Assembly: GCA_021160245.1 (NCBI GenBank)
Contig: JAGHCW010000200.1
Coordinates: 1 to 9,889 of the forward strand
Length of the DNA: 9,889 bases
Direction of reading: 5' to 3'
DNA from: a bacterium
Lineage (GTDB): Bacteria; B130-G9
The notes under the pieces were generated by a model. That model saw only the letters and a program-made list of their open reading frames with translations. It did not search any database and had not been told where the DNA came from. Made by a program: the position numbers and the translations under genes. Of the stretch, positions 1 through 9,889 are shown in pieces (positions within the stretch are counted from its first letter, which is position 1; every line of letters begins with the position of its first letter).

Positions 1-1986
1 AGTGTCCGGCGAAGTCGTGGCGCTTGTCACCCATTCGGCAGTCTCAGCATCCGGAAGCGTCGCGCCGTAGCGGTAATGAAGCGCAACGTAGTCATAGTTA
101 TCGTCACCAAGATCGATTGTGAAAGCTATCTCGACGTTGGGTATTGTGACATATTCAGGCGACTCAGAACTCGAGAGCGAGAGCCTCGGATCGTAAAGGC
201 AGACAGCATCCGCCTCGCCGTCCGGCGCCTCGACGTTGCCAACCACATCTGTCCCACAAAGATAGAAGTTGTAATAGCCCGGCCCCATATCTGGCGCCCA
301 GTCGATCACGCCGGATGCAGCGTCAATCTCCATTCCTGTGTCGCGAAGAGTATCGTCAGCATTCCCATCGAGGTCGGAGTAAGTGTAATAAAGGTGAACG
401 TTGGCGATTCCGGTCAAGGCGTCGCTCGATTCAAAGGCGACGTTGATTGCCGGGTCATTAACCACGCTGTCCGCCTGAGCAGCCGTAACGGGTGGCGTTA
501 CGTCGTAGATGCACGAGGCGCTGGCGCCCGTTGGCGATTCGGTATTGCCCGCAACGTCTGTGGCAAGACTCCTGAAGTCATATATGCCCTCGCCATGCGG
601 GAACTCAAACTCATACGCGCCGTTCTCAACGCCTATCGAGTAGCCGCTCGTCCCGAAAGTATCGAACAGGCCAGAATCGGTCCAGTCGCCCCCATCGAAC
701 CGATACCAAAGGCCAACCTCTGCCACGCCCGACAGCGCGTCGTCTGCCGTATAGTCAATCGCCAATGGCAATGACCGTGTCTGCGTCATACAATCGACGG
801 TTGAATGAGGCGCGGTAGTGTCCAGCATAACGGTGTCGTCAGGCGCAGCAGGAGGAGTCTCAGCATTGCCGGCCCTGTCGGTTGAGATAGTCATCAGCTC
901 GATAGCGCCATCGCCGAAGACGGGGTCCAAATGAAATGCTCCCGATGTGCCTGCTTCCACCAGGCGAGAATCCGTCCAATTGTCATCGCCCGCGTATCTG
1001 AAATAGAGCCTCGTAGAAGCGACGCCAACACCGCTGTCCGACGTCTCGAATTCAACCTCGAAAGGCACAGTAGTTGTCCACTCATCGGCCGAACAGCTAG
1101 ACTGGGGCATGGTGTAGTCGGCGAACACGGTGGCATCGGCAACGGCCGGTGGGTCCTCAACGTTGCCCGCCTCGTCCAGCGACAGCGTGTAGAAACCATA
1201 CTCGCCCTCACCCTCAGAGAACGTGAACGAGAAAGAACCTGAGGCAGCCGCCTTCGTCTGGCCGGTATCCGTCCAGGCGCCGCTATCAAACTTATACCAA
1301 AGAGAAACCTCCGCCAGCTCGTAGTTGTCCGAGGCAGTGTAATTGACTGCGATTGAGGTCTGTTTGGTCACATCATCGCACGTGCAGCTCGATTGCGGCT
1401 TTGTGAGATCATAAACCAGCGTGCAGTCGGCCGCTGCCGGCGCGTCCTCAACGTTATCGTTGTTATCTGTGCAGAGCGTGTAGAGATCGTAAGTCCCCTC
1501 GCCCTCGGGCGCGTCGAAATCGAACGTGCCCGCCTCGCCGCCAGTCGCAAGGCCGCTGTCCGTCCAGGAACCACCATCAAATCTGAACCAGAGCGCCGTT
1601 GACTTGACGCCGCTCAACGCGTCACTTGCCGTGAAATCAACCGCAATCGGCGTCGCGCTGAAATACCCATCGGCGCTCGCGCTTGATGTCGGCGGCGCGT
1701 TGTCGAATATCGTGGTCGCATCGGGCGTTCCCGTCGCATCCTCAACGTTGCCAATCCTGTCAGTCGCTATCGTGTAGAAATCGTAAGTACCGTTGCCAGA
1801 ACTCAGCGTTGCGTTGAAGCTCCCATTGGCATCGCCCGAAGAGTCGATCTCGCTGTAGCCCCCGCCGTCAAACTGCATCCAAAGCGCAACCTCCGCCACG
1901 CCGGAATCATCGTCAGAGGACGTGTAATTGACCGTTATATCGTCCGATTGCGTCCCTCCGGGAGCGGTGCAACTCGACTCCGGCGC
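1..1986 (-). repeat. Tandem Ig-like sandwich repeats, six complete and one partial
   Basis: From residue 1629 the protein repeats a unit of 96-106 residues. Units begin near 1629, 1725, 1824, 1921, 2020, 2126 and 2228, the last cut by the window edge. Each has a P.SS (often SSC) opening, a strand like I.V.YTASD, then SGVA.V.LWYRFDGG.WTD, a TYDFYTIATD turn and AGNVE. The pattern matches bacterial Ig-like repeats in large surface proteins, where such arrays act as stalks or spacers. They follow the second beta-helix module, so they would separate the helices from whatever anchors the C-terminus. The sixth and seventh units are the most diverged. Confidence 0.82.
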
Positions 1987-4900
1987 CTCGTAATCGTCAT
2001 AGACAACGGGGCCGTCGAGCTCGCCTTCAGAGGGCATACGGTCGCTGCCGCCGTGTCCGTCGCTACATGCAAAATGGTATTGCGCAGTCCCCTCTTCCGG
2101 AATCGTCCCCGTCCACGCGTAAGTCCCGTCGGCAGCACTCCCAGAATCGAGCGTCATGTCGTGGGCCGACTCGTTCACGACGACCTCGATTGAACTCGGC
2201 GCATAGCTGTCCTCGCTGTAGTAATCGACTGTGAACGTGAAGTCCGTGTCGGTGCGCCCGTATTCGGGAGAATAGGATTGGTTGGACAGCTGCGGCCCAG
2301 AGAACTCGCGCTCGTAGTGGTAGCCCATATCCACCACTCCGCTATCCGGCGCCTGGTCCGTCCGCGTCGTCCGTGTATCAAGCCCATATTCCGAGGCGTC
2401 ATCGTCTCCTGCGTCAACACAAGGACTCTGATCGCCCTGCCCCGCCGCTGTTTGGCTCAGGTAGTACCCGGCAACGAAGAGCGGGTCCTCGTCGATATTC
2501 CCCTCACCTTCCCAGCCCCCCTCGATGTCGGAATAAGTGATGGTGATTGAACTGCTTGCCTCCACATAGAACTCATTAGGACTGTCTCCCCACAGGACTG
2601 AATTTATGACTGTCGCCGAATTGTCATCGTCCAAGTATATCCCACCGCCAGTGTCCCCTGCTGAGTTGCCCGTGAACGTATTGTTAAGAATGGTCGGGGA
2701 ACTGACCATGCAGTATATCCCGCCGCCGAGGCTGCCGGTCGCATTACGCGCTATCAAGTTATTCTCAATGGTCGGGGAACTGTTATAGCAGGCTATCCCG
2801 CCCCCCAGGTAGTCCGTCGAGTTGTCCGTGATCCTGTTGTTCACGATTGTTGGAGAACCGCCGCGGCCACCTAAGTATATCCCGCCGCCCCACGCCTCCG
2901 CGGAATTGCCGGTGATTGTGTTGTTCTCAATCATCGGGGAACTATTTTCTGAGGATATCCCGCCACGTTGCTTTGCCGAGTTGCCTGAGATCGTGTTGTT
3001 CTGAATAGTCGGGGAACTGTTGTAGAAGCAGCATATCCCGCCGCCGAAGAGGCCAGCTGAGTTCTCTGAGATTGTGTTTTTCTGAATCGTCGGCGAGCTA
3101 TCATGGCAATAAATCCCGCCGCCGCGGCCGTCGCCGTTCTGGTGTTCCGCCGAGTTGGCACTGATAGTGTTGTTGTCAATGGTCGGCGAACTGTTGTTGC
3201 AGCAGCATATCCCGCCGCCGCGTCCAGCGGTGTTATACGAGATCGTGTTGCTTGTGATAGTCGGCGAACTGTTATCGCAGAGCATCCCGCCGCCCCACCA
3301 CGCCGCGGCGTTGTCCGTGATCGTGTTCTTCGATATTGTTGGGGAGCTGTCGCCGCAGAATATACCGGCTCCACCGTCTGGCCATGAATCTCCCTCGACT
3401 GAATTGTTGGCAACCGTATTATTCGCTATGGTGGGAGAACTTTCGTAGCAGCACACGCCACCACCCTTTTCCTCCGCAGAATTGGCATAGACGGCATTGC
3501 CCTCAATCGTCGGCTCACTTCCCTCGCCACAGTAAATCCCTCCACCATTCGTGGCGCTGTTCTGGCTAATGGCGTTATCTCTAATGGTTGGCGAGCTTCC
3601 GAGGCAGTGAATGCCGCCGCCATTCGTGTCAGCAACGTTGTTGGATACTGTGTTGCTCTCGATTGTGGGCGAACTATTGCTGTAGCAGTATATCCCGCCA
3701 CCAGATCGCGCTGCCGAATTCCCGTCGAAGGTGTTCTGTGAAATCAACGGCGAGCTCTCATTGCAGAATATCCCCCCGCCGTCATAAGCGGTATTACTGG
3801 TGATGCTGCAATGCGTGATCTCGGGTGAACCTCCCGCCAGGCAAATTCCGCCTCCGTATTGGCCAGCCTCATTATCTGCGACTTCGTTGTCATCTATTCT
3901 GGGCGAACTGGCGTTGTAGCTTGCTATTCCTCCTCCGTGCTCTGCTGCCGAATTGTCCCCTATGGTATTCTGGGATATGTAAGGTGAACAGGTCTCAGAG
4001 CATGCGATTCCGCCGCCGTAGTATCCTGCAGAATTGCCTGTGATTGTGTTGTCCGTTATAGACGGCTGACTCGATGCTCCATGGCACTCTAGCCCCCCAC
4101 CATTCTCATAGGCTGCATTGAATCGGATCACGTTATATCGGATTGTCGGCGAGCTGTCCCAGCAGGCTATTCCGGCGGCCCAAGTTGCGATGTTATACTC
4201 GATTATATTGCTTTCTATCTCTATGGAGCTGCCGCTCCAGCAAGAGACTCCTCCGCCAGTGCGGTCTGCGGAATTGTGGGCGATGTAATTATTTCTGACG
4301 ATGAGTGAGCTCCCATTGCAGCAATAGACTCCGCCGCCGTCATCATCGTCGCCCGAGCCGTTGGCATTGCCGCCTGTTACCGTAAGCTCAGCAATCGTCA
4401 TATTGCTGACACCATCGCAGTACAGCACATGATAGGCACCCTCCTCCGCATCAAGGATCGATGTCTCCGCATCATCCCCAAGCAAGCAAACCCAACTCTC
4501 CATGTTCAGCGGGAATGTCTCGCCATTTGTGCTCGAGGCAAAAGTGCCGGCCAGCGCGTGGATCGCTACGGGATGCGCCTCGTCACCTGCCACCGACACA
4601 AGGGCGTGCGTGATCGTCAGCCAGGGGTGCTCCTCGCTACCATCGTTGCTGTCGTCGCCGTTCTCAGGATCGACGTAGTAATCCGACTCGTTCCCATAGA
4701 CCGTCGGGCCGTCGTATGCGCCTGAACTCGGATCGCGGTCACTGCCGCCGGCGCCGTCCTCAAAGTAGAAGTAGAACTCGTGATCGCCGGGCGAAAGCGT
4801 CGTGGAATAGGTGTAGTCGCTGTCGGCCCCGCTCCCATCCATCTCATGCGCCTCGTCATCGATATAGACATCCTTGACCGTTGGCTCGTCCCCGTCCTGA

Positions 4901-6870
4901 TCGTAGTAATGGACGCTATAGACAAACGTCGTGTCCGTCGTCCCAGAATCGGGATTGACATCGCCTTCGGATAGCTGAGGCGCGTAGTTGCCGCCCTCGG
5001 TCGGATAGTGATAGCCCATGTCAACCGTGCCGCTGTCGTAAGTGCCGCTGACCTGCGTCGTCCTGTCGTCAAGCCCCGCGTCCTCAGCCGACTGGCTCCC
5101 CGCGTCTATACAAGGGCTATCCGTATCGAGATAGTAATCCCCGTGCGGCCCCGTCACAAAGTCAGGATTCTCATGTATGTTACCCTCCCCCTCGTCCTCA
5201 TCCTCAATGCAGCAATAAGTAGCGGAGCAGCCGTGAAGATCGTCGCCATTGGCCCAGATTATACAATCGGTGATCGGGGAGGAGTGTTCGCCTTGAGAGT
5301 AGATGATCCCTCCGGTGTTCTCGCTTATGGTGTTGTTCCGCACAGTTGGCCAATAGTCCTTACAGTCGCCGTATATCCCCCCACCTGTGCTCGCGGAGTT
5401 GTCATGGATGATGTTGTTTTGAATGATGGCGGAGCCGCTGCAGCGGATCCCACCACCGTAAGTGCCCGCCGAGTTGCTGTATATCACGTTGTTTTCTATT
5501 AGCGCCGAGCACGTGCAGTATATCCCGCCACCATATGAAGCCGAATTGCCGGATATCGTGTTTTCCTTGATCTCGGGGGAACCGGATGTGCAGTATACTC
5601 CGGCCCCTAAATACGACGCGTTGTCAGCTATTGCGTTGTCAGCTATCTCGGGTGAGCTGTCCAGTTCGGAGTATATTCCTCCGCCTTGTAGCTGATATTG
5701 TGTTCCGTAATTGCCGGTGATCGAGTTACCCACTATGTCCGGAGAACTATCATCCGTGCAGAAAATACCTGCGCCCCTCGCCTTGCTGCCCGTTGCTTGG
5801 TTCGCCGATACGTCATTGTCCTGGATGGTTGGTGAGCAGTTGTCTTCGCAGTATATTCCCCCTCCGCGCTGTGCGGAGTTTTCCCGTATTGTGTTATTCG
5901 TGATGGCAGGCGAACAATTATCAAGGCAATAGACGGCCCCTCCATAATCCCCAGCAGAGTTGTCATTGAGTATATTGGCATTGATGATCGGCAGGCAGCT
6001 GTCCTCACAGAATACAGCGCCACCGTATCTATAAGCTTCGTTGCCCACAACTGTGTTATTTGCTATTGTGGGGCTGCTGTGAAAACAATTTATGCCTCCG
6101 CCCCCTTTACCAGTGGTGCCTCCATTATTGCTTGTAATCGTATTGCTCTCGATTGTCGGAGAACTGTAATAGCACGACACACCGCCACCATAGTCACCTG
6201 CGCTGTTTCCGTTGATCGTATTGTCCGTGATGTCGGGCGAGCTGTATCGGCACGAGATTCCACCACCGTCTTCGTCCGCTACGTTTGCGGAGATGACATT
6301 GCCTTCAATGACAGGGGAGCCATAATAGCAGTATATCCCGCCGCCGTGGGCATCATTTCCCTCCGTGGAGTTCGCCGTGATGATGTTCCCTTGAATCGTC
6401 GGAGAGCTATACCACGAGTGAATGCCAGCGCCTCTCTTGTCATTGTCATTGGGTCCATCGGCATACCCACCCGTTATCGTGAGCTCCACAATGCTGAGGT
6501 TATCGACCTCGTGGCAGTAGATGAGGTGATAGGCTCCTTCCTCGGCGTCGAGGATTGTGGTTTCTGGGTCATCCCCAACGAGACAGACCCAGCTCTGCAT
6601 GTTGAGCGGATATGTCTCGCCGTTGGTTGAGGCGGCGTAGGTGCCGGCGGCAACGTGGATCGTGTGGGCATTGCCGTCGCTGCCGGGATTATTCGAGGCG
6701 ATCCAATCGAGGGCGTGCGTGATCGTCCGCCAGGGACTCTCTTCGGTCCCATAGTTGTTGTCATGTCCAGTATCTGCATCGACGTAATAATCCGCGGCCG
6801 TGCTGAAGCAGACAGCCCCCAGAGATAGCAACACAGAAATGAACAACACAAAAGCAAACTTAACCTTCAT
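1..6870 (-). CDS. Giant secreted beta-helix / Ig-like repeat protein, C-terminus beyond window
   Basis: The frame is open for 2,290 codons from the ATG at 6870-6868 to the left edge with no stop, so the gene is longer than the window shows. Residues 1-26 are a signal peptide: basic start MKVK, hydrophobic core to about 20, likely cleavage near STA-A at 25/26. Cys21 lacks a good lipobox. Order: N-cap 27-130 (YYVD, PW.TI, LDAEEGAY; DUF1565/pectate-lyase-like); beta-helix A about 131-548; C-cap with SPCIDAG and VDMGYHY (about 565-623); sandwich domain about 628-726; second N-cap 731-832; helix B about 833-1428; C-cap SPCVDAG/VDMGYHY; second sandwich about 1526-1626; then Ig-like repeats from 1629. 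No catalytic residues of a polysaccharide lyase are recognisable, so an adhesive, structural or glycan-binding surface role is inference. Gly, Asn, Ser and Asp are abundant and Lys is scarce in the helices. A strong ribosome site sets the start. The cell-wall or outer-membrane anchor, if any, lies outside the window. Confidence 0.93.
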   Translation of the reverse strand, partial: MKVKFAFVLFISVLLSLGAVCFSTAADYYVDADTGHDNNYGTEESPWRTITHALDWIASNNPGSDGNAHTIHVAAGTYAASTNGETYPLNMQSWVCLVGDDPETTILDAEEGAYHLIYCHEVDNLSIVELTITGGYADGPNDNDKRGAGIHSWYSSPTIQGNIITANSTEGNDAHGGGIYCYYGSPVIEGNVISANVADEDGGGISCRYSSPDITDNTINGNSAGDYGGGVSCYYSSPTIESNTITSNNGGTTGKGGGGINCFHSSPTIANNTVVGNEAYRYGGAVFCEDSCLPIINANILNDNSAGDYGGAVYCLDNCSPAITNNTIRENSAQRGGGIYCEDNCSPTIQDNDVSANQATGSKARGAGIFCTDDSSPDIVGNSITGNYGTQYQLQGGGIYSELDSSPEIADNAIADNASYLGAGVYCTSGSPEIKENTISGNSASYGGGIYCTCSALIENNVIYSNSAGTYGGGIRCSGSAIIQNNIIHDNSASTGGGIYGDCKDYWPTVRNNTISENTGGIIYSQGEHSSPITDCIIWANGDDLHGCSATYCCIEDEDEGEGNIHENPDFVTGPHGDYYLDTDSPCIDAGSQSAEDAGLDDRTTQVSGTYDSGTVDMGYHYPTEGGNYAPQLSEGDVNPDSGTTDTTFVYSVHYYDQDGDEPTVKDVYIDDEAHEMDGSGADSDYTYSTTLSPGDHEFYFYFEDGAGGSDRDPSSGAYDGPTVYGNESDYYVDPENGDDSNDGSEEHPWLTITHALVSVAGDEAHPVAIHALAGTFASSTNGETFPLNMESWVCLLGDDAETSILDAEEGAYHVLYCDGVSNMTIAELTVTGGNANGSGDDDDGGGVYCCNGSSLIVRNNYIAHNSADRTGGGVSCWSGSSIEIESNIIEYNIATWAAGIACWDSSPTIRYNVIRFNAAYENGGGLECHGASSQPSITDNTITGNSAGYYGGGIACSETCSPYISQNTIGDNSAAEHGGGIASYNASSPRIDDNEVADNEAGQYGGGICLAGGSPEITHCSITSNTAYDGGGIFCNESSPLISQNTFDGNSAARSGGGIYCYSNSSPTIESNTVSNNVADTNGGGIHCLGSSPTIRDNAISQNSATNGGGIYCGEGSEPTIEGNAVYANSAEEKGGGVCCYESSPTIANNTVANNSVEGDSWPDGGAGIFCGDSSPTISKNTITDNAAAWWGGGMLCDNSSPTITSNTISYNTAGRGGGICCCNNSSPTIDNNTISANSAEHQNGDGRGGGIYCHDSSPTIQKNTISENSAGLFGGGICCFYNSSPTIQNNTISGNSAKQRGGISSENSSPMIENNTITGNSAEAWGGGIYLGGRGGSPTIVNNRITDNSTDYLGGGIACYNSSPTIENNLIARNATGSLGGGIYCMVSSPTILNNTFTGNSAGDTGGGIYLDDDNSATVINSVLWGDSPNEFYVEASSSITITYSDIEGGWEGEGNIDEDPLFVAGYYLSQTAAGQGDQSPCVDAGDDDASEYGLDTRTTRTDQAPDSGVVDMGYHYEREFSGPQLSNQSYSPEYGRTDTDFTFTVDYYSEDSYAPSSIEVVVNESAHDMTLDSGSAADGTYAWTGTIPEEGTAQYHFACSDGHGGSDRMPSEGELDGPVVYDDYEAPESSCTAPGGTQSDDITVNYTSSDDDSGVAEVALWMQFDGGGYSEIDSSGDANGSFNATLSSGNGTYDFYTIATDRIGNVEDATGTPDATTIFDNAPPTSSASADGYFSATPIAVDFTASDALSGVKSTALWFRFDGGSWTDSGLATGGEAGTFDFDAPEGEGTYDLYTLCTDNNDNVEDAPAAADCTLVYDLTKPQSSCTCDDVTKQTSIAVNYTASDNYELAEVSLWYKFDSGAWTDTGQTKAAASGSFSFTFSEGEGEYGFYTLSLDEAGNVEDPPAVADATVFADYTMPQSSCSADEWTTTVPFEVEFETSDSGVGVASTRLYFRYAGDDNWTDSRLVEAGTSGAFHLDPVFGDGAIELMTISTDRAGNAETPPAAPDDTVMLDTTAPHSTVDCMTQTRSLPLAIDYTADDALSGVAEVGLWYRFDGGDWTDSGLFDTFGTSGYSIGVENGAYEFEFPHGEGIYDFRSLATDVAGNTESPTGASASCIYDVTPPVTAAQADSVVNDPAINVAFESSDALTGIANVHLYYTYSDLDGNADDTLRDTGMEIDAASGVIDWAPDMGPGYYNFYLCGTDVVGNVEAPDGEADAVCLYDPRLSLSSSESPEYVTIPNVEIAFTIDLGDDNYDYVALHYRYGATLPDAETAEWVTSATTSPDT
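2587..4374 (-). repeat. Beta-helix B: about 22 coils of roughly 26 residues
   Basis: Residues about 833-1428 repeat the same coil as helix A, with cysteines at 850, 877, 903, 929, 957, 1036, 1062, 1089, 1114, 1141, 1172, 1198, 1223, 1255, 1281, 1361 and 1387. The long run 1036-1281 has a cysteine in every coil. Several coils have doubled or tripled cysteines (850-851, 1140-1141, 1222-1224, 1280-1281). Four coils replace the ladder cysteine with Ser or Leu (near 984, 1306, 1333 and 1413), and in one it is shifted by one residue (1010). Seven additional coils relative to helix A point to extension by coil duplication. Confidence 0.88.
5227..6480 (-). repeat. Beta-helix A: about 15 coils of roughly 26 residues
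   Basis: Residues about 131-548 repeat a unit close to GGGIYC..SSPTI..NTI..NSA. Cysteines in the GGGIxC position fall at residues 181, 207, 233, 262, 288, 315, 341, 371, 427, 452 and 477, a spacing of 25-30 residues (about 78 bp). Invariant glycines mark turns, the Ile/Val positions should face the core, and the Asn positions resemble the asparagine ladders of known parallel beta-helices. Coils 1, 10, 14 and 15 lack the ladder cysteine. The fold assignment rests on the repeat pattern alone and is strong. The ligand is unknown. Confidence 0.88.
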
Positions 6871-6877
6871 GGCGATA

Positions 6878-6882
6878 CCTCC
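6878..6882 (-). promoter_or_regulatory. Shine-Dalgarno site of the giant gene
   Basis: On the minus strand GGAGG lies seven bases before the ATG at 6870. Together with the signal peptide that follows directly, this fixes the start. Confidence 0.85.
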
Positions 6883-6893
6883 ATCTTTCACGC

Positions 6894-6903
6894 CTTATAT
6901 AAG
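6894..6903. promoter_or_regulatory. Perfect palindrome CTTATATAAG ahead of the giant gene
   Basis: This 10-base perfect palindrome is centred about 28 bases before the giant gene's start, in the 69-bp gap after the 151-residue gene. It contains a TATATA core that could serve as a -10 element, but I see no convincing -35 at the right distance. An operator half-site pair or chance AT-rich sequence are equally possible. Confidence 0.25.
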
Positions 6904-6939
6904 CGGACCATTCTGCACTTCCTGCCCTGGTCTGCCTCG

Positions 6940-7395
6940 TCACAACCCCGAGGATTTATAGACTATCTTTATCACCCAGCCAACTGCTGCCGCTACAAGG
7001 GCGATCATTAGAATCGTGTTGACTACCGGTATGGCAGACGGGCCAAGCATCCCCCACATAATAAGCGCGAGTCCAGCTCCGATAAAGGCGCCGAAGATGG
7101 CGCCGACAACCACTATGCCGGACCCCACACCTGAAATGCCACCGATGAGAGCGCCAAGCAATACCATCAGAACCAGCAGGCGGCGCTGGTCTGATGAGGA
7201 GTCCTCATCAATGATTCCGCTCCTGATCTGCCTTCCGCCCCTGGTCTGCATTCCAGTCGGTTCCTGGACAGGCATGAGTTCGACACGGCAGGAGTTGAGA
7301 GGCCATCCTAGCTGTTGGCAAGCGTCCGAAGAGAGAATGGCCTCAATTTCTGCCTTCTCTTTTGTGATTAGATTCGTTATGCGGTATCGAGGCAT
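6940..7395 (-). CDS. Small membrane protein with soluble N-terminal domain, unknown function
   Basis: This protein has 151 residues. Residues 1-45 form a soluble segment (YRITNL at 4-9, then EAILSSDACQQLGW around 18-31 and a second Cys at 36). It resembles a small domain common in uncharacterised bacterial proteins, in which an EA.SA..AC..LGW.....C pattern recurs; that comparison is from memory. Residues 46-72 are a polar, charged linker. Three hydrophobic segments follow at about 73-94, 95-116 and 123-145, the first two rich in small residues and glycine (GALIGGISGVGSG), like tightly packed or oligomerising helices. No catalytic motif is visible. The start has GAGAGG eight bases upstream, and the only other ATG codons are deep inside. 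It precedes the giant secreted-protein gene by 69 bp on the same strand with no terminator between, so co-transcription is likely. A membrane partner role for the giant protein is speculation. Confidence 0.8.
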   Translation of the reverse strand: MPRYRITNLITKEKAEIEAILSSDACQQLGWPLNSCRVELMPVQEPTGMQTRGGRQIRSGIIDEDSSSDQRRLLVLMVLLGALIGGISGVGSGIVVVGAIFGAFIGAGLALIMWGMLGPSAIPVVNTILMIALVAAAVGWVIKIVYKSSGL

Positions 7396-7460
7396 CAGTC
7401 CTGCCTCTCAACTGATGGAATGCCAGAAGTAAATAACGCAAAAACAAACTCGCTTCTCAT
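7395..7460 (-). CDS. 21-codon leader ORF resembling a signal-peptide start, possibly a relic
   Basis: The ORF reads MRSEFVFALFTSGIPSVERQD then TGA. GGAGG stands seven bases before its ATG, the same arrangement as in the giant gene. The TGA shares its final A with the ATG of the 151-residue gene, which suits translational coupling. The first 12 residues resemble the giant protein's signal-peptide start (MKVKFAFVLFIS against MRSEFVFALFTS). By hand count, codons 4-12 match at 21 of 27 bases. It could be a genuine leader peptide, the 5' remnant of a decayed secreted-protein gene, or a chance ORF under a good ribosome site. Confidence 0.4.
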   Translation of the reverse strand: MRSEFVFALFTSGIPSVERQD

Positions 7461-7467
7461 AGTAACG

Positions 7468-7472
7468 CCTCC
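7468..7472 (-). promoter_or_regulatory. Strong Shine-Dalgarno site ahead of the 21-codon ORF
   Basis: Minus-strand GGAGG lies seven bases from the ATG at 7460. A site this good in front of so short an ORF is the main reason to take the ORF seriously. Confidence 0.55.
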
Positions 7473-7634
7473 GCCCTTACAAAAGATGATAGACCCCCTG
7501 AAACTGGCGATCCTCTGACGAACGAGAACGTTCCCTCGCAAGAACCGCGCACATCTCAGAGCTTTAACTCTCGTAACCCAATCATCGAACCACAGATTTA
7601 CTTTTCTATCAACACCTTTCCCGGTCTCACCCGA

Positions 7635-7652
7635 ATTGTCCGCAGGGACAAT
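7635..7652. repeat. Perfect 7-bp inverted repeat with 4-base loop
   Basis: ATTGTCC and GGACAAT flank a GCAG loop, forming a clean hairpin on either strand. No T-run follows on either side, so it is not a standard intrinsic terminator. It lies about 175 bases upstream of the 21-codon ORF and could fall in its 5' untranslated region or be a binding site. Confidence 0.45.
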
Positions 7653-7685
7653 GCGTTGTGCGTCAGACTACAGGAGTCGCAGTAT

Positions 7686-7860
7686 CGACTATCAGGTATG
7701 TTTATGTGTCAATATGTAGTAATGCTGCGATAGACGACTATTCTGGTATGAAGTCAGTATGACAGAGTGTGCTGAGTTAGTGGCTATACAGGCGAGGTTA
7801 GGCATCCCAAAATGCTGCTCGCAGCTTGCATCGACGTAGTCCGCCCGGTATGGAGTCAGT
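7686..7860. repeat. Weak degenerate direct repeats
   Basis: CGACTAT followed closely by GGTATG occurs at 7686-7700 and 7735-7750, with a looser version at 7832-7852. GGTATGAAGTCAGT (7745-7758) recurs with one change at 7847-7860, each preceded by AATGCTGC at different distances. This could be debris of a duplicated non-coding element. The similarity is short and could be chance. Confidence 0.25.
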
Positions 7861-7961
7861 GGAGTTTAGCGGCGGGGACGTTAGGTGAAACCAGCATAGA
7901 CAGGCATTTCATGGACTGGGTGCGCCTTGGGGCGGAATCGCTGGGATCGCCCTGTATAAGA

Positions 7962-8035
7962 CGCGCCCGGTGCGACTCGAACGCACGGCCTGCGGATTCG
8001 AAGTCCGACGCTCTATCCAACTGAGCTACGGGCGC
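7962..8035 (-). tRNA. tRNA-Arg, anticodon UCG
   Basis: The minus strand folds as a full cloverleaf. The acceptor arm GCGCCCG pairs with CGGGCGC, the D-arm GCTC with GAGC, and the T-arm GTGCG with CGCAC around TTCGAGT. The anticodon loop is CTTCGAA, giving anticodon TCG, which reads CGA and other CGN arginine codons. The discriminator base is G at 7962 and the 3' CCA is not encoded. The top pair of the anticodon stem (27-43) is a U-C mismatch, unusual but tolerable. A possible promoter lies upstream: TTGCCG at 8087-8092 and TATTGT at 8063-8068, 18 bases apart, each matching consensus at four of six bases. No clear terminator with a T-run follows. Confidence 0.95.
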
Positions 8036-8198
8036 ATCTAGAGAATGTCAATCTCAATGCAGACAATACATCCAAGTTGATGCATTCGGCAAGTGGTTCT
8101 GCCCAAGAGTCATTGCATCCTCAGCTATGATAGAGCTAGATTGCAGGCTGTTGGGCAGGTGTTCAGTTGACGGCAATATCGGATTTCTTTGGCCGAGA

Positions 8199-9596
8199 TC
8201 ACACGCAACGCTCAAGCCATCTTCCCTTCCTATACCATATTGCCAAAAGCAGCGCATCGGATAGGCTGGCCATGACGAATGCCCACCAGATGCTGCTCTC
8301 ATTCGCTGAGAATATATATATGAAAGCGGCAATCAGCCCCAACCGGAGCGACTCGGTGGAGACCGCAATCACGGTCGGTGGCAATGTGTTCCCAGAGCCG
8401 GTGAACGCGCTCGAGAGAGTGGCCCTTATGGAATGCAACAAGTAAGCAAAGACCATTATCTTGAGGGCGATGATTGCGACGCGCGCGACACTCGCATCGT
8501 CCGTGAATACGCCGATGATGCCGGGCGCTAGGACGAATGTCAGCACGCTAACGGCCAGGCAGATCAGAAAGACCACCGCGACCGCCGTTCTGACTGTCTT
8601 AACCGCCATGCTCTTGCGTCCGGCGCCGAGGCACTGACCGACGATTGCGGACGAGCCGAGCATCATCCCGACAGCAAAAACGGCTGTGAAGCCGAGAATC
8701 TGCTGTGCAATTCCATAGGCGGCGACAACGGCCGTTCCATATAGCGCCACAAAATATACCGTCACAAGGCCGGCAAGCGACCGCGCGATCCCTTCTAGGC
8801 CCGGCGGCGCGCCGATCTTGATGATTTTGCCCATCGTCAAGAAGTCTGGTTTCCAGCCTCTACCCAATTGAAACCGTACGTTCGATTTCTTGGAGTGCAG
8901 TATGGCAACGCCCAGCACGCAGCAGACCAGCATGGCAATGCCCTTGGCGATGGCGCTGCCGCTTATGCCGAGGCCGAATCCCACAGTTGCGCCCTCGGGG
9001 AGAACATTTAGTCCAGCGAGGCCAATCGCGAACGGAAGTCTTTCGAACATCAAGATCGGCGCAAGCAGTATGTTCAGCGATGTTGTTAGTATCATCAACA
9101 CCATAGCCCGATTCGCGTCGCCCATCCCCCTGAAAGCGGTGAACATCGACCATGAGCAGAAATTGAACGGGAGGCCAATGAAGAACCAAACGCCATATTC
9201 AAGACCAAGTCGTGCGACCTCCGGCTCCGCGTTCATCCAAGATAGGACCGTCCGAAGAAGGAGTAGCCCGACAGCGCCAGATAGTACTGCAAAGAAGAGC
9301 TTCAAAAGAAGTGTCTGCTTAATCGCATTCTCAGTTCCCTCGTCGTTCTTCTCGCCAAAGCGCCTCGAGATGACGGCGACCGAGCCTCCGCCGACGAGAG
9401 AGTTCGTCGTGGAAAGAACGCCGGTAAAAGCGAGAACGAGAGTCATCCCCGCCAATGCAGAGCTGCCAAGAAGGCCGAGAAAGAAGACATCAAACAGCGC
9501 GCACACCGTTGTGGTCGCAAAGCCGATCATGGAGGGAACGCCCATGAAAGTCACGTTTTTGAGAACGCTTCCCTCCGTCAGGTCTCTTATTTTCAT
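8199..9596 (-). CDS. MATE-family efflux transporter
   Basis: This 465-residue inner-membrane protein has the usual MATE length and two homologous six-helix halves. It is expected to export cationic drugs or metabolites in exchange for Na+ or H+. First-half hallmarks are Asp36 in helix 1 within LFDVFFLGLLGSSALAG, where NorM proteins carry a conserved ion-coupling Asp; SRRFGEKN at 77-84; and TAFRGMGDANRAM at 153-165. Second-half hallmarks are IGAPPGLEGIARS at 261-273, AAYGIAQQI at 292-300, VGQCLGAGR at 319-327 and FTGSGNTLPPTVI at 398-410. The chosen ATG is the first Met after an upstream in-frame stop. Its ribosome site is weak (TGGA about nine bases away). It appears monocistronic, followed after 163 bp by tRNA-Arg. 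The transported substrate cannot be told from sequence. Confidence 0.93.
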   Translation of the reverse strand: MKIRDLTEGSVLKNVTFMGVPSMIGFATTTVCALFDVFFLGLLGSSALAGMTLVLAFTGVLSTTNSLVGGGSVAVISRRFGEKNDEGTENAIKQTLLLKLFFAVLSGAVGLLLLRTVLSWMNAEPEVARLGLEYGVWFFIGLPFNFCSWSMFTAFRGMGDANRAMVLMILTTSLNILLAPILMFERLPFAIGLAGLNVLPEGATVGFGLGISGSAIAKGIAMLVCCVLGVAILHSKKSNVRFQLGRGWKPDFLTMGKIIKIGAPPGLEGIARSLAGLVTVYFVALYGTAVVAAYGIAQQILGFTAVFAVGMMLGSSAIVGQCLGAGRKSMAVKTVRTAVAVVFLICLAVSVLTFVLAPGIIGVFTDDASVARVAIIALKIMVFAYLLHSIRATLSSAFTGSGNTLPPTVIAVSTESLRLGLIAAFIYIFSANESSIWWAFVMASLSDALLLAIWYRKGRWLERCV

Positions 9597-9889
9597 AGAT
9601 TCAATTCCAGGATGAGTTGTTCACAATAAGAAGGGGGATGCTATTCCTTACCGGTAGCCGGGTCAATGGGGACATCAAGACCTGTGATCATCTCTCAAGA
9701 GACCTTCTGATCCTGCAATGCGGCGACAGTAATTCAAAGGCGGCGCAAGTTGCGGCATTGATGCTCCCGAATTTCAGAGCTATCGTTGGCGGTTGATTGC
9801 AGCAGGCTGTCGATATAAGGTCTGCTTTGTTTGTAGGAGTGAACGCTTCTTAACTCTCGCGACTTGAGATTTGACGGATAGGAGAGAGA
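9597..9889. other. Upstream region of the MATE gene, no gene supported
   Basis: 293 bp to the right edge with stops in all frames I checked. Apart from the candidate promoter, I see nothing assignable. A 16-codon minus-strand ORF (9641-9691) overlaps the promoter candidate and is not supported. Confidence 0.6.
9638..9666 (-). promoter_or_regulatory. Candidate sigma-70-type promoter for the MATE gene
   Basis: Minus-strand TTGACC (9661-9666, five of six consensus) is followed after 17 bases by TAGCAT (9638-9643, four of six). Transcription would start near 9631, leaving a short leader before the ATG at 9596. The spacer contains the palindrome TACCGGTA at 9649-9656, which could be a repressor site. 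Both are pattern matches only. Confidence 0.35.

Follow-up and report, generated by a model that had tools for sequence, protein, structure and literature searches.

The protein encoded on the minus strand of the window (the whole stretch of DNA analysed, a contig of 9889 bases) carries cysteine at one recurring position in most coils of two predicted beta-helices, and this column is probably a stack of buried, reduced thiols that helps to pack the core in place of an aliphatic stack. Each right-handed coil would end one strand in G-I-x-C with the Ile and the Cys facing the core, and stacking of the coils in register would bring the Cys side chains into a near-continuous inner column. Cys would take a site that is held by Ile, Leu, Val or a small residue in other beta-helices, where the sulphur could pack tightly with little steric demand. 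Such a large number of free thiols may be affordable in an exported protein because the cell seems to be without an envelope system for disulfide formation and to live free of oxygen. Burial, reduced state, packing role and anaerobic habitat are all features that we infer.

Organization of the gene and its product

The main ORF starts at position 6891 (GTG) or 6870 (ATG), runs off the contig and comprises at least 2297 amino acids. Since the contig ends inside the ORF, the C-terminus of the protein is missing. Residue numbers follow the original prediction and count from the Met at 6870; the GTG start at 6891 adds 7. From the ORF list, the profile matches, the coil listing and the models described below, the following parts were assigned:

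1-6891, minus strand: giant exported protein with signal peptide, beta-helix 1, linker domain, beta-helix 2 and Ig-like repeats (ORF list; Pfam/NCBIfam profiles)
6793-6870, minus strand: putative Sec signal peptide (MKVKFAFVLFISVLLSLGAVCFSTAA) from the alternative ATG start (read from the sequence)
5227-6480, minus strand: beta-helix 1, 15 coils, 11 with ladder Cys (coil listing; AF2; VIA)
2587-4374, minus strand: beta-helix 2, 22 coils, 17 with ladder Cys (coil listing; AF2; VIA)
1-2586, minus strand: C-terminal Ig-like/OmpL47-type repeats, cut by the contig end (NF047446, Big_13)

Each beta-helix is preceded by a DUF1565-like cap, and the linker domain lies between the helices. PF13229 covers the helices with an E-value of 1.9e-87 and 291 bits (cut-off 25.9), and a score of 61.6 bits for TIGR03804 (cut-off 19.45) assigns the protein to the parallel beta-helix repeats. 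Further Pfam matches were NosD, DUF1565 and Chlam_PMP. The profiles for the GGA[ILV]/FxxN repeat of Chlamydial Pmp proteins also scored above their cut-offs (PF02415, 24.9 bits vs 20.6; TIGR01376, 29.5 vs 15), but these repeats overlap the generic beta-helix signal, and an autotransporter barrel at the C-terminus, as in Chlamydial Pmp proteins, would fall in the part of the gene that is cut off by the contig end. Membership of NosD (TIGR04247, 105.7 bits vs a curated cut-off of 300) or of the LIC10774/LIC10365 surface proteins (NF047854, 129.4 bits vs 380) did not result. The C-terminal repeats match NF047446 (OmpL47-type) with 42.4 bits at a cut-off of 40 and Big_13 below its cut-off; judged by these profiles, they likely constitute a surface stalk. 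Upstream of the main gene lie a 151-aa ORF, a tRNA-Arg and a MATE transporter. The 151-aa ORF (6940-7395, minus strand) is directly adjacent and has hydrophobic segments, and no Pfam or NCBIfam family was found for it.

Cysteine at the sixth coil position

In the 37 coils of both helices, the sixth position of the motif GGGIx? is occupied by Cys 28 times, by Ser five times, by Leu three times and by Gly once. This recount agrees exactly with the 28 of about 37 coils stated in the original prediction, and the ten-coil run that had been placed at residues 1036-1281 is correct in that numbering. Given 1.5% Cys in the remainder of the helices, the binomial probability of 28/37 is below 1e-30; the helices contain more than 4% Cys overall, mostly in this single column. 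Equivalent Cys residues on several consecutive coils, as in an FdlA-like ladder, occur in runs of 8 and 3 in helix 1 and of 5, 10 and 2 in helix 2, and the equivalent place is taken by Cys in the cap coil of each helix:

6514-6516, minus strand: Cys119, cap coil before helix 1, equivalent ladder place, kept in orthologue L075 (sequence reading; alignment)
5758-6330, minus strand: 8 consecutive ladder Cys, helix 1 (coil listing)
5440-5592, minus strand: 3 consecutive ladder Cys, helix 1 (coil listing)
4417-4419, minus strand: Cys818, cap coil of helix 2, equivalent place, kept in orthologue L075 (sequence reading; alignment)
4000-4323, minus strand: 5 consecutive ladder Cys, helix 2 (coil listing)
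3028-3765, minus strand: 10 consecutive ladder Cys, helix 2 (coil listing)
2710-2790, minus strand: 2 ladder Cys in a run, helix 2 (coil listing)

Because Cys takes 77% of this column in helix 2, a run of ten is to be expected there (P about 0.18 when the coils of that helix are shuffled), and the run was rejected as a separate piece of evidence.

A second, short Cys column was observed four residues past the ladder Cys, where Cys takes the place of the usual Ser of SSP. It consists of Cys 292, 319 and 345 on three consecutive coils of helix 1 (CEDSC, CLDNC and CEDNC; window 5227-6480), and Cys 961 of helix 2 lies in CSETC. In several paralogues about 12% of the coils have Cys at positions 15-16, the corner of the Asn ladder (NCTI, GCTI), which from the sequences is perhaps a second, alternative Cys column.

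Predicted fold and orientation of the column

AF2 models were calculated from single sequences with no alignment, and fold matches were obtained by VIA realignment of Foldseek candidates. Both helices were modelled as beta-helices (helix 1: pLDDT 76.2, pTM 0.81; helix 2: pLDDT 75.0, pTM 0.75). Aligned by VIA with Vag8, a solved right-handed beta-helix, the helix 1 model reached a Z of 35.6 (365 residues, rmsd 2.7 Å) and the helix 2 model a Z of 27.2 (356 residues, rmsd 3.0 Å). At the level of predicted structures, models and alignment agree on a solenoid of stacked three-strand coils, and according to them both helices are right-handed parallel beta-helices. Foldseek itself matched neither model below E 0.001, phmmer with helix 2 found no match among PDB sequences up to E 1, and a search with a 13-sequence coil profile retrieved weak relatives only. 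The weak Foldseek hits for helix 1 included mutants of FdlA.

In the model of helix 2, I-x-C falls within a predicted strand in 22 of 22 coils. In the modelled coils the ladder Cys stands between GGGI and the long loop, a place that resembles the PB1-T1 side if our naming of the strands holds. Over 471 coils of 42 proteins, the ladder position is Cys in 60%, followed by Ser, Phe, Ile, Leu, Val, Gly and Ala. Polar or charged residues make up 3% at this sixth position, compared to 12% at the fifth and 31% at the seventh, the flanking, outward ones; the fourth position is aliphatic in 471/471 coils by definition of the search. Since the Cys shares its predicted strand with the aliphatic residue two places earlier, and polar or charged residues are so rare at its position, the ladder position should point into the core. 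When the 13-sequence profile was aligned to the solved alginate lyase AlyF-OU02, Leu and Ile stood at the ladder position. The parallel beta-helix with stacked, inward Cys residues that had been proposed from the sequence is thus supported by the modelled fold, the VIA matches and the Cys positions in strands; the inward orientation of the stacked column follows from residue alternation and is to that extent tentative.

Conservation and recurrence

An orthologue from another genus (L075) is 61% identical to the window protein. Of the 23 alignable ladder Cys of the window protein 19 are kept in it and the other four are Phe, Val, Thr and Ala, while four non-Cys coils of the window protein carry Cys in L075, where the longest run of consecutive Cys is 13. 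The linker, the caps and the Ig-like part align closely, but whole coils were inserted or lost, which suggests a fast turnover of coils next to nearly unchanged flanks. In this orthologue the ladder, whose conservation among homologues the original prediction proposed to compare, is kept despite coil gain and loss. The host genome (3.4 Mb) has 78 Beta_helix matches, many of them in long, exported-looking proteins, and several paralogues have Cys in every coil; from these matches the Beta_helix proteins of the host are a large paralogous family of predicted surface proteins.

A residue-neutral coil pattern and its Cys version were run over 290 genomes. Three or more such coils occur in 34 of the genomes, and 254 of their 420 coils have the Cys. 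Relatives in several phyla share it, with ladder Cys in 19/37 coils in Cloacimonadota, 19/26 in Phycisphaerales, 8/13 in Neomarinimicrobiota and 5/10 in Bacteroidetes, but 1/9 in Desulfobacterales; as the window protein itself served as query for these relatives, the sample is biased to Cys. A tblastn search against phages found nothing.

Redox setting and chemistry of the column

Searches of the host genome (95% complete) detected neither DsbA or VKOR nor COX1 or cytochrome bd, while control genomes gave matches. Among the 34 genomes the median fraction of ladder Cys is 0 with DsbA/VKOR and 0.5 without (P 0.03; P 0.056 excluding the window's own family), and likewise 0 with COX1 and 0.5 without (P 0.008; 0.018 excluding the own family), although these comparisons ignore phylogeny. 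Exceptions are a genome with weak DsbA matches, in which 33/42 coils have Cys, and two related genomes with COX1 and 27/42 Cys coils. With these exceptions and phylogeny uncorrected, the correlation is suggestive only. Anoxia may not even be required, since the Phycisphaerales genome with a ladder is a MAG labelled ALOHA. Three DsbA-like matches contain one in-frame TGA (G027:C53:110972-111544, G174:C70:3130-3699 and G050:C31:97400-97972); from their sequences they may possibly be selenocysteine proteins or sequence errors.

We consider it unlikely that adjacent Cys residues form inter-coil disulfides, from coil n to n+1, that harden a surface fibre. The protein is exported, as judged by its signal-like N-terminus, stacked residues of a beta-helix are about 4.8 Å apart, and consecutive Cys pairs are commoner than in shuffled columns (171 vs 156.5, P 0.001), all of which would fit such bonds. 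However, residues stacked directly on parallel strands have a poor disulfide geometry, runs of 3 and 5 leave odd thiols, and even run lengths show no excess (65% vs 67% in shuffles). Moreover, neither DsbA nor VKOR was found in the host, and genomes that have them tend to contain fewer ladder Cys.

Equally doubtful is the view that the column has no function and that a Cys of an ancestral coil was spread by coil duplication at a site tolerating any small or hydrophobic residue. The gain and loss of coils between orthologues could spread an arbitrary residue, and Ser, Phe, Ile, Leu, Val, Ala and Gly are also accepted at the position. Against this, third-base identity at three Gly columns is 0.33-0.34 compared to 0.32 expected from the Gly codons of the ORF, and yet Cys stands at 76%. 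Synonymous sites are thus saturated, which makes the coils old, and selection rather than recent coil duplication accounts for the retained Cys. The same Cys preference in several phyla also speaks against this view.

Binding of soft metals or iron-sulfur clusters by the thiol column, or its use to conduct electrons or to sequester metal along the helix, appears improbable. With thiols spaced one to a coil, chelation of Cu(I), Zn or Cd in rows is conceivable, and the helices match NosD-like profiles, but the NCBIfam NosD model remains at 105.7 bits against its cut-off of 300. Metal sites predict strict retention and partner ligands, contrary to the observed exchange of Cys for Ser, Phe, Ile, Leu, Val, Gly and Ala in an often interrupted column. 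No second strongly conserved Cys column exists (the next highest reaches 12%), and an inner, packed position offers little room. We give very little credence to the idea that, in lineages that lack an envelope disulfide system, long exported thiol stacks are chemically active instead of only packing the core, and respond to redox state or metals by binding soft metals or by oxidising and then rigidifying or unfolding on exposure to oxygen.

The original prediction had left disulfides, metal or cluster binding and buried thiols side by side. Buried reduced thiols are favoured by the missing matches for DsbA, VKOR, COX1 and cytochrome bd together with the lack of an even-run bias, whereas the odd runs weigh against disulfides and the exchange for Ser, Phe and small or aliphatic residues against metals and clusters.

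In exported bacterial proteins Cys is expected to be paired or avoided. A recent study reports a tendency of obligate anaerobes to keep cysteines out of their exported proteins (2025; PMC12453122). The large surface-protein family of the window, whose lineage is apparently anaerobic, runs counter to this. Provided that its thiols are buried and reduced, Cys would count as an ordinary core residue of extracellular proteins wherever an oxidising system is not detected. The Cys content of beta-helices could then give a clue to envelope redox conditions in uncultured lineages, and caution would be due in modelling such Cys columns as disulfides.

Comparison with known systems

The claim that the ladder is unusual for an exported protein needs to be narrowed. 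It is less singular than implied, given the ladders in the same genome, in several phyla and in known proteins. Searches for the motif strings GGGIYC, GGGIFC and GGGIAC returned no relevant paper in the literature searched. Short ladders are already known from FdlA and InlJ; the length, the recurrence over several phyla and the exported setting in which no oxidising system was found are undescribed in that literature.

Proteins of PF13229/TIGR03804 share fold and repeat family with both window helices, but the solved members that were aligned (AlyF-OU02, Rhombotarget A) have Leu/Ile or Asn/Ser at the ladder position and not Cys. The leucine-rich repeats of listerial InlJ have been described as a 'cysteine ladder' (Bublitz et al. 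2008, cited in PMC3196904). As far as this secondary account goes, InlJ is, like the window protein, an exported bacterial repeat solenoid with Cys stacked in successive repeats, although of the leucine-rich type and not a beta-helix. FdlA, a fucoidan lyase of Flavobacterium sp. SA-0082, has an N-terminal domain that is also a right-handed parallel beta-helix with a Cys column on consecutive coils. The column of this enzyme has five Cys, which occupy the T2-PB3 juncture of coils 4-8; its authors termed it a cysteine ladder and proposed that it is stabilising and not catalytic (PMC9410043). In contrast, the window family has up to ten Cys in a run (13 in the orthologue) within a recurrent sequence motif of surface proteins, and its ladder apparently occupies a different corner of the coil, where the GGGI strand ends.
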